Shown here: piece by piece, positions 1 through 64,000 of the stretch
Layout of the letters: every line of letters starts with the position of its first letter
How positions within the stretch are numbered: position 1 is the first letter of the stretch
Assembly (NCBI GenBank): GCA_022826685.1
Contig: JAJDUL010000054.1
Coordinates: forward strand, 1 to 64,000
Direction: 5' to 3'
DNA length: 64,000 bases
Source: Gemmatimonadota bacterium
GTDB lineage: Bacteria > Gemmatimonadota > Gemmatimonadetes > Palauibacterales > Palauibacteraceae
Position numbers and translations under genes: made by a program
The notes under the pieces: generated by a model
What the model saw: only the letters and a program-made list of their open reading frames with translations
Told to the model about the DNA's origin: nothing
Databases searched by the model: none

Positions 1-786
1 GTTGCTCAGCCGCCCGAGTTCGGGAGGGATCGGGCCCGTCACCCCGTCCGAGACGAGATAGAAACTGAGGAGTAGAGAGAGATTGCCGATTTGGGGGGGA
101 ATCGGACCTTCGAGCGTATTCTCGGTATCGAGACTCAACTCCAATTGGCGCAGTTCGAACAGGTTGCCAAGCTCGGCCGGGATAGGACCGCTCAGCGGAT
201 TGCCCCAGATGCCGAGGCTGGTCAGGTGCGTGAGGCCACCGAGTCCCGGAAAAATGGGACCCTTGAGGTTGTTTTCCTGCAGGTTCAGGGAGGTGACGCG
301 ACCCTGCTCATCCGTCTGTACGCCGAGCCACTGGTTCAGAGGGGCGCCCGTCAACCAGTTCTCGCTTCTCTTCCAATCCGCTCCTCCGGTCGCTTCGTAG
401 AAAGCCGAAAGGACGTTTCGGTCCGGGTCCGCCACCGCTACCCTCGCCCGCCCGCTGGCCGTGCCGGCCGTTGCCGTGATGTCCACGACGCCTGCACCGA
501 TGGCTCGAACCAGGCCGGTGGAATCGACTGTCGCTACCAATGCGTCGCTCGTCCGCCAAGCGACCGAAATGCCGGTCATCGTCCGTCCGCTCTGGTCTCG
601 CACAACGGCCGAGAGTTGAACGGTGGCGCCCCGGCCGGACAGCCGAACCGAATCGGGACTCACGATGACGCTGGTCGGTCTGGGCGGCGCAGGGCGGGGT
701 TCAGGAGGTGCCGTGCTGTCGTCCCCGCACGAGAGGATGGAAAGCAGGCCGATGGCAGCGGCCGCGCCACGCCAGCAGCCAGTCAT
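1..786 (-). CDS. Ig-like / leucine-rich-repeat lipoprotein, C-terminus beyond the window
   Basis: The minus-strand frame is open from an ATG at 786 to the window edge (262 codons, no stop), so the C-terminus is missing. The N-terminus has a lipoprotein signal peptide ending at Cys20 (motif SILSC). Residues of roughly 37-120 resemble a bacterial Ig-like (BIG2) domain, with the typical VATVDSTGLVRA strand. Next comes the FYEATGGADW motif that often precedes bacterial leucine-rich repeats, then at least four repeats of the plant-like GPIPxELGxL type. Expected location is the outer membrane or cell surface, with a role in adhesion or protein binding; no partner can be named. It diverges from the LVIVD-repeat gene at 1213, so the two may share a control region. 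Confidence 0.85.
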   Translation of the reverse strand, partial: MTGCWRGAAAAIGLLSILSCGDDSTAPPEPRPAPPRPTSVIVSPDSVRLSGRGATVQLSAVVRDQSGRTMTGISVAWRTSDALVATVDSTGLVRAIGAGVVDITATAGTASGRARVAVADPDRNVLSAFYEATGGADWKRSENWLTGAPLNQWLGVQTDEQGRVTSLNLQENNLKGPIFPGLGGLTHLTSLGIWGNPLSGPIPAELGNLFELRQLELSLDTENTLEGPIPPQIGNLSLLLSFYLVSDGVTGPIPPELGRLSN

Positions 787-1212
787 CGACGTCAAGCTGC
801 GGCATCGGCCGGCGGATCGATCGTGCCAATTCCCCGCGCGCCTCGATTACAGCCGCCTGTCAAACCCGTGAGGCCAGCAAGGATCGAGGCGAAGCACTGC
901 CTTGTTCGTTGGCGTCCTCCCACGCCGTTCGAGGCCACACAGGCGATCGACAGTGAAGGACGCACACTGAGCCAGGGCAAGTTGTCACTCCAGATCGACG
1001 AGAGTCGTCGCGGATTCCAGTCACTTTCGAACCCGCCACGGCCGCCGAGGTTCCCTGCGCCGACTGCGGAGGCCGGCCCGGCGGACTCAGCGAAGTTGCT
1101 CATGCTGCGCCGCGTCTCTGAGTGCCCGTCCGTCTGGTTTGCGGCGTTGCCTCCCCGCCGGGCATCTTGTGACCACTCACGACGCAAGGACTCCGACGGC
1201 AAAGGTGGAGCG
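787..1212. other. 426-base intergenic region between divergent surface-protein genes
   Basis: This stretch separates the divergent starts at 786 (minus) and 1213 (plus). The plus-strand frame of the LVIVD gene stays open upstream through it, but the translated sequence is compositionally biased and lacks domain character, so I treat it as non-coding. A TTGACA hexamer lies on the minus strand at 858-863, but I found no convincing -10 element at the right distance. No tRNA, terminator or long repeat is visible. Confidence 0.5.
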
Positions 1213-3231
1213 ATGATGTACCGTAAGCCCGTGTTTGTCTCCCGTCTCGCCTGTCTCATTCTTCTCGGTCTCACGGCGAATGCTCCCGTTGCTGCGCAGG
1301 AGGCGGTGTCGGTCGAGGTCGTGCCGGGCGCCCTGTCGCTCGAGGTGGGAGAGGAGGCCACGCTCGAAGCCCGTGTCCTCGACGGTGATGGGAACGCGGT
1401 CGATGCCCAGGTTCTGTTCTTCCCCGCCTTCGCCGACGGACGGAGCGGGAGTGCCCGGCAGAGCATCGACGTGGACCGCGCGACCGGCCGGGTGAGAGCA
1501 GTGAAGGGGGGCGAGTTCCTCATCTCCGCCATCGTCGCGACGGCACGCGGCCTGCGCGGGGAGGCCATGGTGAGCGTGGCGTACCCTCCGCTGGACCGGA
1601 TCGATGTGATGCCTTCGGGCGGTTCGACGTATGTCGGCGTCGCGACGCGTCACCGGGCCCGGCTGCTCGACACGGCCGAGGACGAGCGTGACGGCGAGAT
1701 CCGCTGGTCCACCTCCGACGAGGGCGTCGCGACCGTGGACCGCTTCGGGATTCTCACGGCGCACGCGCCGGGGCCGGTGGTGCTGCGGGCGGAGGCGGAA
1801 GGCATCTCCGCGGAGGTTCCCTACGAGGTCAGGGAGAACCCCGCCGCGCGCCTGACGGTGTCGGGAAGCGCGGAGCGGGCGCGGACGGGCGACGTGGTGC
1901 GTTTCGAGGCGATGGTCGAGGACGCGATGGGCGGCGCCGTGGCCGACCTGCCCGTCACCTGGACCGTGATGTCGGATCCCGCGATCGAGGCGACGGCGGA
2001 CATCCCCCCGGCGGAGATCGACGAAAGGGGCCGGTTCGTGGCGTACTTCCCCGGCGTCTACACCGTCGTCGCGAACGTGCCGGGCCGCGCCGCGCGCACC
2101 TCGCTTGAAATCCATGCGCGACACGCCTCGCAGGAAGTGACGTTCGTGGGGCAGGGACAGGTGAACAACGAGCGCACCTCGGACCTGTGGGTGTGGGAGG
2201 GCGTCGACGGGCGCGACTACGCGATCACCGGCACGCACGCGGCGGCCGGGGCCGTCTACTTCTGGGATGTGACCGATCCGGCGAGCCCCGTCCTCACGGA
2301 TTCCGTCGTGGTCGACGCGCGCACGACGAACGACGTGAAGGTGAGCGAGGACGGGGAGATCTGCGTGATCTCGCGCGAGGGCGCCTCGAATCGCCGCAAC
2401 GGGATCGTCATCCTCGACTGCCGGAACCCGCGGGACGTGACGACGATCTCCGTATTCGACGACGAACTCACGGGCGGCGTACACAACCTCTTCATCCACG
2501 AGGATCACGTGTACGCGGTGAACAACGGGCGCCGCTTCGATGTGATCAGCATCGAGGATCCGGCCCGCCCGCACCGCGTGGGCCGCTTCGAACTCGACAC
2601 GCCGGGGCACGCGATCCACGACATCTGGATCGTGGACGGGATCGCCTACACCTCGAACTGGGGCGACGGCGTCGTGCTCATCGACGTGGGCGGCGGCGAC
2701 CGCGGCGGCTCGCCCTCCAATCCCGTGGAGATCGCGCGCTTCCGCGACATCGGCGGGCGCACGCACGCGGCTTTCCCGTACCGGAGTCCGACGGGACGCT
2801 TCTACGTGTTCATGGGAGACGAGGCGGGGCGCCCGGGCTTCGACGGACAGGACGCGGAGCGCACGCCGCAGTTCATGTCGGGATACATCCACGTGGTGGA
2901 CTTCACGGATCCGGACAATCCCGAGGAGGTCGCGCGCTACGAGATCCCCGAGGCGGGCTCTCACAACATGTGGATCGAGGACGACAAGCTCTACGCGGCG
3001 TTCTACAACGGCGGGCTGCGCGTACTCGACATCTCCGGGGAACTGAAGGGGAACCTGGGCGAGCAGGGCCGGGAGATCGCGCGCTACATGGCGTACGATC
3101 CGGACGGCGTGGTCGCGAACGCGCCCTTCACCTGGGGTCCGCAGATCCACAAGGGGAACCTCTTCTTCGCGGAGTACTTCAGCGGGCTGTGGGCCGTGAA
3201 GCTTCAGCCGCGCCAGGAACTCGTCCCGTAG
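1213..3231 (+). CDS. Secreted Ig-like / LVIVD-repeat protein
   Basis: The protein is 672 aa. The ATG at 1213 is preceded by GGTGGAG and begins a clear Sec signal peptide (LACLILLGLTANAPVAAQ). The frame is open further upstream, but without a signal sequence or domain. Residues of about 30-290 contain three bacterial Ig-like (BIG2-type) modules with IRWSTSDEGVATVD-like strands. The C-terminal half (about 315-650) consists of LVIVD-type beta-propeller repeats with recurrent VTDPASPVL, DVISIEDPARP and DFTDPDNPEEV motifs. Such proteins are exported and surface-associated, but no enzymatic activity is established for the family. The next gene starts 5 bases after the stop, so the catabolic genes may be co-transcribed with it. 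Confidence 0.85.
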   Translation: MMYRKPVFVSRLACLILLGLTANAPVAAQEAVSVEVVPGALSLEVGEEATLEARVLDGDGNAVDAQVLFFPAFADGRSGSARQSIDVDRATGRVRAVKGGEFLISAIVATARGLRGEAMVSVAYPPLDRIDVMPSGGSTYVGVATRHRARLLDTAEDERDGEIRWSTSDEGVATVDRFGILTAHAPGPVVLRAEAEGISAEVPYEVRENPAARLTVSGSAERARTGDVVRFEAMVEDAMGGAVADLPVTWTVMSDPAIEATADIPPAEIDERGRFVAYFPGVYTVVANVPGRAARTSLEIHARHASQEVTFVGQGQVNNERTSDLWVWEGVDGRDYAITGTHAAAGAVYFWDVTDPASPVLTDSVVVDARTTNDVKVSEDGEICVISREGASNRRNGIVILDCRNPRDVTTISVFDDELTGGVHNLFIHEDHVYAVNNGRRFDVISIEDPARPHRVGRFELDTPGHAIHDIWIVDGIAYTSNWGDGVVLIDVGGGDRGGSPSNPVEIARFRDIGGRTHAAFPYRSPTGRFYVFMGDEAGRPGFDGQDAERTPQFMSGYIHVVDFTDPDNPEEVARYEIPEAGSHNMWIEDDKLYAAFYNGGLRVLDISGELKGNLGEQGREIARYMAYDPDGVVANAPFTWGPQIHKGNLFFAEYFSGLWAVKLQPRQELVP

Positions 3232-3236
3232 CGGCG

Positions 3237-3767
3237 TTGATCTCCGTACCAATATCCGCCCGGATCAACGGCATCGAGTGGTCCGGGGAGGTGGAGCCCC
3301 GGCTGCTCCTGTCGGATTTCCTGCGCTCGGAGGTCGGGCTCACGGGGACGCACGTGGGGTGTGAGCACGGGGTGTGCGGGGCATGCACCGTGCAACTGGA
3401 TGGGGAACCGGTCCGGGCCTGCCTCATGTTCGCGGTGCAGATCGACAGGCACGAGGTGACGACGGTGGAGGGGCTCGCCGCGACGGTGCCCGGGGAAGCG
3501 ATCTCCGTCGAGCAATTGCACCCGGTCCAGAGGGCGCTGCACGAGGCGCACGGCCTGCAGTGCGGCTTCTGCACGCCGGGGATCCTGATGACGGCGGAGG
3601 CGTTCCTGCGCGAGAGCCCGGCGCGTTCGCGGGACGAGATCCGCGAAGCCGTGTCCGGGCACCTGTGCCGCTGCACGGGCTACCACAACATCGTGGAGGG
3701 CGTCGCGCGGGCGGCAGAACGTCTCGCGGCGGGCGAGTCCGTCACCGAGGGAAAGGGAGAGCCTTGA
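3237..3767 (+). CDS. Molybdenum hydroxylase small subunit, two [2Fe-2S] clusters
   Basis: This is a 176-aa xanthine-oxidase/CO-dehydrogenase-family iron-sulfur subunit that passes electrons from the molybdenum site to FAD. The N-terminal plant-type ferredoxin domain has the CEHGVCGACTVQ motif followed by CL. The C-terminal four-helix [2Fe-2S] domain has QCGFCTPG and CRCTGYHN. Length matches the family (about 160-175 aa). No ATG is available; TTG at 3237, giving an ISVPISARINGIEW N-terminus, is the only sensible start. The stop overlaps the large-subunit start (TTGA). The gene order small-large-medium differs from the classic cox order medium-small-large. Confidence 0.93.
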   Translation: MISVPISARINGIEWSGEVEPRLLLSDFLRSEVGLTGTHVGCEHGVCGACTVQLDGEPVRACLMFAVQIDRHEVTTVEGLAATVPGEAISVEQLHPVQRALHEAHGLQCGFCTPGILMTAEAFLRESPARSRDEIREAVSGHLCRCTGYHNIVEGVARAAERLAAGESVTEGKGEP

Positions 3768-6139
3768 GCCGCGCGGGCGGGACGTGGGTCGGGGCGCGGG
3801 TACCGCGCAACGAGGACGCGAGGCTGCTGACCGGCCGCGCGCAGTTCGTGGAGGACGTCGAACCGCCGGGCGCGCTGCACGTCGCCTTCGTGCGGAGCGA
3901 CCTGCCGGCCGGGCGGCTCCGCCGGCTCGATGTCGACAGCGCGCGGGCGCACCCCGGAGTCCACGCCGCCTTCACGGCCGCCGACCTCGGCCCGCTCCTC
4001 CGGCCCGGCGCGGTGCTCGTGCCGCCGCCGCCGCTCGAAGGGCTGGTGTTCCACGCCCGCACGGCGCTCCCCCTCGTCCGCGACCGGATCCGTCACCAGG
4101 GCGAGGCGCTCGCGATGATCGTCGCGGAGAGCCGCTACGTGGCCGAAGACGCGGCCCAACTCGTGGAGGCCGACATCGAACCGCTCGATCCCGTCGTGGA
4201 TCTCGGGCACGCGCTCGATGACGACGCCCCGCGGATCCACGACGACCTCCCGTCGAACCTCGCCGCGCACGTGCGGCAGACGAAGGGGGACTACGCCGCC
4301 GCCCGCGCGCGGGCCGACCTCGTCCTGGAGCGCCGCTTCTCCTACGACCGGGGAATCGGCGGCGCGATCGAGAACCGGGCCGTCGTGGCGGAGTGGGACG
4401 CGCGGGCCGACCGGCTGCAGGTGTGGGACACGACGCAAGCCCCCATTCCCGTGCGCAACGTCGTCGCCGCCGCCCTCGGCCTGTCGGAGTCGCAGGTCCG
4501 GTTCGTCGCCCCCTTCGTGGGCGGCGGTTTCGGCCCGAAAATCATGTTCTACGCGGAGGAGATCCTCATCCCCTGGGCATCGATCCAGCTGGGACGGCCC
4601 GTGAAGTGGGTGGAGGACCGGTACGAGAACTTCTTCGCCACCACCCAGGAGCGGGGACAACTGCACGAGGCGGAGATCGCGGTCACGCGCGAGGGCCGGA
4701 TCCTGGGCGTACGGGACATCTTCATCCACGACTCCGGAGCGTACGACCCCTACGGTCTCACCATCCCCATCAACACCCAGTGCACGCTCCTCGGGCCGTA
4801 CCGCGTGCCGAACTACGAGAGCGAGTTCCGGGTCGCGTTCACGAACAAGCCCATCGTCACGCCGGTGCGCGGCGCCGGCCGGCAGCACGGCGTGTTCGTC
4901 ATGGAGCGGCTGCTCGACCTCGCGGCCCGCGGCCTCGGCCTCGATCCGGTCGAGATCCGCCGCCGCAACGTGATCGGCTCGGACGAGTTTCCGTACAACC
5001 ACGAGATCATGTACCAGGACTTCGCCCCGCTCCGCTATGACAGCGGCAGTTACGAGGCGTCGCTGGAGGAGGCCGTCCGTCTCGTGGGCCACGAGACGTT
5101 CGCGCGGGAACGCGAGCGGGTGCAGGCGGACGGACGCGTCGTCGGCGTCGGCGTCGTCAACTACGTGGAGGGGACGGGGATCGGCCCCTACGAGGGGGCC
5201 CGAATCACGGTCGAACCCGGGGGCACGGTCCGCCTCGCGACCGGCGTGGGGACGCAGGGCCAGGGACACTTCACCTCCTTCGCGCAGATCGTGGCCGACG
5301 CGATCGGGGTGAAGCCGTCCGACGTGCGGGTGGTGACGGGCGACACGAGCGACTTCCACTGGGGGACGGGCACCTTCGCGAGCCGCGGCGCGGTCGTCGC
5401 CGGCAACGCGATCCACGCCGCGGCCCTGTCCGTGCGCGAGAAGATCCTCAAGCACGCCGCGGAGGCCCTCGAAGTCGACCCCGATGACCTCGAACTCGCC
5501 GATGGCGGCGCCCGCGTGCGGGGCGCCCCGGACCTCTCCGTCGATCTCGGGGCGCTTGCCCTGGCCGCCAACCCGCTGCGGGGAGCCGTGGAGCCGGGGA
5601 CCGAGCCGGGGCTGGAGGCGACCTCCTACTTCGGCCCGCCGTACGGCACGACGGCGAACGGGACGCACGCCCTGGTCGTCGCCGTGGACCCCGAGACGGC
5701 GATGGTCGAGATCCTGCGCTACATCGTCGTGCACGACTGCGGGACGGTGATCAACCCGACGATCGTCGAAGGCCAGATCCACGGCGGCGTCGCGGCGGGG
5801 ATCGGGAACGCCTTCTACGAGGAACTCGTGTTCGACGAGTTCGGCGGGACGAGCAACGCCTCGTTCATGGACTACCTCCTGCCGACCTCGACCGACGTCC
5901 CCCCGATCGAGACCACACACCTGGAGACGCCTTCGACGCTGAACCCTCTCGGGACGAAAGGGGTGGGGGAGGGCGGTGCGATCCCGGTGGCGGCCGCCTT
6001 CGCGCAGGCCGTCGAGGACGCGCTGGCGGACATCGCCCCGGGGCTGGAGATCCTCGACATCCCCTGCAGCCCAGGCCGCCTGTTCGAGCTTCTCCGGAAG
6101 CTTCGCGAAGCGTCGACGCAGGCCGGAGAGACGGCGTGA
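3764..6139 (+). CDS. Molybdenum hydroxylase large (molybdopterin) subunit
   Basis: The protein is 791 aa, the usual size. It is the catalytic subunit of a xanthine-oxidase-family hydroxylase that inserts oxygen from water into a substrate C-H bond at the Mo centre. Visible motifs are GGGFGPK (cofactor binding), TGVGTQGQGH, a substrate loop PVRGAGRQHGVF, and the catalytic glutamate in KGVGEGGAIP near the C-terminus. The loop is the RGAGR type rather than AYxCSFR, so this is not a form I CO dehydrogenase. TTG at 3764 overlaps the upstream stop and has AGGGAGA in front. Substrate is unknown; aldehydes, N-heterocycles and purine-like compounds are all possible. No XdhC/CoxF-type maturation gene lies in the window. 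Confidence 0.92.
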   Translation: MSRAGGTWVGARVPRNEDARLLTGRAQFVEDVEPPGALHVAFVRSDLPAGRLRRLDVDSARAHPGVHAAFTAADLGPLLRPGAVLVPPPPLEGLVFHARTALPLVRDRIRHQGEALAMIVAESRYVAEDAAQLVEADIEPLDPVVDLGHALDDDAPRIHDDLPSNLAAHVRQTKGDYAAARARADLVLERRFSYDRGIGGAIENRAVVAEWDARADRLQVWDTTQAPIPVRNVVAAALGLSESQVRFVAPFVGGGFGPKIMFYAEEILIPWASIQLGRPVKWVEDRYENFFATTQERGQLHEAEIAVTREGRILGVRDIFIHDSGAYDPYGLTIPINTQCTLLGPYRVPNYESEFRVAFTNKPIVTPVRGAGRQHGVFVMERLLDLAARGLGLDPVEIRRRNVIGSDEFPYNHEIMYQDFAPLRYDSGSYEASLEEAVRLVGHETFARERERVQADGRVVGVGVVNYVEGTGIGPYEGARITVEPGGTVRLATGVGTQGQGHFTSFAQIVADAIGVKPSDVRVVTGDTSDFHWGTGTFASRGAVVAGNAIHAAALSVREKILKHAAEALEVDPDDLELADGGARVRGAPDLSVDLGALALAANPLRGAVEPGTEPGLEATSYFGPPYGTTANGTHALVVAVDPETAMVEILRYIVVHDCGTVINPTIVEGQIHGGVAAGIGNAFYEELVFDEFGGTSNASFMDYLLPTSTDVPPIETTHLETPSTLNPLGTKGVGEGGAIPVAAAFAQAVEDALADIAPGLEILDIPCSPGRLFELLRKLREASTQAGETA

Positions 6140-7032
6140 AGCCCCCGCCCTTCGACTACGTGGCTGCGGCCACGCTCGACGAAGCGCTGGAGGCGCTCGC
6201 GGACACCTCGCTGGAGGCGCGCCCCCTGGCGGGGGGACAGAGCCTCGTGCCCATGCTGAACTTCCGTCTCGCGGCGCCGGAACGTCTCGTGGACCTGAAC
6301 GGGATCGAGGAGTTGTCGCGGGTCGAGGAGACGGAGGACGGAGGGCTGCGCCTGGGGGCAATGATCCGGCACTCGGCGCTCGAACGCGACCCGCGCATCG
6401 CGCACCGGAGCCCGCTCCTCGCGGAAGCGGCGCCCTTCATCGCACACCCCCAGATTCGGTCGCGGGGCACGGTGGGGGGCTCCGTGGCCCACGCCGATCC
6501 GGCGGCGGAACTGCCCGCGGTCCTCCTCACGCTCGGGGCGCGGGTCCGGCTCACGCGCCGCTCGCGCGATGGAGAGTCCGGCTCGCGGGTGGAGCGAACG
6601 CTGGACCTGGGCGACTTCTTCCTCGGCCCCTTCTTCTCCGCGCTCGAGCCCGATGAACTCCTGACCGCGATCGAGGTGCCGCCGTCCGCCTCCGGCGAGG
6701 GGACGGCCTTCGACGAGGTGGCCCGACGCCGCGGCGACTACGCCCTCGCCGGTGTGGCCGCGCGCGTGCGGCTGGACTCCCGCGGGGTTTGCGACGCCGC
6801 CGCCATCTCCCTCGTGAACGGGGGCTCCACCCCGTGTCTGATGCGGGAGGCCGCGCAGGCGCTCGTCGGTGAGGAGCCGACGCCGGAAGCGATCGAAGCC
6901 GCCGCGGCCGCATGCGCGGAAACCTCCGAACCCGCCGCCGACATGCACGCAACCGAGGCATACCGCCGCCACCTGATCCGCGTCCTGACCTCCCGCGTAC
7001 TGTCGCACGCGGCGGATCGCGCCCGGACTTGA
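6136..7032 (+). CDS. Molybdenum hydroxylase FAD subunit
   Basis: This 298-aa CoxM/XdhB-type subunit transfers electrons from the Fe-S clusters to the final acceptor. The FAD-binding motifs AGGQSLVPMLNFR near residue 35 and GTVGGSVAHADPAAELP near residue 115 are clear. The C-terminal CO-dehydrogenase flavoprotein domain follows, with a FDEVARRRGDYALAGVAA segment. The GTG start at 6136 overlaps the stop of the large subunit by four bases (GTGA), and the next gene overlaps in turn, indicating translational coupling. With this gene the heterotrimer is complete. Confidence 0.92.
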   Translation: MKPPPFDYVAAATLDEALEALADTSLEARPLAGGQSLVPMLNFRLAAPERLVDLNGIEELSRVEETEDGGLRLGAMIRHSALERDPRIAHRSPLLAEAAPFIAHPQIRSRGTVGGSVAHADPAAELPAVLLTLGARVRLTRRSRDGESGSRVERTLDLGDFFLGPFFSALEPDELLTAIEVPPSASGEGTAFDEVARRRGDYALAGVAARVRLDSRGVCDAAAISLVNGGSTPCLMREAAQALVGEEPTPEAIEAAAAACAETSEPAADMHATEAYRRHLIRVLTSRVLSHAADRART

Positions 7033-8597
7033 CCGGCCCCACGCTCTTCCATCCGCCCGCGGAGCGGTCGGATCGCGTAGCCGTGCTCGCGGGCGGCGCG
7101 TCCCGCACCTACGGCGAACTCGAAGCGGCATCGCGGCGGCAGGCCGGACATCTCCTCGCCGAAGCCGGTGCCGCCGACCTGGACGGGGCCCGGGTGGGGT
7201 TCCTCATGGAGCCGGGATTCGAGTACGTCGTCACGCAGTGGGCCATCTGGCGCGCCGGCGGGATCGCCGTCCCCCTCTGTCCGGACCATCCCGCTCGCGA
7301 GATCGAATACGTGATCGATGACGCGGACTGCGCCCAGCTCATCGGAGCCGGAGAAACGGGACGCCGCGTCGAGGGCCCCGCGTGGGAGCGCGGCATCCCG
7401 TTCCACGACGCATCCGACCCGGACGCTGGCACCTCCGCGTTCGATGCGCACGATCCGGGTCCGCTGCCACCGGTCGGGCTGGATCGACCCGCGATGATCC
7501 TCTACACCAGCGGCACGACGGGACGCCCCAAGGGCGTCGTGACGACGCACGGCCAGATCGAGGCGCACATCCGGTCGCTGCTCGACGCGTGGAAGTGGGA
7601 GCGCGACGACCGCATCCTCCACGTCCTCCCCCTTCACCACACCCACGGGATCGTCAACGCCCTCTGCTGTCCGCTCCATGCGGGGGCGGCGGTGGAGTTC
7701 GGCGGGTCGTTCGATCCGGCGGCGACGTGGGAACGGCTGGCTTCGGGCGACATCAGCGTGTTCATGGCCGTGCCGACCATCTACGCCAAGCTCCTGCGCG
7801 CCTGGGATGCCGCGGAAGACGCCACCCGCCGGCGATGGTCGCGGGGCGTCCGCGCGCTCCGCCTCGTGGTGTCGGGTTCGGCGGCGCTCCCCGTGCGCGC
7901 GTTCGAGCGGTGGGAGGAGATCACCGGGCACCGGCTCCTCGAGCGCTACGGCATGACGGAGATCGGCATGGGGCTCTCGAATCCGTATGACGGCGAGCGG
8001 CGAGCGGGCACCGTGGGCCAGCCGCTCCCCGGCGTCGGCCTGCGCCTCGTGCGCCCGGCCACGGGGCGCGTGCTCGCGGAGGGCCTGGAAGCGTTCGAGC
8101 CGGGAGAATCGGGCGAGATCCGGATCCGCGGCCCCATGGTGTTCTCCGAATACTGGCGCCGTCCCGAAGAGACAGCGGCCGCCTTCGTCGACGGGTGGTT
8201 CCTGACCGGAGATGAGGCGGTCCTCGAGGACGGCTACTACCGTCTTCTGGGGCGCCGCTCCGTCGACATCCTCAAGAGCGGCGGCTACAAGATCTCGGCC
8301 GTCGAGATCGAGGAACTCCTGCGCACGCACCCGGCTGTGAGGGACTGCGCCGTGGTCGGGATCCCCGACGACGACTGGGGAGAACGGATCGCCGCCGCCA
8401 TCGTCCCCGAGCCCGGCGCAGCGCAGCGACCGGACGCGCTCCCCGAGCGGCTGGATCCGTGGGTCCGGGAGCGGCTCGCCCGCTACAAGGTGCCGCGCGC
8501 CTGGCGCCTGGTCGACGACCTGCCCCGGAATGCGATGGGCAAGGTGCAAAAGCCGGCCGTGCAGGCGCTCTTCGACGTCCCGGCCCGGCCGTCGTGA
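7029..8597 (+). CDS. ACSF3-like acyl-CoA synthetase (malonyl/methylmalonyl-CoA synthetase type)
   Basis: A 522-aa AMP-forming acyl-CoA ligase that activates a carboxylate via an acyl-adenylate. The P-loop is LYTSGTTGRPKG, followed by HVLPLHHTHGIVNALCCPL and VFMAVPTIYAKL. The adenylate motif is ERYGMTEIGMGLSNP, the hinge is TGDEAVLEDGYYRLLGR, and the catalytic Lys region is IPRN/GKVQKP at the end. The LPLHHTHG and YGMTEIGM signatures are those of the ACSF3/MatB malonate/methylmalonate group, so a short dicarboxylate or related acid is the best guess. TTG at 7029 overlaps the FAD-subunit stop (TTGA). Physical coupling suggests it activates the end product of the hydroxylase pathway. Confidence 0.85.
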   Translation: MTGPTLFHPPAERSDRVAVLAGGASRTYGELEAASRRQAGHLLAEAGAADLDGARVGFLMEPGFEYVVTQWAIWRAGGIAVPLCPDHPAREIEYVIDDADCAQLIGAGETGRRVEGPAWERGIPFHDASDPDAGTSAFDAHDPGPLPPVGLDRPAMILYTSGTTGRPKGVVTTHGQIEAHIRSLLDAWKWERDDRILHVLPLHHTHGIVNALCCPLHAGAAVEFGGSFDPAATWERLASGDISVFMAVPTIYAKLLRAWDAAEDATRRRWSRGVRALRLVVSGSAALPVRAFERWEEITGHRLLERYGMTEIGMGLSNPYDGERRAGTVGQPLPGVGLRLVRPATGRVLAEGLEAFEPGESGEIRIRGPMVFSEYWRRPEETAAAFVDGWFLTGDEAVLEDGYYRLLGRRSVDILKSGGYKISAVEIEELLRTHPAVRDCAVVGIPDDDWGERIAAAIVPEPGAAQRPDALPERLDPWVRERLARYKVPRAWRLVDDLPRNAMGKVQKPAVQALFDVPARPS

Positions 8598-8697
8598 ACC
8601 TGGCAGCCCGTGGCATTGCGTTCCCCGACCGGATGGGGGAGCGTACGGTCGTCGGTCCTCGACACCTCAACCTCGAACCCGGTGGAGCCGAGCGCTC

Positions 8698-9486
8698 ATG
8701 AAACTCTACGATCTCTCGCAGCCCCTCAATCAGGACTGCTTCTTCTGGCCCTACTATCCCCCCTTCGAAGTGAAGTACATCAAGCGGAAGGTCGAACACG
8801 GGGTGAACGCGCAGTACATCCAGACCTCGAACCACATGGGCACGCACCTCGACGCCCCCCGCCACTTCGTGACCAACGGGATGACGATCGACGAGATCCC
8901 CCTGGAGTGGCTGTACGGCGACGGCGTCATCGTCGACCTGCGCGACGAGATGAGCGACCTCGCCGCGTACACGCCCGAGATGATCGAATCGCGCGTGGAG
9001 ATCCGCGATGGAGACCTTCTGATCCTGCACACGGGCTGGGAGCGCTTTGCGCAGTTCGGCGCCGAGGCGAACGAGGAGCGCTACGTCCACACCCACCCCG
9101 GCGCGCACCCCGACCTGGTGCAGTGGCTCATCGACCGGAAGATCAAGGTCTGGGGCGTGGACGCGATCTCCACGGATCATCCCATGAACCTCCCCATCGG
9201 GAGATTCCTCGGGAAGGGCACCTTCGGACACTGCGACCGCGTGCGGGCGATGGCGGAGAAGGTGTTCGGCGGCGCCGCGGCCGTGGATGAACTGTTCCCG
9301 GAGGAGCACTATCAGCTCACGCACAATGCGCTCTTCCCGCACAACTGCATGCACATAGAGAACCTCGGCGGACGAATCGCCGCCCCGGAACTGCAGAACC
9401 GGCGGCTCACCATCGGGTGCTTCCCCTGGAAGTTCAAGGGAGGAGAGGCCGCCTTCTGCCGCGTGGTGGCGTTTCTCGAGGAATAG
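8698..9486 (+). CDS. Cyclase family metal-dependent hydrolase (kynurenine formamidase-like)
   Basis: The protein is 262 aa and belongs to the cyclase/KynB family, metal-dependent amidohydrolases that cut formamide, cyclic amide or lactone-like bonds. The diagnostic metal motif HMGTHLDAPRH lies near residue 47, with a DLR pair and LILHTGWE downstream. A C-terminal HNALFPHNCMHIENLGG segment is typical of the family. ATG at 8698 has GGTGGAG ten bases upstream and follows a 100-base gap after the ligase. In context it could hydrolyse a ring-opened or N-formyl intermediate from the hydroxylase reaction. The exact substrate cannot be read from sequence. Confidence 0.85.
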   Translation: MKLYDLSQPLNQDCFFWPYYPPFEVKYIKRKVEHGVNAQYIQTSNHMGTHLDAPRHFVTNGMTIDEIPLEWLYGDGVIVDLRDEMSDLAAYTPEMIESRVEIRDGDLLILHTGWERFAQFGAEANEERYVHTHPGAHPDLVQWLIDRKIKVWGVDAISTDHPMNLPIGRFLGKGTFGHCDRVRAMAEKVFGGAAAVDELFPEEHYQLTHNALFPHNCMHIENLGGRIAAPELQNRRLTIGCFPWKFKGGEAAFCRVVAFLEE

Positions 9487-9508
9487 AGGATCAGAGGATC
9501 AGAGGATC
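9485..9508. repeat. Tandem 8-base repeat, three copies
   Basis: AGAGGATC occurs three times head to tail (9485-9492, 9493-9500, 9501-9508), followed by a partial AGAG. The first copy overlaps the TAG stop of the cyclase gene. It is probably slippage-prone, and no regulatory role is evident. Confidence 0.9.
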
Positions 9509-9532
9509 AGAGAAACAGTCGAGATTGGATCG

Positions 9533-9554
9533 TCGGGCGTACATGAGCGCCCGA
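9533..9554. terminator. Stem-loop after the cyclase gene, possible terminator without U-tract
   Basis: A perfect 7-bp stem TCGGGCG / CGCCCGA flanks an 8-base loop between the cyclase gene and the beta-lactamase-like gene. There is no run of T after it, so it is either a weak terminator or an mRNA-stabilising hairpin. Confidence 0.3.
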
Positions 9555-9582
9555 GGAAGTCTTCAGACGGAGAAGTGGAACG

Positions 9583-10743
9583 ATGACGATCACGAACCGT
9601 GCGCGGGCGAACGCACTGTCGCTGCTGTCGCTCGTACTGACCCTCTGCTTCCTCATGCAGGCCGCGGCCCCGCTGGCGGCCCAGAGCCATTCGCGGGAGG
9701 GGCTGCTCGACTACATGGAGCAGATCCGCCACGACAACGACCTTCCGGGGCTGTCCGTCGCGGTGGCGGTGGACGGCGAGATCGTCTTCTCCGAAGGCGT
9801 GGGCGTCGCCGAACTGGACAATCGCACCCCGGCCACGGGCCGGACGGTCCACAACACGGGATCCGTGTCGAAGGTGCTGGCCGTGGTCGGCCTCATGCAG
9901 CTCGTCGAGCAGGGGAAGGTGGACCTCGACGCGACGCTCCAGACCTACATGCCGTGGTATCCGGAACGTGAATTCCCGATCACGGTGCGCCACATCCTCA
10001 TCCACACGTCGGGCATAAGGCACTACAACGGGATCGAGTTCGGCCCGTACGGACTGCTCGCGCTGCGCCACTACGACGATTTCGAGGAGGCGACGGAGCT
10101 GTGGCGCGACGATCCCCTCGCCTACGACACGGATTCCGGGTGGATGTACTCGTCGCACGCCCACAACCTGCAGCACGGGGTCGTCGAGGCGGCGTCGGGC
10201 ATGGACTTCGAGGAATACCTCAAGCGCTACGTGTGGGAGCCGGCCGGGATGTTCGCCACCCAGTTCGACGTCCCGTCGCGGGTCGTGCAGAACCGCGGCC
10301 GCGGCTACATCCGGGGAGAATCCGGCCGCTTCATCAACGCCCCGCCCGAGGACCCGAGCTACAAGTACGCCGGTGGAGGGATCATCTCGAACGTGGAGGA
10401 TCTCGTCCGCTTTGCGATCGCGATCAACGACGGGCGGCTGCTCGCCCCGGAGACGGTGGCGGAGATGCACCGGCCGCAGCTCGAGCCGGGGATCCGCCAG
10501 ATCGATCCCTCGTCCCCGGACGGACTGGGCGAGCCGATCGCGCACGAGCAGGCGCTGGCCTGGTTCATCCGCACGGACCAGGCGGGGCGCCGCTACCCGA
10601 GTCACACCGGCACGGTGAAGGGGACGCGGTCCTTCCTCGGCAACTGGAACGACCACGGGGTCGTCGTGGCGCTTCAGACGAACGCGCTGCCCTTCGATTC
10701 GGCGAGGTACGGCGAGGCGATCGCCCAGATGTTCCTGCCGTAG
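9583..10743 (+). CDS. Secreted serine hydrolase, beta-lactamase (class C/DD-peptidase-like) family
   Basis: The protein is 386 aa with a Sec signal peptide (residues 1-33, ending APLAAQ). The family's nucleophile motif SxxK is Ser94-Val-Ser-Lys97. A YSS triplet in GWMYSSHAHN replaces the usual YxN, and a HTGTVKG segment near residue 340 corresponds to the third conserved box. The segment LIHTSGIRHYNG is typical of esterase/D-aminopeptidase-like members, which are not antibiotic resistance enzymes. It is preceded by a GGAGAAGTGG ribosome site. It lies inside the catabolic block but is exported, so it may process an extracellular substrate. Substrate unknown. Confidence 0.85.
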   Translation: MTITNRARANALSLLSLVLTLCFLMQAAAPLAAQSHSREGLLDYMEQIRHDNDLPGLSVAVAVDGEIVFSEGVGVAELDNRTPATGRTVHNTGSVSKVLAVVGLMQLVEQGKVDLDATLQTYMPWYPEREFPITVRHILIHTSGIRHYNGIEFGPYGLLALRHYDDFEEATELWRDDPLAYDTDSGWMYSSHAHNLQHGVVEAASGMDFEEYLKRYVWEPAGMFATQFDVPSRVVQNRGRGYIRGESGRFINAPPEDPSYKYAGGGIISNVEDLVRFAIAINDGRLLAPETVAEMHRPQLEPGIRQIDPSSPDGLGEPIAHEQALAWFIRTDQAGRRYPSHTGTVKGTRSFLGNWNDHGVVVALQTNALPFDSARYGEAIAQMFLP

Positions 10744-10771
10744 GGGCGGGGGCCGGGGAGGTTCGCTCGCC

Positions 10772-12181
10772 GTGACGGGACATCGCGATCCGGCGCTGCT
10801 CTCCGCGCGGGAGCAGGCCCGGCGCATCCGTGCGGGAGAGTTGGCCGCGGCCGATCTGCTCGGCGCCTGCCTGGCCCGCGTCGAGCGGCACAACGGAGAA
10901 CTCAACGCCGTCGTCACGCTGAACCCCGAGGCGGAGGCGGAGGCGGCCGCCGTCGACGCCTCCCTTGGGGCGGGCGAGGATCCGGGACCCCTCGCGGGGC
11001 TCGTCGTCGGCATCAAGGACGTGACGGAAACGGCACGCCTCCGCACGACCTACGGCTCGCCGCTCTTCGCGGACCACGTGCCCGAGGAGGATGCGCTCGT
11101 CGTCCGTCGCCTGCGCGAAGCCGGCGCGGTGATCCTCGGCAAGACGAACACGCCGGAGTTCGCCGCGGGCGGAAACACGTGGAACGAAGTGTTCGGCGTG
11201 ACCCGGAACCCGTGGAATCCCGCCCTCAGCGCGGGAGGGTCGACGGGGGGCGGCGCGGTCGCCCTCGCGACGGGGATGATTTCGCTCGCGCAGGGTACGG
11301 ATCTCGGCGGTTCGCTGCGCATCCCCGCCTCCTTCTGCGGAGTCGCGGGGCTTCGCCCCACGCCCGGGCTCGTGCCGACGGTGCCCGCCGCCTACCTGTG
11401 GGACGACCTGCAGTCGACCGGCCTGCTGGCCCGGGACCCGGAGGACGTCGCTTTCGGGCTGCGGGCGATCTCGGGACCCGATCCGGCCTCGCCGGTCTCC
11501 GCGCCCGAGCCGCTCTGGCCGGAGGCAGGCGCTGCCGATCTCGTCCGGAGCCGCTGGGCCTGGTGCGGCGACATCGCGCGAATCGGGATCGACGGCGGCG
11601 TGGAGGCAGCATGCCGCGAGGCGCTGGCATCGCTTCGGTCGGCGGGCGCGCGGGTGGACGACGTGGATCTCGACCTCTCCGGCGCGTGGGATGCGTTTCT
11701 CGTCCTCCGCGGGCACTGGTTCGTGTCCCACTTCGAGGCCGAACGGCACCGGGTCGACGCCTTCGGGCCCAACGTGTCCGCCAACCTCCGCTCGGGACTG
11801 TCGCTGACCCCGGAGGAGATCGGGGCGGCGGAGAACGTGCGCCGCCGCGTACGGGAAGAACTCCTCGCCCTCCTCGAGCGCTACGACGCGCTCCTGACGC
11901 CGTGCATGGCGATCCCGCCCTTCCCGGCGGAGCAGAACTATCCGGAGACGGTCGGGGGGCGGCCGATGAAGACATACGTGGACTGGATCGCCCCCACCTT
12001 CCTGCTCTCGATGCCGGGGCTCCCCGTCGCCTGCGTCCCGGCCGGGCTGGATGCGGCCGGACTCCCCGTCGGGTTGCAGATCGTCGGGCCCCCGCGCGGG
12101 GAGGGGCTGGCGCTCGCCGCTGCCTCGGCCATCCAGGAGGCGAGGCCGATCGGTCTCCCGCCGCTGGTCGCGAAACCGTGA
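10772..12181 (+). CDS. Amidase signature family protein
   Basis: A 469-aa amidase that hydrolyses carboxamides to acid and ammonia. The Ser-cisSer-Lys triad is readable: Lys82 in GIKDV, Ser157 in GGSTGGG and the nucleophile Ser181 in DLGGSLRIPASFCG. The position after Ser157 is Thr instead of the common Ser. The GTG start at 10772 has GGGGAGG upstream, and the cytosolic prediction fits the absence of a signal peptide. It is not GatA, because no gatB or gatC is nearby and its C-terminus (SMPGLPVACVPAGL) is that of catabolic amidases. It plausibly releases nitrogen from a pathway intermediate. Confidence 0.88.
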   Translation: MTGHRDPALLSAREQARRIRAGELAAADLLGACLARVERHNGELNAVVTLNPEAEAEAAAVDASLGAGEDPGPLAGLVVGIKDVTETARLRTTYGSPLFADHVPEEDALVVRRLREAGAVILGKTNTPEFAAGGNTWNEVFGVTRNPWNPALSAGGSTGGGAVALATGMISLAQGTDLGGSLRIPASFCGVAGLRPTPGLVPTVPAAYLWDDLQSTGLLARDPEDVAFGLRAISGPDPASPVSAPEPLWPEAGAADLVRSRWAWCGDIARIGIDGGVEAACREALASLRSAGARVDDVDLDLSGAWDAFLVLRGHWFVSHFEAERHRVDAFGPNVSANLRSGLSLTPEEIGAAENVRRRVREELLALLERYDALLTPCMAIPPFPAEQNYPETVGGRPMKTYVDWIAPTFLLSMPGLPVACVPAGLDAAGLPVGLQIVGPPRGEGLALAAASAIQEARPIGLPPLVAKP

Positions 12182-12200
12182 CTTTGGGCCTGAATCGGAG

Positions 12201-12279
12201 CCGCGGGACGTTCCCGCGGGAACGCGTCGAGGTTGACGGAACTCCTTCACATCCACATTGAGAGTCAGTCGGGCTGACT
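12201..12279. promoter_or_regulatory. Two inverted repeats upstream of the M20 hydrolase gene
   Basis: CCGCGGGA and TCCCGCGG at 12201-12219 form an 8-bp stem with a 3-base loop. The overlapping 12-base TTCCCGCGGGAA at 12211-12222 is a perfect palindrome. A second inverted repeat, AGTCAG-N5-CTGACT, lies at 12263-12279, about 35 bases before the start codon. They could be operators for an unseen regulator or transcript hairpins; there is no U-tract. Confidence 0.4.
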
Positions 12280-12314
12280 ACCGCCCGGAACCCGAACCCC
12301 TCCGAGGACCGATC

Positions 12315-13532
12315 ATGATGATGTCAAACGACCATACCGCTCCCGAACTGTCCGGCGAGGCGTTCGACGCCTGCGTCCGTTTCCTGCAGCGACTCATCCG
12401 CACGCAGTCGATGCCGGGCGAAGAAGGCGAACTGGCCGGGCTCGTCGCCGCCGAGATGCGCGCGCTCGGCTACGAAGAGGTCGAGTACGACGCCGCGGGC
12501 AACGTCATCGGCCTCATCCGCGGAACCGGCGACGCGCCCTCAGTGATGTTCAACACCCATCTCGACCACGTGGACGCCGGGGATCCGGCGGACTGGCCCC
12601 ACGACCCCTACGGCGGCGAGATCCACGACGGCCTGCTGTGGGGGCGGGGCGCGATCGACATCAAGGGACCGCTCGCGGCGCAGGTCCACGGCATCGCCCG
12701 CCTCATCGCCACCGGCCGACGGCCTCCCGGCGACGTCTACGTGACGGCAACGGTACAGGAGGAAGTCGGGGGACTCGGCGCCCGCTACATGGCGGAAACG
12801 CTGCAGCCCGATCTGGTCCTGATCGGCGAGCCCAGCCGGAACGAGGTCCGTCGCGGACACCGGGGCCGGATCGAACTCCGCGTCCAGGTGCGGGGAAGGA
12901 TGGCCCACGCCTCGATGACCGACATCGGCCGCAACCCGCTGACGGTGCTCGGACGGTTCCTCGCGGCGTTGGAAGACGTCGACCTCGCGCACGATCCCGA
13001 TCTGGGTACCTGCTCCATCGCCCCGACGCTCATCGGGACGGACCAGACCAGCGGCAATGTCATCCCCGGCCTGGCGGAAGTCACGCTCGACTGCCGGACC
13101 GTGACCGGGCAGGACGCGGCCTCGCTGCGGAAGCAACTCCTTCCCGTGCTCCGCGGGTGCGAGATCGAGGGATCGAGCAGCGACATCCTGATCCCGCAGC
13201 ACGAGCGCTCGAGCTACGCGGGATACGAGATGACGTATCCGGCCGACAACCCGGCGCTCTCGCTGCCCGCCGACCACGAAGCGGTGCGGACGGCGGTCGA
13301 GGTCCTGGCCGGCCCGCTCGGGGCCGAGCCGCCCGTCGACATCTGGGATTTCGCGACCGACGGCGGCCACTTCGGGCTCGTGGGCATGACCGTGGTCGGC
13401 TTCGGGCCCGGCGACGACCGGCTGGCCCACACCGTCAACGAGCATATCGTGATCGACGAACTGGCGACCGGCATCCGCGGCAACGCGGCCCTCGCCTTCC
13501 ACTGGCCGGCCCGTTACGCCCGTGCGAGCTGA
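12315..13532 (+). CDS. M20 family metallohydrolase, YgeY-like
   Basis: The protein is 405 aa. Dinuclear zinc ligands of the M20 family are visible: His in NTHLDHVD, Asp in GRGAIDIKG, the Glu pair in TVQEEVGG, Glu in IGEPSRNEV and a late His in LAHTVNEH. The C-terminal pattern (SSYAGYEMTYPADNPAL, then DIWDFATDGG and GFGPGDDRLAH) matches YgeY, which in Escherichia coli sits in the ygeWXYZ/xdh gene region, rather than ArgE or DapE. I chose the ATG at 12315 (GAGG eight bases upstream); a TTG at 12258 would add 19 residues. It probably hydrolyses an N-acyl or carbamoyl-type bond in the same pathway as the hydroxylase. Confidence 0.82.
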   Translation: MMMSNDHTAPELSGEAFDACVRFLQRLIRTQSMPGEEGELAGLVAAEMRALGYEEVEYDAAGNVIGLIRGTGDAPSVMFNTHLDHVDAGDPADWPHDPYGGEIHDGLLWGRGAIDIKGPLAAQVHGIARLIATGRRPPGDVYVTATVQEEVGGLGARYMAETLQPDLVLIGEPSRNEVRRGHRGRIELRVQVRGRMAHASMTDIGRNPLTVLGRFLAALEDVDLAHDPDLGTCSIAPTLIGTDQTSGNVIPGLAEVTLDCRTVTGQDAASLRKQLLPVLRGCEIEGSSSDILIPQHERSSYAGYEMTYPADNPALSLPADHEAVRTAVEVLAGPLGAEPPVDIWDFATDGGHFGLVGMTVVGFGPGDDRLAHTVNEHIVIDELATGIRGNAALAFHWPARYARAS

Positions 13533-13631
13533 CGCGCCGCCCGATCCCGGGCACCGATGGTGTGTGACCGGGGGTCGGCCGAGAGCGTCTGGTATCCGGG
13601 GACAGGCAGGTCAATCAGAAGGAGGATCGGC

Positions 13632-14702
13632 ATGAAACGGCGGACACTTGCGGGTTCGGTGCCCTCGACTCTCATGGCTTCGGCGGCGATCGCGGTGCTC
13701 TACGGCCTGCTGGGCGCCGGAACGTTGGCGGGCCAGGAGGCGCACATGTGCGACGATCGCGCCGGGCTCCGCATCGCAGTGCTGGATGCGACGGGGTTGG
13801 TGCGGGTGAGCGACGCCGACGTGCGGATTCGCTGGGTCGACGTCGTCCGTAGTCCGGTGCGCAAGCGCTCCGGCGATGACGGCGGCTTCACGTATTGCGC
13901 TCCGCGAGACGCGACGAAGGCGACGGTGTGGGCGGAATCCCGGAACGGGTCGAGCGAGCAGGCGTCCGTCGAGCTGATCCTGGGCGAGACGAGTGACGTC
14001 GAACTCCGACTCCTGGGGGAAGAGAACCCCGGACGCCTCGAGGGTCGAATATTCGATGCCGTAACGAAAGACCCGGTCACCACCGCGGCCGTGACCGTGG
14101 CCGGTCGCCAGGGCGAAGTGGAGACCGACCGCTGGGGACGGTACATCCTCACGGGCATCCCCGCGGGGGCGAAGCAATTCCAGGTCCGCCGCATGGGGTA
14201 CGAACCCCTCGAATACGTCGTCACCGTCAAGCCGGGACTCACGACGCAGGTGGACGTCGGCCTCGTTCCGGATCCCGTCGAGATGGAGCCCCTGGTCGCG
14301 ACGACGGTCCGATCGCGCAGGCTCGAAAGCAAGGGGTTCTACGAACGCCAGTATTGGGGCGAGATGCTCGGTGTCGGCGAGTTCCTCACGCCGGAGTACC
14401 TGGAGCGTTGGCGTCCGATGCGCATGAGCCAGCTGCTCGAGCAACACACGATGCTGCGTCCGCGGCTCGTACGCGCGGGCAAGACGCGCGGGACTCTCGG
14501 TGACTGCCTCCAGGTGTACCTCGACAACATCAACGTGGGCAATCTCGACAACGGCAGCGCGAGCAGTTTCGCGCTCAACACGGTCCTGCTACCCAGCGAA
14601 GTCGGCGGTGTCGAAGTGTACCGGAGCTCCACGGCACTCCCCGGCGGCATGATGCGATTCGGCGTCGGACAGTGCGCCCTCGTCCTGATCTGGACGAAAT
14701 AG
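13632..14702 (+). CDS. Secreted carboxypeptidase-regulatory-like / TonB-plug-like protein without a barrel
   Basis: The protein is 356 aa. ATG at 13632 has a perfect AGGAGG and starts a signal peptide ending GTLAGQ. Residues of about 130-215 form a carboxypeptidase-regulatory-like domain (LEGRIFDAVTKDPVTTAAV, then TDRWGRYILTGIPAG). The C-terminal 120 residues look like a TonB-receptor plug (LESKGFYERQYWG, VYLDNINVG, VGGVEVYRSS), but the protein ends there with no 22-strand barrel. Such short proteins are common in Gemmatimonadota-like genomes. It may be a periplasmic or outer-membrane accessory protein. Confidence 0.8.
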   Translation: MKRRTLAGSVPSTLMASAAIAVLYGLLGAGTLAGQEAHMCDDRAGLRIAVLDATGLVRVSDADVRIRWVDVVRSPVRKRSGDDGGFTYCAPRDATKATVWAESRNGSSEQASVELILGETSDVELRLLGEENPGRLEGRIFDAVTKDPVTTAAVTVAGRQGEVETDRWGRYILTGIPAGAKQFQVRRMGYEPLEYVVTVKPGLTTQVDVGLVPDPVEMEPLVATTVRSRRLESKGFYERQYWGEMLGVGEFLTPEYLERWRPMRMSQLLEQHTMLRPRLVRAGKTRGTLGDCLQVYLDNINVGNLDNGSASSFALNTVLLPSEVGGVEVYRSSTALPGGMMRFGVGQCALVLIWTK

Positions 14703-14718
14703 CGCTGGCAGAGATTCC

Positions 14719-16215
14719 CTAGCCCGGGCTGTCGATGAATTCGGCGACGTGTGCGGGGGCGAGGCGCGCGGTGTGGCGGGAGACCGCGATCATGACGATC
14801 ACGTTTCCGACCATGCCGTAGATGCCGGGGTGGACGCCGGCGGTCGCGGCGGCTGAGACGAGGTCCAGCCGCAGGGCCACGTCGAGGAAGAACGCGATGC
14901 CGCCGCCCGCCACGAGACCCCACAGCGCCCCCGCGCGCGTGACCCCCCGCCACAGGAAGGTCACGACCGTCAGCGGGAAGAGTTGCGCGATGAACCCGTA
15001 GCTGAGAAGCAGCAACTCCACGAGGCTGAGTCCGGGGATCAGCGCGAGCCCGTAGCTGACGGCGCCCACGAGGATCACCATGTGGCGAATCCAGCGCCGC
15101 TGCGCCGCGTCGTCGAGCGCGCCCGGCCGCAGGTTGCCCCAGAAGTCGCGCACCGCCACGGACCCCGCCGCGTGCAGGAGCGCGTCTCCGGTGGACATCG
15201 AGGCCGCGAGCGCCCCGGCGCAGAAGAGTCCCACGATGAGCGGCGGCAGCCCGATCTGCGCCGAGGTCACGATCGTGGGCAGGATTGCGTCCGCCGGCTC
15301 GACGCCGGGGAAGGCGAGCACGCCCGAGAAACCGATGAAGAGGATGGGGACGAGGAAGAGGGCGAAGGTCGGATAGTAGACGACGGTCCGCTTGAGGGTG
15401 TCCACGTCGCGGGCCGTGTAGATCTTCATGAAATAGTGCGGCCACACGCTGAACCCGAAGGCGGAGATGGCGACGGAGCTCGAGTAGGCGCCCCAGCTCC
15501 ACGGCTGTCCGTCCGCCCCCAGTCCCGGCCCCCGCAGCATGTCCGGAAGCCCGGCGGCGATCGCGTCGAACATGGGGCCCACGCCGCCGTGCAGCTTCGC
15601 CGGCAGGTAGAGGCCCAGCCCCCACGCGAGCACCATCATGAACATCCCTTGGAAGGTGTTCGTCCAGCCGACCCCCAGGACGCCGCTCCGGAAGACGTAG
15701 ATCAGGACGACCCCGTACGCGATCGCGGACCCGGCCCACTGCGGGACGCGCCCCTCCGTCACGACGTTGAAGACGTACCCCGCCCCCTTCATCTGAATCA
15801 CCAGGTAGGGGACGAAGGCGAAGACGGAGAGGACCGCGAGGATGGCCGGGATCGCGCGGCTGTCGAAGCGGTGCGCGAAGAGTTCCGCCTGCGTGACGTA
15901 ACCGAAACGCCGGCCGAGGGCGGCGACGCGCGGGCCGAAGAAATACCAGGGGACGAGCCCGACGGACGCGTAGGCGAGGATGTAGAAGGCCGCCGCCCCG
16001 CGCGAATAGGCCCAGCCGGGCCCGCCCAGGAAGGCGAACGCGCTGAACACCGAGGCGCCCATGATGAAGTAGAGGACGAGGAAGTTCAGCGAGCGGTCGC
16101 CCGCGACGTAACCCTCGGTGCTGTCCGAGGCGTGGCGGCCCGAGGCGAGCCCGATCGCGAGCGAGGCGAGCAGATACCCGATCGTGACGAGGAAGACGAT
16201 CAGCCAGGCGGGCAT
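14719..16215 (-). CDS. Sodium:solute symporter family permease
   Basis: A 498-aa SSS/SLC5-family permease with about 13 hydrophobic segments. The N-terminal start is the ATG at 16215 (MPAWLIVFLVTIGYLLASLA). Family features include GYVAGDRSLN, GASVFSAFAFLGGPG in the sodium-site region and SMSTGDALLHAAGS late in the protein. The ATG overlaps by one base the stop of the upstream small membrane protein gene, a standard pairing for this subfamily, which resembles the PanF/YhdT-type pair. The substrate (organic acid, amino acid or vitamin) cannot be assigned. Confidence 0.88.
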   Translation of the reverse strand: MPAWLIVFLVTIGYLLASLAIGLASGRHASDSTEGYVAGDRSLNFLVLYFIMGASVFSAFAFLGGPGWAYSRGAAAFYILAYASVGLVPWYFFGPRVAALGRRFGYVTQAELFAHRFDSRAIPAILAVLSVFAFVPYLVIQMKGAGYVFNVVTEGRVPQWAGSAIAYGVVLIYVFRSGVLGVGWTNTFQGMFMMVLAWGLGLYLPAKLHGGVGPMFDAIAAGLPDMLRGPGLGADGQPWSWGAYSSSVAISAFGFSVWPHYFMKIYTARDVDTLKRTVVYYPTFALFLVPILFIGFSGVLAFPGVEPADAILPTIVTSAQIGLPPLIVGLFCAGALAASMSTGDALLHAAGSVAVRDFWGNLRPGALDDAAQRRWIRHMVILVGAVSYGLALIPGLSLVELLLLSYGFIAQLFPLTVVTFLWRGVTRAGALWGLVAGGGIAFFLDVALRLDLVSAAATAGVHPGIYGMVGNVIVMIAVSRHTARLAPAHVAEFIDSPG

Positions 16216-16481
16216 CAGCGGCTCGCGCCGTTCGGGTCGCCGTCGGCGGTGTCCCGTTTCCGCTCCCACAGGTAGTACCCGAAGAGAACGAAGAAGGAGA
16301 AGAGGAGCCCGACGACGACGTAGAAGAGCGAGAACGGCATCGCGAGCACACGCGGCTCGATGGTGGCGAACCGCGGATAGACGGGCCACACGAGTGCCGC
16401 AAAGAGAAGGACATAGAAGGCCGCGACGGCGACGGCGACCGGGTTGCGGTCGGGAGACGGAGCGCGGCGTGGTTCGTCCAT
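16215..16481 (-). CDS. Small DUF3311/YhdT-like membrane protein, symporter partner
   Basis: The protein is 88 aa with two transmembrane helices: AVAAFYVLLFAALVWPVYPRF and a second around FSLFYVVVGLLFSFFVLFGYY. Between them is the IEPRVLAMPFS motif typical of DUF3311-type companions of SSS permeases. ATG at 16481 is the likely start and the stop overlaps the symporter start. It is probably needed for assembly or stability of the symporter. Confidence 0.8.
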   Translation of the reverse strand: MDEPRRAPSPDRNPVAVAVAAFYVLLFAALVWPVYPRFATIEPRVLAMPFSLFYVVVGLLFSFFVLFGYYLWERKRDTADGDPNGASR

Positions 16482-16564
16482 TGCCGCAAAAGGCCGTCCG
16501 TGCGGGACCCGGTCAAGACGGGTGGACCGGTTGAGCGGCGGGCTCGATCGAACGATCTTGCCGC

Positions 16565-17557
16565 ATGACCTGCACAAAACGAAGCCGTAGGCGCTCGATC
16601 ATCACCACCGGCCTGCTCCTCGTCGGGCCCGCGCTGGCGTTGCCGGCGTGTGGCCCCGGAGAGGCTTCATCCGGAGAGGCGGCATCCGGCGCGGCCGAGG
16701 CCCCCCGGGATCTCTCCTCCGGAACGCACGTCGTCCTGCTGGGAACGGGGACGCCCAATCCCGAACCGGAAGCATCGGGCCCCGCCACCGCGGTACTCGT
16801 GGACGGACGGGCCTACATCGTGGACACGGGTGTCGGTCTCGTGCGGCGCGCGGCAGAGGCGGCCGACCGCTACGGAGCCGAGGGTCTCACGGCGGCGCGG
16901 CTGGACATCGCCTTTCTCACGCATCTGCACAGCGACCACACGCTGGGGCTGCCGGACCTGATCCACACGCCCTGGGTGGCCGAGCGGGAGGCGCCGCTGA
17001 AGCTGTTCGGCCCGACCGGGACGGCGGCGATGGCCACGCACCTGACGGCGGCGTGGGAAGCGGACATCCAGAACCGGCTCACCGGCCGGCAGCCGACGAC
17101 GCCGGACGGGTGGCGCGTGGAAGTCGTCGAAATCGACCCGGGGATCATCCATGAAGACGACCGCGTCCGCGTGACTGCCTTCGCCGTGCAGCACACGGGC
17201 TGGCCCGAAGCGTACGGCTTTCGGTTCGACGGAGGAGGTCGCTCGGTCGTCATCTCCGGCGACACGGGTCCGACGGAGGCGGTCGTCGAGATGTGCTCGG
17301 GGTGCGACGTGCTCGTGCACGAGGTGTACTCGGCGACGACGTTCCGCGACCGTCCGCCGGAATGGCAGTCGTATCACGCCCAGGCTCACACGTCGACGGT
17401 CGAGCTGGCCGAACTCGCCGTGCGGGCGCGCCCGGGAATCCTCGTCCTGCATCACCAGTTGCATTGGGGAGCGACACCGGAGGAAATGGTCGCGGAGATT
17501 CGCGCTGCCGGCTACGACGGACCGCTCGCATACGGCCGGGACCTGGACGTGTACTGA
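16565..17557 (+). CDS. Metallo-beta-lactamase-fold lipoprotein hydrolase
   Basis: The protein is 330 aa with a lipoprotein signal (lipobox LPAC, Cys29). The MBL-fold zinc motif is His120-Leu-His122-Ser-Asp124-His125, followed by VISGDTGPT (fourth ligand region) and a late LVLHHQLHWG. The domain layout (LLGTGTPNP at the start of the fold) resembles the RNase Z/arylsulfatase-like branch of MBL enzymes. Because it is lipid-anchored outside the cytoplasm, a role in tRNA processing is unlikely; an extracytoplasmic esterase or sulfatase-like role is more plausible. It is divergently transcribed from the symporter pair across 83 bases. Confidence 0.85.
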   Translation: MTCTKRSRRRSIITTGLLLVGPALALPACGPGEASSGEAASGAAEAPRDLSSGTHVVLLGTGTPNPEPEASGPATAVLVDGRAYIVDTGVGLVRRAAEAADRYGAEGLTAARLDIAFLTHLHSDHTLGLPDLIHTPWVAEREAPLKLFGPTGTAAMATHLTAAWEADIQNRLTGRQPTTPDGWRVEVVEIDPGIIHEDDRVRVTAFAVQHTGWPEAYGFRFDGGGRSVVISGDTGPTEAVVEMCSGCDVLVHEVYSATTFRDRPPEWQSYHAQAHTSTVELAELAVRARPGILVLHHQLHWGATPEEMVAEIRAAGYDGPLAYGRDLDVY

Positions 17558-17558
17558 G

Positions 17559-19451
17559 ATGGGTCCGGGTCGGAACGTCGGGATCCGCGCCTCGCGCGCG
17601 GTGCTTGCCCCGGCGCTCGCGGTCATCGCGCTCTCGACGCCGGCGGCCGCCACGCCCGCACCCACGCCGCTCGCACCCACGCCCCCGGCCGCCGGATCGC
17701 CACACTCGGTCCGAGCGGACGCGGCCCAATCTCGCGAGCCGCCCGCATCTCCCGAAGTCGCCTCCGCGATGCGGATGGCGCGCGACGCGCAGCGCGCGTT
17801 CGAGCACGTCCGGCGCCGCAATTTCCCGCGGGGCCCGCTGGTCAACCCGAAATGCGGCGAGGGGATCGGGCGCTTCTGTCTCGTCGAGGGGTGGGATGAC
17901 GACGATTGGGAGCCGGTCCCGGAGGAGGCGGAGGTCGTGGAGGAGCGGCACGCCCTGATCGCGGTCCTCGACAGCGCCGCCCGGATCGTGCCCGGCGACG
18001 AGTGGCTCACGGGGCAGCGCGTCGCCTATCGACTGGAGGCGGGCGGCCAGGAAGAGGCGCTCGCGATACTGGAAGCGTGTCGCACGGAGAGCGCGTGGTG
18101 CGCCGGGTTGGCCGGATTCGTCCTCCAGGAGAGCGGCCGCTACGCGGAGGCGGAGGCGGCCTTCGAGCGCGCGCTCGGCCGGATGACCGAGGAGGAGCGC
18201 TGCGGTTGGACCGCACTCGGGCCCGTACTCGACCGCCGGCCGCGCGGCCGCTACGAACGCTTCGCCTGCGGTAGCTCGCCGCGGCGCGCGGTGGAGCGCT
18301 CGTTCTGGCACCTTTCCGACCCGTTGTGGCTCGTGCCGGGACTCGAGCGACGATCGGAACACCTCGCCCGCCGCGTCCGCGCCGCGCTCCAGGCCGATGC
18401 CGCGAGCCCCTGGGGGATGCGCTGGGGCGACGATCTCACCGAAATCACACTGCGCTTCGGCTGGCCCGCCGGCTGGGAGCGGGCGCGCCGCCGGTTCGTC
18501 GGCTCGAGGACGGACGAGATCGTGTGGTCGCACCGCCTTCCGGGGGCACAGCGCTTCACCGTGGTGCGCCTCGAGCCCGCAGACGACGAGCCGCTCTGGG
18601 AGCTGGATGAGCCGGAGGGCCGCACAAGCTGGGCGCCGGTCTTCGGTGAAATCGCGGATCTTCCCCACCAGGTGGCCAGCTTCCGACGAGACGGTCGCCG
18701 GCGGGTGGTCGCGGCGTTCACATGGCCCGACTCCCTGCCGTCCTGCGATCTGGAGAGCGGACTCTTCCTCGCCGACGCCCACGGCGTGATGGCGGCCAGC
18801 ACCGGCCGCGGCGATGAGCCGCTCCAGGTTGCGGAGCTTCGGGAGTTCACCCCCGCCACGTTCGTCGGCGTCGAAGCGCGCTGCAACGAGGGACCCGGCG
18901 CCGCCCGCGCACGGATGCCCCTCGCCGAAGGCCATCCGCTGCTGTCCGACATCCTGCTGCTCGACGCCGGCGGCACCTCCCCCTCTACGCTCTCGGGTGC
19001 GCTCGCCCGTGCGCGAGGCGCCCGCACCGCCCGGGCGGACGAGACTCTCGCCGTCTACTGGGAGTGGTACGGTGCCCCGGCCACGGCCGCCGCCCTCCAG
19101 GTGACGCTATCGCTGGCTCGAGAGGGGAAGGGGTTCTGGCGCAGGGCACTCGAATGGAGCGGCCTCGCCCGCGACGACAGCGAACAGGCGGGCATCCGCT
19201 GGCTCGAGGCGGCGACGAATCCCGGCGCCGAGGGCCGCACCCTGGAACTCCGCCTTCCCATGCTCGACGAGGGGCAGTATCGCCTCACGCTCCAGGTCGT
19301 TTCTCCCACGCACGGAACGGCCGAATCCAGTACCGAAATCGAAGTTGTCTCCGCATCGCCGACCGCCGCCGTTCGACCGGGCCACACCGTCGACGCGCGA
19401 CCGCCGTTCGTCCCCGGCCCGACCCGATCAACGCAAGGAGCAGACCCGTGA
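17559..19451 (+). CDS. Secreted protein of unknown function, GWxTD-like
   Basis: The protein is 630 aa with an N-terminal signal peptide (ALAVIALSTPAAA) followed by a Pro/Ala-rich linker. Residues of about 130-215 look like TPR-type helices (LAILEACRTESAWCAGLAGF, SGRYAEAEAAFERALG). A central segment, WGMRWGDDLTEITLRFGWP, resembles the structured motif in GWxTD-domain proteins of Gemmatimonadota and relatives. The C-terminal 150 residues are beta-rich. It starts two bases after the stop of the MBL gene, so the two are likely co-expressed. No enzymatic motif is recognisable. Confidence 0.75.
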   Translation: MGPGRNVGIRASRAVLAPALAVIALSTPAAATPAPTPLAPTPPAAGSPHSVRADAAQSREPPASPEVASAMRMARDAQRAFEHVRRRNFPRGPLVNPKCGEGIGRFCLVEGWDDDDWEPVPEEAEVVEERHALIAVLDSAARIVPGDEWLTGQRVAYRLEAGGQEEALAILEACRTESAWCAGLAGFVLQESGRYAEAEAAFERALGRMTEEERCGWTALGPVLDRRPRGRYERFACGSSPRRAVERSFWHLSDPLWLVPGLERRSEHLARRVRAALQADAASPWGMRWGDDLTEITLRFGWPAGWERARRRFVGSRTDEIVWSHRLPGAQRFTVVRLEPADDEPLWELDEPEGRTSWAPVFGEIADLPHQVASFRRDGRRRVVAAFTWPDSLPSCDLESGLFLADAHGVMAASTGRGDEPLQVAELREFTPATFVGVEARCNEGPGAARARMPLAEGHPLLSDILLLDAGGTSPSTLSGALARARGARTARADETLAVYWEWYGAPATAAALQVTLSLAREGKGFWRRALEWSGLARDDSEQAGIRWLEAATNPGAEGRTLELRLPMLDEGQYRLTLQVVSPTHGTAESSTEIEVVSASPTAAVRPGHTVDARPPFVPGPTRSTQGADP

Positions 19452-19894
19452 TGCATGCCAGGATCGTCCCAGCCGCCGTCCGAGGTTTCGTTCCCGCGGC
19501 AGTTTCCGTCATCGCCGCCGCCGTACTCGTCGCGGGGTGCGGTCAGGCCGGCGAGCAGGCGGAACCGGCCGCCGAGGCCGCGACCACCGGGCGCACGCCG
19601 CAGTTCGAGAACGAACACGTGCAGGTCTGGAAGAGCGTGATCGCGCCGAATCAGCCGCTCGCGATGCACCGCCACGACAACCCCCGCGCCATCATCGCGC
19701 TCAAGGGTGGAACGCTCACCGTCGTCAGCGAAGCCGGGGAACAGCGCGACATGACGTGGGAGACGGGCCGGGCCTATTGGCTCGACGCCGACCCTCCGGG
19801 CGAACTGCACGGGGATGTGAACCGGGGATCCGAACCCGTCGAGGTCATCGTCGTACAGTTGAAGGGCGTCGGCGGAGCGTCGGACACGCCGTGA
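19451..19894 (+). CDS. Cupin-domain lipoprotein
   Basis: The protein is 147 aa with a lipoprotein signal ending at Cys30 (VLVAGC). The rest is a single cupin domain; HRHDNPRAIIAL plus a later GELHGDVNRG segment can bind a metal. AAGGAG lies ten bases before the ATG at 19451. A GTG at 19448 is equally possible and would overlap the upstream stop as GTGA. It belongs to the same transcription unit as the preceding secreted protein. Extracytoplasmic function unknown. Confidence 0.78.
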   Translation: MHARIVPAAVRGFVPAAVSVIAAAVLVAGCGQAGEQAEPAAEAATTGRTPQFENEHVQVWKSVIAPNQPLAMHRHDNPRAIIALKGGTLTVVSEAGEQRDMTWETGRAYWLDADPPGELHGDVNRGSEPVEVIVVQLKGVGGASDTP

Positions 19895-19970
19895 CGGGCC
19901 CGGCCCCAACGTGCATATTTCCGCCCCGCGCCACGACAGGATCGACTCGCAGCCGACACCGGAGGCCCCC

Positions 19971-20789
19971 ATGAACCACCGCGCCCAACTCCCGCGACGC
20001 CCGGCAGTCCTGGCCCTTGCCCTCGCCGCAGCCGCGGGCTGTGCGCCGGACGGTTCCTCGCCCGCGGCCTCGACCGCCCTCGAGCCCGATCAGGTTCTCG
20101 CCGATTCGCTCATCGGCACCTGGGTCGAGGCTGCCGGCGGCATGGAAGCCTGGCACGACATCGAGTCGGCCCGCTACACGATCACCACCGTGTGGTACGA
20201 CTCCACGGGAGGAATCCGTCGCATGCGCCCGCGCCGCGTCGAGTACCGAAAGGTGGACGGCGTCGAGCAGACCCGAATCGAGCGCCCCGAGGCCGAGGGC
20301 CTCTACGTCCAGACCTTCACGGGCTCCGAGATGTGGGCCACGCTCAACGAAAGCCTTCTCGAGCCGGGAATCCGCGCCTGGGATGAGTCCGAGTACGTGG
20401 GGCGGGACGTCGTCTACTGGTTCGGGCTCCCGTACAAGCTCTTCGACCCCGGCGTGAACCGGCGGGCCGGACCCCGGGCAGAAGGGGGATACGAGGTGCG
20501 CATCACCTTCGGCGACGGCGTCGGCCTCCAGTCCGGCGACCGCTACTTCTACTATTTCCTCGACGACGATCCCTGGCCCGAGCAGGTCCACTACATCTCG
20601 CAGGGGAGGGGAGAGGAGAGCCGGGCGCGCATGTATTGGGACGGGTACGAGCAGGTCGGAGACTTCACCTACGTCATCTCGCGGCTCTACCGCGACACGG
20701 AGATGAATCCGACCCGCGAACTCCGCCACGATGACGTCGAACTGAACCCCGCGCTGTCCGATTCCATCTTCCGCCGGCCGACTTCGTGA
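19971..20789 (+). CDS. Conserved lipoprotein of unknown function
   Basis: The protein is 272 aa. ATG at 19971 is preceded by GGAGG with a 6-base gap and begins a lipoprotein signal with Cys24 (AAAGC). The body reads as a beta-rich outer-membrane-lipoprotein-sorting-like fold: GGMEAWHDIESARYTITTVW at the start, then strands with many aromatic residues. It resembles proteins that bind a hydrophobic ligand in a half-barrel, such as LolA/LolB-like folds, but the similarity is only by appearance. Its stop overlaps the start of the DtxR-family regulator gene. Confidence 0.75.
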   Translation: MNHRAQLPRRPAVLALALAAAAGCAPDGSSPAASTALEPDQVLADSLIGTWVEAAGGMEAWHDIESARYTITTVWYDSTGGIRRMRPRRVEYRKVDGVEQTRIERPEAEGLYVQTFTGSEMWATLNESLLEPGIRAWDESEYVGRDVVYWFGLPYKLFDPGVNRRAGPRAEGGYEVRITFGDGVGLQSGDRYFYYFLDDDPWPEQVHYISQGRGEESRARMYWDGYEQVGDFTYVISRLYRDTEMNPTRELRHDDVELNPALSDSIFRRPTS

Positions 20790-21454
20790 AATCCGGTCCC
20801 GCGGACCCGAGCCGGGCGGTCGAAGACTACCTGAAGGCCGTCTACAAGCTCCAGCAGGCCGGCGACCCCGTGTCCACGACAGCGCTGGCCGAGGAACTCG
20901 ACCGCTCCGCGGCGTCCGTCACGAACATGGTCAAGAGCCTGGCGGCGCAGGGGCTCCTCCGGCACACGCCCTACAAGGGGGTGCTCCTCACGGCCCCCGG
21001 CGAGGCGGCGGCGCTGCGGATCATCCGCCGGCACCGGGTGATCGAACTGTACCTGATCGAGAGGCTCGGCTTCTCCTGGGAGGACGTGCACGCCGAGGCC
21101 GAGCGCCTCGAGCACGCCGCCTCGGAAGCGCTCATCGACCGGATGGCGCAGGCGCTGGGGGAGCCGTCGATCGACCCGCATGGGAGTCCGATCCCGACGC
21201 GCGACGGCGAACTCGCGCAAACCCAGTGGATCCCCCTCGCCGAGTTGAAGAGAGGGCGCGGCGTCGTGCGGGAAGTCTCCGACCAGAGTCCGCGTACGCT
21301 CCGGGAACTTGCCGCGCTCGGGCTTTTCCCGGGTACGCGAATACGGTGTCTGGGCGAGCGGGCGGATGGCGTCGCCCGCCTCGAGGTGGACGACCGTTCC
21401 TTCGACGTCGCGCCCGTCCTCGCGCGCGCCGTCTTCGTCGAACGCGAATCCTAG
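20786..21454 (+). CDS. DtxR/MntR-family metal-dependent transcriptional regulator
   Basis: The protein is 222 aa, the size of full-length DtxR/IdeR proteins. The N-terminal winged helix (VEDYLKAVYKLQQAG, then RSAASVTNMVKSLAAQGLL) is followed by the metal-binding/dimerisation domain (RRHRVIELYLIERLGFSWEDVHAEAERLEH), which carries His and Glu ligands. A C-terminal FeoA/SH3-like domain completes the protein (LRELAALGLFPGTRI). It should repress iron or manganese genes when loaded with Fe2+ or Mn2+. The GTG start overlaps the lipoprotein stop (GTGA). No obvious metal transporter lies beside it. Confidence 0.9.
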   Translation: MKSGPADPSRAVEDYLKAVYKLQQAGDPVSTTALAEELDRSAASVTNMVKSLAAQGLLRHTPYKGVLLTAPGEAAALRIIRRHRVIELYLIERLGFSWEDVHAEAERLEHAASEALIDRMAQALGEPSIDPHGSPIPTRDGELAQTQWIPLAELKRGRGVVREVSDQSPRTLRELAALGLFPGTRIRCLGERADGVARLEVDDRSFDVAPVLARAVFVERES

Positions 21455-21489
21455 TCACGGACTACTGGCCGGGCTTTTGCCGCGGGCTT

Positions 21490-22242
21490 TCAGTCCAGCA
21501 GGGCGGGGAGGATCGTTCCGGCCTCCCCGCGCAGCGCCGCCGCGGCGACCTCCGTCAGCGCGGTTCGCCGCACGTTGACCTCCATGATGAGCCCGCCGGC
21601 CTCGCGGGTCGCGAGCGGAAGCGCCGCGGCGGGGTAGACGACGCCGCTCGTCCCGACGACGAGACACAGGTCGGCCCGCTCCGCCAGCCGGCGTGCGCGG
21701 TCCAGCAGATCGGGGTCGAGCGTCTCGCCGAAGAGGACGACATCGGGCCGCCGGAGGCCCCCGCAGGCGGAACAGCGGGGGAGCGTCTCGCCGAGCGGCT
21801 CGGCGGGCCAGCGCGCCTCGCAGGACTCGCAGCGGTCGCGGCCCACGGCGCCGTGAAGCTCGAGCGGCAGCGCCGCCTCCGCGGAGTCCTCTCCCGCTTC
21901 TTCGAGCGCGGCGCGCGTGTGGAGACCGTCGACGTTCTGGGTCACGAGTCCGGCCTCCCCCCGCCGCAGGAAGAAGCGCGCCAGCGCCCGGTGCCCTTCG
22001 TTGGGCCGGCAGCCGGCGAGCGCCGAGCGCCGCCACGCGTACCACTCGAGCACGGTCCGCGGATCGCGCGCGAGCGCTTCGGGCGTGGCGAGTTCTTCGG
22101 GGCGATAGCTCTTCCACAGCCCCCCGGCGTCGCGGAACGTCGGAACTCCCGATTCGGCCGAAATCCCGGCCCCCGTCAGCGCGACCACACGCCGGGCTTC
22201 ACGCACGAGTCGGCGCGCCTGTCGCCATTGACCCTGTTCCAT
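21490..22242 (-). CDS. NAD-dependent protein deacylase, sirtuin class III
   Basis: The protein is 250 aa, a single Sir2 domain. NAD motifs GAGISAESGVPTFRD and TQNVDGLH are present, with the catalytic His in ELHGAVGR and a zinc site made of two CxxC pairs (RCESC and RCSAC). The WYAWRRSAL segment supplies the YxxR pair that in CobB and SIRT5 selects negatively charged acyl groups, so desuccinylase/demalonylase activity is likely. The start is the ATG at 22242. The gene converges with the DtxR regulator and diverges from the small gene at 22355. Confidence 0.92.
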   Translation of the reverse strand: MEQGQWRQARRLVREARRVVALTGAGISAESGVPTFRDAGGLWKSYRPEELATPEALARDPRTVLEWYAWRRSALAGCRPNEGHRALARFFLRRGEAGLVTQNVDGLHTRAALEEAGEDSAEAALPLELHGAVGRDRCESCEARWPAEPLGETLPRCSACGGLRRPDVVLFGETLDPDLLDRARRLAERADLCLVVGTSGVVYPAAALPLATREAGGLIMEVNVRRTALTEVAAAALRGEAGTILPALLD

Positions 22243-22354
22243 CGTCCCCCGATCTTGTGACCCCGACCTCAACCCCGGCTCGCATGCCGCGCCCGAGCCC
22301 GCAGTGCCGCCCCGAAGGACGACGAACCGCATAACGGACGATGAACGCGTGAGC

Positions 22355-22597
22355 ATGAGAATCAAGGCCGAGGGAGACGTGTGGCGGGCGGAACTCGCCG
22401 ACGAGGATGGGGAGCGCGTCGTCGTGTTCTTCTGCCAGAGCACCGACCAGCGCCCCTACCGGGTGGTTCGCCTGGACCCGGATCGGTCCGGCGGGAGCGA
22501 AGTCCTGGAAGAGATGTCCGAGGAGGACCTCCAGGGTCTGTTCGAGGCCTCGCGTTCGATGGGAATCCCCCGCGACTATCCGACCTACAGTCGGTGA
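22355..22597 (+). CDS. Small protein of unknown function
   Basis: The protein is 80 aa and acidic, with a beta-strand-rich N-terminus (MRIKAEGDVWRAELADED, then RVVVFFCQSTDQRPYRVVRL) and a helical acidic C-terminus (EMSEEDLQGLFEASRSM). ATG at 22355 is chosen; a GTG six bases upstream is possible. Its stop overlaps the GTG of the PHP phosphoesterase gene (GTGA), so the two are translationally coupled. I do not recognise the family. Confidence 0.7.
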   Translation: MRIKAEGDVWRAELADEDGERVVVFFCQSTDQRPYRVVRLDPDRSGGSEVLEEMSEEDLQGLFEASRSMGIPRDYPTYSR

Positions 22598-23481
22598 CCG
22601 TTCCCGTCGCCGGCGGGGCCGCCGCCGGGCGCGGAACGGGTCCGTGTGTCGACCTGCACCTGCACTCGACCGCCAGCGATGGAACGCTCGCGCCGGCCGA
22701 CGTGGCCCGGGCCGTGGCGGACGCCGGTCTCGATGGGTTCTCCCTGACGGACCACGACACGACGCAGGGACTCGCCGAGGCCGAGGAGGCGGCGCGAGCG
22801 CTCGGCCTCCGCTTCCTGCCGGGGGCGGAGTTGTCGGCGAACGAACCCGGTCGGTCCGTGCACCTCCTGGCGTACGGGTTCGATGTGGCCGATTCCGGCC
22901 TGCAGGCTTTCCTCTCCCGCTACCGCGAGGATCGAGTGCGGCGGGCGCGAGAGATCGTCGAACGGCTGCAGACAGCCGGCGCAGCGGTGACCTGGGAGGA
23001 CGTGGAGCTCCAGACGGGCGCCGCGGCCCCCACCCGGGCCCACGTCGGACGGGCGGTGGTGGCGTGCGGCGCGGCCTCCGATATCAACGAGGCATTCCGG
23101 CGTTACCTGTCGCGCGGATGTCCCGCCTTCGTCGGCAAGGAACCGACGCCGCCGAAGATCGTATTCGATCACGTGCACGCGGCGGGCGGCGTCGTCTGCC
23201 TCGCACACCCGGGCAGGATGCACGGCGAGGATGACGTTCGCCGTTGGGCGGGCGAGGGTCTGGATGGCGTCGAGGTCGTCCACCCCGCGAATCCCCCGGC
23301 CGTGCAGAGCCGCATGAACGCCCTGGCCGATGAACTCGGCCTGCTCCGTTGCGGCGGCTCGGACTGGCACGGACCCGACACGGGCCGACGGGGTGTTCCC
23401 GGGTGGGCGCACGTGCCCATACGATGGCTGGAAGAGATCGGCCGGAGGTCGTGCCGGGAGGCCGACCGGCAGCCTGCCTGA
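22594..23481 (+). CDS. PHP-domain phosphoesterase (RNase AM / YciV-like)
   Basis: The protein is 295 aa. The PHP metal motifs are DLHLHSTASDGTLAP near residue 18, LTDHDTTQG, the Glu in FLPGAELSA, VCLAHPGR, and CGGSDWHG near the C-terminus. This pattern is that of the YciV/RnmA group, which includes 3',5'-nucleotide bisphosphate phosphatases and RNase AM. It probably degrades short RNA leftovers or pAp. The GTG start overlaps the preceding small gene. An NrnA-like DHH phosphoesterase with overlapping chemistry lies 1.1 kb downstream. Confidence 0.88.
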   Translation: MTVPVAGGAAAGRGTGPCVDLHLHSTASDGTLAPADVARAVADAGLDGFSLTDHDTTQGLAEAEEAARALGLRFLPGAELSANEPGRSVHLLAYGFDVADSGLQAFLSRYREDRVRRAREIVERLQTAGAAVTWEDVELQTGAAAPTRAHVGRAVVACGAASDINEAFRRYLSRGCPAFVGKEPTPPKIVFDHVHAAGGVVCLAHPGRMHGEDDVRRWAGEGLDGVEVVHPANPPAVQSRMNALADELGLLRCGGSDWHGPDTGRRGVPGWAHVPIRWLEEIGRRSCREADRQPA

Positions 23482-23482
23482 C

Positions 23483-23510
23483 GGGCCGCAGCCGGGCCGC
23501 AGCCGGGCCG
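23483..23510. repeat. Short tandem repeat after the PHP gene
   Basis: GGGCCGCAGCC occurs twice in tandem (23483-23493, 23494-23504), followed by a partial GGGCCG. It directly follows the PHP gene stop and no function is evident. Confidence 0.8.
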
Positions 23511-23556
23511 TGCTAGGGAGAAACGACGGAGTCGGTTATCTTGAGGAAGACGGGCA

Positions 23557-23574
23557 GCGCAGGGAATCCTGCGC
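23557..23574. other. Stem-loop upstream of the Fe-S carrier gene
   Basis: GCGCAGG / CCTGCGC form a 7-bp stem with a GAAT loop about 35 bases before the start codon at 23609. It may shape the 5' leader; there is no U-tract. Confidence 0.3.
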
Positions 23575-23608
23575 GCTGAGTCCCCGAAGCGATGCAGGCA
23601 AGGGCGGT

Positions 23609-23968
23609 ATGAGCGAAATAGCACAGGCCACGCGGTCGGCCGAACCCATCGTCACGCTGACGCCGGAGGCGGCCGCGAAGGTCAGGGAGTTCCAGGCCGG
23701 GACGGACACCGAGACCATCCTGAGGGTGAGCGTGATTCCGGGCGGGTGTTCCGGCTTCGAATACGGGCTGGACATGGACACCGCGGTGCGCGAGGACGAT
23801 TTCACCTTCGAGTCGGAGGGGGTGCCCGTCGTCATCGATCCGTTCAGCGCCCAGTACCTGGCCGGCCTTTCCATCGGATACCACAGTTCGTTCAAGGGCA
23901 CAGGATTCACGTTCGAGAATCCGAACGCGACGGGGAGCTGCGGCTGCGGGACCTCTTTCGCCGTCTAG
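23609..23968 (+). CDS. A-type iron-sulfur carrier protein (ErpA/IscA/HesB family)
   Basis: The protein is 119 aa with a complete A-type carrier domain. The three cluster-binding cysteines sit in IPGGCSGFEYG and the terminal GSCGCG, and the TLTPEAAAKVREF start is typical. It carries [2Fe-2S] or [4Fe-4S] clusters to target enzymes, several of which are in this window (IspG, endonuclease III, the molybdenum hydroxylase). ATG at 23609 has AAGGGCGG upstream. It cannot be assigned between erpA, iscA and sufA from sequence alone. Confidence 0.9.
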   Translation: MSEIAQATRSAEPIVTLTPEAAAKVREFQAGTDTETILRVSVIPGGCSGFEYGLDMDTAVREDDFTFESEGVPVVIDPFSAQYLAGLSIGYHSSFKGTGFTFENPNATGSCGCGTSFAV

Positions 23969-23975
23969 CCATACC

Positions 23976-24593
23976 ATGCCGTTTCGCGTCGGACTGACCG
24001 GAACGGTGGCCGCCGGCAAGAGCACGGTGGCCGGCAAACTGGCCCAACGGGGCGCCACCGTTATCGACGCAGACGAACTCGCGCGCGAGATCGTGCGGCC
24101 GGGAGCCCCGGCATATGCCCACATCCGCGAGACGTTCGGGAGAAAGGTCATCGGGCCCGATGGGACCATCGACCGATCCGCGCTCCGGGAGGCGGCCTTC
24201 GCCGACGAGCGGGCCCGCGAGCGCCTCGAAGAGATCTCCCACGCCGGAATCCGTGAACTCCGGGCCCGCCGCATCGGCGAGGCGGCCGCGGCGGGCGTAC
24301 GCGTGATCGTGGAGGAAATCCCGCTCCTGTTCGAGGTTGGTCTGGAGGACGACTACGACATGATCGTCGTCGTGGATGCCCCGCGAGAGGTGCGCGAGGC
24401 GCGGGCGCTGGACTCCCGGGGCTGGACCGCGGAGGAGTTCGCCGCGATCGATGCCGCCCAGCTCGCGGCTTCGGAGAAACGGCGTCGGGCCGATCGCGTG
24501 CTCGAAAACGGGGGCGATCCCGGGGAGCTGGACACCGCCGCCCGAGGACTCTGGCGGGAGATCCTGCGCGCCGCCGGCGGGAGCGGCTCGTGA
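23976..24593 (+). CDS. coaE: Dephospho-CoA kinase
   Basis: The 205-aa protein matches CoaE, which catalyses the last step of coenzyme A synthesis (ATP + dephospho-CoA). The P-loop GLTGTVAAGKST is at the N-terminus, with the CoA-binding IDADELAREIV motif and the lid helix region following. The conserved pattern PLLFEVGLEDDYD is also present. It lies seven bases after the Fe-S carrier gene and overlaps the next gene by GTGA. Confidence 0.93.
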   Translation: MPFRVGLTGTVAAGKSTVAGKLAQRGATVIDADELAREIVRPGAPAYAHIRETFGRKVIGPDGTIDRSALREAAFADERARERLEEISHAGIRELRARRIGEAAAAGVRVIVEEIPLLFEVGLEDDYDMIVVVDAPREVREARALDSRGWTAEEFAAIDAAQLAASEKRRRADRVLENGGDPGELDTAARGLWREILRAAGGSGS

Positions 24594-25624
24594 CCGTGCC
24601 CCCGATGCCGCCGGCTCGTGCGAAGGCGCTCGAAGCGATCCGGCGCCGCCTGCGCGATGCATCGTCCGTGGTGCTCACGACCCATGTGAATCCTGACGGC
24701 GACGGCATCGGCAGCATGGTCGCGCTGGCATCCCGGCTGCTGCGGCACGGGGCCGAAGCCACGATCGTCACTCCGAGCCGGCCGCCGTCCTCGCTGCGAT
24801 TCCTCCTCCGGGACATCCCGGCGCTCATCGAGGAGGACCCGGCGGCCGCGGACCCGCTGAACGCGGCCGACACGATCGCCATCCTCGACACCGCCGAGCC
24901 GAAGCGTCTCGGCGGCCTGCCCGAACATGCGGAGCGGACGGGAGGCGTCCTGATCGACCATCACCCGCCCGTGGGGTCCCCGCTCGTGACACCGGCGATC
25001 CGCGATCCCTCCGCCTGCGCGACGGGTGAACTCGTCCACGACCTGCTCTCGCTCGACGACGAGGGGCTCACGCGAGCGGAAGCGGAAGCCCTCTATACGG
25101 CGATTTCGACGGATACGGGCTCGTTCCGTTTCTCGAACACCTCCCCCCGCGCGCACGCGATCGCGTCCGTGCTGCTGGAGACGGGAGTGGATACGGGTGC
25201 GCTGTACCGAGAACTCTACGGCGTATACAGCCGGGGACGGCTGGCCCTCATGCGGCTGGCCCTCGAGGGCCTGGAAGTCGACCCTCGCGCCCCGATCGCC
25301 TGGATCGCGCTGGACCGCCGGGCCCTCTCGAGGACGGGTGCGCGAAGCGACGACATGGAAGGTCTCGTCGAGTTCCCGCGCCGGCTCGCGGGAATGGAGG
25401 TCGGACTCCTCTTCCGCGGCCTCGCGCGCAATCGAACGAAGGTGTCGCTGCGTTCGAACGGGGAAGTGGACGTGTCCGGAGTCGCGCAGCTCCTCGGCGG
25501 CGGCGGACACGCGAAGGCTTCCGGCGTCCTCGTCGAACTCGACCTGGACGAGGCGGTGCGGGTCGTGCTCGACGCGTTGCGCCCGCTCGTGGAAGCGGCC
25601 GTCGCCTCGAAAGAGGACCGGTAG
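24590..25624 (+). CDS. DHH-family phosphoesterase, NrnA-like oligoribonuclease/pAp phosphatase
   Basis: The protein is 344 aa. The DHH domain has THVNPDGDGIGS, ILDTAEPKRLG, the DHH triad in LIDHHPPVG and a TDTGSFRFSNT motif. The DHHA1 domain at the C-terminus ends with the substrate motif GGGGHAKASG. NrnA enzymes degrade 2-5 nt RNA and dephosphorylate pAp. The GTG start overlaps coaE (GTGA). No oligoribonuclease Orn is seen in the window. Confidence 0.9.
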   Translation: MTVPPMPPARAKALEAIRRRLRDASSVVLTTHVNPDGDGIGSMVALASRLLRHGAEATIVTPSRPPSSLRFLLRDIPALIEEDPAAADPLNAADTIAILDTAEPKRLGGLPEHAERTGGVLIDHHPPVGSPLVTPAIRDPSACATGELVHDLLSLDDEGLTRAEAEALYTAISTDTGSFRFSNTSPRAHAIASVLLETGVDTGALYRELYGVYSRGRLALMRLALEGLEVDPRAPIAWIALDRRALSRTGARSDDMEGLVEFPRRLAGMEVGLLFRGLARNRTKVSLRSNGEVDVSGVAQLLGGGGHAKASGVLVELDLDEAVRVVLDALRPLVEAAVASKEDR

Positions 25625-25643
25625 CGCCCGACCGGCCGGGCGC
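25624..25643 (+). terminator. Possible terminator hairpin after the DHH phosphoesterase gene
   Basis: GCGCCCG / CGGGCGC form a perfect 7-bp stem around ACCGGC, starting at the last base of the stop codon. It is not followed by a T-run, so any termination is probably inefficient or Rho-assisted. Confidence 0.4.
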
Positions 25644-25660
25644 GGGGCGGGCTCTTCGGA

Positions 25661-25690
25661 TTGCCTCCGTCCGGGACAACGGAGTATGTT
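25661..25690 (+). promoter_or_regulatory. Candidate sigma70-type promoter for the gene at 25760
   Basis: TTGCCT (25661-25666) and TATGTT (25685-25690) are separated by 18 bases, about 70 bases before the start codon. It stands out against a GC-rich background, but it has not been tested. Confidence 0.45.
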
Positions 25691-25759
25691 GGAGATGTGC
25701 CGTGCGTTCGGGGCTGCCGGTAGCGGGGCCCAGGGTGGGGATTCGGCGGGGAGGGTGAG

Positions 25760-26209
25760 ATGGACGCGAAGGTCACCAGGGAACTTCCGCACGCAGGGAA
25801 CGGGGTCATGGACGATCCGGGTTCTCGCGCGGCACGGCTCGGCGACCTCGGCCGACGCATCCCTCCGCCCCGCATTGCCGATGTCTGGCTCTTTCCGCCC
25901 CTCCCCCAGGTGGAGGAGTCTTCCGAGTTCTTCCTCTTCACGAGCATCCTCGAGGACGGTGGACGCGCCCTGTACAGCGCTCGCATGGTGCCGGCCAACG
26001 GCACGCCCGCCCACCAGGTGGTCGTGGAGCACGGACGGGCGCCGGCGAACCGCGTGCCCGGTCTGGTGGCCGGACTGCAGCGGCGACTCGGACAGCCCGC
26101 GGCGGTCCGTCACGTACCGATCGAGGGTGACGGCGAGCGCTGGAAAGCGCTCCTGGAACAGTCGCGGGAGGCGGAGGCCTCCGTTGATCCCGCCGGACAG
26201 GGTCGTTAG
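25760..26209 (+). CDS. Conserved-looking protein of unknown function
   Basis: The protein is 149 aa with no signal peptide or membrane segment. ATG at 25760 has GGGAGGGTGAG immediately upstream and a candidate promoter 70 bases away. The middle is beta-rich (IADVWLFPPLPQVEESSEFF, then LYSARMVPANGTPAHQVVVE) and the end is charged. I do not recognise a family. The clean ribosome site and codon usage support a real gene. Confidence 0.65.
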   Translation: MDAKVTRELPHAGNGVMDDPGSRAARLGDLGRRIPPPRIADVWLFPPLPQVEESSEFFLFTSILEDGGRALYSARMVPANGTPAHQVVVEHGRAPANRVPGLVAGLQRRLGQPAAVRHVPIEGDGERWKALLEQSREAEASVDPAGQGR

Positions 26210-26247
26210 CTTCGGCGAAAGCGAAGATCGGCCGCGAAGGCCGAGCG

Positions 26248-26724
26248 ATGGCCCGTTCCCGACGGTGTGATGGTCAAGTGAGTCCTCCCGAAACTCCACG
26301 CCGAGGCGTGTCCCGAGAAGAGTTGCGTCGCGCCCTGGAAGCCGGCGGCCACCGGTTTACGACCCAGCGCGCGGCCGTATACCGCGTGCTGTCCGGCACG
26401 TCCTCGCACCCGACGGCGGACGATGTCTTCACCTCGGTGCGCGAGCGGATTCCCGACATCAGCCTCGCCACGGTCTACAAGGCGCTCGAGGCCTTCGTGA
26501 CCTGTGGGGTCGCGCGCAAGCTTTCGCTCGGTGTGGGTCCCGCACGCTACGATGGCCGCACCGATGATCACGAACATATCCGCTGTCTCTCCTGCGGACG
26601 CGTTCAGGACATCGAAGGCCTGCGTCCGCGCGACTGGATGGAGGGTCTGGCCGATATGACGCCGTTCAATGTCGTCGGCTACCGGCTCGAGCTGGAGGGC
26701 TACTGCCCCGACTGCCTGCACTGA
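26248..26724 (+). CDS. Fur/PerR-family metal-dependent repressor
   Basis: The protein is 158 aa. The N-terminal winged helix contains HRFTTQRAAVYRVLS and the recognition helix ISLATVYKALEAF. The C-terminal domain has the regulatory-metal segment DDHEHIRC and a structural zinc site from CLSC and CPDC. The short length and site layout are closer to PerR than to Fur or Zur, suggesting peroxide sensing, but this is a family-level guess. ATG at 26248 (GAAGG seven bases upstream) is preferred over GTG 26278. It is coupled to the ureohydrolase gene by a CTGA overlap. Confidence 0.88.
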   Translation: MARSRRCDGQVSPPETPRRGVSREELRRALEAGGHRFTTQRAAVYRVLSGTSSHPTADDVFTSVRERIPDISLATVYKALEAFVTCGVARKLSLGVGPARYDGRTDDHEHIRCLSCGRVQDIEGLRPRDWMEGLADMTPFNVVGYRLELEGYCPDCLH

Positions 26725-27668
26725 ACGAGGCCGATCTGCCCCGCGCTCTCGCGGAGCACGCCTGGACGGACCGCCACAACTTCCTCGACCTCCCGCCCGA
26801 ACTGTGCCGTTGGGAGACGGCGGGCGCCGTGATCCTCCCCATCCCCTACGAAGCGACGACAAGCTGGGGGACGGGTACGCGCGAAGGTCCGACCGCGATC
26901 ATCGAGGCGTCGCGCTACATCGAATGGTATGACGAGGAGCTGGACCGCGAACCGTACGAGGTCGGCGTGTGCACGCTCCCGTCCATCGACCTCGGCACGG
27001 CCGGCCCCGAACCCGCGATCGCGAGGCTGCGGGCCCTGTACGACGATCTGCTCGAGGCCGCGGGGGACCGGTTCGTCATCGGACTGGGCGGGGAACATTC
27101 GATTTCCAGCGCACCGGCCATCGCTTGGGCGGAGCGGCTCGGCAGCGACGTCACGATTCTCCAGTTCGACGCGCACACGGACCTGAGGGATCGCCACCAC
27201 GACTCTCCGTGGAATCATGCCTGCGTGATGCGCCGCGTTCTCGAGCACGGGTCGCACGGGGGGGCGGGCCGGCCGAGCGCGACGAATATCGTACCGGTCG
27301 GGATCCGGGCGCTCACGCGGGAGGAGCGGAACGTCATCCGCGAACACGGGATAGAGGTTGTGTTCGCGCACGAAATGCGCCGGCCGGGCTGGGTCGAGCG
27401 GACGGTGGAGGCGCTGGGGGAGAACGTCTACATCACCTTCGACGTGGACTTCTTCGATCCGTCCGTGATGCCGGCCACGGGCACGCCGGAACCCGGCGGT
27501 GGAAGCTGGTGGGACGCGCTGGACCTGCTCTCCCGGGTCTTCGGCGAGCGCCGCGTCGTGGGCGCGGACATCGTGGAACTCGCCCCGCGGCGGGGCGAGG
27601 AGGCTTCGGCCTTCACCGCGGCGAAGCTCGCCTACAAGATGATCGGGTTCTGGTCGGAGTACCGGTAG
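26721..27668 (+). CDS. Ureohydrolase (agmatinase/arginase family), probable CTG start
   Basis: From CTG at 26721 the protein is 315 aa, normal for agmatinases. Binuclear manganese motifs are present: GGEHSISS, FDAHTDLRD and FDVDFFDPSVMPATGTPE, plus VGADIVELAP. The first in-frame GTG (26829) begins only at ILPIPYEATTSWGTG. Upstream codons in the same frame, back to 26721, read NEADLPRALAE then HNFLDLPPELCRWETAGAV, which matches the usual family N-terminus, and no ATG, GTG or TTG exists there. The CTG overlaps the Fur-family stop (CTGA). The substrate could be agmatine, guanidinobutyrate or another guanidino compound. Confidence 0.85.
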   Translation: MNEADLPRALAEHAWTDRHNFLDLPPELCRWETAGAVILPIPYEATTSWGTGTREGPTAIIEASRYIEWYDEELDREPYEVGVCTLPSIDLGTAGPEPAIARLRALYDDLLEAAGDRFVIGLGGEHSISSAPAIAWAERLGSDVTILQFDAHTDLRDRHHDSPWNHACVMRRVLEHGSHGGAGRPSATNIVPVGIRALTREERNVIREHGIEVVFAHEMRRPGWVERTVEALGENVYITFDVDFFDPSVMPATGTPEPGGGSWWDALDLLSRVFGERRVVGADIVELAPRRGEEASAFTAAKLAYKMIGFWSEYR

Positions 27669-27687
27669 CCCGGAGCCGCCGGAGCGT

Positions 27688-29469
27688 TCAGGCGCTCGCG
27701 ACCCGCCGCCGCTCGATGCGCTCGAGTTCCTCGGCCTCGAGTTGGCGGCGAAGCAGGCGCGCGTAGACGCCGTCGGCCGCGATCAGATCTTCATGGTTGC
27801 CGCGCTCGACGAGGCGTCCATCGTCCAGGACCAGGATCACGTCGGCCGTGCGCACCGCCGACACGCGGTGAGAGACGATGATGGAGGTGCGCCCGGACAT
27901 GTATTCGCGCAGCGCCTCCAGGATCGCGGTTTCCGTCTCCGAATCCACGGCCGACAGCGCGTCGTCCAGGATGAGAACCGGCGCATCGCGGTGGACCGCC
28001 CGGGCCAGCGTCGCCCGCTGTTTCTGTCCGCCCGAGAGGTTGATGCCGCGCTCGCCCAGGCGCGTGTCGATCCCATCGGGAAGGACGGCCAGCGTCTTCT
28101 CCAGCTGCGAGACGGCGAGCGCGCTGCGGAGTTCGTCCGAGACCGGCTCCCCCGCGTCCCTGCCTCGGTACAGGAGTTCGATGTTCATCCTCAGCCGCAT
28201 GCTGAACAGGAACGGCTCCTGCGGCACGAAAGCCATCGAGTCGCGCAGCGAACCGAGGTCGAGTTCCCGGATATCCACGCCGTCCAGACGAATCGCCCCC
28301 GCCGTCACGTCGTAGAGACGGGGGATGAGCGCGGCCAGCGTGGACTTGCCGCTCGCGGTCGCGCCGACGATGGCGACCGTCTGCCCGGGTTCGATGCGGA
28401 AGGAGATGTCCCGCAGCACGTCGCGCTCCGTTCCCGGATAGCGGAAGGAAACGTCGTCGAACTCCAGCGCGCCCCTCACCGACCCGAGCGAGACCGGCGA
28501 CTCCGGGTCCCGGACGGCGGGAACGATATCGAACAGTTCGTTGAGGCGGCCCATCGAGGCCGCGCCGCGCTGGAAGAGGTTCGTGACCCAGCCGAGGGCG
28601 ATCATCGGCCACATCAGCATCGTGAGGTAGAAGGAGAAGGCGACGAAATCGCCGAGCGTGATGGCGCCGCGGACGACCTGTCCGCCCCCGAACCAGAGGA
28701 CGACGACCGCGCCGACGCCCGTGAAGAACATGAGCGACGGATGGAACAGCCCCCACACGCGGGCGAGAGAGAGATTGCGCGACTTGTAGTCCCGGTTGAG
28801 CGTCTCGAAACGTCGGGTCTGAGCCTCCTCGCGCACGTAAGCCTTCACGATGCGGGTCCCCGCCAGGTTCTCCTGGGCGAAGTTGGAGATCTCCGAGAAC
28901 TGGGCCTGGATTCTCTCGAAGCGCTCATGAATCTGTCGGCCGAAGATGAATACGATGGGGGGGAGGACGACCATCGGGATCATCGCCCAGAGCGTGAGCA
29001 TGGGATCGATCCAGATCATGAGCCCGAGCGCCAGCGTCGCGACCGTGGCCGTGTTCACCGCGTACATGATTGCAGGTCCGGCGACCATGCGAACCGCCTG
29101 GACGTCGTTCGTCGAGCGGCTCACGAGATCGCCCGTGCGCCAGGCATCGAAGAACTGCGGCGGAAGCCTGAGAAGGTGCGCGAAGAGGGCGCTCCGGATA
29201 TCCGTCTCCATTCGGCGGCTCAGCCCGTTGAGGAGCTTGCGCATCCAGAATCTCGTCGCGCCGGCGACGACGGAAATCGCCGTGAGCACGAGAGCGTAGC
29301 GCAGGATGAGGTCGGGGCGGAGTTCCCTTTCGAGCGCATCGACCGCCATCTTGAGCACCCATGGGCCTGCGACCGTGAACAGATTGCTCACGATCACGAG
29401 CGTAAGCCCGACCGCGATACCCAGGCGGTACGGGCGGAAGTAGGGTAGCAGCGCTGTGAGCGATCTCAA
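27688..29469 (-). CDS. ABC exporter, fused permease and ATPase (MsbA-like)
   Basis: The protein is 593 aa. About six transmembrane helices (residues 1-300) precede an ATPase domain with Walker A GATASGKST, Q-loop FVPQEPFLF, signature NLSGGQKQRA, Walker B LILDDALSAVD and switch His in VSHRVSA. This is a homodimeric type IV exporter of the MsbA/multidrug class that moves lipids or amphipathic compounds. TTG at 29469 is preceded by GGAGA at good spacing and starts right at LTALLPYFRPYR; an upstream TTG at 29556 would add 29 residues without domain character. It is divergent from the lipoprotein gene at 29572. Confidence 0.88.
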   Translation of the reverse strand: MRSLTALLPYFRPYRLGIAVGLTLVIVSNLFTVAGPWVLKMAVDALERELRPDLILRYALVLTAISVVAGATRFWMRKLLNGLSRRMETDIRSALFAHLLRLPPQFFDAWRTGDLVSRSTNDVQAVRMVAGPAIMYAVNTATVATLALGLMIWIDPMLTLWAMIPMVVLPPIVFIFGRQIHERFERIQAQFSEISNFAQENLAGTRIVKAYVREEAQTRRFETLNRDYKSRNLSLARVWGLFHPSLMFFTGVGAVVVLWFGGGQVVRGAITLGDFVAFSFYLTMLMWPMIALGWVTNLFQRGAASMGRLNELFDIVPAVRDPESPVSLGSVRGALEFDDVSFRYPGTERDVLRDISFRIEPGQTVAIVGATASGKSTLAALIPRLYDVTAGAIRLDGVDIRELDLGSLRDSMAFVPQEPFLFSMRLRMNIELLYRGRDAGEPVSDELRSALAVSQLEKTLAVLPDGIDTRLGERGINLSGGQKQRATLARAVHRDAPVLILDDALSAVDSETETAILEALREYMSGRTSIIVSHRVSAVRTADVILVLDDGRLVERGNHEDLIAADGVYARLLRRQLEAEELERIERRRVASA

Positions 29470-29571
29470 GATGTCTCCGCGGGAGCCAGCCGGGCGTTTA
29501 TTCTGCGGGGTGCAAGGTTCGAACGTATGCGCGGGTTGCGGGCCGTACAACGACACACGGGAAGGAACAGG

Positions 29572-30336
29572 ATGGAACGGACGACGTCGGCGATTCTCGT
29601 TGCGTTCGGCGCGATGACCACGATGGTCGTGGGCTGCGCGCCGGAAATCGGCCCGGGAGCGGAGGGGAGCGCGGACGCGGGCGATGCGGCTGCGGAGAGC
29701 GCGGCGCCCGCGTCGCCCGTGCGGCGGGCGCCGACTCCGCCCGTAGCCGGGGGGGCGGTGGCCGAGCCGGGCGGCGCGCCCGAGATGACCTACACGATGG
29801 TGACGGTTCAGACCGGCGCGGAGCTTGAGATCGAACTCCTCGATCCGATCCGGCCGGCCGACCTTCGGCCCGGGGACGCGTTGCAGTTCGGCGTGACGCG
29901 GCCGCTGATCGAGAACAACATGGTCCTGGTGCCGCTGAACTCGCTGATCAACGGGGAGATTACGGCGGTCGAGGCCGCGGCCGAAGCCGGAGGCGACGAT
30001 GATGAAGGCGGGGACGGCAAACGTGTGATGGTCAACGTCCGCTTCGTCGATGTCTTCTTCAACGGGGAATCCTGGCCCATATCGGCGTCGGTGGTGGAGA
30101 TCATGCCGGGGCCGGGAGGCGGCGCGGCGGCCGGAGGGGTGGCCCGCATGAATCTGGGCCGCGTCCTCGCCGGTGGCCGCCAGGGCGCCGTCGCGGGCGC
30201 CGCGGCGGGCGCCGCGGGAGGGTCCGCAATCCTCCTCGCGGCCGACGGAGAAGAGCCGGCGCTGCCCGTCGGGACGATCCTCCGGCTGCGGCTCGACGAG
30301 CCCCTGGTGTTCGGGCTTCCGAACATCGGAGAATGA
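29572..30336 (+). CDS. Lipoprotein of unknown function with glycine-zipper-like segment
   Basis: The protein is 254 aa. ATG at 29572 (AAGGAACAGG upstream) begins a lipoprotein signal with Cys22 (TMVVGC), followed by an Ala/Pro-rich linker. The core has a repeated beta pattern, ELEIELLDPIRPADLRPGD and later TILRLRLDEPLVF, reminiscent of TrbI/VirB10-like barrels. A Gly/Ala-rich stretch (GGRQGAVAGAAAGAAGGSA) resembles a glycine zipper. Probably anchored in the outer membrane or periplasm; function unknown. Confidence 0.72.
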   Translation: MERTTSAILVAFGAMTTMVVGCAPEIGPGAEGSADAGDAAAESAAPASPVRRAPTPPVAGGAVAEPGGAPEMTYTMVTVQTGAELEIELLDPIRPADLRPGDALQFGVTRPLIENNMVLVPLNSLINGEITAVEAAAEAGGDDDEGGDGKRVMVNVRFVDVFFNGESWPISASVVEIMPGPGGGAAAGGVARMNLGRVLAGGRQGAVAGAAAGAAGGSAILLAADGEEPALPVGTILRLRLDEPLVFGLPNIGE

Positions 30337-30361
30337 TATCGACGCCGGCGTGGGCGCCGCG

Positions 30362-31084
30362 TCAGACGCCGACTTTCGGACACTCGGGTTCGAGCGGGCA
30401 TTCCCCGCAGCGCGGGGCTCTCGCGAGGCAGAGCGAACGGCCGAAGGTGATGAGCAGCATGTGCATGCGGAAGCGCTCCGAGGGAGCGACGATCCGCGAG
30501 AGGGCCGTGTAGGTCAGGTCGGCAGAAGCCCGCGGCGGGACCCATGCCAGCCGCCGTGCGATCCGGAGGACATGCGTATCGACCGGGAGCACGGGTCGGC
30601 GGAGCGAGAAGCAGAGCACGCACGCGGCGGTCTTCACCCCCACTCCCCGGAAGGTCGTGAGATAAGCGATCGCATCCTCGTCGCTCATCTCCTCGAGGTG
30701 GTCGAGCGTGATCCGGCCCGCCTCGGCGCGGAGCCGCTCGAGCGCGGCGTGGATGGCCGGCGCCTTCTGGTTTGCGAGGCCGGCGACGCGCACCGCGTCT
30801 TCCAGTTCAGCCGGCGTGGCCCGAAGCACGGATTCCCACGAGATCGGCCCGGCCGCAGATGCGCCGTCCGCCTCGTCCCCCACTTCCCCGGCCGGATACC
30901 GCGCCGCGAGAGTTCGCCAGGCGCGATCCCGATTCTCGTCGGTCGTCGACTGGCTGAGGATCGTGAGGACGAGTTCGTCGAGAGGGGCGAGGCGGGGTTT
31001 GTCGGGGACGGGGAAGCGCTCGGAAAGATGCCTGAGGACGAGGTCGGTCCCCGGACTCCGCGTCGCCTGAGGGCCGGAACTCAC
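30362..31084 (-). CDS. nth: Endonuclease III-type DNA glycosylase with [4Fe-4S] cluster
   Basis: The protein is 240 aa. The HhH-GPD domain has the hairpin FRGVGVKTAACVL (catalytic Lys) and VLPVDTHVLRIARRL (catalytic Asp). The C-terminal cluster loop is C-x6-C-x2-C-x5-C (starting CLARAPRC). It removes oxidised pyrimidines in base-excision repair. GTG at 31084 is the likely start. A PaaS-like insertion in the early part (GEVGDEADGASAAGP) makes it slightly longer than E. coli Nth. It diverges from the murQ operon. Confidence 0.9.
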   Translation of the reverse strand: MSSGPQATRSPGTDLVLRHLSERFPVPDKPRLAPLDELVLTILSQSTTDENRDRAWRTLAARYPAGEVGDEADGASAAGPISWESVLRATPAELEDAVRVAGLANQKAPAIHAALERLRAEAGRITLDHLEEMSDEDAIAYLTTFRGVGVKTAACVLCFSLRRPVLPVDTHVLRIARRLAWVPPRASADLTYTALSRIVAPSERFRMHMLLITFGRSLCLARAPRCGECPLEPECPKVGV

Positions 31085-31213
31085 GTGGCGCGTCTCTCCT
31101 CTTCGAACCGGTGTGACTCCCGCCTCCCGGGCGAACCTTCTACGTTTGCGCCAAATGTACCCGGACGCCGCGAACTCCAGCAACGAGCCGCAGGGCTCCC
31201 GAGGACCTGACGC

Positions 31214-32656
31214 TTGGATCCCCGCCTGACCGAGGGGCGCAACCCGCGTACCCGCACCATCGATCGCGCGGACAGCGCCACGATTGTCCATATGATACAG
31301 GCGGAAGATCGCGCGGTGCCGGAGGCCGTCGCCTCGCAGGCCGACGCGCTCGCTCGCGTCATCGATGATGTGGTGGAGCGCTTCCGTCGCGGCGGGCGGC
31401 TCGTCTACGTCGGTGCGGGGACGAGTGGCCGCCTCGGCGTGCTCGACGCGGCGGAGTGTCCGCCCACGTTCGGCGTCGACCCGGGCCTCGTGGAGGCGAT
31501 CATCGCAGGGGGCTCCGGCGCGCTCGTGCGAAGCGCCGAGGGAGCGGAGGATTCCCGGAAAGGCGGGGGTGAGGCGGTGCGGACGTTCGGCGTCTCGCCC
31601 GCGGACCTCGTGCTCGGGATTGCGACGTCGGGGACCACGCCGTACGTCCTCGGGGCGCTGGCGGAGGCGGCGGCGCGCGGGGCGGGAACCGCGTTTCTCG
31701 GCTGCACCGAACCGCCCGCGGAGATCACGGAGGTGGCGGACCACCTCATCCTGCCGCTCGTGGGGCCCGAGGTCATCGCGGGCTCGACCCGCATGAAGGC
31801 GGGGACGGCGACGAAGCTCGTACTGAATACGATCACCACGGGGGCGATGATCCGCAGCGGCCGCGTGTTCGAGAATCTCATGGTCGACCTGCGGGCGCGA
31901 TCCGCGAAGCTGGTCGACCGCGGGCTCCGCATCTTCGCCACTCTCACGGGGGCCTCGCGCGAGGAAGCGCGCCGCGCGCTGATCCGCACGGGGGGCGCGG
32001 TAAAGACGGCGCTCGCGATGCATGCGTTGCGCGTCGACCGCGCTCTGGCCGAGCGATACCTGGACTGCGCGGACGGCTTCCTGGGCGTCGCGGTCGAGCG
32101 CTTCGGCGGCCCGGAGCGTCCCTGCTACGGCGGCTACCCGGCGGCGCCGGGCTGGCCCGACGGCGCGGCGCTGCTCGCGCGGCTGAGTGAGGCGCCGGCC
32201 CGTCTCGTCGCCGCGCGCGCGGCCGGCGCGGCGGCCGAAGCGAAGGGGCAGCGCATCGCGGCGCGTCGAACCGCGTGGACGCCGGGCCAGCACGCCGCGC
32301 ACCTGGCGGATTTCGAGCGAAACGCCGTGCGTCCGCGGGTCGAGCGGTGGCTCGCATCCGCCGACTCTGGAGGGTCCCTCCCGACCTTCGGGGACTGGAC
32401 GGCGGACGCCCCTCCGTCCGAACGCGGCTTCGAGACCGAGACCGCGGGTTTTTCCGCGGAAAGGGCCCGTACCGTGGCCGCCGTGGCCGATGGTCCGGAG
32501 CCGGTCGCCGCGGCCCTCTCCCGTCGCGCCCGCGTCGGCTCCGAGACGCTGACGCTGTATCAGTTTCTGCGGGGCGTCACGCAGCACGACGCGGCGCACG
32601 AAACGAGGCTGAGGGAGCGCGTGCACCCCGCATTGCTGGCCGAGGCGGACGGGTGA
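31214..32656 (+). CDS. murQ: MurNAc-6-phosphate etherase fused to a DinB-like domain
   Basis: The protein is 480 aa; MurQ proteins are normally about 300. Residues 1-295 are a full etherase: TEGRNPRTRTID, the SIS motif VGAGTSGRLGVLDAAECPPTF, GIATSGTTPYV and STRMKAGTATKLVLN. It cleaves the lactyl ether of MurNAc-6-P to GlcNAc-6-P and lactate. Residues of about 325-475 look like a DinB/YfiT four-helix domain with histidines in TPGQHAAHLADFE and TQHDAAHETRLRE, which could bind a metal. The frame is continuous with no frameshift. TTG at 31214 has GAGGA eight bases upstream. It is first in a four-gene overlapping operon. Confidence 0.88.
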   Translation: MDPRLTEGRNPRTRTIDRADSATIVHMIQAEDRAVPEAVASQADALARVIDDVVERFRRGGRLVYVGAGTSGRLGVLDAAECPPTFGVDPGLVEAIIAGGSGALVRSAEGAEDSRKGGGEAVRTFGVSPADLVLGIATSGTTPYVLGALAEAAARGAGTAFLGCTEPPAEITEVADHLILPLVGPEVIAGSTRMKAGTATKLVLNTITTGAMIRSGRVFENLMVDLRARSAKLVDRGLRIFATLTGASREEARRALIRTGGAVKTALAMHALRVDRALAERYLDCADGFLGVAVERFGGPERPCYGGYPAAPGWPDGAALLARLSEAPARLVAARAAGAAAEAKGQRIAARRTAWTPGQHAAHLADFERNAVRPRVERWLASADSGGSLPTFGDWTADAPPSERGFETETAGFSAERARTVAAVADGPEPVAAALSRRARVGSETLTLYQFLRGVTQHDAAHETRLRERVHPALLAEADG

Positions 32657-33780
32657 CCCTCTGGGTCGGCGTGATGTCGGGAACTTCGCTTGACGGCATC
32701 GATGTCGCCGTCATCGAGGCGGCGGGCGACGGCGAGCGGCCGGCGGACTGGCGCGTCGTCTCCTTCGAGACCGAGAGCTACGACAGCGCCGCGCGCGCAC
32801 GGATCGCCACGGCCATCACCTCGGGGAGCGCCGCAACGATCTGCGCGCTCGACTTCGAGCTGGGCGAGAGGATCGCAGCGGCGGTGAACCGGACGCTGGC
32901 TTCCGCCTCGGTCCGGCCGGCAGACGTCGAAGCCATCGGCAGCCACGGCCAGACCGTGTGGCATGAGCCTCCGGCGGGCGGCCGGGGAGGGTCGACGCTG
33001 CAACTCGGCCAGGCGGCGGTTATCGCCGAGCGCACCTCGTGCGCGGTCGTGTCGGATTTCCGGGTACGGGACGTGGCGGCGGGCGGGGAAGGCGCGCCCC
33101 TCACGGCCTATACCGACTGGCTCCTCTTTCGTGCACCGGAATCGCGCGCGATTCAGAACATCGGCGGAATCGGCAACGTGACGGCGCTACCCGCCGAATC
33201 CAGTGGAGCGACGCCGCAGGCCTACGACACCGGTCCCGGGGTCGTGCTCATCGATGGCGCGGTCGAGTTCCTCACGGAAGGGCGATCCCGCTTCGATCTC
33301 GACGGAGGAATGGCGCGGCGCGGCGCGGCGAGCGAAGACGCCCTCTCCGATTGGCTGAGCGATCCGTTCTTCCGCCGGCCTCCGCCCCGTTCCACCGGGC
33401 GCGAGCGCTTCTCGCGGGACCGGCTGCTGGAATGGCTGCGGAGACATGCCGCGCTCTCACCCGAAGACACGATCGCCACCCTGACCGAACTCACCGCGCG
33501 CACGATCGCGGATGCCTACCGATGGATCGAGGAGCCTCCCGCGGCGTGCTACCTCTGCGGCGGCGGAGCCCGGAACCCGGTTCTCGCATCGCGGTTGGAG
33601 CGGCTGCTGGATCCCGTGCCCGTCCGCGACCTGTCCGCCCTCGGCCTGGACGCGGACGCCCGCGAGGCCGTGGCCTTCGCGTTCCTGGCGAGACAGCATG
33701 CGCTCGGGTATCCAGCCAACGCCCCATGGGCCACCGGTGCGTGCGGTCCCCGACTTCTCGGAGTGCGGACCGCCGCGTGA
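32653..33780 (+). CDS. anmK: Anhydro-N-acetylmuramic acid kinase
   Basis: The protein is 375 aa. AnmK motifs are GVMSGTSLDGIDVAV, GSHGQTVWHEP, the NIGGIGNVT box, YDTGPGVVLID and CGGGARNP. It opens and phosphorylates 1,6-anhydro-MurNAc to MurNAc-6-P, the substrate of MurQ. The normally conserved Asn in DTGPGN is Val here, which is worth noting though it is not a catalytic residue I can name. The GTG start overlaps murQ and the next gene overlaps in turn (both GTGA). Confidence 0.93.
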   Translation: MTLWVGVMSGTSLDGIDVAVIEAAGDGERPADWRVVSFETESYDSAARARIATAITSGSAATICALDFELGERIAAAVNRTLASASVRPADVEAIGSHGQTVWHEPPAGGRGGSTLQLGQAAVIAERTSCAVVSDFRVRDVAAGGEGAPLTAYTDWLLFRAPESRAIQNIGGIGNVTALPAESSGATPQAYDTGPGVVLIDGAVEFLTEGRSRFDLDGGMARRGAASEDALSDWLSDPFFRRPPPRSTGRERFSRDRLLEWLRRHAALSPEDTIATLTELTARTIADAYRWIEEPPAACYLCGGGARNPVLASRLERLLDPVPVRDLSALGLDADAREAVAFAFLARQHALGYPANAPWATGACGPRLLGVRTAA

Positions 33781-35240
33781 TCCGGCCCCACCTGGACCCG
33801 GCCCGGGTCGTTATCGAGGCGCTCCGGCTCGACCGCTGGTCACCGGACGAAGTGGAGAGGCGTGCGGACCGGGCGCTCTCCCTCGGCGTGGGAGGGTTCA
33901 TCCTGTTCGGCGGCGAAGTGGATCGCGTCGGTCGTCTGGTCGAACGGATCCGCCACGACGCGGCGCGGCCGCTCTGGATCGGGGCGGACCTCGAGCGGGG
34001 CGCGGGTCAGCAGATCCGCGGCCTGACCGAGTTGCCCCCTCCCGCGGCTCTCGCGGCGGCGCAGGATCCGGGTGCCGCAGTTGCCGCCGCGGGTCGCGTC
34101 ACGGCTCGGGAAGCGCTGTCCGTCGGAATCAACTGGGTGATCGCACCGGTGCTCGATCTGGATGCGGAACCTGACAACCCGATCATCGCCACGCGCAGTT
34201 TCGGCGCGGATCCGCGGCGTGTGGGAGCGCTGGGCCTCCGCTGGATCGACGCCTGCCAGGCGGCCGGAGCCGCGGCGTGCGCGAAGCACTTCCCCGGCCA
34301 CGGCAGAACGACCGAGGATTCACATATCGGACTTCCCTCGATCGATGCCGCCGCCGAGCTCCTCGAGGAGGACCTCGCGCCCTTCGCCGCCGCCGCAGAT
34401 CGGGTCGCCAGCGTGATGGTGGCACACGTCGCCTATCCAGCTCTCGGCGGCGAGCGGGCGGCGACGGTGGAGCCGAACATCGTCTCGGGGCTCCTTCGCG
34501 GACGGCTGGGCTTCGAGGGGGTCGTGACGACGGACGCGATGATCATGGGCGGCGCCGGCCCCGACGATGCGGGCGCTGCCGTCGAGGCGGTCGCGGCGGG
34601 GTGCGATCTCATCTGCTACCCGGCCGATGCCGGCGCGACGATCGCGTCGCTGGCGCGGGCCGCCGCCGACGCGCGCTTTGCCGCCACGCTCGAGGAGGCC
34701 CTGACCCGCTCGGCCCGCAACTGCCCGCCCGCCTCGCCGACGTCGCGGCCGGAGTTCGAGCCGGTCGCCTTCGCCCGGGATACGATCGTGGGGGATGCGG
34801 GGGTCGTGAGCGGCTGGACGCCGCGGGTGCCGACGCGGGTCGTCGGAGTGTCGGACGATCCCGACGTCGGGCCGCCGGCCGGCCGGGCGGGAGCGTTGGG
34901 CACGATCGTCGCCGACGAGCTGCGCGCGACCGGCTGGCGGATCACGGACAGCTCCGACGCCGGGCAGTGCATCATCGTGCTCGCCGCGACGCCTCGTGGC
35001 TGGAAGGGCCGCGGCGCGCCCGCGGCCGAAGTCATCGAGCAGACGCGCGCCCTCATCCGATCGGCACGCCGCGGCCTCGTCGTCCTGCTCGGCCACCGCC
35101 GCTGGCTCGATGTGCTCGGCGTCCCCGGCATCTGCGCGTGGTCCACCGAGACGGTGATGGAGCGAGCCGCCGCGGACTGGCTGCGCTCCGCAATCGGCGC
35201 GACCGCGGCGGAGACGCAGCCCGGCGGGGCAGGCCGTTGA
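33777..35240 (+). CDS. nagZ: Glycoside hydrolase family 3 beta-N-acetylglucosaminidase (NagZ-like)
   Basis: The protein is 487 aa. The GH3 barrel shows ADLERGAGQQIRG, the CAKHFPGHGRTTEDSHIGLP loop with the Asp-x-His dyad used as general acid/base in NagZ, and nucleophile Asp in VTTDAMIMGG. No signal peptide is seen, so it acts in the cytoplasm on GlcNAc-anhMurNAc. A further domain of about 130 residues follows the barrel (VVGVSDDPDVGP, then LAATPRGWKG), as in larger two-domain NagZ proteins rather than the 340-aa E. coli form. GTG start; coupled on both sides. Confidence 0.88.
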   Translation: MIRPHLDPARVVIEALRLDRWSPDEVERRADRALSLGVGGFILFGGEVDRVGRLVERIRHDAARPLWIGADLERGAGQQIRGLTELPPPAALAAAQDPGAAVAAAGRVTAREALSVGINWVIAPVLDLDAEPDNPIIATRSFGADPRRVGALGLRWIDACQAAGAAACAKHFPGHGRTTEDSHIGLPSIDAAAELLEEDLAPFAAAADRVASVMVAHVAYPALGGERAATVEPNIVSGLLRGRLGFEGVVTTDAMIMGGAGPDDAGAAVEAVAAGCDLICYPADAGATIASLARAAADARFAATLEEALTRSARNCPPASPTSRPEFEPVAFARDTIVGDAGVVSGWTPRVPTRVVGVSDDPDVGPPAGRAGALGTIVADELRATGWRITDSSDAGQCIIVLAATPRGWKGRGAPAAEVIEQTRALIRSARRGLVVLLGHRRWLDVLGVPGICAWSTETVMERAAADWLRSAIGATAAETQPGGAGR

Positions 35241-36967
35241 GTCCGGTCGACTGGTGGATCGTCGCGATCTACCTCGCGCTCACCTTCGGCGTCGGCCTGT
35301 GGCTCTCGCGCCGGGCGCGCGGGAGTATCGTCGACTTTTTCGTCGGGGGACGCGCGCTGCCGTGGTGGCTCGCGGGCACATCGATGGCCGCGACCACCTT
35401 CTCGGTGGATACGCCGCTCTATGTCTCGGCCCTCATCGCGCGCCGGGGCATCGCCGGCAACTGGGAATGGTGGTCGTTCGGCCTCTCCCACCTCCTCCTC
35501 ATCTACCTCTTCGCGCGTCTGTGGCGCCGCGCCGGGATCGTCACGGACGTGGAACTGACGGAACTTCGCTATGGCGGCCGCCCCGCCGCCGTCCTGCGGG
35601 CCACGCGCGCCTTCCTGTTTGCCGTGCCGATCAACTGCATATCCATCGGCTTCGTCATGCTCGCCATGCGCAAGGTCGTCGAGGCCCTCGGGCTCCTCCC
35701 GGACCTGTCCGGCTGGATGCCGGGGGACGAGCGCCTGTGGGCCGTCGTGGCCCTCTCCATCTTCGTGCTCGCCTACGCGAGCATCGCCGGGCTGTGGGGG
35801 GTCGTCGCGACGGATTTCTTCCAGTTCTTTCTCGCCCTCTTCGGGGCCATTCTCGTGGCCGCCTTCGCCCTCGCGGAAATCGGGGGGATCGCGGAACTCA
35901 AGGCCCGGCTCGCGGATGCCGGGCGGAGCGATGTACTGGGGATGGTCCCCCGGCCGGGGTCCGAAGCCCTCCCGTTCGGGACCTTCCTCGCCTACCTCGG
36001 CATACAGTGGTGGGCGTTCCGCCGCTCCGATGGCGGGGGCGAATTCGTGCAGCGCCTCCTCGCCTGCCGCACCGAAGCGGACGCCGAGCGCGCCGCATGG
36101 TGGTTCGTGTGGCTTCACTACGTGGTCCGCGCGTGGCCGTGGGTGCTGGTCGGACTCGTGGCCGTCGTCGTCTTCCCGGATCTGGCAGATCCCGATCTGG
36201 GATACCCGATGCTCATGCTGCGCTACCTTCCCGCCGGCCTCCTGGGTCTCGTCGTCGCGTCGTTCTTCGCCGCCTTCATGTCGACCGTCTCGACACAGAT
36301 CAACTGGGGCGCGAGCTATCTCGTGAACGACCTCTATGCCCGCTTCATCGACCCGGATGCCTCGTCCGCGAGACTCGTGTTGCTGGGCCGGCTCGCCTCG
36401 GCCTGCATCGTTGCGGCGGCGACGGCCGCGGCGTTCTTCGCGAACGACATCGGGGCGCTCTTTCGTTTCATGATCGCCATCGGCACGGGGCCCGGAGCGG
36501 TGCTCATCCTGCGCTGGTTCTGGTGGCGGGTGAACGCCTGGGCCGAACTCGCCTCCATGCTCGCCGGCTTCGCCATCGCGCTCTGCTCTTATCTCCCGGC
36601 GTTCGGCGCGATGGAGTTCGGTACGCGGCTCGCACTGACCGCCTTCGGGTCGGCGGCGGTCTGGCTTCCCGTGATGTGGCTCACGCGCGCCGAGCAGGAG
36701 GCGACGCTGCTCGAGTTCTATCGACGGGTGCGGCCCGCCGGACCGGGCTGGCGCGCGATCCGTGAGCGCGCGGGCATTTCTCCCGACCTTCCCCTCCGCG
36801 AGGCGCTCCTGCGGACGGCCGGCGCCACGCTGCTCCTCTTCGGGGCGATGTTCGCCCTCGGCGCCACGCTGCTGCTCGAGCCGCGGACCGCCGCCCTCTC
36901 CGCCTGCTTCGCCGCCCTGGGTGGAGGCGGGCTCTGGATCCTGCGCACCCGGCGGGCGCTCCGGTAG
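35237..36967 (+). CDS. Sodium:solute symporter, candidate anhMurNAc/muropeptide importer
   Basis: A 576-aa SSS/SLC5 permease with about 14 transmembrane segments: start VDWWIVAIYLALTFGVGLWL, sodium-site region TSMAATTFSVDTPLYVSALI, and AAFMSTVSTQINWGASYLVN late. The TTG start overlaps nagZ (TTGA), making it the last gene of the murQ-anmK-nagZ unit. Known importers of these sugars are AmpG (MFS) or MurP (PTS), neither present here. The operon position therefore suggests this permease imports MurNAc, anhMurNAc or GlcNAc-anhMurNAc. That is inference from context; homologous SSS proteins carry many solutes. Confidence 0.85.
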   Translation: MSPVDWWIVAIYLALTFGVGLWLSRRARGSIVDFFVGGRALPWWLAGTSMAATTFSVDTPLYVSALIARRGIAGNWEWWSFGLSHLLLIYLFARLWRRAGIVTDVELTELRYGGRPAAVLRATRAFLFAVPINCISIGFVMLAMRKVVEALGLLPDLSGWMPGDERLWAVVALSIFVLAYASIAGLWGVVATDFFQFFLALFGAILVAAFALAEIGGIAELKARLADAGRSDVLGMVPRPGSEALPFGTFLAYLGIQWWAFRRSDGGGEFVQRLLACRTEADAERAAWWFVWLHYVVRAWPWVLVGLVAVVVFPDLADPDLGYPMLMLRYLPAGLLGLVVASFFAAFMSTVSTQINWGASYLVNDLYARFIDPDASSARLVLLGRLASACIVAAATAAAFFANDIGALFRFMIAIGTGPGAVLILRWFWWRVNAWAELASMLAGFAIALCSYLPAFGAMEFGTRLALTAFGSAAVWLPVMWLTRAEQEATLLEFYRRVRPAGPGWRAIRERAGISPDLPLREALLRTAGATLLLFGAMFALGATLLLEPRTAALSACFAALGGGGLWILRTRRALR

Positions 36968-36988
36968 CCCGCGAGGCGGTTTCGCGGC

Positions 36989-37017
36989 TTGACCACAACA
37001 TATGGTGTAGTTATCAT
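36989..37017 (+). promoter_or_regulatory. Sigma70-type promoter upstream of nrdJ
   Basis: TTGACC (36989-36994) and TATCAT (37012-37017) are separated by exactly 17 bases. This is the best -35/-10 pair seen in the window. The predicted start is near 37024, giving an nrdJ leader of about 270 bases. Confidence 0.7.
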
Positions 37018-37040
37018 CTGGAGGCCACCACATATAGCGG
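36993..37040 (+). promoter_or_regulatory. Two NrdR-like boxes overlapping the nrdJ promoter
   Basis: Against the NrdR consensus ACACWATATATWGTGT, the 16-mer at 36993-37008 (CCACAACATATGGTGT) agrees at 13 positions and the one at 37025-37040 (CCACCACATATAGCGG) at 11. Their centres are 32 bp apart, about three helical turns, as is usual for paired NrdR sites. The first box lies inside the promoter spacer and the second just after the expected start, ideal for repression. Confidence 0.65.
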
Positions 37041-37044
37041 TACG

Positions 37045-37094
37045 TGTGGAAAAAACACGCATTTTGTGTGGAAAGGCTGTGGAGTCGTGGAAAA
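37045..37094 (+). promoter_or_regulatory. Cluster of DnaA-box-like TGTGGAAAA repeats
   Basis: TGTGGAAAA (37045-37053), TGTGGAAAG (37067-37075), TGTGGAGTC (37078-37086) and CGTGGAAAA (37086-37094) repeat at 22 and 11 bp for the first three. A reverse GATCCACAG lies at 37104-37112. The DnaA box is TGTGGATAA (reverse TTATCCACA), so most copies match six to eight of nine positions. DnaA control of nrd genes is known in E. coli; here it is only a suggestion. Confidence 0.4.
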
Positions 37095-37193
37095 CCTCCC
37101 CACGATCCACAGCGATCGCATACGAAGAACCAGAAACGATGGGCGCGGGGTACGTTGATCTCCGCGCCCGTCAGGCTTCCCGGCCTAGGCCGG
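37077..37193 (+). ncRNA. Structured nrdJ leader RNA with three hairpins
   Basis: Hairpin 1 (37077-37112) pairs CTGTGGAGTCGTGG with CCACGATCCACAG, 13 bp with one bulged G. Hairpin 2 (37141-37169) pairs GGGCGCGG with CCGCGCCC. Hairpin 3 (37180-37193) is the perfect palindrome CCGGCCTAGGCCGG. All lie between the predicted transcription start and the intrinsic terminator at 37220. I see no cobalamin-riboswitch B12 box. A candidate 'nrdJ' RNA motif has been described by comparative genomics; whether this leader belongs to it needs a covariance-model search. Confidence 0.55.
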
Positions 37194-37219
37194 CATTCGA
37201 CTCGCGCGGTCGTCGGGTC

Positions 37220-37239
37220 CCGGCCGAAGCCGGTTTTTT
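37220..37239 (+). terminator. Intrinsic terminator/attenuator in the nrdJ leader
   Basis: CCGGC-CGAA-GCCGG (37220-37233) is followed by six T (37234-37239), a textbook Rho-independent signal. It lies 55 bases before the nrdJ start and downstream of the nrdJ promoter. Its 5' arm CCGGCC (37220-37225) is complementary to GGCCGG of hairpin 3 (37188-37193), so alternative folding could relieve termination. It could otherwise simply end the upstream symporter transcript. Confidence 0.75.
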
Positions 37240-37294
37240 CCGCGAATTGGCTTGATTTGTGGACGGTCGAGAACAGGAAGGCGGGGGGGCGGCA

Positions 37295-39934
37295 ATGAAT
37301 CCACCGGATGTGGCGGTGCGGGAGGGCGCGTCGACGAGCGCCCCGGTACGGGGTGAAATGCGGGTGGGATCCAATGCCAGGCCGGCCGACCTCGCCGAGC
37401 CGGGACTTGCCGAGAACGCGCGGACAGTGCTGGCGCGCCGGTATCTGAAGAAGAATGACCGCGGCGAGCCCATCGAGGGGCCGCGCGACCTCTTCTGGCG
37501 CGTGGCCGATGTCATTGCGTCGCAGGATGGCCGCTACGGGGCGACGGACGAGGAGGTCCTCGAGCGCACGGAGCGCTTCTATCACCTGATGGCCGACGGC
37601 ATCTTCGAGCCGAACAGCCCCACGCTCATGAATGCCGGGCGTCCGCTCGGGCAACTCTCCGCGTGCTTCGTGCTTCCCGTTCCGGACAGTCTCGACGGCA
37701 TCTACGAGACGCTGCGGGACATGGCCCTCATCCATCAGAGCGGAGGCGGCACCGGGTTCGGCTTCAGTCGCCTTCGTCCTTCCGGTGACGTCGTCAAGTC
37801 GACGATGGGCGTGGCGAGCGGCCCGGTCAGCTTCATGGAGGTCTATGACGCCTCGACCGAGGCCGTGAAGCAGGGCGGGACGCGACGGGGCGCGAACATG
37901 GGCATCCTGCGCGTCGATCATCCGGACATCCGCCACTTCATCGAGTGCAAGGCGGACAAGACCCGGATCACGAATTTCAACATCTCGGTCGGCGTCACGG
38001 ACGCCTTCATGGCGGCGGCCCGGACGGGTTCGGACTACGATCTCATCAGCCCGAGGACCGGCGACGTCGTGGGTCAACTGAACGCCGAGGAGGTGTTCTC
38101 GAGCATCATCTCCAGCGCGTGGCGGAACGGCGAGCCCGGGGTCTTCTTCATCGACGAGGCGAACCGCTACAACCCGGTCCCGCACCTCGGCGGCTACGAA
38201 GCCACGAACCCCTGCGGCGAACAGCCGCTGCTTGCCTACGACGTGTGCAATCTCGGCTCGATCAACGTTGGCTACTTCGTCGACGATCAGGGTCGGATCG
38301 ACTGGGACGGGCTCGGCGAGGCCGTGCACGAGTCGACCCATTTCCTCGACAACGTCATCGATGCCAACCGCTACCCGCTCCCGAAGATCGAAGACTTGTC
38401 CCAGCGGATCCGCCGCGTCGGCCTCGGGATCATGGGATGGGCCGACATGCTCGTAAGGATCGGCGAACCCTACGGCTCCGAGCGCGCCGTCGAACTCGCG
38501 CGCGAGTTGATGGAGTTCGTCGACGAGGAGTGCAAGGTCGAGTCCGAACGGCTGGCCGCCGAGCGCGGCGTCTTCCCCGAGTGGGAGCGATCGATCTGGG
38601 GTCCCGACGAGACGTGCGCGCGGGACGCCGACGGCGATCGGATCCGCCCCGAACGCCGGCTCCGCAACTGCAACCTGACGACGGTCGCCCCCACGGGGAC
38701 CATCTCGATCATTGCGGGGTGTTCAAGTGGGATCGAGCCGCTGTTCGCAGTCGCATTCATGAGGAATCAGGCAGGCGTGCTGATGCCGGATGTGAATCCG
38801 GACTTCGTGCGCCGTGCGAAGGAAGGGGGTTGGTACTCCGAGGAGCTGATGCAGCGCATCGCCGACGAGGGCCACATCCACTTCGATGAAGTGCCGGGGG
38901 ATGTCCAGGGGATCTTCGTTACGGCGCACGATGTTCCGCCCGAGCAGCACATTCGCATGCAGGCGGCATTCCAGGCGCACTGCGACTCCGCCATCTCGAA
39001 GACGTGCAATTTTGCGACGACCGCCACGGAGGAGGACGTGCGCAAGATCTACGAGATGGCGTACGAGTTGCGGTGCAAGGGGGTCACCGTCTACCGCGAT
39101 GGGTCGCGCGACGAGCAGGTTCTGTCGACGGGCAGTACGGCGAAGGATGTCCAGCGTCAGACGAGCGAGAGCGGCTCGGCCGTTGCGGCGGACGGAGTCC
39201 AGCTCGAAGCTGTCGATGTGGAGCCCGAACTCGCCGGGGATCTCGCGGGCACGCTGGACCGGCTCGCCGCCGCGGAGGTGCAGAACAGCGAACTTCAGAC
39301 GCACAACCGGAAGCTCGAGAAAGCCGTCGAGGAGAAGCAGCGGCGGATCACCGAGCTCGAAGGTTCCAGAATGCGTCGCGTCGAGAGACGGCAGCGACCC
39401 GCCGTTCTGCGGGGCCACACCCGGCAGATCGAATCGCCGCTGGGCACGATGTACGTGACGATCAACGAGGACGATCAGGGTCGCCCGTTCGAGGTCTTCG
39501 TCGCCCTCGGCAAGACCGGAGGGGCGGCGATGGCGGATGCCGAAGCCATTGGAAGGCTGTGTTCGCTCGCCCTGCGCTCGGGGATTTCACTGCGCGATGT
39601 GCACAAGCAGTTACGCGGGATCTCTTCCGACCGGGCCGTCGGACTCGGCGCGAGCAAGGTGCTCTCCGGCCCCGACGCGATCGCTCAGGTCATCGAGCGC
39701 TACCTCGAGGAGAAGGAAGGGATTCAGCAGACGCTTCCCATCGAGGATGTCGAGACCGCCCGGAGAAAGAACACGAACGGGGGCGCCCGGTCGTCGCAGC
39801 GCCCCGTGATCGAACGTTACCAGGAGTCGGCGGCCCGGCTTTTCATGGGCGTGTGCTCGGAGTGCGGGAGCAGCCTCGCCTTTGAAGAAGGCTGTGCGAA
39901 GTGCTACGCTTGCGGCTACAGCGAGTGCGGCTGA
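37295..39934 (+). CDS. nrdJ: Class II (B12-dependent) ribonucleoside-diphosphate reductase
   Basis: The protein is 879 aa. It reduces ribonucleotides to deoxyribonucleotides with adenosylcobalamin, in aerobic or anaerobic conditions. Motifs are NSPTLMNAG, QLSACFVLPV, the catalytic Asn305-Pro-Cys307-Gly-Glu309, CNLGSINVG and VAPTGTISIIAGCSSGIEP. A predicted coiled coil (about 652-693, QNSELQTHNRKLEKAVEEKQ) links to a TSCPD-like domain (GTMYVTINEDDQGRPFEVF). The C-terminus holds a Cys-rich tail (CSECG, CAKCYACGYSECG) for re-reduction. ATG at 37295 is preferred; GTG 37259 would add 12 residues. It appears to be under NrdR control and leader attenuation. Confidence 0.95.
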   Translation: MNPPDVAVREGASTSAPVRGEMRVGSNARPADLAEPGLAENARTVLARRYLKKNDRGEPIEGPRDLFWRVADVIASQDGRYGATDEEVLERTERFYHLMADGIFEPNSPTLMNAGRPLGQLSACFVLPVPDSLDGIYETLRDMALIHQSGGGTGFGFSRLRPSGDVVKSTMGVASGPVSFMEVYDASTEAVKQGGTRRGANMGILRVDHPDIRHFIECKADKTRITNFNISVGVTDAFMAAARTGSDYDLISPRTGDVVGQLNAEEVFSSIISSAWRNGEPGVFFIDEANRYNPVPHLGGYEATNPCGEQPLLAYDVCNLGSINVGYFVDDQGRIDWDGLGEAVHESTHFLDNVIDANRYPLPKIEDLSQRIRRVGLGIMGWADMLVRIGEPYGSERAVELARELMEFVDEECKVESERLAAERGVFPEWERSIWGPDETCARDADGDRIRPERRLRNCNLTTVAPTGTISIIAGCSSGIEPLFAVAFMRNQAGVLMPDVNPDFVRRAKEGGWYSEELMQRIADEGHIHFDEVPGDVQGIFVTAHDVPPEQHIRMQAAFQAHCDSAISKTCNFATTATEEDVRKIYEMAYELRCKGVTVYRDGSRDEQVLSTGSTAKDVQRQTSESGSAVAADGVQLEAVDVEPELAGDLAGTLDRLAAAEVQNSELQTHNRKLEKAVEEKQRRITELEGSRMRRVERRQRPAVLRGHTRQIESPLGTMYVTINEDDQGRPFEVFVALGKTGGAAMADAEAIGRLCSLALRSGISLRDVHKQLRGISSDRAVGLGASKVLSGPDAIAQVIERYLEEKEGIQQTLPIEDVETARRKNTNGGARSSQRPVIERYQESAARLFMGVCSECGSSLAFEEGCAKCYACGYSECG

Positions 39935-39966
39935 CGCCACAGGTTCAACCACCGGCGTAGCGGCCT

Positions 39967-39985
39967 CCGGCGGGGTTTCCGCCGG
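39967..39985. other. Stem-loop between nrdJ and ispG
   Basis: CCGGCGG / CCGCCGG form a perfect 7-bp stem around GGTTT, 33 bases after the nrdJ stop. No T-run follows, so it may be an inefficient terminator or processing hairpin. Confidence 0.4.
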
Positions 39986-40025
39986 GGGCTGAGGGATCCG
40001 CGCAATTCCGTCGGGGGCCTGCCAC

Positions 40026-41243
40026 TTGAACACACCTTCTTCTTCACGCCGCTCGACGAGATCGGTCGACATCGGAGGCGTCCGCGTGGGCGGCGCCCAC
40101 CCGATCGTCGTCCAGTCGATGACGAACACCGATACGGCGGACGTGACGGCCACGGCGGATCAGGTCCGGGCACTGTTCGAGGCGGGCTCCGAAATCGTCC
40201 GCATCACGGTGAACACGTCGCGTGCCGCGGCGGCCGTGCCGAAGATCGCGCGGCGTCTCGAAGACCAGGGCATCGACGTCCCGCTCGTCGGCGACTTCCA
40301 TTTCAACGGGCACATCCTCCTTCCCGGTCATCCCGATTGCGCCGCCGCCCTCTCCAAGTTCCGCATCAACCCGGGAAACGTCGGCCGAAAGCGGCGCGAT
40401 GAGCAGTTTGCGACGATCGTCCGCTGCGCGATCGAGCACGACAAACCGGTTCGCATCGGGGTCAACTGGGGTTCGCTGGATCAGATGCTCCTGACCCGGA
40501 TGATGGACGAGAACGCGCGCCGGGCGGAGCCGCTCGATGCGCACCGGGTGACCCTCGACGCGATCGTGGAGAGCGCGCTGGCTTCCGCCGGAGTCGCGGA
40601 AGGCCTCGGTCTCGGGCCCGACCGGATCGTGCTGAGCGCGAAGGTGTCGCGCGTACCGGATCTCGTGACGGTGTACCGGGAACTCGCGTCCCGCTGCGAC
40701 TACCCGCTGCACCTCGGACTCACGGAAGCGGGGATGGGACGGAAGGGAACGGTCGCGTCCTCGGCCGCCCTCGCCATCCTGCTCTCCGAGGGGATCGGCG
40801 ATACGATTCGCGTGTCGTTGACGCCGGAACCCGGTGCCGACCGAACCGAGGAAGTCCGCATCGCGCAGCAGCTGTTGCAGTCGCTCGAGTTGAGGAGCTT
40901 CAAGCCTCAGGTGACGGCGTGCCCCGGGTGCGGAAGGACGACGAGCACCTTCTTCCAGCAGTTGGCGCTCGATGTCGAAAGCCATATCGCGGATCGTCTT
41001 GCAGCCTGGCGGGAGCACTATCCCGGCGTCGAGGATCTCTCCGTGGCCGTGATGGGGTGCGTGGTCAACGGCCCCGGCGAGTCGAAGCACGCGGATCTCG
41101 GCATCTCGCTGCCGGGGGTGGCCGAGGCGCCGACCGCGCCGGTCTACGTCGATGGCAAGCACCACTCGACGCTGCGCGGCGATGGGATCGTGGAGGAGTT
41201 CCTGCAGATTCTCGACGGGTACGTCGAACGCCGCTTTTCCTGA
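40026..41243 (+). CDS. ispG: 4-hydroxy-3-methylbut-2-enyl diphosphate synthase
   Basis: The protein is 405 aa. IspG converts methylerythritol cyclodiphosphate to HMBPP in the non-mevalonate isoprenoid pathway, using a [4Fe-4S] cluster. The TIM-barrel start is [19 protein letters not shown], followed by [18 protein letters not shown] and the cluster cysteines in [10 protein letters not shown] and [14 protein letters not shown] at 40026 is used as start. Its cluster could be supplied by the A-type carrier, NifU-like and Mrp proteins in the window. Confidence 0.94.
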
Positions 41244-41300
41244 GACTGCGGGGAGAACCGCCGGCCAGGGCGGGTCTTTGGCCAGCGGCGGGGTCTTCGG

Positions 41301-41501
41301 CTAGCGGCGGGCCTTCTGGCGACGCCGACGCCGACGCCGACGCCGTTCCGCCGCCTTCATCTTGCGACGGCGCGCCTCGCTCGGCTTCTCGTAGAACCGG
41401 TGCTTCTTGATGTCACGGAAGATCCCGGCTCGCTGAACCTTGCGGCGAAACTTCCGCAGCGCGCGGTCGAGTTCTTCGTTGTCGCGTAGCGTGTACTGCA
41501 A
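41301..41501 (-). CDS. rpsU: 30S ribosomal protein S21
   Basis: The protein is 66 aa with the S21 pattern ELDRALRKFRRKVQRAGIF and RRFYEKPSEARR-like helix region (KKHRFYEKPSEARRRKMKA). TTG at 41501 has a perfect AGGAGG seven bases upstream, so it is a deliberate non-ATG start, which can moderate synthesis. The C-terminus is a run of Arg codons formed by a hexanucleotide repeat. It converges with ispG. Confidence 0.93.
   Translation of the reverse strand: MQYTLRDNEELDRALRKFRRKVQRAGIFRDIKKHRFYEKPSEARRRKMKAAERRRRRRRRRQKARR
41321..41344. repeat. Hexanucleotide repeat coding the poly-Arg tail of S21
   Basis: GACGCC repeats four times in tandem. Read on the minus strand it gives alternating CGG and CGT Arg codons in rpsU, a possible slippage site. 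Confidence 0.85.
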
Positions 41502-41823
41502 GTGTATGCCTCCTGGCAGGGCAAACTCGGACGGCCCGTAAGCGCAACGGGGCCGAAGTTTAGCGGCCCGCGCGGCGGCGCGTCAAATATCCCGCGCTCG
41601 TTCGGTCTCGGCTCGATCCCCTCCCGAGCGGCGTCGGGGGTCCGCACCCGGCGCGAGATGGGGCGGGAAGTTTGCATCGAGGGCACGGTCAAGCCTATAG
41701 TAGGTCTTGGAAGCCCGAGGACCGTGCGGCTGGGATGAAGGGGAATCGAGGAGATTGTCCGACCTTCCGGCGGCACGGTCTTTTGCGTCTCTGGTTGCTA
41801 CGTAAGGCGTAAGGAGGCTGGAC
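41502..41823. other. 322-base intergenic region between rpsU and a small gene
   Basis: The region separates the divergent starts of rpsU (minus) and the gene at 41824 (plus). It holds the candidate plus-strand promoter listed separately and an AAGGAGG ribosome site at its end. Otherwise I see no open frame with coding character, tRNA or terminator. A small RNA transcribed from 41710 onward is possible but unsupported. Confidence 0.4.
41672..41701 (+). promoter_or_regulatory. Candidate sigma70-type promoter for the gene at 41824
   Basis: TTGCAT (41672-41677) and TATAGT (41696-41701) are separated by 18 bases. The predicted leader to the gene at 41824 is about 115 bases. Confidence 0.5.
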
Positions 41824-42153
41824 ATGGCAGGTCCCGTTGCCATCTCATCAGACGGCACCCTCGAAATCGAAGGTCACGCCTATCTGATCCCCGCCGAGTT
41901 CTCCGCCCGCGAAGTCTACAGTTACCGCCGCCTCATGGAGCCGATCCCGGACATCCCCGGCGGGACGAGCCTCAACCCGGAACAGCGCCGCCGCCAGCGC
42001 ACTTACTTTCTCCGCCGCGCCGCCGCCTGTATCATCCCGGGCTTGCAGGTGAAATCCCTCGAGGGGCTCCCGCTCGGCCAGTTGCAGCACATGCACGAGT
42101 GGATCGTAGCCCACCGACCCGATCTCTCGGAGGCTGGCCGGCTGCCCGGATAG
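41824..42153 (+). CDS. Small protein of unknown function
   Basis: The protein is 109 aa. ATG at 41824 has AAGGAGG at ideal distance. A short beta hairpin (LEIEGHAYLIPAEFSAREVY) is followed by basic helices (LNPEQRRRQRTYFLRRAAAC) and a helix ending GLPLGQLQHMHEWIVAHRP. The layout recalls small phage tail-assembly-chaperone-like proteins, but no other phage gene is nearby, and the similarity is only by appearance. It lies 33 bases upstream of pyruvate kinase and may share its transcript. Confidence 0.68.
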   Translation: MAGPVAISSDGTLEIEGHAYLIPAEFSAREVYSYRRLMEPIPDIPGGTSLNPEQRRRQRTYFLRRAAACIIPGLQVKSLEGLPLGQLQHMHEWIVAHRPDLSEAGRLPG

Positions 42154-42186
42154 GAACCGTGGCCTCCCACGCCATTTGGGCCACGG

Positions 42187-43635
42187 ATGAGCGCAGGTTT
42201 CCGCAGAGCGAAGATCGTCAGCACGATCGGACCCGCCTCCTGGGACCGGGACGTGCTGCACGACCTGATTGAAGCCGGCTCCGACGCAATCCGCATCAAC
42301 TTCACCCACACCCCGACGGATCTCGCCGCCGGCCTGGTACGGAAGATCTCCGATATGGCCCGCGATGTCGGCCGGCCGGTGGCGATCATCGGCGATCTGG
42401 GCGGGCCGAAGATCCGGGTCGGGGATCTGCCCGGCGACCAGCTCGATATCGAGCCCGAAGGCACATACTGGTTCTTTCCCGAGGGCGAAGACGCTCCCGC
42501 GGACAGCTCGCCGCACCGCCGGATTCCGACCACCTACCCGGAGCTGGCCGAGGAGGTCGCGCCCGGAAACCGGATCCTGCTCGACGATGGCCACTTCGAG
42601 TTCGCGGTCCGCGAAGTCTCCGATGACCCGCCGTGGGTCTCGGCCGTGGCCTTCAGCGCCGGTGTCCTGAAGTCCCAGAAGGGGATCAACCTCCCGGGCG
42701 TGCGGGTCGGGGCACCGGCGCTGACCGAGAAGGACATCGCGGACATCGAGTTCTCCGTCGAGCAGGTCATCGACTACCTGGCGCTGAGCTTCGTGCGAGA
42801 GCCGGCCGACCTCGAGACGACCCGCCAGAAGATGGACCGCGGGTGCCTGCTCATCGCGAAGATCGAGAAGTCGCAGGCGCTCGAGAATCTGGCGGAGATC
42901 CTGCCTCTGAGCGACGCGGTCATGGTCGCGCGCGGCGACCTCGGCGTGGAGCTGCCGTACGAGGAAGTGCCGATGATCCAGAAGCGGATCATCCGCTTGG
43001 CGCAGGAACGGGCGCGGCCGGTGATTACGGCGACGCAGATGCTGGAATCGATGATCGAGAGCCCGCAGCCGACCCGGGCGGAGGTGTCGGACGTCGCGAA
43101 CGCATTGCTCGACGGCACCGATGCGGTGATGCTCTCGGCCGAGACCGCCGCGGGCGGGTATCCGGTGCGGGCCGTGCTTACGATGGACCGGGTCATCCGC
43201 CGCATCGAGCACGAGCGGCTGGGACGGACCGGGCGGGTCGGCAAACAGGTGGAGGGCTTCTCGAAGATCCAGCAGACCACGTCGGGCGCGATCGCGGCGT
43301 CGTCGCTCATCGCGGTCGAGCGCGTGGGCTCGCCGTTCATCGTGACGTTCACGCAGAGCGGCTACACGGCCCGCATCGTGTCGGCGCAGCGCCCCTCGGT
43401 CCCGATCCTGGCGATCACGGACCAGTGGAGGACGTACAACCAACTGGCGCTCGTGTGGGGCGTGCAACCGGTCCTCTTCCACGGCGGCATCAGCTATTCG
43501 AGCATGCTCGACAAGGCCCGGGATGTGGCTCTCGAGCTCGGCATGGGCGAGGCGGGACAGCGTTTCGTGGTGACGGCCGGAGTCCCCTTCCACGTCCCCG
43601 GCACGACCAACATGATGCGCGTCGAAGAGTTGTGA
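42187..43635 (+). CDS. pyk: Pyruvate kinase
   Basis: The protein is 482 aa with A, B and C domains. The start KIVSTIGPAS, substrate motifs IGDLGGPKIRVG and LLIAKIEKSQ, the PEP/Mg region MVARGDLGVELP, and the signature ATQMLESMIESPQPTRAEVSD are complete. The usual RxNFSHG is RINFTHT here, with Thr replacing Ser and Gly. It makes pyruvate and ATP from PEP and ADP. No extra C-terminal phosphohistidine domain is present. Confidence 0.95.
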   Translation: MSAGFRRAKIVSTIGPASWDRDVLHDLIEAGSDAIRINFTHTPTDLAAGLVRKISDMARDVGRPVAIIGDLGGPKIRVGDLPGDQLDIEPEGTYWFFPEGEDAPADSSPHRRIPTTYPELAEEVAPGNRILLDDGHFEFAVREVSDDPPWVSAVAFSAGVLKSQKGINLPGVRVGAPALTEKDIADIEFSVEQVIDYLALSFVREPADLETTRQKMDRGCLLIAKIEKSQALENLAEILPLSDAVMVARGDLGVELPYEEVPMIQKRIIRLAQERARPVITATQMLESMIESPQPTRAEVSDVANALLDGTDAVMLSAETAAGGYPVRAVLTMDRVIRRIEHERLGRTGRVGKQVEGFSKIQQTTSGAIAASSLIAVERVGSPFIVTFTQSGYTARIVSAQRPSVPILAITDQWRTYNQLALVWGVQPVLFHGGISYSSMLDKARDVALELGMGEAGQRFVVTAGVPFHVPGTTNMMRVEEL

Positions 43636-43665
43636 TCCGCCCCTTCCGCCACTGACGCCCGGCCC

Positions 43666-44439
43666 GTGAGAGTCCGTTTTCTCGGTACCGGTACTTCCTT
43701 CGGGGTTCCGGTGATCGGCTGCGACTGTGCGACCTGCCGCTCGCCGGACCCCAGGGACCGACGGACGCGCCACGGACTCCTCATCGAAACCGGCGGGACC
43801 CGTCTCCTCGTGGACACGCCCCCGGAACTTCGGCTTCAGCTGCTGCGGGCGGGCGTCGACCGGCTGGACGCCGTCTTTCTTTCGCACGAGCACGCGGACC
43901 ATACGCACGGAATCGACGATCTGCGGGTCTTTTCGCTGCGGCAGGGTCGGCCCGTCCCGGTCTACGTGGCGCGCGAGTTCGACGCCGGCATCCGGAGGCG
44001 CTTCTCCTATATCTGGGGAGACACCCCGCGCCAGCCCGGATCCGCCGTGCCCCGACTCGATCTGATCCTCTTCGACGACCGGGACGTCATCGAGCCCTGC
44101 GGGCTCCCGCTGCAGGTCGTTGCGCTTCCGCACGGAGCGTACCGCAGCTACGGGTTCCGCCTCGACGGTCTCGGGGTCCTGATCGACGCGAAGTCCGTAC
44201 CCGAGGATGCCATGGAGGTGTTCGCGGGCGTCGATGTTCTCGTCACGAACGCGCTCTGGTTCGGCGACCCGCACCCCGGACACTTCTCGATGGAGGAGGC
44301 CGCGGCGACGGCGCGCCGACTCGGGGCCCGACGCACCTACATCACGCACATCGCGCACAGGACGAGGCACGCGGAGATCGAGCGCCGCCTCCCGGCCGGC
44401 GTGATGCCGGCGTACGACGGACTGGTGGTGGAGCTGTGA
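43666..44439 (+). CDS. MBL-fold metallohydrolase, PhnP-like
   Basis: The protein is 257 aa. The N-terminus has the [18 protein letters not shown] motif, where cysteines bind a structural zinc in PhnP-like phosphodiesterases. The catalytic motif is [15 protein letters not shown], with later [10 protein letters not shown] and [11 protein letters not shown]. PhnP-type enzymes hydrolyse cyclic phosphodiesters, but this gene is not in a phosphonate cluster, so a housekeeping role as lipoate/RNase-Z-like hydrolase is equally likely. GTG start at 43666; its stop overlaps lepA. Confidence 0.87.
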
Positions 44440-46250
44440 CGGCGTCCCGGACCACGGAGCACATCCGGAACTTCTCCATCATCGCGCACATCGACCACGG
44501 GAAGTCGACGCTGGCCGACCGGCTGCTCGAGCGTACCGGCGCGGTGGATGAGCGCCGGATGCGCAAGCAGGTCCTCGACACGATGGATCTGGAGCAGGAA
44601 CGCGGGATCACGATCAAGCTCAACGCGATCCGCATGGCCTACGGATACCGGGACGGGGTCGAGTATCAGCTCAACCTCATCGATACGCCGGGACACGTCG
44701 ACTTCGCCTACGAGGTGAGCCGGAGTCTGGCCGCATGCGAAGGGGCCCTCCTCGTCGTCGACGCCACGCAGGGCATCGAGGCGCAGACGCTCGCGAACCT
44801 CTTCCTCGCGCTCGAAGCGGATCTCGAGGTCGTCCCCGTCATCAACAAGATCGATCTTCCGGCGGCCGACCCGGAACGCGTGGCGGAGGAGATCTCGGAG
44901 TTGCTCGGTGTGGATCCCGCCTCGACGATCCGGACGTCGGCGAAGGAAGGGGTGGGGGTCGATGCGGTTCTCGACGCCATCGTCGAGCGCGTCCCGGCTC
45001 CGGGCGGAGACCCCGAGGCGCCTCTGCGGGCGCTGATCTTCGACTCGCAGTACGACCGCTATCGCGGAGCCACGCCCATGCTGCGCGTCGTGGATGGCGA
45101 ACTGCGCGAGGGCATGCGCATCGGGTTCGGACGCCACGACGCCGTCTACGACGTCGATGAGGTCGGCTTCATGCGCCTCGGGTTCGAGCGCGCCGGCGCC
45201 CTCCGCTGCGGGGAGGTCGGGTATCTCACGGCCCAGATCAAGAACGTGGGCCATACCCGCGTCGGGGATACGGTGCTGGACGCGGGAGACCGGGCCGCGG
45301 AGGTCCTCCCCGGCTACCGGGAAGCGAAACCGATGGTCTTCGCCGGCCTCTATCCGACGGACTCGGACCAGTTCGAGGAGCTCCGCGAGGCGCTCGAAAA
45401 GCTCCAGTTGAACGACGCCAGCCTCAACTACGAGCCGGAGACATCGGGCGCGCTCGGCTTCGGGTTCCGATGCGGTTTTCTGGGGCTCCTCCACCTGGAG
45501 ATCGTGCAGGAGAGACTCGACCGGGAGTTCGGCGTCGACCTCATCACGACGCTGCCCAGCGTGGAATACCAGGTGACGCTCACGAACGACGACGAGATCC
45601 AGCTCGAAAACCCGTCGAAGATGCCGGACCGCGTCCACATCAGCGAAGTGCGGGAGCCCTTCGTACGGGTTCGCGTCGTGTCGCCGGCCGAATACATTGG
45701 CGCGATCCAGAAGATCTGCCACGACCGGCGCGGGAAGTACGTCGACCTCCAGTACCTGGATCCGACCCGCGTCGAGATCTCGTATTCGATGCCCCTTGGC
45801 GAGATCGTACTCGACTTCTACGACAAGCTGAAGTCCGTCTCCCGCGGCTACGCTTCGCTCGACTACGAAGTGACGGGACACGAGCGATCGGACCTCGTGA
45901 AGCTGGACATCCTCCTCAACGGAGCGGCCGTGGACGCGCTCAGCGTCATCGTGCACCGAAGCCGGGCCTACGACTTCGGGCAGAAGATGGCCCGCAAGCT
46001 GAAGGAACTCATCCCGCGGCAGCTCTTCGACGTGGCGATCCAGGCGGCGATCGGGCGGGACGTGATCGCCAGGACGACGGTGAAGGCGCTGCGCAAGAAC
46101 GTGACCGCCAAGTGCTACGGAGGAGACATCACGCGAAAGCGCAAGCTCCTCGAGAAGCAGAGGGAGGGGAAGCGGCGGATGAAGCAGGTCGGCAGCGTCG
46201 AGATCCCCCAGGAGGCCTTTCTCGCCGTCCTGCAGGTCGAAAGCGACTAG
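44436..46250 (+). CDS. lepA: Elongation factor 4 (LepA)
   Basis: The protein is 604 aa, family length. The GTPase domain has [24 protein letters not shown] and [11 protein letters not shown]. LepA-specific features are the C-terminal domain with [19 protein letters not shown] and the terminal [18 protein letters not shown] motif. It acts on the ribosome in back-translocation or subunit maturation. The GTG start overlaps the PhnP-like gene (GTGA), an unusual neighbour, since lepB is a common partner elsewhere. Confidence 0.96.
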
Positions 46251-46380
46251 TGGGATTCCCGCGACACCCCATGATCGGCGGCTGGAGCGGTGCGGTCCGC
46301 CGGTCTATGATTCCCGTCCACGATCCTCCGAAGCGTGGTCGGCGGCGGATAGTCCCACCAGCTCGAAGCGGGCAGGGGAT

Positions 46381-47373
46381 GTGAGCGGAAGAAACCACAT
46401 CATCGGTGTCGATCTCGGGGGAACCACGATCAGCGTCGGCGCCGTCCCCGTGGACGGCGGCACCGTGCTCGGCATGCGCACGCTGCCCACGGACGCCCAC
46501 ATCGGCGCGAAATTCGTCGTGGACCGGATCGTGTCGATGATCCACGAGGTCAAGCGCGATGCCGCGCGTGAGGGCGGATTCGGGGAGGATGCGATCGTCG
46601 GGGTCGGGATGGGGGCGCCCGGCCCGCTGGACCGCGACACCGGCACCGTGATCGAGACGCCGAATCTGGGGTGGCGGAACTTCCCGCTCCGCGACCTGAT
46701 CGTGAAGGGGACCGGGCTCGAGACCGAACTCGACAACGACGCGAACGCGGCGACGCTCGGGGAGTGGTGGCAGGGTGCGGGGCGGGGAGTGGACAACCTC
46801 GTGGGGATCACTCTGGGGACGGGGATCGGCGGCGGCATCGTTCTCAACGGCGCACTCTACCACGGGGCCTCCGACGCGGCCGCGGAGATCGGACACATGA
46901 CGATCGATCCCACGGGCCGGAAGTGTGCGTGCGGCAACTACGGGTGCCTGGAAGCCTACGCCTCCGGGCCCGCGATCGCGGCCCGCGCGGTGGAAGGACT
47001 GAAGGCGGGCGCCAAGAGCATGCTGCTGGATCTCGTGGAAGGCGACCTGCGGGCGATAACGGCCGAAGCCGTATCCGATGCCATCGTGGCGGGCGACGAG
47101 TACGCCGCCGACGTGATGCGGGAGACCGCGGGGTACCTCGGGACCGGTCTGGCAAACCTCATCAACATTCTCAACCCCGAGATGATCGTGGTTTCGGGGG
47201 GAGTGACGCGTGCGGGCAGGCATCTCTTCGATCCGCTGCGCCGCGAGGTCAGGAAGCGGGCTCTGCGGCCGGCGGCCGAGGCGTGCCGGATCGTGCGCAC
47301 CGAACTCGGCGGCCTGGGGGGAGTCATCGGCGCCGCCGCCGTGTTCCGCGTCGCGCGGCTCGGATCCCTCTGA
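46381..47373 (+). CDS. ROK-family glucokinase
   Basis: The protein is 330 aa. The ATP-binding start IIGVDLGGTTISVGAV, the sugar motif NDANAATLGEWWQG, the catalytic ITLGTGIGGGIVLNG and the ROK zinc site CACGNYGCLEAYAS are present. It should phosphorylate glucose or a related hexose with ATP. GTG at 46381 follows GCAGGGGAT. The pfkB-type kinase gene follows by seven bases, suggesting joint sugar metabolism. Confidence 0.9.
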   Translation: MSGRNHIIGVDLGGTTISVGAVPVDGGTVLGMRTLPTDAHIGAKFVVDRIVSMIHEVKRDAAREGGFGEDAIVGVGMGAPGPLDRDTGTVIETPNLGWRNFPLRDLIVKGTGLETELDNDANAATLGEWWQGAGRGVDNLVGITLGTGIGGGIVLNGALYHGASDAAAEIGHMTIDPTGRKCACGNYGCLEAYASGPAIAARAVEGLKAGAKSMLLDLVEGDLRAITAEAVSDAIVAGDEYAADVMRETAGYLGTGLANLINILNPEMIVVSGGVTRAGRHLFDPLRREVRKRALRPAAEACRIVRTELGGLGGVIGAAAVFRVARLGSL

Positions 47374-47380
47374 GTCAGCG

Positions 47381-48406
47381 ATGCCGCGGCTCGGGATCGT
47401 CGGGACGATGGTGTGGGATACGATCCGCGCGCGGGACGTCGGCCGGGAGGAGCCGGTCGAGGAATGGGGGGGGATCGCCTACGCGCTGGCCGCCGCCGAC
47501 GCCGCCGCGGCAGAGGCCGGAGATGGCTGGACCCTGTTTCCCATCCTCAAGATCGGAAAGGACATGCGCGAGGCGGCGGATCTCTTCCTCGGGGAGCTCG
47601 AGCGGGTCGACTCCCTCGATGGCGTGTGGACCGTGACGGAACCGAACAACCGGGTCGAACTCGTTTACCTCGACGATGCGCGACGCTCCGAGAAGCTCAC
47701 CGGCGGAGTACCGGGCTGGACCCGGGAGGAGCTCGTGCCCCTCGCACGCTCGTGCGACGCGATCTACGTGAATTTCATCGCGGGCTGGGAGGTGGATCTC
47801 GCCGCCGCGGCGGCCCTCCGGACGGCGGCGGAGGGACCGGTCTACGCGGATCTGCACTCGTTGATGCTCGGCGTGGAGGCCGACGGAGTGCGCTCTCCGC
47901 GTCCGCTCGAAGACTGGCGTGCTTGGCTCTCCTGTTTCGATGTCGTGCAGCTGAACGAGGAGGAACTCGGCACGCTGGCCGCGGGCTGGGCAGATCCGTG
48001 GGCGCTGGCCGCGGACGTCGTGGGCCCGGTCACGCGCGGCCTCCTCGTCACGCTCGGGGAGCGCGGCGCGGCCTGGGTCGCGACCCGCGGCTTCTGGAAG
48101 GCGCCGACGGATCCGCGCCCGCAGCCCGGCGCCGTCGCGCCCGCGGAAGCGCTCGTGAGCGGGAAGGTGGCGCCCGAAGCACCGGTCTCGGGGGGCGACC
48201 CGACCGGCTGCGGTGATGTGTGGGGGGCGACCTGCTTCGTCACGATGTTGAGCGGCGAGGATCTCGAGTCGTCCGTCCGGGCGGCCACGCATGCGGCGCA
48301 ACGGAACGCCGGATTCCGCGGCGCATCCGGGCTCGGCGAATACCTCCGCTCCGAGACGGGCCTCCTGACCGGCAGGGCGGGAGGTCGGGTGCGGGGTCCC
48401 GCGTGA
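47381..48406 (+). CDS. PfkB-family carbohydrate kinase
   Basis: The protein is 341 aa. The N-terminus LGIVGTMVWDTI and the anion-hole motif SGGDPTGCGDVWGATC near residue 270, with the catalytic Asp, identify a ribokinase-like fold. An intervening QLNEEELGTLAAG segment is typical. Substrate unknown (a sugar or nucleoside). The ATG at 47381 follows the ROK gene; the stop overlaps the next GTG. The pairing with a STAS-ATPase gene is unusual. Confidence 0.85.
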   Translation: MPRLGIVGTMVWDTIRARDVGREEPVEEWGGIAYALAAADAAAAEAGDGWTLFPILKIGKDMREAADLFLGELERVDSLDGVWTVTEPNNRVELVYLDDARRSEKLTGGVPGWTREELVPLARSCDAIYVNFIAGWEVDLAAAAALRTAAEGPVYADLHSLMLGVEADGVRSPRPLEDWRAWLSCFDVVQLNEEELGTLAAGWADPWALAADVVGPVTRGLLVTLGERGAAWVATRGFWKAPTDPRPQPGAVAPAEALVSGKVAPEAPVSGGDPTGCGDVWGATCFVTMLSGEDLESSVRAATHAAQRNAGFRGASGLGEYLRSETGLLTGRAGGRVRGPA

Positions 48407-49305
48407 GCCGGGTCGTCCGCGTCCCCGAACGTCTGGACGAGTCCTCCTTCGAGACGCTGGTCCGGCGCGTCCGCTCGGAGGGAAATCCGAAGGCGCGTCT
48501 CCTGCTCGATGCCCGATCCGTCGGCTGGGTTTCGCCGTACGGGCTCATTGGCCTTCTGGCGGTCGGCCAGGAGGCGCGGCTGCGCACGGGACTGCCTCCG
48601 CTGATCGAGCCTCCGCGAGATTCCGAGGTCCGCTCCTACATCAACCGCATGCGCTTCTGGCCCGCGGCCGCTCAGGTGTTCGACTTGAAGCAGCTGCCGA
48701 AACCGTCTCTCGAGATCTCCGACGCCCTCATCGAAGTCACGACGATTCGCTCCCACGAGGACGTCCATTCGGTCGTGGAGGGCGTGCGGGACCGTGCGCA
48801 GCGCATCCTGCACGACCGGCTCGGCTACCCCCGCCCCGCCGTGATCCACTTCTCCATCATGCTGTCGGAGGTGTGCCAGAACATCCTCGAACACGCCAAC
48901 TCGATCGGCTGGGTGTGCGCGCAGCGATACCGGTGGCAGCGCCGTCTGGGCCGCGACGTGGTCGTGCTCGCCGTGATGGATGTGGGCGTGGGTTTCCAGG
49001 GCTCCCTGGGCGCCGAGCATGCGCGCCGATATGGAGAGCGCTGGTCGGCGGCCGCGGCGCTGGAGGCGGCCTTTCTGCGCGGAGAGTCGCGCTTCCAGGA
49101 TCCCGGTCGCGGCCAGGGCCTGCAGGCGATCCGGAGCCAGATCATCAAGTGGAACGGCGCCATCCGGATCCGAAGCGGCGATGCGAGTATCGCCCGGGTG
49201 CCGGACTGGGACGAAGGTGCGCCGCTCAGCACGAATCTGCCCCGCTTTCCCGGCGCTCAGGTACTGATCGTCCTGCCCGAGCGGGTCGAGAGCGAAAGGA
49301 CGTGA
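48403..49305 (+). CDS. STAS-like domain fused to a GHKL (anti-sigma-type) ATPase
   Basis: The protein is 300 aa. The first 90 residues resemble a STAS/MlaB domain (ARLLLDARSVGWVSPYGLIG). The rest is a histidine-kinase-like ATPase: N-box SEVCQNILEHA, G1 box VMDVGVGF and G2 box GRGQGLQAI. It lacks a phosphoacceptor His domain, so it resembles anti-sigma/RsbW-type Ser/Thr kinases rather than sensor kinases. It is coupled to the PfkB gene (GTGA) and followed four bases later by a STAS-like/winged-helix gene, a probable partner. Confidence 0.78.
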   Translation: MSRVVRVPERLDESSFETLVRRVRSEGNPKARLLLDARSVGWVSPYGLIGLLAVGQEARLRTGLPPLIEPPRDSEVRSYINRMRFWPAAAQVFDLKQLPKPSLEISDALIEVTTIRSHEDVHSVVEGVRDRAQRILHDRLGYPRPAVIHFSIMLSEVCQNILEHANSIGWVCAQRYRWQRRLGRDVVVLAVMDVGVGFQGSLGAEHARRYGERWSAAAALEAAFLRGESRFQDPGRGQGLQAIRSQIIKWNGAIRIRSGDASIARVPDWDEGAPLSTNLPRFPGAQVLIVLPERVESERT

Positions 49306-49309
49306 TTGC

Positions 49310-49885
49310 GTGAGGCCGGCGGTCGCTCACACGACGCTGTTCAGCTACCTCGTCACGCGTCCCACCGGCCGGACGGTGCGGGCGACGGTCGAACGCCAGA
49401 TCGCCGATGCGGGCCGCACGGTCCTCGCGGTCCTCGACCTGCGCCACGTCCCCGTGATCGATTTTTCCTGCGCGGACGAGATCGTCGCGAAGCTCGTCCT
49501 GCTTGCGTCGGACGCCTCCACGCACCGGTCCTTCATCCTCTTTCGCGGGATCGCGGAGCACCACCTCGGACCGATCGACTCGGTCCTCCGGCGCCGGGGG
49601 CTCGCGGCCGCGGCCGAGAGCACCGATGGGGAACCGCTATTGATGGGCGCGCTCGATCCCGGCGCCACCGCGGTGTGGCGCGAGATCTGGAGTCTCGGCC
49701 GCACGGGCGTGTCACCGCTCGCCGACCGGCTCGAACTTCCTCTCGACCGGGTGCGCGGGCTGCTCGATGACCTTGTCGCCCGGGCGCTCGTGATTCGTGA
49801 CGGCGAGCGCTACGTGTCGCTCCACCACGCCCTGCTCGACGCGGGACCGACGTCTCCCGCTCCCACGGACCTTCGGGACCCATGA
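49310..49885 (+). CDS. STAS-like protein with C-terminal winged helix
   Basis: The protein is 191 aa. Residues 1-100 have a STAS/DUF4325-like pattern, VLDLRHVPVIDFSCADEIVA, where Ser53 is in the position phosphorylated in anti-sigma-antagonists. The C-terminal 70 residues form a winged-helix-like module (ADRLELPLDRVRGLLDDLVA then LVIRDGERYVSLHH). GTG start at 49310 and stop overlapping the penicillin acylase gene. It is probably the partner or substrate of the ATPase at 48403, and might bind DNA. Confidence 0.68.
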   Translation: MRPAVAHTTLFSYLVTRPTGRTVRATVERQIADAGRTVLAVLDLRHVPVIDFSCADEIVAKLVLLASDASTHRSFILFRGIAEHHLGPIDSVLRRRGLAAAAESTDGEPLLMGALDPGATAVWREIWSLGRTGVSPLADRLELPLDRVRGLLDDLVARALVIRDGERYVSLHHALLDAGPTSPAPTDLRDP

Positions 49886-52281
49886 GCCTTCGGCGCCGTG
49901 CGGGAGTCGGACTGGCGGCCAGCCTTGCGATCGTGGGAGTTCTCACGACGTTTGCTTGGTTCCATCTGCAACGATCCATGCAGCCTCGATCCGGCCGGCA
50001 CCTCCTGCCCGGTCTGGCGGAGCCCGCCGCGGTAACGTTCGACGAATGGGCGGTTCCCTCCATCGCCGCCGGGACCGAAGTCGACGCCATGCGCGTCCAG
50101 GGCTTCATCCACGCCTCCGACCGGTTGTGGCAGTTGGAGCTCTTCCAGCGGGTCGCGCGCGGACGTCTGGCCGAACTCTTCGGTCCGATCGGCATCGACG
50201 CGGACCGCCTCGCGCGTACGCTGGACCTGTGGTCGGCGGCGGGCCGCGAACTCGACGACATCGGGGAGACGGATCGGGTCCTCCTCGAGGCATACGCGGA
50301 GGGCGTCAACGCTCGCATCGCAAGTTGGCGCGGGCCGTGGCCTCCCGAATTCCTCATCCTCGGCATCGAGCCGCAGCCGTGGAGTCCGCAGGCGTCCCTT
50401 TCGATCGGCCGCATCATGTCGCTGGACCTCTCGGAGTGGCGGGAGGAACTGGACCGGATGACCGCGCTCGCTACGCTCGACGCGGATCACCGGCGGGCGC
50501 TGGGGGCCGGATACCCGGCCTGGGGACCCACCATCCTCCAGGACACCCTCCCCTCAGGCACGGCGCCGCCTCGGATCGCCGTTGCGCCGACCCCGATTCC
50601 CCCGGATCCGGGCGTCGCGGCCTCGTCCCCCGATCCTCTGATCTACCTTTCCCGCTTCGGCTTCCACGCCTCGAACTCCTGGGCGCTGGCGGGATCGCGC
50701 ACTGCGAATGGCGCTCCACTGCTCGCGAACGACATGCATCTCGCCCTCCGGGCGCCGTCCACCTGGTACCTCAACTCCATCGCGGCCGAGGATCCGGAGC
50801 TGGCCGTCGCGGGCCTGTCGATCCCGGGAACCCCCGGCGTCATCGTCGGACTCAACCGGGATATCGCATGGTCGTTCACGAACGCGGAGGTGGACGACGC
50901 GGACTTCGTCGTCGAAGGCATCAACCTCGACGGGTCGATGTATCGCGACGCCGGCGATTGGCGACCCTTCGAGACCCGCACGGAGGAGATCCGCGTGCGG
51001 GGGCGCGACGAGCCGGAGACCTGGGTCGTACGTTCGACGGCACGTGGCCCGGTGATCACGGATGTCGTGCCGGCCGGAGGACTCACGCTGTCGCTGCTGT
51101 GGACCGGGCTCGCACCCGGGGGTCCTTTCGCGGCTCTCCTCGAGATGAACCGGGCCTCCGACGTGGACGCGTTCGTGGCGGCGGTCGCGCACTTTCGTTC
51201 GCCTCACCAGAACGTGGTCTATGCCGCGTCGAGCGGAGAGATCGGCTACCGCATGGCCGGGTCCGTGCCCCTGCGCCCCGCTGGAGAAGGCGCCTCTCCG
51301 ATCTCCTTCGAGCGCCTGCCCGCGGGCTGGCCGGGCTTCTGGCCACCGGAGGCGATGCCCGCGTTGCGAGACCCGGAGCGGGGATATCTCGTCAGTGCGA
51401 ACAACCTCCAGGCCCGGGCACTCTTCGGACGGGTGGGCGCCTACTATCCGGCGCCGTTCCGCGCCCGGCGCATCGATGACCTCGTGTCTCGCGCGACCGG
51501 CTGGACGGTGGAGGACATGCGCGAGACGCAACTGGACAGCCACAGCCTCTGGGCGGAGCGCTACCGGCCACGCGCCGTGCGGGCCGCCCGCCGCGCGGGT
51601 CTCGATTCCCTCGCGCTCCAGCTCGAGGGCTGGGATCTGCGCACCGAGACGGCCTCCAGGGGCGCCGTACCCTTCTTCACCTGGCTCTACCGACTGCGCG
51701 AACTCATCGTCGCCGATGAGTTCGAGGACGGAGATGGCTGGTTCCCCGATCTCGCGTTCATGGAGATCGTCGAAACCGGAGACAGTGCCTGGATCGACGA
51801 TGCGCGCACGCCGGAGGTCGAGCGCCTGGAAGCGCTGGAAGAAGAGGCGGCTCGCACCGCGGCGGCCGCGCCCGCGGGTTCATGGGGGGAGGTCCATCGC
51901 GAGCGGTCGGCCCACCCGCTCGGAACCGTGGCGCTGCTCGACCGCCTGTTCGGCTTCCACGTCGGGCCCTATCCGTCGCGTGGCGGCCCCCACACGGTTC
52001 GCCCCGACGCCCCGTCGCTGAGATCGCGTCTCGACTCCACCGCGTGGACGTTCCCGGTCGTGAGCGAGTACGGTCCCAGCGCGAGATTCGTCGCTCGCGC
52101 CGCGCCCGCGGACATGGCGGGCTACTTCCTGCTGCCCACGGGCCAGGCCGGCAACCCGCTCGATCCACACTATCGAGACATGGGGGCCGTGTGGACCGAG
52201 AGTCCGCTCATCCAGCTCCGCCCGGGCCGGCCGTCCACGAGGGTGGAGAGCGAGCTTCTTTTTCTGCCCGGCTCTCGTTGA
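49882..52281 (+). CDS. Penicillin acylase family (Ntn) amidohydrolase
   Basis: The protein is 799 aa. An N-terminal membrane anchor or signal (residues 8-28, VGLAASLAIVGVLTTFAWF) precedes the alpha domain. Autocleavage is expected before Ser264 in FHASNSWALAG, which becomes the N-terminal nucleophile of the beta subunit; the conserved NDMHL and WSFTNAEVDDADF motifs follow. The enzyme hydrolyses acyl amides, such as acyl-homoserine lactones or aromatic amides. It could be a quorum-quenching or scavenging enzyme. ATG overlaps the previous stop (ATGA). Confidence 0.9.
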   Translation: MSLRRRAGVGLAASLAIVGVLTTFAWFHLQRSMQPRSGRHLLPGLAEPAAVTFDEWAVPSIAAGTEVDAMRVQGFIHASDRLWQLELFQRVARGRLAELFGPIGIDADRLARTLDLWSAAGRELDDIGETDRVLLEAYAEGVNARIASWRGPWPPEFLILGIEPQPWSPQASLSIGRIMSLDLSEWREELDRMTALATLDADHRRALGAGYPAWGPTILQDTLPSGTAPPRIAVAPTPIPPDPGVAASSPDPLIYLSRFGFHASNSWALAGSRTANGAPLLANDMHLALRAPSTWYLNSIAAEDPELAVAGLSIPGTPGVIVGLNRDIAWSFTNAEVDDADFVVEGINLDGSMYRDAGDWRPFETRTEEIRVRGRDEPETWVVRSTARGPVITDVVPAGGLTLSLLWTGLAPGGPFAALLEMNRASDVDAFVAAVAHFRSPHQNVVYAASSGEIGYRMAGSVPLRPAGEGASPISFERLPAGWPGFWPPEAMPALRDPERGYLVSANNLQARALFGRVGAYYPAPFRARRIDDLVSRATGWTVEDMRETQLDSHSLWAERYRPRAVRAARRAGLDSLALQLEGWDLRTETASRGAVPFFTWLYRLRELIVADEFEDGDGWFPDLAFMEIVETGDSAWIDDARTPEVERLEALEEEAARTAAAAPAGSWGEVHRERSAHPLGTVALLDRLFGFHVGPYPSRGGPHTVRPDAPSLRSRLDSTAWTFPVVSEYGPSARFVARAAPADMAGYFLLPTGQAGNPLDPHYRDMGAVWTESPLIQLRPGRPSTRVESELLFLPGSR

Positions 52282-52295
52282 CCGCCGGACGGCGG
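52282..52295 (+). terminator. Weak hairpin after the penicillin acylase gene
   Basis: CCGCC-GGAC-GGCGG directly follows the stop codon and is followed by a T-containing but not uniform tract (AATCCTACCTTTCTC). A weak terminator at best. Confidence 0.3.
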
Positions 52296-52388
52296 AATCC
52301 TACCTTTCTCAAGCCCTCCGGAACGTCGACTTCGGGTGTCCGCAGGGCACGGAAACGCTCCCCCGACCCGCGCCAGGATCCAGAAGAT

Positions 52389-52640
52389 TTGAGCACTGCC
52401 ACCGTTGAGAGCACGCTCGACGAGATCGAGAGAGTCCTCGACGACATCCGTCCCGCGGTGCGCGCGGATGGAGGGGACATTCAGCTCGTTTCGTTCGACC
52501 CGGAGAGCGGATGCGTCGCGGTTCGGCTCGTCGGCGCCTGCTACGACTGCCCCATGTCGACCGCCACGCTTCGGGCCGGGATCGAACAGCATCTTTGCCA
52601 CGCGCTCCCAATGGTCCATTCCGTCGAGGCCGTCGCGTAG
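52389..52640 (+). CDS. NifU-like iron-sulfur scaffold domain protein
   Basis: The protein is 83 aa, a stand-alone NifU C-terminal domain. IRPAVRADGGDIQLVSFD and the CYDCPMS motif (CxxC cluster ligands) are diagnostic. It transfers Fe-S clusters to targets. TTG at 52389 is the only sensible start and the preceding frame has no ATG. The Mrp/ApbC gene follows by 14 bases, a common pairing for Fe-S delivery. Confidence 0.88.
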   Translation: MSTATVESTLDEIERVLDDIRPAVRADGGDIQLVSFDPESGCVAVRLVGACYDCPMSTATLRAGIEQHLCHALPMVHSVEAVA

Positions 52641-52654
52641 TCGAGCGTCAACCC

Positions 52655-53569
52655 GTGTCCGACACGCCGACCCGCGGCCCCCGGCCGCTTCCGATCATGG
52701 ATCCCGCGCCCAAGCGTCCCGGGCCGCCCCCAAAGGGCGACGACGGGGGAGCGGCGAGCCGCCACCCCTCGCAGGCGCCTCCCATGCCGGGCGTGGGCCG
52801 CGTCGTCGCGGTGAGTTCGGGCAAGGGTGGTGTCGGGAAATCCACGATCTCCACGAATCTCGCCGCAACCTGGACCCGTCAGGGCCATCGCGTCGGACTG
52901 CTCGATGGCGACATCTACGGCCCGGACATCCCGACGATGTTCGGGATCCAGGAGAAGCCCCGAATCGACCGTGAAGAAGTCGTGCCGCTGGAGGCGCACG
53001 GCGTGAAGCTCATGAGCATAGGCTTCCTCATCGAGGAGGACGCCCCGGCGATCTGGCGCGGACCCATCATCATGGGAGTCATCCGCCAGTTCATCCAGCA
53101 GGTCGCCTGGGGAGAACTCGACTACCTCGTGATCGATCTGCCGCCCGGGACGGGCGACGCGCAGTTGTCGCTGTGTCAACTCGTGCGCGTGGACGGAGCG
53201 GTCATGGTGACGACGCCCCAGGACGTGGCGGTCGGCGGCGTGTTGCGCGGTATCCGGATGTTCGAGAAGCTCGATGTGCCGGTCCTCGGCATCGTCGAGA
53301 ACATGCGCGGTTTCGCGTGTCCCGGGTGTGGCGAGACGCACGACATCTTCGGCGCCGGCGGCGGCGAGCGACTCGCGGGCTCGATCGACGTGCCCTTCCT
53401 GGGCGCCGTGCCGCTAGGTGTGTCGGTCCGCGAGGAGAGCGATCGAGGGGTCCCCACGTCGATCGGAAGACCAGACGCACCGGAAGCCCGGGCCTTCGCA
53501 AGCATCGCGTCCGCGGCCGTCGCCCGGCTGGAGGCGGTGGAGGCCTTGCGCGAGGAGGCTGCCGGCTAG
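52655..53569 (+). CDS. Mrp/NBP35-family Fe-S carrier ATPase
   Basis: The protein is 304 aa. The P-loop SSGKGGVGKSTISTNLAA (deviant Walker A), VIDLPPGTGDAQL and the CxxC in FACPGCGETHDIF are present. It lacks the N-terminal DUF59 (MIP18) domain seen in many bacterial Mrp proteins; the N-terminus is a 40-residue Pro-rich tail. It carries a [4Fe-4S] cluster to apo-enzymes. GTG at 52655 is chosen; ATG at 52697 would shorten the tail by 14 residues. Confidence 0.9.
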   Translation: MSDTPTRGPRPLPIMDPAPKRPGPPPKGDDGGAASRHPSQAPPMPGVGRVVAVSSGKGGVGKSTISTNLAATWTRQGHRVGLLDGDIYGPDIPTMFGIQEKPRIDREEVVPLEAHGVKLMSIGFLIEEDAPAIWRGPIIMGVIRQFIQQVAWGELDYLVIDLPPGTGDAQLSLCQLVRVDGAVMVTTPQDVAVGGVLRGIRMFEKLDVPVLGIVENMRGFACPGCGETHDIFGAGGGERLAGSIDVPFLGAVPLGVSVREESDRGVPTSIGRPDAPEARAFASIASAAVARLEAVEALREEAAG

Positions 53570-53581
53570 CTAAGCCCGTGC

Positions 53582-54514
53582 TTAGCCGTGCTCCACGATG
53601 ACGGATCCGAGCCCGGCGACCAGCGTGACTTCCAGCCGTACGCGCGCCGTCTCCCAGTTCGGACTCAGCCAGTAATCCCCCACCTTCTCGAAGCTCTCCG
53701 CACTCAGTGAGGCGAGTCCGCTCCGCCGAACGCGGACGCCGATGTGCGCCGGAACCCGCATCAGGAGTTCGCCCAGTCCCATCCTGATCTCGGCTTCGGC
53801 GCTCGATCGCCAGGATCCGGAGAAGTCCAGGACGACGTCGCCGACGAGACCGTAGAACTCCAGGCGCCGGAAGCGGGCATTGCCGAGGTTCTCGGCCATG
53901 AAGGCCGTGGCGCCCGACTTGATGGACAGCAACTCCATCGCCGCGCGGTTCTCGCGAGCGAAACCGACCTCGACATCGCTGGCGCCGGTGATGAGTTCAA
54001 GCTCCGTAAGGTGCGTGCCGCCGAGGTCCAGGCGCGCGCGTCCGGCGCCGATCCCGAGCCGCAGACGCGTGGGCACCGAGGGATTCAGCGACAGGTCCAG
54101 CCTCCCGGCTGCGTCCGCATCTCGAGGAAGGTCCTCGAGTTCGAGTTCCGGGTCGACCGACCACGTCGCATCCTCGGAATCGCGCCCGTCCTCGGGAGAC
54201 GACGACGCGGTCAGCCGAAGGTGTCCCGTTCGACCGACACGACGCCAATCGCGACGGGGAAGGGAACGTTCGGAGTCGTAACGGAGCCGCACATCGTAAA
54301 GCAGAGGTGTCTCCGAGGGGGAGACGTCGAGCCGCCCGCCCGCGTAAATGAGCTCGATTTCGAGCGCTTCCAGGTCGCCGCTCTGCCGCGCCGTCCGGAA
54401 GTCCCGCCACTCCTGAGCCGCGCCGGGCGTCAGCGCTCCGCCGAACAACAGCGAAGCGAACACGACCGGCAGCGCCCTCGCCGCGGCGCCGGCTATCGGG
54501 GCATCAGGCATCAT
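53582..54514 (-). CDS. Secreted toastrack-type (LiaF-like/DUF4097) protein
   Basis: The protein is 310 aa with a signal peptide (AGAAARALPVVFASLLFGGA). The body is an array of short beta strands, RLDLSLNPSVPTRLRLGIGA, then LDLGGTHLTELELITGASDV, the repeating pattern of the toastrack fold found in LiaF and anti-sigma-linked proteins. The ATG overlaps the stop of the upstream bactofilin-like gene. It is the last gene of the sigma-factor operon, so it probably senses or transmits an envelope signal. Confidence 0.8.
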   Translation of the reverse strand: MMPDAPIAGAAARALPVVFASLLFGGALTPGAAQEWRDFRTARQSGDLEALEIELIYAGGRLDVSPSETPLLYDVRLRYDSERSLPRRDWRRVGRTGHLRLTASSSPEDGRDSEDATWSVDPELELEDLPRDADAAGRLDLSLNPSVPTRLRLGIGAGRARLDLGGTHLTELELITGASDVEVGFARENRAAMELLSIKSGATAFMAENLGNARFRRLEFYGLVGDVVLDFSGSWRSSAEAEIRMGLGELLMRVPAHIGVRVRRSGLASLSAESFEKVGDYWLSPNWETARVRLEVTLVAGLGSVIVEHG

Positions 54515-56105
54515 CCGGGGGGGTGGAGGGCGGATCGGTCCCGGCTCCCGCCGACGCACCGTCGCCGGGAGCGCTGTCCGCCGACCAGTCGATCACGACG
54601 CTCCGTCCGCCGCCCCTCGTGAGCAGGACGCTCCCGAAGCCGGCCGTGACGACGATCCAGGTGCCGACCATGGCCACGGAGAGGATCAGGCCGCGTACGA
54701 AATCCGCCGCGCCGCCGAGCACCCACAGGGCGGCGCCGGCGGCGAAGGGGAGCATCAGAAGCGCGAGTCCGCTGACGACGTAGTAATAGGAGTTCGAACG
54801 GCGGAGTCTCTCCAGCCATTCGGAGCGGAAGCGGCGCCGGGCGAATATCTCGCCGCCGGCGTGCGCAGCCGCGAGATATCCGAAGACCCCGGCGAGCGCC
54901 ATGGCAGGAACGAGGAAGAGCGCGACCGGGATGGTGATGATCAGCACGGTGAGAACGAGAAGCACGGGAAGGAACAGCACCTCCCCGGCGAGACCCATGG
55001 CAAACGAGCGGGCGAACTCCAGCCGAACCGTGTCCGAGACGGTTTCCAGCCGGCGGCGCCCAAAGTATACGAGCAGCAAGCCGAGTGCGGCGAAAACCAT
55101 GAATGCGCAACCCGCGGCGATCACCCCCTCGGCGGCCCGCCCGAAGTTGCGCGCGATACGCGATCCGAGGCCCGGCTGCGCGGACCGCATGCGCATCGGG
55201 GCTTCGAACGACTCGACGCGCTGAACGGCGGGAACGTCCGGCGCTGCCCGCGCCGGCGGTTCCGAAGGCGTCAGGCGGATGTCGGAGAGGATCTCCCCTT
55301 CGACCCTGGACGCATCTCCACCGAAGTCGATCTCGCCTCCCACCTGAAGCACATCGCCCCGCACGCGTGCGCCGCCGTCCAGCACGAGCGCACCGTCCAG
55401 CAAGAGGATGTCGCCATCGACGTCCCCATCGAGTCTCAGCGTTCCGTCGAGAATCGCGACATCTCCCGGGATCGTGGCCTCGGCGAGAACCTCGTAGTCG
55501 CCATGGACGATCATGGCCAGCCGGCCCTCGGTGAACTCGCCGGAGTCACCGAGCCGTCCGAGTGCGTCGCGCAGCCGATCCAACTCGCCCGTGACGTCGA
55601 AGCCAAGTCCGCCCGGGACGATCTGCATGGGTCCCGGTTGGCCGGAGATCCCCGGCGCCGGCTCGGCCGCCGGGAGGGCGGGCGCCGCGCCGGCCGGCGC
55701 CGGAGCGGCGAGCCCGAGAATCGCGTCGATCCGCCCGGCAAGGGCCCGGGCCGCATCCCCGTCGGCAGCCTCCGCCGATGAACTCCACTCCTCCAGGAAC
55801 CGTCGGAATTCGACCAGGCCGCTGCGCACCGCGGAAGCATCCTCTCCCGCGTGCTCGCGGAGGAAATCCCGCCAGGCGCTCTCCAGGCCTCCGCGCTCCG
55901 CGTAGGATCCGATCCCGATTCCGTCCACCTCGACGGTCTCGCCCTCGAAGCGAAGTCGATGCTCGGTGCCGCTCTCCAGTTCGAACCACAACTCGGCCCG
56001 TCCGACGGCGGAGAACGTGATCGCGGCGCCGGCGATGCCGACCTCCTGCGCGCCGACGGGAAGCGCGACCGCGAAACAGGACAGGAACGCCAGCGCCCGC
56101 CTCAT
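54504..56105 (-). CDS. Bactofilin-like protein with membrane domain
   Basis: The protein is 533 aa: signal peptide (ALAFLSCFAVALPVGAQ), a helical region, then a bactofilin-like beta-helix (GDVAILDGTLRLDGDVDGDI, then LVLDGGARVRGDVLQVGG). Residues of about 370-510 contain four or more transmembrane helices (MVFAALGLLLVYFGRRRLE, LVLTVLIITIPVALFLVP). The ATG at 56105 overlaps the anti-sigma stop (ATGA). It is likely a membrane-anchored exported polymer or adaptor in the envelope response. Confidence 0.8.
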   Translation of the reverse strand: MRRALAFLSCFAVALPVGAQEVGIAGAAITFSAVGRAELWFELESGTEHRLRFEGETVEVDGIGIGSYAERGGLESAWRDFLREHAGEDASAVRSGLVEFRRFLEEWSSSAEAADGDAARALAGRIDAILGLAAPAPAGAAPALPAAEPAPGISGQPGPMQIVPGGLGFDVTGELDRLRDALGRLGDSGEFTEGRLAMIVHGDYEVLAEATIPGDVAILDGTLRLDGDVDGDILLLDGALVLDGGARVRGDVLQVGGEIDFGGDASRVEGEILSDIRLTPSEPPARAAPDVPAVQRVESFEAPMRMRSAQPGLGSRIARNFGRAAEGVIAAGCAFMVFAALGLLLVYFGRRRLETVSDTVRLEFARSFAMGLAGEVLFLPVLLVLTVLIITIPVALFLVPAMALAGVFGYLAAAHAGGEIFARRRFRSEWLERLRRSNSYYYVVSGLALLMLPFAAGAALWVLGGAADFVRGLILSVAMVGTWIVVTAGFGSVLLTRGGGRSVVIDWSADSAPGDGASAGAGTDPPSTPPDDA

Positions 56106-56893
56106 GCGGCCCTCTCGATGCGAACGCGCTGTGGGAGCGGCTGCCGGAACATCCTGGCCATGAACCAGAGAGAGGCGAGTCCGACAAGACTCGACAGCGC
56201 CAGGCTGCCGAGCGCAGCGGCGGGGCTGATCCGGTCGGTGATCGATCCAGCGGCGTCCACGAGGCCGAGACGGTATGCCAAACGGCCCGTCGCGAGCATG
56301 GCGTCGACCAGCACGGCCCGCGCACCACCGAAGGCCACCGTGAGAAGCTGGCCGGGCGCCAGGCCCTGAGCGCCGAACAGCCAGGCCGCGGCGCCCCCCG
56401 ACACGGTTAGCATCGCTGCGCCCGCCGTGGCCAGCGCCGCACGGCGGCGCCGCGCGAAGCGCAGGAGGCGCTCCGGCCATGGGACCGGCAATCGCACGCG
56501 GGCCATGACCGCCGAGGCGAACGCCGGGGCGGGAGACCAGGTTCGGAGCCTTGAGAGGGCACGGTCGAGTGCCGGGTGAGGCAGGTCGACCTGCGTCAGG
56601 ACATCGCGCGCGAAGGAGGGCGCCGGGGACCATTCGGGCAACTGTGCAAGCTGATGATCGAGCGCGGCACCCGCGAGGTCGATCCGCTGTGCGACACCCT
56701 CTGCAAATCCGTCGGTCGGCCGATGCGCGGCCAGACCCTCGAGAAGCGCGATGACGTCCTGCAGCGCCTCCACTTCCTTTCGGCAACGGGCGCACTCGGC
56801 CAGGTGGTCGGCCGCCGTCCCGGGCGGGGACGACGCTCGCTTCCGGCGGGCCATTCGCTCGATTTCCTCAGGTGTAAGGTGCGGCAAGTTCAC
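56102..56893 (-). CDS. Zinc-finger anti-sigma factor, membrane-bound
   Basis: The protein is 263 aa. The N-terminal zf-HC2 anti-sigma domain has HLAECARC (HxxxCxxC). A transmembrane helix near residue 150 (LATAGAAMLTVSGGAAAWLF) and a second hydrophobic stretch near residue 230 anchor it in the membrane. It should hold the adjacent sigma factor inactive until signal-induced proteolysis or release. GTG start at 56893, 54 bases after the sigma gene. Confidence 0.85.
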   Translation of the reverse strand: MNLPHLTPEEIERMARRKRASSPPGTAADHLAECARCRKEVEALQDVIALLEGLAAHRPTDGFAEGVAQRIDLAGAALDHQLAQLPEWSPAPSFARDVLTQVDLPHPALDRALSRLRTWSPAPAFASAVMARVRLPVPWPERLLRFARRRRAALATAGAAMLTVSGGAAAWLFGAQGLAPGQLLTVAFGGARAVLVDAMLATGRLAYRLGLVDAAGSITDRISPAAALGSLALSSLVGLASLWFMARMFRQPLPQRVRIERAA

Positions 56894-56947
56894 TCCTGTT
56901 CTCCCCTGGAGGCGCAGGCAACCCTCGGCAAGAGCGGCTGCGCGCTT

Positions 56948-57541
56948 CTACGGCTCCGTCAGATGTACGAGAGCGGCCTTCAATTCGTTTCTCGCCCGAT
57001 GGATATACGTCTTCACGGTTCCGAGCGGGATCTCCATCACCTGCGCGATCTCATCGTACGCGTAGCCCTCGATGTGCCGCAGGAGGATCGCGGTTCGGTA
57101 TTCGGGTCGCAGCTGTCCGATGGCCGCTTCGATCTCGGAGCCGAGTTCACGGGCCTCGAGAAGTTCATCGGGTCGTTCGTCACCGGAGACCAGCGTGATT
57201 TCCGTCGCGGCCTGCCGGTCCGGGGTCACCGCGTCCGGCGCGCCGTGCATGGAAACGACATCGAGTTCCTTCCGGCGCAGATGATCTATCGTCAGGTTAT
57301 AGCCGATCTTGAAGAGCCAGGAGGAGAACTTGTAGGAGGGATCGTAGCGGCGGAGATTGTTCAACGTGCGGACGAACGTCTCCTGGGCCAGGTCCTCCGC
57401 CAGTTCCCGGTCCCGCACCATCCGGAAGATGAGAGAGAAGACCGGACGTTCGAACCGGAGCACGATCTCGCGCGCCGCCCGTTCATCGCCGCGGAGGCAC
57501 ATCTCCACCAGCGTCTGCTCGCTGTGATCCGAGTAGCTCAC
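56948..57541 (-). CDS. ECF-family RNA polymerase sigma factor
   Basis: The protein is 197 aa, the size of ECF sigma factors. Region 2 has LAEDLAQETFVRTLNNLRRY and FSSWLFKIGYNLTIDHLRRK; region 4 has LRPEYRTAILLRHIEGY and EIAQVMEIPLGTVKTYIHRA. The region between 2 and 4 is slightly extended. GTG at 57541 has GGAGGGG eleven bases upstream. It is the first gene of a four-gene operon with its anti-sigma factor and two envelope proteins. A large hairpin precedes it. Confidence 0.92.
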   Translation of the reverse strand: MSYSDHSEQTLVEMCLRGDERAAREIVLRFERPVFSLIFRMVRDRELAEDLAQETFVRTLNNLRRYDPSYKFSSWLFKIGYNLTIDHLRRKELDVVSMHGAPDAVTPDRQAATEITLVSGDERPDELLEARELGSEIEAAIGQLRPEYRTAILLRHIEGYAYDEIAQVMEIPLGTVKTYIHRARNELKAALVHLTEP

Positions 57542-57559
57542 TCGATCCTGCCCCTCCGG

Positions 57560-57598
57560 GTCGCGGCGGCGGGCCGGAGGCGGCCGGGTCGCCGCGAC
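57560..57598 (-). other. Long stem-loop in the sigma-factor 5' leader
   Basis: On the transcript strand GTCGCGGCG and CGCCGCGAC (9 bp) enclose an inner GGCCG/CGGCC pairing with a GAGG loop. It lies 19 bases upstream of the GTG start at 57541, just before the GGAGGGG ribosome site, and so could affect translation. No T-run follows it. Confidence 0.5.
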
Positions 57599-57704
57599 CG
57601 ACGCGGCACGCCGGGTTCCGGCCCTTCCTACACGGCTCCGCGACCAATATGCGCGCCGAAGGCCGTTGCCGGCATGCGCCGACCCCATCCCGGGGCGGAC
57701 GATG

Positions 57705-58556
57705 CTAACGCTGGCAGCCGGCACAGAAGAACGAACTCCGTCCGGCCTGCACGATCCGACGGATCGGTCGGTCGCAGGCGGGGCACGCGACTCCCTCGCG
57801 CCCGTAGACGTCCAGCCGCGTCTGAAATGAGCCCGAGCGGCCGTTGACGGCGCGATAGTCCCGTAGCGTCGTTCCCGCGCTCTCGAGCGCCCCGCGGAGG
57901 ACCGCCCGCACCGCCCGATGCAGCCGGCGCACGTCCTGCGCGTCGAGCGACCCCGCCGGTCGGCGCGGGTCGATCCTCGCGCGGTACAACGCCTCACTGG
58001 CGTAGATGTTCCCCAGGCCCGCGACGCGCCGCTGGTCCAGCAGCGTGTTCTTGATCGGCGCCCGCAGCGGCGCGACGATGCGAGCCAGGCGGGCGGCGGT
58101 GAACGTTCGGCCGAGGGGCTCCGGTCCGAGCGCGGCCTCGCGCGTCTTCCATGCCTCGGGCGTCAGCAGGTCGAAGCCGCCGAGGCGGCGGACATCGTCG
58201 TAGAAGAGCGTCCGGCCATCGTCGAGCTCGAGGTCGAGGCCCGGATGCCGGAACTCCGCGGAGTCCGGACGTTGCGGGGCGAGGGCGAAACGGCCGGTCA
58301 TGCGGACCTGTACGCGCATCAACCGCTCCACGGGACCGTCGACGCCGTCCGCCGCGTGGAGCGGGAAGAGCAGGTATTTTGCCCGGCGCTCCGCGTCTCC
58401 GAAGGTGCGTCCGAGTACGGCGCGGGAGAACGACCGCGCCGAAAGCCCTCCGAGGATCAGGTCGTCGTGATGAACCCGGGTGCGGCGGATCCGCCGGCCA
58501 CGGAGGAGCGGGGCGAGATCCCGGCGCATCGTCTCGACCTCGGGGAGTTCCGGCAC
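57705..58556 (-). CDS. mutM: Formamidopyrimidine-DNA glycosylase
   Basis: The protein is 283 aa. The catalytic N-terminal Pro (after Met) is in MPELPEVETMRR, with Lys in RRAKYLL, GLGNIYASEALY and the C-terminal zinc finger CPAC...CAGCQR. It excises oxidised purines such as 8-oxoG and cuts the abasic site. GTG start at 58556, eight bases after purD. It complements endonuclease III at 30362. Confidence 0.94.
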   Translation of the reverse strand: MPELPEVETMRRDLAPLLRGRRIRRTRVHHDDLILGGLSARSFSRAVLGRTFGDAERRAKYLLFPLHAADGVDGPVERLMRVQVRMTGRFALAPQRPDSAEFRHPGLDLELDDGRTLFYDDVRRLGGFDLLTPEAWKTREAALGPEPLGRTFTAARLARIVAPLRAPIKNTLLDQRRVAGLGNIYASEALYRARIDPRRPAGSLDAQDVRRLHRAVRAVLRGALESAGTTLRDYRAVNGRSGSFQTRLDVYGREGVACPACDRPIRRIVQAGRSSFFCAGCQR

Positions 58557-58564
58557 GATGACCG

Positions 58565-59893
58565 CTAGCCACCCGAGGTCGTACTTGAGGGACGGATTCG
58601 CGCCGACTCGTCCGGCCCGAGCCGGCCGGGATCCAGTTCGTGCCAGCCGATGTCGGATCGCGAATGGGCGCCATCGAATCGGATCCGGGCCGCGGCCGCG
58701 CGGCTGCGCCGCGCCGCTTCTTCGAGCGTCCCGCCGAACCCGGTGATCCCGAGCACCCGGCCTCCGGCGGTGACCAGCCGACCCTCCCTCATCGCGGTCC
58801 CGGCGTGAAACACCCTCACCTCGGCGGGGTCGAAGGCCGGTATCTCGATCGGCCGCCCGGAATCCGAGCTCTCCGGGTATCCGGCGCTCGCCAGCACGGT
58901 GACGAGCGCGTGCCCGGGAGCGGCTTCGGGACGCCAGCCGGTGAGCGAGTCACCGTGCGCAACCCGCAGCATCGGCTCAAGCAGGTTCGAACGCGTGAGC
59001 GGGAGGACGACCTGCGTCTCCGGATCTCCCATCCGACAGTTGAACTCGACGACGCGCGGCCCCGCGGCGGTCAGCATGAGCCCCGCGTACAGGAAGCCGC
59101 GATAGGGGGCGCCGGACTCCGCCATCGCCTCGAGCACCGGCTGCGCGATCTCGCGCCGCACCTCGTCGATGAAATCCGGATCCGCGGGAGCCGCGGGGGA
59201 GTACGCCCCCATGCCGCCGGTGTTCAGGCCGCGGTCTCCCTCCCCGACCCGCTTGTAGTCGCGGGACGTGAGCAGCGGGACGGCGTGCTCCCCGTCCGCC
59301 ACGAAGAAGACGGACAGCTCCACGCCGCGCATGAACTCCTCGATCACAACCCGTCCGCCCGCGTCCCCGAACTTGCGGTCGACCATCATCTCCTCGATCG
59401 CCGTCCGGGCTTCACCGCGCGTTTCGCAGACGATCGCGCCCTTGCCGGCCGCCAGGCCGGAAGCCTTTACAACGAGGGGCTCCTCGTGGCCCGCGACGTA
59501 GTCCAGCGCCGCCGCGGCATCGTCGAACGTCTCGTGATCGGCCGTCGGAACGCCGCAGTCGCGCATCAGCTGTTTGGCGAACGCCTTGGAAGCCTCGAGG
59601 CGGGCTCCCGCCCGGTCGGGCCCGAAAACAGGCAGGCCGGCCTCGGCGAAGCGGTCGGCGATCCCCGCCGCGAGAGGCGCCTCGGGTCCGACGACGGTGA
59701 GGTCGATGCGCCGCGCCGCCGCAAAGTCGAGGAGGCGTCCGATGTCGTCGGCCCCGATGTCGACGAGTTCCGCCGTGTCGAGCATGCCCGGGTTGCCGGG
59801 CGCCGCGTAGATCGTGGCGTCCGGCGCGTCGCGGCGGAGACAGTCCGCGAAGGCGTGCTCCCGGCCGCCGCTTCCGATGATGAGGAGGTTCAT
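58565..59893 (-). CDS. purD: Phosphoribosylamine-glycine ligase
   Basis: The protein is 442 aa. PurD catalyses the second step of purine synthesis (phosphoribosylamine + glycine + ATP). Motifs are LLIIGSGGREHA, AAPGNPG, the ATP-grasp P-loop-like VVKASGLAAGKGAIV, and EFNCRMGDPETQV. The C-terminal tail of about 20 residues is longer than in E. coli PurD. The mutM gene follows closely on the same strand. Confidence 0.95.
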   Translation of the reverse strand: MNLLIIGSGGREHAFADCLRRDAPDATIYAAPGNPGMLDTAELVDIGADDIGRLLDFAAARRIDLTVVGPEAPLAAGIADRFAEAGLPVFGPDRAGARLEASKAFAKQLMRDCGVPTADHETFDDAAAALDYVAGHEEPLVVKASGLAAGKGAIVCETRGEARTAIEEMMVDRKFGDAGGRVVIEEFMRGVELSVFFVADGEHAVPLLTSRDYKRVGEGDRGLNTGGMGAYSPAAPADPDFIDEVRREIAQPVLEAMAESGAPYRGFLYAGLMLTAAGPRVVEFNCRMGDPETQVVLPLTRSNLLEPMLRVAHGDSLTGWRPEAAPGHALVTVLASAGYPESSDSGRPIEIPAFDPAEVRVFHAGTAMREGRLVTAGGRVLGITGFGGTLEEAARRSRAAAARIRFDGAHSRSDIGWHELDPGRLGPDESARIRPSSTTSGG

Positions 59894-59946
59894 GGCGGCA
59901 GGATGACGTGCCCGTCCCCGCCGGGCAACGGCTGCAGGCAGGTCGG

Positions 59947-60936
59947 CTAGTCTTCCGCGCGCCCCTTGAAGGCGCCGGTCAGCCGATCCCGCAATCGGTC
60001 CACCGCGGCGTCGACCTCGTCGAAGAGTTCGCGAGCGCCGTCCTGATAGCCCTTCGCCGCCTCCCGGAGATCCTCGCGATACGGGCGGTCGTCCTGCTCG
60101 TCCCGGTGCTGGTACTCACCGGCGAGAATGCGGTCGTACTCGCCGCTCTCGATCCAGTCGCGCAGTTCGGCCACGCGGATCACCGCGAACGGATGGGTCT
60201 GGCCGAGCACGTTGAGCACCTTGTAGACCGCGTCGAGGAGGTCGCCGCCGGCCCGGTACTCGTCCGACTGCGCGATGAACTCGTCGAGATCGAGCGTGAC
60301 CCCGCGCATCCCGCCCGCAAGCTGCATCAGCGCCGACATCGTGACCTGGGGATTCTGCACGGCGAGGACGCCCGCGCGGTCGGAGGAGAGTTCGCTCTTC
60401 CGATACCACTCCATGAGGGCTACGTGGATCGGGATCAACGCGAGACCGGCGAGCGGATAGCGAAAGAGAACGAGATAGCGGATGAGGATCAGCAGCGTGC
60501 GGTAGAAGACGTGGCCCGAGAGGATGTGCCCGACCTCGTGACCGAGCACGGCCTCGACCTCGTCCTCCGACAACACCTCGAGCATCGAGGAGTTGAGGAC
60601 GATGAACGGCTTGCCGAAGCCGACGGCCCCCGCGTTCACGACCGGCGTCTGGGAGATGTAGCACTCCGGCCGCTCCTCCAGATCGAGCACTTCGCACACG
60701 CGGGCGAGCCGCGCGTGGACCCACGCGTACTGCTTTTCCGACGTGCGCACCGCGTTCGCCTTGAAGGCGAGCCGGAGCGCCCGTTCCCCGAACAGCCCGA
60801 AGATCTTTCGCAGGGCGAGGTCGAACCCCGGAATCCTGCGGAGCGCATTGAGCGCCGCCCGGTCCGCCGGGTGTTCCCACGAGACCGGGGCGATCTGCGT
60901 GAGGATCCGCCTCTGGTGTTCGTCACCTGCCGCCAT
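59947..60936 (-). CDS. M48-family zinc metallopeptidase
   Basis: The protein is 329 aa. The HEVGH zinc motif (LGHEVGHILSGHV) and the downstream SELSSDRAGV glutamate are those of M48 peptidases (HtpX/Ste24/BepA type). A hydrophobic segment follows the motif (LLILIRYLVLFRYPLAGLAL), so it is probably an inner-membrane enzyme. The C-terminal 80 residues are acidic and charged. ATG at 60936 with GGGGGTG upstream is preferred over TTG 60939. Likely a membrane-protein quality-control protease. Confidence 0.88.
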   Translation of the reverse strand: MAAGDEHQRRILTQIAPVSWEHPADRAALNALRRIPGFDLALRKIFGLFGERALRLAFKANAVRTSEKQYAWVHARLARVCEVLDLEERPECYISQTPVVNAGAVGFGKPFIVLNSSMLEVLSEDEVEAVLGHEVGHILSGHVFYRTLLILIRYLVLFRYPLAGLALIPIHVALMEWYRKSELSSDRAGVLAVQNPQVTMSALMQLAGGMRGVTLDLDEFIAQSDEYRAGGDLLDAVYKVLNVLGQTHPFAVIRVAELRDWIESGEYDRILAGEYQHRDEQDDRPYREDLREAAKGYQDGARELFDEVDAAVDRLRDRLTGAFKGRAED

Positions 60937-60972
60937 CAATCACCCCCTGCGCGTCAAATCGCGCTCATGTGA

Positions 60973-60995
60973 GCCGGCCGATTCGCGGGGCCGGC
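60973..60995 (-). terminator. Possible terminator hairpin after the cystathionine synthase-type gene
   Basis: GCCGGCC / GGCCGGC form a perfect 7-bp stem with a 9-base loop between the stop of the upstream minus-strand gene (61066) and the M48 gene. No uniform U-tract follows, so its strength is uncertain. Confidence 0.35.
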
Positions 60996-61065
60996 CTCCG
61001 CGCTCCCGGTTCTACGTCCGGCCCCGATTCCCTGTTTCAACTCCGGGACTGCCGCACCCCGCCGC

Positions 61066-62226
61066 TCAGAGACGGGCGAGGGCCTGCTCGATGTCCTCCA
61101 CGAGGTCGTCAGCGTCCTCCACGCCCACCGACAGCCGGACGAGTCCCGGGCCCAGTCCGATCTCCCGCTTCTTTTCCTCGGGCACCGAGGCGTGGGTCAT
61201 CGAAAAGGGAACGCATACCAGGCTTTCGACCCCGCCGAGACTCTCGGCCAGTTGGAACACCTGCGTGAGTCCGGCGAAGCGGTTGGCCCGTTCTTCCGTG
61301 CCCAGATCGAAGCTCACCATGGAGCCGAAGTCGCGCATCTGACGTCTGGCCAGGGCGTGCTGCGGGTGGTTCGCCAGGCCGGGATAGAGGACGGATTCGA
61401 CTTCGGCGTGCGCCTGGAGGACATCGACGACCCGTTGCGCGTTCCGGCAATGGGCCGGCATGCGCAGGTGGAGTGTCTTCGTGCCGCGGAGGACGAGCCA
61501 GCAGTCGAAGGGGCCGGGGATGGCCCCGCTCGTCTTCTGTTGAAAGCTGAACCCCTCGGCGAGCTCCGCGGAATTCGTGACCAGCGCGCCACCGATCATG
61601 TCGCTGTGTCCGTTGAGGAACTTCGTCGTCGAGTGCATCACGACATCCGCGCCATCGTCGAGCGGGCGCTGGAGAAAGGGGGTCGCAAACGTGTTGTCGA
61701 CGGACAGTACGGCCCCCGCGTCCCGAGCGATCGCGGCGCACGCCGCGATATCCGTGATCGTCATCGTCGGGTTGCTCGGCGTTTCCACGTGGACGAGGCG
61801 CGTCTCCGGGCGGATCGCGGCGCGAACCTGATCGAGATCTCCCGTGTTCACGAAATCGAAGTCGACGCCGAACCGCTCCCACACGTGTCGCAGCATGCGA
61901 TCGACTCCCCCGTAGACGTCCGCGCCGCAGATAAGGTGGTCGCCCGCGTTGAGCACCGTCTTGACGATGGCTTCCGTCGCGGCGAGACCCGAGGAGAACG
62001 CCGCGCCGTACCGCCCGTTCTCGAGAGCGGCCAGGTTCCCCTGCAGGGCTTCGCGCGTGGGGTTCCTGACGCGCGCGTAGTCGTAACCCTCGCGCGGCGC
62101 GCCGACGGCGTCCTGCACGTAGGTCGATGTCTGGAAGATCGGCGTCATGATCGCCCCGGTCGTGGGATCGGGGCGCTGCCCGGCGTGGATGGCCCGGGTT
62201 CCGAACCGTCGGGCGGCTGGGTCCAC
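61066..62226 (-). CDS. Cystathionine gamma-synthase/lyase-type PLP enzyme
   Basis: The protein is 386 aa of the Cys/Met metabolism PLP family. The start TRAIHAGQRPDPTTGAIMTP, YARVRNPTREAL, VETPSNPTMTITDI, the PLP lysine in HSTTKFLNGHSD, and the SLGGVESL substrate loop are present. It could be MetB, MetC-like, methionine gamma-lyase or a cystathionine gamma-lyase; sequence alone does not decide. GTG at 62226 has GGAG upstream. Divergent from glmM. Confidence 0.9.
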   Translation of the reverse strand: MDPAARRFGTRAIHAGQRPDPTTGAIMTPIFQTSTYVQDAVGAPREGYDYARVRNPTREALQGNLAALENGRYGAAFSSGLAATEAIVKTVLNAGDHLICGADVYGGVDRMLRHVWERFGVDFDFVNTGDLDQVRAAIRPETRLVHVETPSNPTMTITDIAACAAIARDAGAVLSVDNTFATPFLQRPLDDGADVVMHSTTKFLNGHSDMIGGALVTNSAELAEGFSFQQKTSGAIPGPFDCWLVLRGTKTLHLRMPAHCRNAQRVVDVLQAHAEVESVLYPGLANHPQHALARRQMRDFGSMVSFDLGTEERANRFAGLTQVFQLAESLGGVESLVCVPFSMTHASVPEEKKREIGLGPGLVRLSVGVEDADDLVEDIEQALARL

Positions 62227-62405
62227 GTCTTCATCTCCGGCTCGGGTAGAGGCAGACGACGCGTGGCACGACGCATCGCGGATTCAGTGTAGTGTCGCAA
62301 AGTATTCCCCCCGTGCGGGGAGGGCGACCGGAGCCGTCGCCGCAAGCCGCGCGGACGCCCAACCATTAAGATCCCGCGTCCATCTCACCGTTCGTGGAGA
62401 ACAGC

Positions 62406-63788
62406 GTGTCAGGGTCACTCATCGTTTCTGCTTCAGGCATTCGCGGCATCGTCGGACGAGGGCTCACGCCCGACATCGCGGCCCGCTACGGCGCCGCCTT
62501 CGCCAGCCACATCGCCGCCGGAGCTCCCGGCGGCGGGCACGTCCTGATCGGCCGTGACAGCCGTGTCTCCGGGCCCGTGCTGCTCGACGCCGTGTCCGCG
62601 GGGGTCCGGGCCGTCGGGGTGGACGTGTGCGACCTCGGGATGGTGGCGACGCCCACGGGTCTCCTCGCCGTCGAGGAAGACGAGGCCGCGATCGGCGGAC
62701 TTCTCGTTACGGCCTCCCACAACCCCGCGCCGTGGAACGGGCTCAAGCTGGTGGCGCGCGAGGGGCGGTTTCTCTCGCCGGCTGCCGGACGGGACGTCCA
62801 GCGAAGGTTCGAGTTCGAGGGAGAGATCGAGTACGGAGAGTCTTCGCGGACGGGAGACAGAAACGCGCGCGAAGGCGCCGGCCGCGCCCACGTCGAGCGG
62901 ATTCTCTCGCTGCCGATCATCGATCGCGAACGCATCGCGTCGAACGCCTTCCACGTCGCACTCGACTGCGTGCGCGGCGCCGGGGGGCCGATCATGCTCC
63001 CGCTGCTCGAGAGCCTCGGCTGCCGGGTGAGCGGCTTGGATCTGGAACCCGACGGCCGTTTCCCGCGACCCCCCGAGCCTCTGGTGGAGAACCTCGGGAA
63101 GCTCTCCGCACGCGTGACGGAAGTCGGCGCGGACGTCGGCTTCGCCGTGGACCCCGATGTCGACCGCCTCGCCCTGGTGGACGAGAACGGGCGTCCCGTG
63201 GGAGAGGACTGGACCCTCGCGCTGGCCGTCGAACTCGTGGCGGCGCGCGAGCCCGCGCCCGTCGTGACGAACCTCTCCGCCAGCCGCCTGATTCAGGACG
63301 CGGCGGATCGCGTCGGCGTGCCCCTGCTCCGCACGCCGGTGGCGGAGGCCAACGTCGTCGCCCGCATGCTCGAGGCGGGGAGCTCGATCGGGGGAGAGGG
63401 AAACGGCGGCGTGATCTATGCGGGGTTGCACCTCACGCGGGACGCCCCGCTGGCCGCCGCCCTCATCCTGCAGTTTCTCGCGGAGAGCCGTTCCACGCTC
63501 GGCGCAGTGGTCGACGAGCGGGCCTCGTACCGGATTGTGAAGCGAACGATCTCCCGGGATGGACTGGGTGTGGAGGAGGCGCTGGCCGCGATCGCGGCCG
63601 CAGCCCCGTCCGGAGCGGAGATGGACCGGCAGGACGGAGTCCGGCTCGAGTGGCCGGATGGGTCGTGGATCCACGCCAGACCGTCCGGAACCGAGCCGAT
63701 CTTTCGCGTCATGGCGGAGGCGCCGCGTGAAGAACTGGCGGACGAGCGCGCGGACTGGATCGAAGCCCTCGTGCGGCGCGCGGTCTGA
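62406..63788 (+). CDS. glmM: Phosphoglucosamine mutase-type phosphohexomutase
   Basis: The protein is 460 aa. Start SASGIRGIVGRGLTP, the phosphoserine motif TASHNPAPWNGLK, metal loop AVDPDVDRLALVDE, and RPSGTEPIFRV are visible. The sugar-binding motif reads GEGNGGVIY instead of the bacterial GlmM GEQSGH, as in archaeal-type members, so phosphomannomutase or mixed activity is also possible. It lies directly upstream of glmS, which supports glucosamine-6-P to glucosamine-1-P conversion. I place the start at GTG 62406 (GGAG seven bases upstream) rather than GTG 62394. Confidence 0.88.
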   Translation: MSGSLIVSASGIRGIVGRGLTPDIAARYGAAFASHIAAGAPGGGHVLIGRDSRVSGPVLLDAVSAGVRAVGVDVCDLGMVATPTGLLAVEEDEAAIGGLLVTASHNPAPWNGLKLVAREGRFLSPAAGRDVQRRFEFEGEIEYGESSRTGDRNAREGAGRAHVERILSLPIIDRERIASNAFHVALDCVRGAGGPIMLPLLESLGCRVSGLDLEPDGRFPRPPEPLVENLGKLSARVTEVGADVGFAVDPDVDRLALVDENGRPVGEDWTLALAVELVAAREPAPVVTNLSASRLIQDAADRVGVPLLRTPVAEANVVARMLEAGSSIGGEGNGGVIYAGLHLTRDAPLAAALILQFLAESRSTLGAVVDERASYRIVKRTISRDGLGVEEALAAIAAAAPSGAEMDRQDGVRLEWPDGSWIHARPSGTEPIFRVMAEAPREELADERADWIEALVRRAV

Positions 63789-63795
63789 GCGGCCG

Positions 63796-64000
63796 ATGTG
63801 CGGAATCGTCGGTTATGTCGGGTCAGCGGAGGCGGCCCCCCTTCTCTTGAACGGCCTCCGCCGCCTCGAGTATCGCGGGTACGACTCGGCGGGCCTCGCC
63901 GTCCACACCGGTTCCAGGCTCGATCTCCACAAGTGCGCGGGCCGCGTCGACGACCTGGCGGACCGGCTCGTCGACGTCCCCCTTTCCGGCAAGGCCGGAA
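63796..64000 (+). CDS. glmS: Glucosamine-6-phosphate synthase, N-terminal fragment
   Basis: Only the first 68 codons are in the window. The protein begins with Met-Cys (MCGIVGYVG), where Cys becomes the N-terminal nucleophile of the glutaminase domain, followed by LRRLEYRGYDSAGLAV. It makes glucosamine-6-P from fructose-6-P and glutamine for peptidoglycan. It starts seven bases after glmM, so both are co-transcribed. The frame runs to the right edge. Confidence 0.95.
   Translation, partial: MCGIVGYVGSAEAAPLLLNGLRRLEYRGYDSAGLAVHTGSRLDLHKCAGRVDDLADRLVDVPLSGKAG

Follow-up and report, generated by a model that had tools for sequence, protein, structure and literature searches.

A genus-specific candidate leader RNA with a terminator-like rod in front of nrdJ in uncultured Gemmatimonadota

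Introduction

The nrdJ RNA motif was reportedly described by Weinberg et al. in 2017. In two reports, this motif, which is family RF03034 in Rfam, is a candidate cis-regulatory RNA before nrdJ and is recorded in Streptomyces (PMC8388888, PMC8079986). A second comparable system is the nrdAB operon of Propionibacterium acnes: its promoter is reported to have one NrdR box, a cobalamin riboswitch is annotated in front of nrdAB, and a large part of the transcription stops ahead of the first gene (PMC3848588). Two further papers describe the NrdR boxes of Escherichia coli as two 16-bp palindromes with 15–16 bp between them (PMC12176259) and DnaA control as known for E. coli nrdA (PMC11317965). In a literature search on nrdJ RNA motifs, ribonucleotide reductase attenuation and riboswitches, Palauibacter and Gemmatimonadota, the titles and opening lines of abstracts among the matches listed held no description of the element that we report here.

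This element lies between a predicted promoter and the start codon of nrdJ in a 64,000-nucleotide (nt) stretch of a Gemmatimonadota genome (contig JAJDUL010000054.1 of assembly GCA_022826685.1; hereafter, the window). Like RF03034, it is a candidate cis-regulatory RNA upstream of nrdJ; unlike the members of that family, it is not matched by the family's covariance model anywhere on the window. Like the P. acnes nrdAB leader, it precedes a ribonucleotide reductase operon, is accompanied by an NrdR box and has a point of early termination (here predicted); the P. acnes leader has a cobalamin riboswitch, for which no aptamer is found in the nrdJ leader of the window. A structured 5′ part, a GC stem followed by U6 before the gene and alternative pairings are shared with intrinsic-terminator attenuators in general, but here the alternative pairing leaves the 3′ arm of the terminator paired. 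In contrast to riboswitch expression platforms, the conserved part is the terminator itself, with no separate conserved aptamer seen.

Results

Locus, promoter and NrdR boxes

The source assembly (3.28 Mb in 73 contigs, completeness 90.85%) belongs to a genus of uncultured, mainly marine bacteria, and the nearest relatives of its NrdJ, at 95–99% identity, are Gemmatimonadota records, several of them named Candidatus Palauibacter. NrdJ is the single PF02867 protein found in the assembly, the class III enzyme NrdD was sought there and not found, and nrdJ is the only ribonucleotide reductase found in it. The gene upstream of the nrdJ leader, which by eye looks like a sodium/solute symporter, has the same orientation, and 21 bases separate its end from the −35 element of the computed promoter.

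That promoter, about 300 bases upstream of nrdJ (Table 1), is the only sigma-70-like site in 36500–37600, where 0.1 would be expected. The pattern TAnnnT stands 17 bases past the −35 element in 16/16 leaders of the genus and in 10/10 leaders from other genera of the family, whose −35 reads TTGACC in nine and TTGCAC in one. As the leaders were located by their −35 letters, those of the genus being cut out at TTGACC or TTGCACC, only the −10 element is an independent test of the promoter. A promoter for nrdJ within 37239–37294 was considered and rejected, as the window scan for consensus promoters returned no site in this interval; TTGACC is visible by eye in the equivalent segment of several relatives, in none with a −10 element and not in all.

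Two NrdR boxes accompany the promoter. The pair at 36993 and 37025 scores 24/32 against the NrdR box consensus, and is the best of the window at spacings of 31–32; the best pair with neither box in common reaches 17. The genome also carries an NrdR gene (179.8 bits against a cut-off of 124.65), so that the arrangement looked for in an NrdR regulon, two 16-bp boxes 15–16 bp apart over a promoter together with the regulator gene, is found here. Together, the promoter and the boxes place the expected transcript start near 37024, which would give a leader of about 270 bases. Sites resembling DnaA boxes (TTATCCACA, at most one mismatch) number 10 in 11 leaders of the window and its relatives, against 0.23 expected from shuffles, with one or two per leader in six leaders and none in five; their presence suggests DnaA control of nrdJ.

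Table 1 Features of the nrdJ leader and gene in the window
Feature	Position	Strand	Basis or remark
nrdJ promoter, −35 TTGACC, 17-base spacer, −10 TATCAT	36989–37017	+	Sigma-70-like consensus scan
NrdR box 1 (CCACAACATATGGTGT)	36993–37008		Overlaps promoter; 13/16 to consensus
NrdR box 2 (CCACCACATATAGCGG)	37025–37040		11/16 to consensus; begins 32 bases after the start of box 1
DnaA-box-like site (TTTTCCACA on minus strand)	37045–37053	−	The 64-kb window has 3 such sites (at most one mismatch), this one included
Hairpin 1	37076–37113	+	Pairing in 94.8% of cells (11 distinct sequences); deleted in G015
Hairpin 2	37138–37172	+	98.6% of cells paired; deleted in G015
Highly conserved core: rod plus U run	37178–37239	+	Conservation among genus leaders
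Hairpin 3, CCGGC-CTAG-GCCGG	37180–37193	+	Read from sequence
Arm 1 (CCGGC)	37180–37184	+	Partners: arm 2 (hairpin 3), arm 4 (rod) or ribosome-binding region
Arm 2 (GGCCGG)	37188–37193	+	Partners: arm 1 or arm 3
Middle stem AUUCGAC/GUCGGGU, loop UCGCGCGGUC	37195–37218	+	Present in both folds
Terminator stem CCGGC-CGAA-GCCGG	37220–37233	+	Read from sequence
Arm 3 (CCGGCC)	37220–37225	+	Partners: arm 4 (terminator hairpin) or arm 2 (rod)
Arm 4 (GCCGG) and U6	37229–37239	+	Terminator 3′ end in both folds
T6	37234–37239	+	Read from sequence
Ribosome-binding region (by eye)	37279–37290	+	Predicted pairing with 37175–37186, including arm 1, in the read-through transcript
nrdJ, adenosylcobalamin-dependent (class II) ribonucleotide reductase, 879 amino acids	37295–39934	+	NF006417, 1130 bits; TIGR02504, 694 bits; both above cut-off

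Known RNA families

At Rfam gathering scores, no family is found on the window or on the loci of 20 relatives, and three matches on 36700–37500 (E 1.3–2.7) lie so far under the cut-off that we take them as chance. A sequence-only reading of the locus had seen no B12-box and had left room for a member of the described nrdJ motif. The first observation agrees with the search, in which neither the cobalamin nor the nrdJ model matches the nrdJ leader. The second idea failed, as the gathering score of RF03034 (40.3 bits) is not reached here; it is reached in 0/40 genomes, and the source genome itself (G000) gives no match at E ≤ 1. Weak RF03034 matches in nine of the 40 genomes (best E 0.07) lie on contigs other than that of nrdJ wherever nrdJ was located, which is the case for all but G040 and G047. 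The cobalamin riboswitch RF00174 likewise stays below its gathering score of 31.5 bits at nrdJ. The core RNA matches no RNA family searched. Elsewhere in G000, three cobalamin riboswitches exceed the cut-off, on contigs C66, C51 and C69 (L239–L241).

A rod and its alternatives

The hairpins and the GC stem with six T that had been read between the promoter and the nrdJ start are present in the sequence, and the complementarities claimed for the arms, arm 2 with arm 3 and arm 1 with arm 4, are exact. The end of the leader has the sequence signature of an intrinsic terminator, a GC-rich stem directly before a U run on the transcribed strand. Terminator-like sites in 36500–37600 number three against 0.5 expected, all on the plus strand, two of them being overlapping reads of one A-rich hairpin at 37043–37060. 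The computed fold of 37040–37245 has −103.7 kcal/mol, against a shuffled mean of −76.5 (s.d. 4.3; z −6.31), and 0/200 shuffles fold as well.

Arms 1–4 are mutually exclusive, pairing either as 1:2 plus 3:4, in three hairpins, or as 1:4 plus 2:3, in a single rod. The rod spans 54 nt (37180–37233), is followed directly by T6 and is built from the pairings 37180–37184/37229–37233, 37188–37193/37220–37225 and 37195–37201/37212–37218. Evaluated over 37173–37233, the three hairpins have −22.9 kcal/mol and the rod −31.5, better by 8.6, with a third state at −26.8 in which arm 4 is free (a small hairpin at 37173–37186 plus the inner rod); directly before T6, the rod has −31.3 kcal/mol. We computed folding along the transcript as the equilibrium at each 3′ end point, with the RNA 5′ end at 37024 or 37040. 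For RNA ending at 37219, the probability of hairpin 3 is 0.23–0.36; at 37225, the inner rod has 0.92–1.00 and the small hairpin 0.71–0.95; and the rod outer stem has 0.98–0.99 at 37233 and 0.73–0.99 at 37239, with hairpin 3 and the terminator hairpin at 0.00 each for both of these ends. With the last arm complete, one long rod is predicted in place of three separate hairpins.

The layout of an attenuator or riboswitch platform, as proposed from the sequence, holds for the mutually exclusive arms and does not extend to a classical terminator and antiterminator, the arm before the U run being paired in both folds. As pairing of arm 2 with arm 3 frees arm 1, which takes arm 4, the U run still comes after a stem. 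With arm 4 in a stem either way, the supposed antiterminator pairing of the sequence-only reading amounts to the inside of another terminator-like fold. No conserved conformer with arm 4 unpaired at decision time was found among 16 relatives. A candidate antiterminator, 37173–37177/37182–37186 plus the inner rod, has a probability of 0.71–0.95 in the window at RNA end 37225, but only 10 of the 16 relatives retain all five of its pairs, and the rod displaces it as soon as the RNA includes arm 4 (37233). We also set aside a long-range helix between the U run and an A tract further upstream (37045–37056), which is part of the lowest-energy fold of 37040–37245, with a probability of 0.88–0.94 at RNA end 37245, but has 0.00 in the leader to 37294; the A tract is variable among relatives, and a U run must exit the RNA–DNA hybrid before it can pair.

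In longer transcripts, the rod outer stem is lost again. In the leader up to the ATG, 37175–37186, which is arm 1 with its 5′ neighbours, pairs with 37279–37290 in the ribosome-binding region, with probabilities of 0.91–0.99 at the paired positions, and the inner rod is kept. Across the full leaders of 12 close genomes, the rod outer stem has at most 0.26 and the inner rod 0.82–0.99, except in L111 (0.42), and GGAAGG before the ATG is mostly paired in 12/12 (unpaired probability 0.17–0.23). This predicted pairing suggests another role for the core, and together with the masking of GGAAGG it makes translational control a live rival, in which arm 1 and its 5′ neighbours would mask the ribosome-binding region in read-through RNA and the full rod would free it. 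We nevertheless judge such control improbable: the pairing is absent from the predictions for G015 and G006, where the rod has 0.96 and 1.00; other folds dominate in the full leaders of G013 and G004; the prediction is an equilibrium one in a G-rich stretch; and the U run would be left without an explanation.

Conservation of the core

The core is present in 16 of 17 genomes of the genus. The remaining genome placed in the genus (G012, leader L134) is without it and has an nrdJ 71% identical to that of the window, which may reflect its placement in the genus or an nrdJ of other origin. Across 12 close genomes, window included, the 61-base core is identical in all and fourfold-degenerate sites of nrdJ average 0.888 identity; as nrdJ too has an invariant run, of 58 bases, in the same genomes, this identity is not striking alone. 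More distant pairs are more telling. Between L110 and L123 (from G006), the core is 0.918 identical, against 0.488 at fourfold sites (n = 387), 0.731 in the promoter and 0.259 in the spacer to the ATG; between L110 and L124 (from G013), the values are 0.746 for the core (a 10-base insertion counted), 0.327 at fourfold sites (n = 361), 0.692 and 0.178. The core is the most conserved of seven segments in both comparisons, and this conservation beyond synonymous sites in distant pairs is the best evidence, drawn from sequence comparison, that the core has a function.

The upstream gene of the window is also upstream in 3/3 close loci tested (the window, L026 and L029), and is not seen within about 2 kb at L022, L030 and L031 (G004, G013 and G006), where Amidase_3 proteins stand instead, along with a hexapeptide-repeat protein in G006 and G013. 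The core is kept at all three of these loci, showing that it goes with nrdJ; on the same ground we rejected the idea that the core is a terminator of the upstream operon. A fixed attenuator is a related alternative, in which the terminator merely lowers nrdJ expression or blocks read-through from upstream and answers to no signal. It would account for a stem before U6 in both folds without a conserved antiterminator, and for a same-strand upstream gene that ends so close to the −35 element. We consider it distinctly unlikely, as the core persists next to other upstream genes and a simple terminator need not keep its loops, whereas here the middle stem and loop lie within a core that is 92% identical when fourfold sites are 49% identical.

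Other parts of the leader are less constant. G015 (L122) has lost the region of hairpins 1 and 2 by deletion but retains promoter, NrdR boxes and core, a natural experiment on the parts needed. In G006 and G004, a hairpin of different sequence stands in the place of hairpin 2, and those 60 bases fold no better than shuffles, of which 14/100 and 12/100 are as good. This turnover bears on the possibility that the terminated transcript of about 215 nt is a trans-acting small RNA that shares the nrdJ promoter. Promoter, structured body and terminator would form a complete unit for such an RNA; yet relatives have lost hairpins 1 and 2 or carry others in their place, the core stands in front of nrdJ in 16 genomes, and no second copy is found in the source genome (next best E 0.1). 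We regard this reading as quite improbable. Ribosome-mediated attenuation through a leader peptide seems very improbable indeed. An open frame of the kind does exist in the window, running from an ATG at 37139 for 38 codons through the core, but among the 12 leaders that have the ATG the frame into the core takes all three values, its length ranging between 4 and 53 codons, and 4/16 leaders do not have the pattern; with no conserved frame across the 16, a leader peptide from the ATG at 37139 was rejected.

The rod itself is widely kept: its complementarity covers at least 15/18 pairs in 16/16 leaders, at least five T stand among the first eight bases after the stem in 15/16 genus leaders, and in RNA ending at arm 4 the rod outer stem has 0.74–0.99 in 14/16. 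G013 and G004 differ, with 0.00 for the rod outer stem, 0.80 and 1.00 for hairpin 3 and 0.00 for the terminator hairpin in RNA with the same end, and these folds count against one single conserved fold. In G006 (L123, 1332–1396), the U run reads TCTTGTCC and the rod has two additional outer pairs. The degraded U run and the gained pairs speak for the rod and against strong termination in that genome, where the rod may be more important than termination.

That G006 keeps the core and loses the U run would also fit a protein-binding site, either on RNA or as DNA, where two palindromic stretches of 14 bp lie at a distance of 40 bp; the terminator shape would then be secondary. So would the conservation of letters beyond pairing, including the loop and the internal loop, and a direct repeat at 37178 and 37218. 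The presence of at least five T after the stem in 15/16 genomes points the other way, and the two U–G wobble pairs of the middle stem would be unexpected in a DNA palindrome. We give a protein site about the same low standing as the fixed attenuator.

Covariation

Alignment with relatives, which the sequence-only reading had proposed as a check, yields little variation in the core. Nine of the 16 core sequences entered the test, five of them distinct, the other seven being identical to that of the window. No rod pair is changed on both sides, and 404/500 shuffles are as good; the rod beats only the slid control, and that only on the percentage paired, and the three-hairpin structure scores like the rod. 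Over the five distinct sequences, 14/18 rod pairs are invariant, one-sided changes keep a pair in G015 (U–G to C–G) and in G013 (U–G to U–A), and three other pairs are disrupted in G013 and/or G004 (four cells in all). The core hardly varies, which leaves little for such a comparison to act on. For hairpins 1–3, a two-sided change occurs in 1/32 pairs, with 410/500 shuffles as high. Hairpins 1 and 2 keep their pairs over the 12 close genomes mainly through one-sided changes (Table 1), a weak support that does not exceed shuffles.

Range beyond the genus

A covariance search with the core covered 395 Gemmatimonadota genomes, 16 of the genus and 379 others, under stricter filters. The model finds the core at E ≤ 7.5e-15 in 15 genomes, every one a member of the genus; one further carrier, G003, stands outside the 395-genome sample. 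The 379 other genomes give chance-level matches only, 16 of them with a best E of 0.0014–0.09 where up to about 40 are expected at E ≤ 0.1, and in one of these 16 (G029) no nrdJ is found in the assembly. Viral contigs hold no exact match to a 21-base piece of the core.

Leaders of sister genera have NrdR boxes and are unrelated in sequence. In genus g5, L135 (G025) and L139 (G033), both unrelated to the window leader, are 0.82–0.97 identical along the first 220 columns of the alignment (windows of 40 columns) and 0.38 nearer the gene, with fourfold sites at 0.39 (n = 135; L139 is a partial gene), and on these identities form another strongly conserved nrdJ leader. In genus g6, G021, G028 and G026 carry GGGGUGUACG...CACCCC, then two or three bases and T6–7, a different terminator-like hairpin about 90–100 bases upstream of the nrdJ ATG (L125, L126, L136); the T run is broken in G032 (L127).

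We also scanned a class-wide set of 57 leaders, assembled from 60 fetched regions plus eight (68), less 37 that either showed no NrdR box pair with a score of ≥20 within 330 bases or were short, and 26 family leaders. A hairpin of −8 kcal/mol or lower before a T run occurs in 15/41 leaders outside the genus against 82/410 shuffles, and in 16/16 inside it against 57/160, the match in L123 being another hairpin and not the core. The scan picked up the g6 hairpin in G021 and G028, not in G026. The start-codon rule left 24 and 20 bases of two of the 41 (L170 and L200), which are little informative, and many of the T runs belong to DnaA-like boxes. The terminator excess over the phylum is modest, and we claim no class-wide attenuator.

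Discussion

Our leading reading, held tentatively and falling somewhat short of probable, is that of a genus-specific cis-acting leader RNA that attenuates nrdJ in response to a signal. Transcripts would start at the NrdR-controlled promoter near 37024, the structured 5′ part being made first and the 54-nt rod with U6 next. The rod would halt part of the RNA polymerases at about 37234–37239, 55 bases before the start codon, and something that binds the nearly invariant rod, at its 3×3 internal loop or its terminal loop, would shift the share of read-through. Promoter, boxes, folds, conservation and position are results of computation, from which we infer termination in the cell and its regulation. 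In the original proposal of an nrdJ leader with an attenuator, the intrinsic-terminator-like end between promoter and start was well placed and goes with nrdJ; the classical switch layout was not borne out. Control by the rod would be a second layer behind NrdR on the only ribonucleotide reductase found.

A more specific version, in which the rod is sensor and terminator at once and represents a new compact riboswitch class, with the binding of a small molecule at the internal or terminal loop deciding termination, is in our estimate unlikely, though it deserves to be spelled out. The ligand of such a sensor would be tied to DNA precursor supply, as a deoxynucleotide, adenosylcobalamin or another class II cofactor, and might also control the masking of the ribosome-binding region. 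If so, the unrelated conserved leaders of sister genera would be parallel devices.

The established means by which bacteria control DNA precursor supply are NrdR and allosteric regulation. A conserved, terminator-bearing nrdJ leader points to further control at the RNA level in uncultured bacteria. It would add an RNA family to a gene class for which the cobalamin riboswitch is the known example, and the organism itself carries that riboswitch at other loci but not at nrdJ.
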